Assembly: GCA_026981635.1 (NCBI GenBank)
Contig: JALSIF010000055.1
Location: forward strand, 1-5,016
DNA from: a bacterium
GTDB lineage: Bacteria > 4484-113 > JALSIF01
Reading direction: 5' to 3'
Length of the DNA stretch: 5,016 nucleotides
The translations under genes and the position numbers were made by a program. Below the pieces are notes generated by a model that had not been told where the DNA came from, made no database searches, and saw only the letters and a program-made list of their open reading frames with translations. This document shows, in pieces, positions 1-5,016 of this stretch (positions are counted from its first letter, which is position 1; every line of letters begins with the position of its first letter).

Positions 1-906
1 TCCCTCTTGGTGGCCAATCTAAGGCTTTCCAGGGGAGAGCGCCCGCCCATCCGGTTTGTGGTGAGAAACCCGGACTACCGCCAGAGGCTCACCCAAGGGA
101 TTGAGGTAAGAAGCCTTGCCGGCGAAGCCCTCGGCACCCTCAGGCTCTCTCCGGAGGAGCTGGTGGCACAGTTGCCGGACCCTCCCTTCCTGACCGAGTT
201 GGTGGTGGTCGCGGTGCGGGCCTACCAGGTGGCCGAAGTGAGGAGCCGGCTAGGTGGGATGGCGCGGGATGCCCTGTTTGTCTTTAACGGCATGGTTGAG
301 CCGCCCCCCCGGCTGGTGGGGGTGCTGAGCGCTGGGGCCAGTCTGAGGGATGACCATCTGGCCATCTCCACAAGCGGCGAGCTTGAGGTCTGCTTTGAAG
401 GAGGGGCAGGGGACAGCCCCAGCCTAAGCCCTCTCCTTAGCGGCCCCTATCTCACCGTCTATGAGGTAGGCTCCCGCGCCCCCCAGTACCTGAAGCTTGC
501 CCTAAACGCCACCGTAAATCCCCTTGCCGCCCTGGTGGGCCAGCCCAACCGGTTGGTGCTGGAGGAGCCCCTGGTGGGAGTGGCCCGGAAGGTAATGGAA
601 GAGGTGGCCGGCCTCTACCAGAAGCTGGTTCCCCAATATGCCTTCACCTTTGAGGAGCTGTGGGAGGAGCTTTCGGACCTGGTGGAGAGGACGGCGGAGA
701 ACTTCTGCTCCACCCTGATGGACCTGAGGCTTGGACGCAGGACCGAGATTGAGTTCATCAGCGGCTGGCTGGTGGAGCAGGGGGCAAGGCTGGGAGTTGA
801 CCTTCCCCTAAACCGCCGGCTCACTGCCCTGGTGCTCTCCTTCCCCGCCCGTGGCGGGCGTTTCTTCACCCCCGAGGAGCTCACCCGGGAACTGGGGCTC
901 AGATAG
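1..906 (+). CDS. panE: 2-dehydropantoate 2-reductase (ketopantoate reductase), 5' end cut by the window
   Basis: Likely cytosolic NADPH-dependent reductase that turns 2-dehydropantoate into (R)-pantoate for pantothenate and CoA synthesis. Numbering residues from the TTG at base 7, landmarks match E. coli PanE in order and spacing: Asn94 in FNGM (E. coli Asn98), Lys163 in YLKLALN (catalytic Lys176), Asn167, then a C-terminal helical domain with ENFCSTLMDL (Ser235, E. coli Ser244) and RRTEIEF (Glu247, catalytic Glu256). Ser-to-Glu spacing is 12 in both. The frame is open to base 1, and the first codons (S-L-L-V-A-N) look like the helix just after the Rossmann GxGxxG loop, so the true start and the glycine motif lie about 40 bases upstream. 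The TTG at 7 is not the start. An oddity is VAVRAYQV, with Arg71 where the family usually has Lys (E. coli Lys72). The gene converges on rmuC. A paralogous PanE-family reductase acting on another 2-keto acid cannot be excluded. Confidence 0.86.
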   Translation, partial: SLLVANLRLSRGERPPIRFVVRNPDYRQRLTQGIEVRSLAGEALGTLRLSPEELVAQLPDPPFLTELVVVAVRAYQVAEVRSRLGGMARDALFVFNGMVEPPPRLVGVLSAGASLRDDHLAISTSGELEVCFEGGAGDSPSLSPLLSGPYLTVYEVGSRAPQYLKLALNATVNPLAALVGQPNRLVLEEPLVGVARKVMEEVAGLYQKLVPQYAFTFEELWEELSDLVERTAENFCSTLMDLRLGRRTEIEFISGWLVEQGARLGVDLPLNRRLTALVLSFPARGGRFFTPEELTRELGLR

Positions 907-932
907 GTATAGCTCCCTAGCCCGGTGCGTTG

Positions 933-2198
933 CTAGACACCCTGGACATCGTCCAGTTCGCCAGCTTCCAGGGCGGCGGCCTCGCCTGCGGGGAGGGCCT
1001 CCAGCTCCTCGTCGCTTGCCCCCCGCAGGCGGTAAAGGCTGTCCAGCTCGGCCCTCAGGCGGCCGAGCTTCCTCATTGCCTCCTCAATGTTGCTCTTGGC
1101 CCAGCCGGTTTGGCGGTCGCTGGTCTGGATACTCTTTTCCACCTCGTCTAAAAGCTGGCTCAGGCGGTTTAGGGAAACCAGCACCATTTTGGCCTGGCGC
1201 TCTATGCGCTTGCCCTGTAGGGCAACCAAGGCCGCGCTCAGGTAGGCGTAGAGGGAGTTTGGGCTAACCGGAATCACCTTATGCTCTTTTGCGTAGCCCA
1301 CCGTCCTGTCGCTAAGCTCAGGGCTGAGGATCTGGAAGTAGACCTTCTCGCTGGGGATAAACATCATGGCCAGATCCAGTGTGCCCTGATCCTCCCTGAT
1401 GTACTTGGAGCTAATTTCCTCTACCCGCTTTTGGAAGTCCCTAACAAACTCCTTTAGGGCTCGATTCTTCTCCCGCTCGTCCTGGGCTTCCCAGTAGCGG
1501 CGCAGGTTCTGGAGGGGAAACTTGGAATCAATGGGAAGCCAGCGGTCATCGCCCACCTTGACCGCCGCATCCACCCGGTTTCCCCCGATCTCGTGTTGCA
1601 GGCTGAACATGTCTGCCGGCAGGATGTCCCGCAGGATGTTCTCCAGCATCTTCTCGCCAAACTCGCCGATGGCCTTGGGGCTGCCCAGGGCACTCTCCAA
1701 GCTCCGGCTCAGGCGCTCCAACTCGCCCTGTGCCTCGGCCAGCGCACCGAGCTGCTTGCTGAGCTGCTGGATCATCTCGCCGGTGCCAGAAAGCTTTTCC
1801 GTGACCTGCTTGCTCACCTCTCCTACCTGCTCAAGGAGGGATTGGCGAAGCTGTTCAATGAGCTTTCGGCTCTTCTCGTCCGATTCGCCGATGGACTTCT
1901 GGAAGCGGCTTATGGTCTGATCAATCTGGTTTCGGAAGTCGGCTAGCTTCTTTTCTACTTCCTGCCTGACCTCGGCCGACTGCTTTTGACCTCGCTCTAG
2001 CTGCTTTTCGGCAAACCCAGAAATCTTTTCTTCTATCCTCCGAATCTCCCCCTCCAGCCGCTCAAGCTGGTGCAGGTCCGTCTGGGTGGGACCGGCAAGG
2101 CCGACTCTGCGGCTAAGCAGAAGGTAGGCCAGCACGAATCCAAACAGGGTGGCAGCAATCACTACCCCAAGGACAACAAGGTCCAGTCCTTCAGTCAT
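933..2198 (-). CDS. rmuC: RmuC family DNA recombination protein
   Basis: RmuC proteins have a predicted nuclease-like core and are linked genetically to limiting rearrangements at inverted repeats; the biochemical activity is poorly known. This 421-residue protein has the full family architecture. A single N-terminal membrane helix spans about residues 7-28 and ends at an Arg pair. A long charged coiled coil runs from about 40 to 172, rich in E, K, Q and R. The conserved core starts at GEFGEKMLENIL (178-189), continues through NRVDAAV (Asp210) and LPIDSKFPLQ (Asp224, Lys226), consistent with a PD-(D/E)xK-like fold, and includes MMFIPSE (278-284) and VSPNSLYAYL (311-320). The tail after about 395 is acidic and Ala/Glu-rich, probably disordered. 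Where most relatives have Trp in GxWGE, this one has Phe. The ATG start is supported by a strong Shine-Dalgarno sequence and by the membrane helix beginning at once. It is probably the last gene of the trpS-orf206-rmuC operon. The family assignment is secure and the function is inferred. Confidence 0.94.
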   Translation of the reverse strand: MTEGLDLVVLGVVIAATLFGFVLAYLLLSRRVGLAGPTQTDLHQLERLEGEIRRIEEKISGFAEKQLERGQKQSAEVRQEVEKKLADFRNQIDQTISRFQKSIGESDEKSRKLIEQLRQSLLEQVGEVSKQVTEKLSGTGEMIQQLSKQLGALAEAQGELERLSRSLESALGSPKAIGEFGEKMLENILRDILPADMFSLQHEIGGNRVDAAVKVGDDRWLPIDSKFPLQNLRRYWEAQDEREKNRALKEFVRDFQKRVEEISSKYIREDQGTLDLAMMFIPSEKVYFQILSPELSDRTVGYAKEHKVIPVSPNSLYAYLSAALVALQGKRIERQAKMVLVSLNRLSQLLDEVEKSIQTSDRQTGWAKSNIEEAMRKLGRLRAELDSLYRLRGASDEELEALPAGEAAALEAGELDDVQGV

Positions 2199-2209
2199 TT
2201 TCTACTCTT

Positions 2210-2216
2210 CCTCCTC
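2210..2216 (-). promoter_or_regulatory. Shine-Dalgarno sequence of rmuC
   Basis: The minus strand reads GAGGAGG here, overlapping the TGA stop codon of the upstream 206-residue gene (2215-2217). Its 3' end is 11 bases from the rmuC ATG. It is the only strong ribosome binding site in the window. Its overlap with the preceding stop suggests rmuC is translated by ribosomes coming off the upstream gene, and it fixes the rmuC start. Confidence 0.75.
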
Positions 2217-2835
2217 AGGGGTTTAGGTTATATATACTATCCAGGCCAAAGCATATTTGATGCATTCCAGCAATGTTCTCGCTTATCAGGGCATACTGGC
2301 GGGCAAGCTCACCGTTGAGCAAGGCGGCGAGAGCAGCCTGGTTGGCGGGGTGTTCCTCGGAGGCGAGGAGGTTTATTAGCTCCAAAATTCTGCCTGCGGA
2401 GGAAAGGTAGGCGAGGATGGCCTCAAAGGTCTTGCCGAACTCCTCCATCAGCAGACCCGAGGATAGCTCCCGCCTGAGACGCAGGACTTCCTCCTCTTCC
2501 ATAGGGGAGCTGTGGGACAGCCCTCGCTGAAACTTTCTGACCAGCGCAGGGTAGTCGTAGTCGTCCCAGAGCAGAAGCCGCGGAAAGAGGGGGGCAAGGT
2601 GGCCCATTAGTTCTGCCCTAAGCTCTTGGGCTCTGGCCGCAGCCCGGCAGAGCTCCTGGTAGAAGGGAATCACATTCCTGTCGTCTATTCCCTCCCCGGC
2701 GATGGCCTTAGCGGCTTTGAGGAGGTCGGTGAAGTGGGTGGAAAGCTCAGTGAGCTTCTGGTTTAGCCTGCCTGCGGGGGGCGAGCCGGGAAGGTAGCGT
2801 TCTAGCAGGGCCTGGGTTAGGAGGGATTTATCCAC
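2215..2835 (-). CDS. Unrecognised helical protein of 206 residues, between trpS and rmuC
   Basis: I do not recognise this protein. It is rich in Leu, Ala, Glu and Arg and reads as almost entirely alpha-helical, with no signal peptide, membrane segment, cysteine cluster or obvious catalytic motif; the only cysteines are in ELCRAA and QICFGL. The least repetitive part is LLLWDDYDYPALVRKF (about residues 88-103), followed by an acidic run EEEE (117-120). The C-terminal half is a series of amphipathic helices (EFGKTFEAILAYL, GRILELINLLA, AALAALLNGELARQY). The chosen start is GTG at 2833-2835, 10 bases after the trpS stop. It has no clear Shine-Dalgarno sequence, and the frame stays open back into trpS, so the start is uncertain. 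The ORF exactly fills the space between trpS and rmuC on the same strand, ends within the rmuC ribosome binding site and shows the same codon style, so it is very likely a real co-transcribed gene. The function is unknown. Confidence 0.75.
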   Translation of the reverse strand: MDKSLLTQALLERYLPGSPPAGRLNQKLTELSTHFTDLLKAAKAIAGEGIDDRNVIPFYQELCRAAARAQELRAELMGHLAPLFPRLLLWDDYDYPALVRKFQRGLSHSSPMEEEEVLRLRRELSSGLLMEEFGKTFEAILAYLSSAGRILELINLLASEEHPANQAALAALLNGELARQYALISENIAGMHQICFGLDSIYNLNP

Positions 2836-2845
2836 CGGGAAAAGC

Positions 2846-4198
2846 CTAGTCGGCCGCCACCCTGGCGGGGGAGAAGTAGTTGATCTTCATCGCCTCCCTG
2901 ACCTCGCTTATGGTCTGCTTGGCCACCTGGCGGGCGCGGCGGGTCCCCTCAATCAGGATCTCGTCCACCTCGTCCATGCGCTTCTCCCACTGGTGGCGCC
3001 GCTCGCGGATGGGGGCCAGGATCTCGTCCACCCTTGCCGCCAGCTCCTTCTTACAGGCCACGCATCCTCTCAGTCCGTGGACGCACTGGTGGCGCACGGT
3101 GGGTTCGCCCTCGGGGTTGAAGACCTGGTGCCAGGCGTAGACCCGGCAGACGTCGGGCCGGCCGGGGTCGGTAGGATGGATGCGACCCGGGTCGGTAACC
3201 CCCTGGCGGATGACGGCCCAGATCTCATCGTAGTCGTCGGCCAGGTTGATCACGTTGCCCAGGGACTTGCTCATCTTCTCGTCCCCGGTGATTCCCTTTA
3301 GCACTCCCTTGGTGTCCTGGGCGCCGATCTCCCTTAGCCGGATGAGTTCGTCCTTGGCCCACTGGACAAGGCTTTCTGCCGGTAGGTTGCTTTCAGTTGG
3401 GTGTTCGGCAAGAAGTTTTGCCACCCCCTGGGCAAGCTTCTCAAAGCCGGCCTCACTGTCTGCTGGGCTTGCCTCATCGCTGAACAGCCCGGCCGCCTCG
3501 GCAAGGCTTAGATCGGTATAGCGGGCAAGAAACCCCTCCAGACTGAGATCTAGGCTGGGGGGCCGGTAGGACCAGTACCAGCGCTCCAGGGGGGAGGGCT
3601 CCCCCTCCGCTCCGCCCACCATGGCGATGGGCTCAATGAGGATCTCTTCGCCACCGCCGTAGAGGCGGTTGAACTTGCGCACCAGCTTGCGGCAAAACTC
3701 AATGTGGGGGACCTGGTCCCTGCCCACCGGGACCAGCTTGGCCTTAAAGATGGTGATGTCTGCCGCCTGGCTTACCGGGTAGCCCAGGAAGCCGTAGTTG
3801 AGCTCCAGGCGGCCCTTCTTCCCCTCCAGGGCGAAGTTGATGCCCAGCTGCTGGGCCTCGCTTTTTAGGGTGGGGTTGTGGAAGAGCTGGTGGACCGAGG
3901 CAAGCATGGAGAGGTACATGGTGAGCTCGTGGATCTCGGGGATCATGGACTGGATGCAGATGGTGGTCCGCTCCGGGTCAATGCCCACCGCCAGGTAGTC
4001 CAAGGTCACCTCGCGCACGTGGCGGGAAAGCTCCTCCTGGCGGTCCCAGTGGGTGGTGAGGGCCTGCACATCGGCAATCAGGATGTAGCAGTCGTAGCCC
4101 TCCTCCTGCAGGCGCACCCGGTTGCGCAGGCTGCCCACATAGTGCCCCAGGTGGAGCTTGCCGGTTGGTCGGTCTCCAGTGAGCACCCGCTCGCCCAT
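2846..4198 (-). CDS. trpS: Tryptophan--tRNA ligase, Fe-S type with large insertion
   Basis: Class I aminoacyl-tRNA synthetase that charges tRNA-Trp with tryptophan in the cytosol using ATP. The start VLTGDRPTGKLHLGHYVGS carries the HIGH signature as HLGH (16-19), and DEKMSKSLGN (306-315) is the KMSKS loop. The core motifs YPVSQAADI (140-148) and VGRDQVPHIEFCRKL (158-172), used in amino acid and ATP binding, are intact. The ATG places HIGH at the usual distance from the N-terminus. Two features stand out. At 450 residues it is over 100 longer than typical bacterial TrpRS (about 330), mainly from an extra block at about 191-297 just before KMSKS. In the C-terminal tRNA-binding half, Cys351, Cys372, Cys379 and Cys382 are spaced C-x20-C-x6-C-x2-C, nearly the C-x22-C-x6-C-x2-C that holds a [4Fe-4S] cluster in Thermotoga maritima TrpRS. 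There is no Shine-Dalgarno sequence at normal distance; AAAGGAAAG lies about 20 bases upstream. It is probably the first gene of an operon with orf206 and rmuC. Confidence 0.97.
   Translation of the reverse strand: MGERVLTGDRPTGKLHLGHYVGSLRNRVRLQEEGYDCYILIADVQALTTHWDRQEELSRHVREVTLDYLAVGIDPERTTICIQSMIPEIHELTMYLSMLASVHQLFHNPTLKSEAQQLGINFALEGKKGRLELNYGFLGYPVSQAADITIFKAKLVPVGRDQVPHIEFCRKLVRKFNRLYGGGEEILIEPIAMVGGAEGEPSPLERWYWSYRPPSLDLSLEGFLARYTDLSLAEAAGLFSDEASPADSEAGFEKLAQGVAKLLAEHPTESNLPAESLVQWAKDELIRLREIGAQDTKGVLKGITGDEKMSKSLGNVINLADDYDEIWAVIRQGVTDPGRIHPTDPGRPDVCRVYAWHQVFNPEGEPTVRHQCVHGLRGCVACKKELAARVDEILAPIRERRHQWEKRMDEVDEILIEGTRRARQVAKQTISEVREAMKINYFSPARVAAD
3053..3148 (-). other. Predicted [4Fe-4S] cysteine motif inside trpS
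   Basis: This segment encodes residues 351-382 of TrpRS. The four cysteines are at 351, 372, 379 and 382, the last three within QCVHGLRGCVACKKE. The spacing C-x20-C-x6-C-x2-C matches the Thermotoga maritima TrpRS cluster site except for two fewer residues in the first gap. It sits just after KMSKS, in the domain that recognises the tRNA anticodon, as in Thermotoga. The spacing is read directly; cluster binding is inferred by homology. Confidence 0.8.
3308..3628 (-). other. Insertion of about 105 residues in TrpRS, ahead of the KMSKS loop
   Basis: Ordinary TrpRS passes from the FNxLYG...EP segment to a short linker and then the KMSKS loop within roughly 20 residues. Here EEILIEP (184-190) is followed by about 107 extra residues before GVLKGITGDEKMSKS. 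The inserted block starts with an aromatic, Pro-rich patch, ERWYWSYRPP (205-214). It continues with Leu/Ala/Glu-rich helical sequence (LEGFLARYTDLSLAEAAGLF, then FEKLAQGVAKLLAEH) and ends near LVQWAKDELIRLREIG. The reading frame and codon style are continuous with the flanks, so it is a domain insertion, not a frameshift artefact. Borders are approximate because I judged them by eye from the known family pattern. No function is known to me. Confidence 0.72.
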
Positions 4199-4321
4199 GG
4201 TGGTAAGAGAATACCAAGCTTTCCTTTTCTCACTGAGAAGTTTTCGTGAGTAGATTCCGACGACTTCTGAGAGAGAGGGTAGTTTTATTTAGATCGGCTA
4301 ACAGATGTTCCTGTCGGCGAG
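4199..4321 (-). promoter_or_regulatory. Non-coding leader upstream of trpS with inverted repeats
   Basis: This 123-base gap is the longest non-coding stretch in the window and is more A+T-rich than its surroundings. It probably carries the trpS promoter; the best A+T-rich core is the minus-strand run TCTAAATAAAAC near 4283-4294, but I cannot pick a convincing -35/-10 pair. Nearer trpS, short inverted repeats overlap: AGAAGT 4236-4241 with ACTTCT 4263-4268, CTCAC 4229-4233 with GTGAG 4246-4250, and TTCTC 4227-4231 with GAGAA 4235-4239. They compete for the same bases, so only one could form at a time. No T-box consensus and no terminator U-run are visible before trpS, so attenuation is not demonstrated. 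Confidence 0.4.
4297..4318 (-). terminator. Imperfect hairpin just after the 69-residue gene
   Basis: Three bases past the TAA stop of the 69-residue gene, the minus strand can fold GCCGACAG against CTGTTAGC around a 6-base loop, with one mismatch and one G-U pair. The downstream sequence is A-rich, not the T-run of an intrinsic terminator, so this may be only a weak 3'-end structure or chance. Confidence 0.2.
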
Positions 4322-4531
4322 TTAGGGCTGGTAGCGTACCCCGACGATCTTTTCCTGCAGGTCGGGAGGCAGCCAGCGGTGGTCATAGTCCCTCACCACA
4401 AAGATGGCGTGGCGCCTCACCCCCCACATGGACTGCTTGAAGGAGATGTAGCGCTCCAGCCCCAGCTCCTCAATCCGGCGGATGAACTCCGGGGCGTCCT
4501 CTTTCCTCACCTCAATGTAGTAGTGGTCCAT
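4322..4531 (-). CDS. Unrecognised small protein of 69 residues, downstream of gcvPB
   Basis: I do not recognise this protein. It begins MDHYYIEVRKEDAPEFIRRI and is dense in charged and aromatic residues. It alternates what look like strands (HYYIEVR at 3-9, HAIFVVRDYD at 41-50, KIVGVRYQ at 61-68) with a helix (APEFIRRIEELGLERY at about 13-28), consistent with a small compact alpha/beta fold. It has no membrane segment, signal peptide or cysteines. The only methionines are the start and one in KQSMWG. The ATG start is 31 bases after the gcvPB stop on the same strand, with no Shine-Dalgarno sequence; the bases before it are mostly C. The composition looks like real protein, the ORF neatly fills the gap between gcvPB and the trpS leader, and no competing frame there fits better. 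It is probably co-transcribed with gcvPB, but a role in glycine cleavage is not shown. Confidence 0.72.
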   Translation of the reverse strand: MDHYYIEVRKEDAPEFIRRIEELGLERYISFKQSMWGVRRHAIFVVRDYDHRWLPPDLQEKIVGVRYQP

Positions 4532-4562
4532 GGCTGGCGGGGGGAGATTCTATCAGCGCACC

Positions 4563-5016
4563 CTATTCCCTTACTTCCGCCGGTTGCCAGCGCACTACCG
4601 GGTGGCGGTTGGCTTCGGCCTCCTCAATGTGGGAGACGGGCAGGCGGCTCTGGTAGTGGAGGAAGCCCTGAGGATCCTGCTCAATCTCCTCTGCAAACTG
4701 GATCATGAGGTCGGCGAAGTAGTCCAGCGTCTCCTTGCTCTCCGTCTCGGTGGGCTCAATCATCATCGCCTCCTCCACGATGAGGGGGAAGTAGACGGTG
4801 GGGGCGTGGACGCCAAACTCCAGGAGCTTCTTGGCGATGTGGAGCGCCCTTACCCCCTGCTTCTTCTGGCGGACGGCGCTGGCCACAAACTCGTGCATGC
4901 AGGCCTGGGGGTAGGGGATGTGGTAGTGGGAGCCTAGGCGCTCCTTGAGGTAGTTTGCGTTGATCACGGCGTTTTCACTCACCCTTCTCAGCCCTTCCGG
5001 CCCGTGCATGCGGATG
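4563..5016 (-). CDS. gcvPB: Glycine dehydrogenase (decarboxylating) subunit 2, C-terminal part, cut by the window
   Basis: This is the C-terminal third of the P-protein beta subunit of the glycine cleavage system. The P-protein uses PLP to decarboxylate glycine and passes the aminomethyl group to the lipoyl arm of GcvH. The visible sequence is highly characteristic: IRMHGPEGLRRVSENAVINANYL at the right edge, CMHEFV, the GVRALHIAKKLLEFGVHAPT stretch, YFPLIVEEAMMIEPTETESKETLD, and the closing NRHPVVRW. The frame is open through the window edge (Ile-Arg before the first visible Met), so that Met is internal. The PLP-binding lysine region and the N-terminal two thirds lie to the right. The P-protein is a single chain in E. 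coli and is split into GcvPA and GcvPB in Thermus and many thermophiles and Firmicutes; the C-terminus here, ending soon after PVVRW, fits the separate subunit. gcvPA and the other gcv genes are probably upstream, beyond the window. Confidence 0.95.
   Translation of the reverse strand, partial: IRMHGPEGLRRVSENAVINANYLKERLGSHYHIPYPQACMHEFVASAVRQKKQGVRALHIAKKLLEFGVHAPTVYFPLIVEEAMMIEPTETESKETLDYFADLMIQFAEEIEQDPQGFLHYQSRLPVSHIEEAEANRHPVVRWQPAEVRE

What the first reader, a model, noticed from the sequence alone, without database searches (positions are those of the whole stretch)
3308..3628. Extra domain of about 105 residues inserted before the KMSKS loop of TrpRS
Typical TrpRS has a short linker between the LYG...EP segment and KMSKS. 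Here about 107 residues intervene, with an aromatic patch WYWSY followed by helical sequence. An insertion this close to the mobile catalytic loop could affect ATP handling, the dimer interface or tRNA acceptor contact. Its combination with the Fe-S motif may mark a distinct TrpRS subfamily.
Basis: partly seen in the sequence, partly recalled or inferred. Interest (0 to 1): 0.62.

Follow-up and report, generated by a model that had tools for sequence, protein, structure and literature searches.

The report
Extra helical domain in TrpRS hinge
The enzyme that attaches tryptophan to its tRNA in this unnamed bacterium carries a unique, acidic, probably helical block of about 100 amino acids spliced into the hinge beside its catalytic loop; it is a real but lineage-private decoration of an otherwise ordinary enzyme, and its effect is untested.

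Summary
Confirmed: the 450-residue TrpRS (window 2846-4198, minus) has one contiguous in-frame insertion, residues 196-299 (104 aa replacing 4; +100), at window 3302-3613. Aligned on Thermotoga TrpRS (2g36) it replaces R182-K185, inside the published hinge (182-186) on which the ATP cleft opens and closes. The 43 other complete TrpRS aligned have 10-12 residues there; the window has 111. In a 192-genome survey only the window's match breaks at the junction. The insert has no detectable relative in Pfam, NCBIfam, PDB, phages, plasmids, IMG/VR or 289 genomes. AlphaFold2, alone and in context, gives the same five helices at moderate confidence; no PDB fold matches. It is acidic (pI 4.4), which argues against RNA binding. 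Catalytic and Fe-S residues are intact, it is the only TrpRS found, and tRNA-Trp looks standard. A 'distinct Fe-S subfamily' is not supported: all 26 aligned relatives have the four Cys without this insert, and beta/gamma-proteobacterial TrpRS combine them with a different +70 insert. Four of eight readable class-mates have yet another insert elsewhere. Best reading: a lineage-specific, tolerated hinge domain that may bias cleft motion (position like the LeuRS LS-domain). New variant of a known kind.

The parts
2846..4198 (-). trpS, tryptophan--tRNA ligase, 450 aa
   Evidence: ORF; PF00579 2.9e-51; TIGR00233 trpS 235.8 bits over cutoff 176.75; VIA-align Z up to 38 to TrpRS structures
3302..3613 (-). 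the insertion, residues 196-299 (104 aa in place of 4), inside the interdomain hinge just before KMSKS
   Evidence: mapping to TmTrpRS hinge 182-186 from PMC2954223
3566..3580 (-). WYWSY, residues 207-211, end of the first predicted helix of the insert (203-211)
3323..3466 (-). two long predicted helices of the insert, residues 245-265 and 274-292
   Evidence: same helices predicted in context and alone
3263..3277 (-). KMSKS loop, residues 308-312
   Evidence: invariant in alignment A1
4142..4153 (-). HLGH (HIGH-type motif), residues 16-19
   Evidence: invariant in A1
3053..3148 (-). Fe-S cysteines C351-x20-C372-x6-C379-x2-C382
   Evidence: invariant in A1; compare C-x22-C-x6-C-x2-C of TmTrpRS (PMC2954223)

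Best explanation
A canonical Fe-S-type bacterial TrpRS acquired, on its own terminal lineage, a ~100-residue acidic, self-contained helical block inside the flexible hinge (TmTrpRS residues 182-186) that joins the Rossmann domain to the KMSKS/anticodon-binding domain. Shown: the insertion, its exact place, its single-lineage distribution in the genomes held, the intact catalytic and Fe-S residues, and a consistent helical prediction. Inferred: it folds as a small appendage whose ends stay close together, so the hinge still works; the enzyme remains the housekeeping TrpRS; and the main effect of the block is on the rate or extent of cleft opening and closing (a buttress next to the KMSKS loop, as the LS-domain is in LeuRS) or on stability. 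I put about 0.9 on 'real, lineage-private, tolerated hinge domain of a working TrpRS' and about 0.3 on a measurable modulation of the ATP-cleft motion.
For: Exact +100 at one site against 10-12 residues in all 43 other complete rows. Profile alignment to 2g36 puts residues 196-299 in place of R182-K185; KMSKS falls at 193-197 there, as the paper says, which checks the numbering; [quoted passage not shown] All catalytic and Cys positions intact. Only one TrpRS found in the 85%-complete genome, with a standard tRNA-Trp(CCA), A1 and G73 as in relatives. Same five helices predicted in context (block pLDDT about 61-77 over residues 211-280) and alone from single sequence (mean pLDDT 76.5, pTM 0.65). 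Lower GC3 in the insert than in the core (0.69 against 0.90) fits recent gain or weaker constraint. Independent inserts at other sites in relatives show that TrpRS tolerates such blocks. LeuRS LS-domain precedent: it buttresses the mobile KMSKS loop and is not absolutely required (PMC5059758).
Against: One sequence from one metagenome bin; no second genome of the family is held, so conservation, and hence selection on the insert, cannot be tested. Model confidence for the insert is moderate, and the junctions (196-207, 287-298) are below 50. No direct evidence for any effect on catalysis. An 85% complete bin could lack a second TrpRS.
Confidence: 0.6

Rival explanations
1. The block is a neutral filler: a tolerated loop expansion with no role, kept because its ends meet and it does not disturb folding.
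For: No relatives anywhere searched; reduced codon bias in residues about 216-290; class-mates have unrelated inserts of varying length at another loop, present in only one of two genomes of the same genus (G003 against G006).
Against: It is predicted as a compact helical unit from single sequence and is open and in frame on a long branch (0.65 changes per column).
Confidence: 0.3
2. The block contacts the incoming tRNA (acceptor stem) and improves charging.
For: Place next to KMSKS; the LS-domain of LeuRS at the like position guides tRNA into the catalytic site (PMC5059758).
Against: Net charge -10, pI 4.4; tRNA-Trp itself looks ordinary; no RNA-binding family match.
Confidence: 0.1
3. The block is a docking or moonlighting module for another protein (aromatic patch WYWSY and acidic helices), unrelated to catalysis.
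For: Acidic, with an aromatic cluster near its start; protein-protein roles of extra domains are common in eukaryotic aaRSs (own knowledge).
Against: No partner known, no fold match, no neighbour gene that suggests a complex.
Confidence: 0.12
4. Assembly or binning artefact, or an intein-like element.
For: Single contig of a 317-contig bin.
Against: Insert joined in frame on both sides with a full-length core; no other copy of this DNA in the genome; single open frame; no flanking direct repeats; short for an intein and without a Cys/Ser start or His-Asn end (sequence; own knowledge of inteins).
Confidence: 0.03

Closest known systems
Thermotoga maritima TrpRS TM0492 (PDB 2g36), Fe-S-type TrpRS
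   Same: Same fold and active site; four-Cys Fe-S motif in the anticodon-binding domain; best profile match in the PDB
   Different: Hinge is 5 residues (182-186) without insert; Cys spacing x22 instead of x20
Beta/gamma-proteobacterial TrpRS of NCBIfam NF008922 (PRK12283)
   Same: Fe-S Cys motif plus an insertion in the stretch between LYG and KMSKS
   Different: +70 residues lie about 10 residues upstream (between N177 and E189), one conserved clade (100/100 support), no sequence similarity to this insert; window scores 307 against cutoff 572
Class-mates' TrpRS (G001, G003, G005, G007) with an insert at residues about 119-133
   Same: Same host class; large low-similarity insert in a loop
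   Different: Other site (a loop disordered in TmTrpRS, 113-119), unrelated sequence, and normal hinge linker
Leucine-specific (LS) domain of bacterial LeuRS
   Same: Domain inserted just before KMSKS in a class I aaRS; it buttresses the mobile KMSKS loop (PMC5059758)
   Different: Different synthetase, no sequence relation found, present in most bacterial LeuRS; here a single lineage

Membership tests
Bacterial TrpRS (class I, TIGR00233/PF00579) | score over curated cutoff, HIGH and KMSKS motifs, class I Rossmann fold | tested here: met
   235.8 bits over 176.75; HLGH and KMSKS invariant; Z 38 to TrpRS structures
Fe-S-type TrpRS (TmTrpRS-like) | C-x(20-24)-C-x6-C-x2-C in the anticodon-binding domain | tested here: met
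   C351, C372, C379, C382 aligned to the TmTrpRS Cys; x20 is just under the published x21-24
Fe-S-type TrpRS (TmTrpRS-like) | a bound [4Fe-4S] cluster | not testable with these tools
   needs purified protein
NF008922 / PRK12283 TrpRS with insert | score over 572 bits; +70 insert between N177 and E189 | tested here: not met
   307 bits; 11 residues at that site
LeuRS LS-domain (works-like comparison only) | domain homologous to the LS-domain of LeuRS | tested here: inconclusive
   no Pfam or PDB sequence match; fold searches list no LeuRS, which does not exclude it
A distinct TrpRS subfamily (insert plus Fe-S) | insert shared by a clade of more than one lineage | tested here: not met
   only the window among the surveyed genomes and named loci; no other genome of its own family is held

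The most novel reading that the evidence does not exclude
A new all-helical fold inserted in the TrpRS hinge that acts as a built-in regulator of the open-closed motion of the ATP cleft, for instance by responding to a partner protein or a condition of the cell, in a poorly sampled phylum where TrpRS repeatedly gains domains.
Probability: 0.07. Interest if true: 0.65.

Novelty: new variant of a known kind. Interest (0 to 1): 0.33.

Why it matters
The hinge is a well-studied element of induced fit in TrpRS, and every other TrpRS surveyed here keeps it short. A natural enzyme with 104 residues in place of 4 of its hinge is a ready-made test of how much mechanical coupling through the hinge matters for catalysis. 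It also adds to a picture in which an essential synthetase gains private domains at a few permissive loops (three different sites seen here).

Tried and rejected
Homology of the insert to the beta/gamma TrpRS insert or to the class-mates' insert: no similarity. Known domain: Pfam, NCBIfam, PHROGs, PDB sequences, all without a significant match. Copies in the own genome, 289 genomes, phages, plasmids, viral contigs: none (five weak genome hits at E 0.06-0.09 are at chance level). Foldseek and VIA-align of the insert alone: best E 1.4 and best Z 3.7, no meaningful match and no proof of a new fold. Frame-shifted origin: the other frames have stops and the longest open one has no family. Unusual tRNA-Trp as the cause: it is ordinary. 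Transfer of trpS from Syntrophomonadaceae: the tree leans that way, but the class held as one clade is not rejected (p-AU 0.167), and a shared longer loop at residues 119-133 argues for descent with the class. The paper on LS-domain removal (PMC3643597) is not held.

Full report
What is there. The minus-strand ORF at 2846-4198 encodes a 450-residue tryptophan--tRNA ligase. Searches against PDB sequences and genomes break into two segments, query 3-195 and 300-443. In a 46-row alignment the stretch from P190 to G302 holds 111 residues in the window and 10-12 (mostly 11) in the 43 other complete rows; two rows had been cut at their first matching segment and were not counted.

Is it coding? Only one of six frames is open over the block. 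Third-position GC is 0.69 against about 0.90 in the flanking core; the synonymous-codon score against the neighbouring genes is 0.20, far above a uniform-codon null (-0.35 +/- 0.09) and about one standard deviation under the neighbour-usage null (0.27 +/- 0.06). The block is coding sequence, less biased than the rest of this gene, which suggests recent gain or weaker constraint. There are no flanking direct repeats that would suggest a mobile element and no second copy in the genome.

Where is it in the enzyme? The profile alignment to Thermotoga maritima TrpRS (2g36, 12-residue tag), taken with alignment A1, places G195 on S181 and L300 on L186, so the 104 residues replace R182-V183-P184-K185. 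The numbering is confirmed by KMSKS falling on 193-197 and by the Arg182 and Lys185 named in the paper (PMC2954223). That paper the hinge between the Rossmann and anticodon-binding domains and states that the ATP cleft opens and closes by rotation about a hinge between these domains. The insertion is therefore inside the hinge and eight residues before KMSKS (308-312).

Distribution. All eight same-class TrpRS that could be read lack it. In a survey of 192 genomes of 184 genera with a junction-spanning query, 189 matched; every match listed (about 150; the weakest were not listed) crosses the junction in one piece except the window's own, which stops there. The 80 named loci fall into Syntrophomonadaceae-like enzymes without an insert and beta/gamma-proteobacterial enzymes with a different one. 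On a maximum-likelihood tree of the core the window is a single terminal branch near Syntrophomonadaceae; a class clade is not rejected (p-AU 0.167). The genome is the only one of its family held, so whether the insert is shared by its closest kin is unknown.

Other inserts. Beta/gamma TrpRS of the NF008922 type have 78 residues instead of 8 between N177 and E189, in a single clade (100/100). Four class-mates (G001, G003, G005, G007) have roughly 60-130 extra residues in the loop at window residues 119-133, which corresponds to the disordered loop 113-119 of TmTrpRS. None resembles the window's block. Two genomes of one genus (G003, G006) differ in having this insert, so gains or losses are recent there.

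What the block looks like. AlphaFold2 with the 27-sequence alignment gave helices 203-211, 220-227, 232-238, 245-265, 274-292 (block pLDDT mostly 61-77, junctions under 50). Folding the block alone from single sequence gave the same five helices, mean pLDDT 76.5, pTM 0.65. Foldseek and VIA-align find nothing of weight (best E 1.4; best Z 3.7). The block is acidic: 19 D+E, 9 K+R, pI 4.4.

How it most likely works. Everything needed for catalysis and the four cluster cysteines are present, it is the only TrpRS detected, and the tRNA-Trp is ordinary, so the protein is very probably the housekeeping enzyme. A compact domain in a hinge can leave hinge motion intact if its ends are close, and can bias it by its bulk or by packing on either side. 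The LS-domain of LeuRS, also placed just before KMSKS, buttresses that mobile loop and guides tRNA but is not absolutely required (PMC5059758); this is a works-like comparison, not homology. Tested: place, distribution, coding nature, residue conservation. Inferred: folding as a domain, and any effect on motion.

Verdict. This is a real, lineage-private insertion in an interesting place, whose function cannot be judged from one sequence. The change of the nearly invariant Asp at 304 to Thr just after the insert ('ITG' for 'LDG') is a small hint that the hinge end of the KMSKS segment has adjusted.

Noticed in passing
L101, L095, L111, L112 (TrpRS residues about 119-133 in window numbering): Four same-class TrpRS have their own large inserts (roughly 60-130 aa) in a loop that is disordered in T. 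maritima TrpRS; G003 has it and its congener G006 does not.
   Followed up: partly
window 3800-3844 (TrpRS residues 119-133): The window and insert-free class-mates share a loop about 10 residues longer than in other TrpRS (26-27 against 16-17 between residues 110 and 137), a possible class marker.
   Followed up: partly
L002, L016, L040, L043, L045, L055, L076, L081: Beta/gamma-proteobacterial Fe-S TrpRS carry a conserved +70 insert between N177 and E189; I found no paper in the held library that describes a function for it.
   Followed up: partly
window 3287-3289 (TrpRS residue 304): The nearly invariant Asp of 'LDG' before KMSKS is Thr here ('ITG').
   Followed up: no
window 2215-2835 (-): 206-residue ORF just downstream of trpS with no Pfam, NCBIfam or PHROGs match over threshold.
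   Followed up: partly
window 4322-4531 (-): 69-residue ORF between gcvPB and trpS without a family match.
   Followed up: partly
window 933-2198 (-), 4563-5015 (-), 1-906 (+): Neighbours are rmuC, the end of gcvPB and the end of a PanE/ApbA-type reductase; nothing that points to a TrpRS complex.
   Followed up: yes
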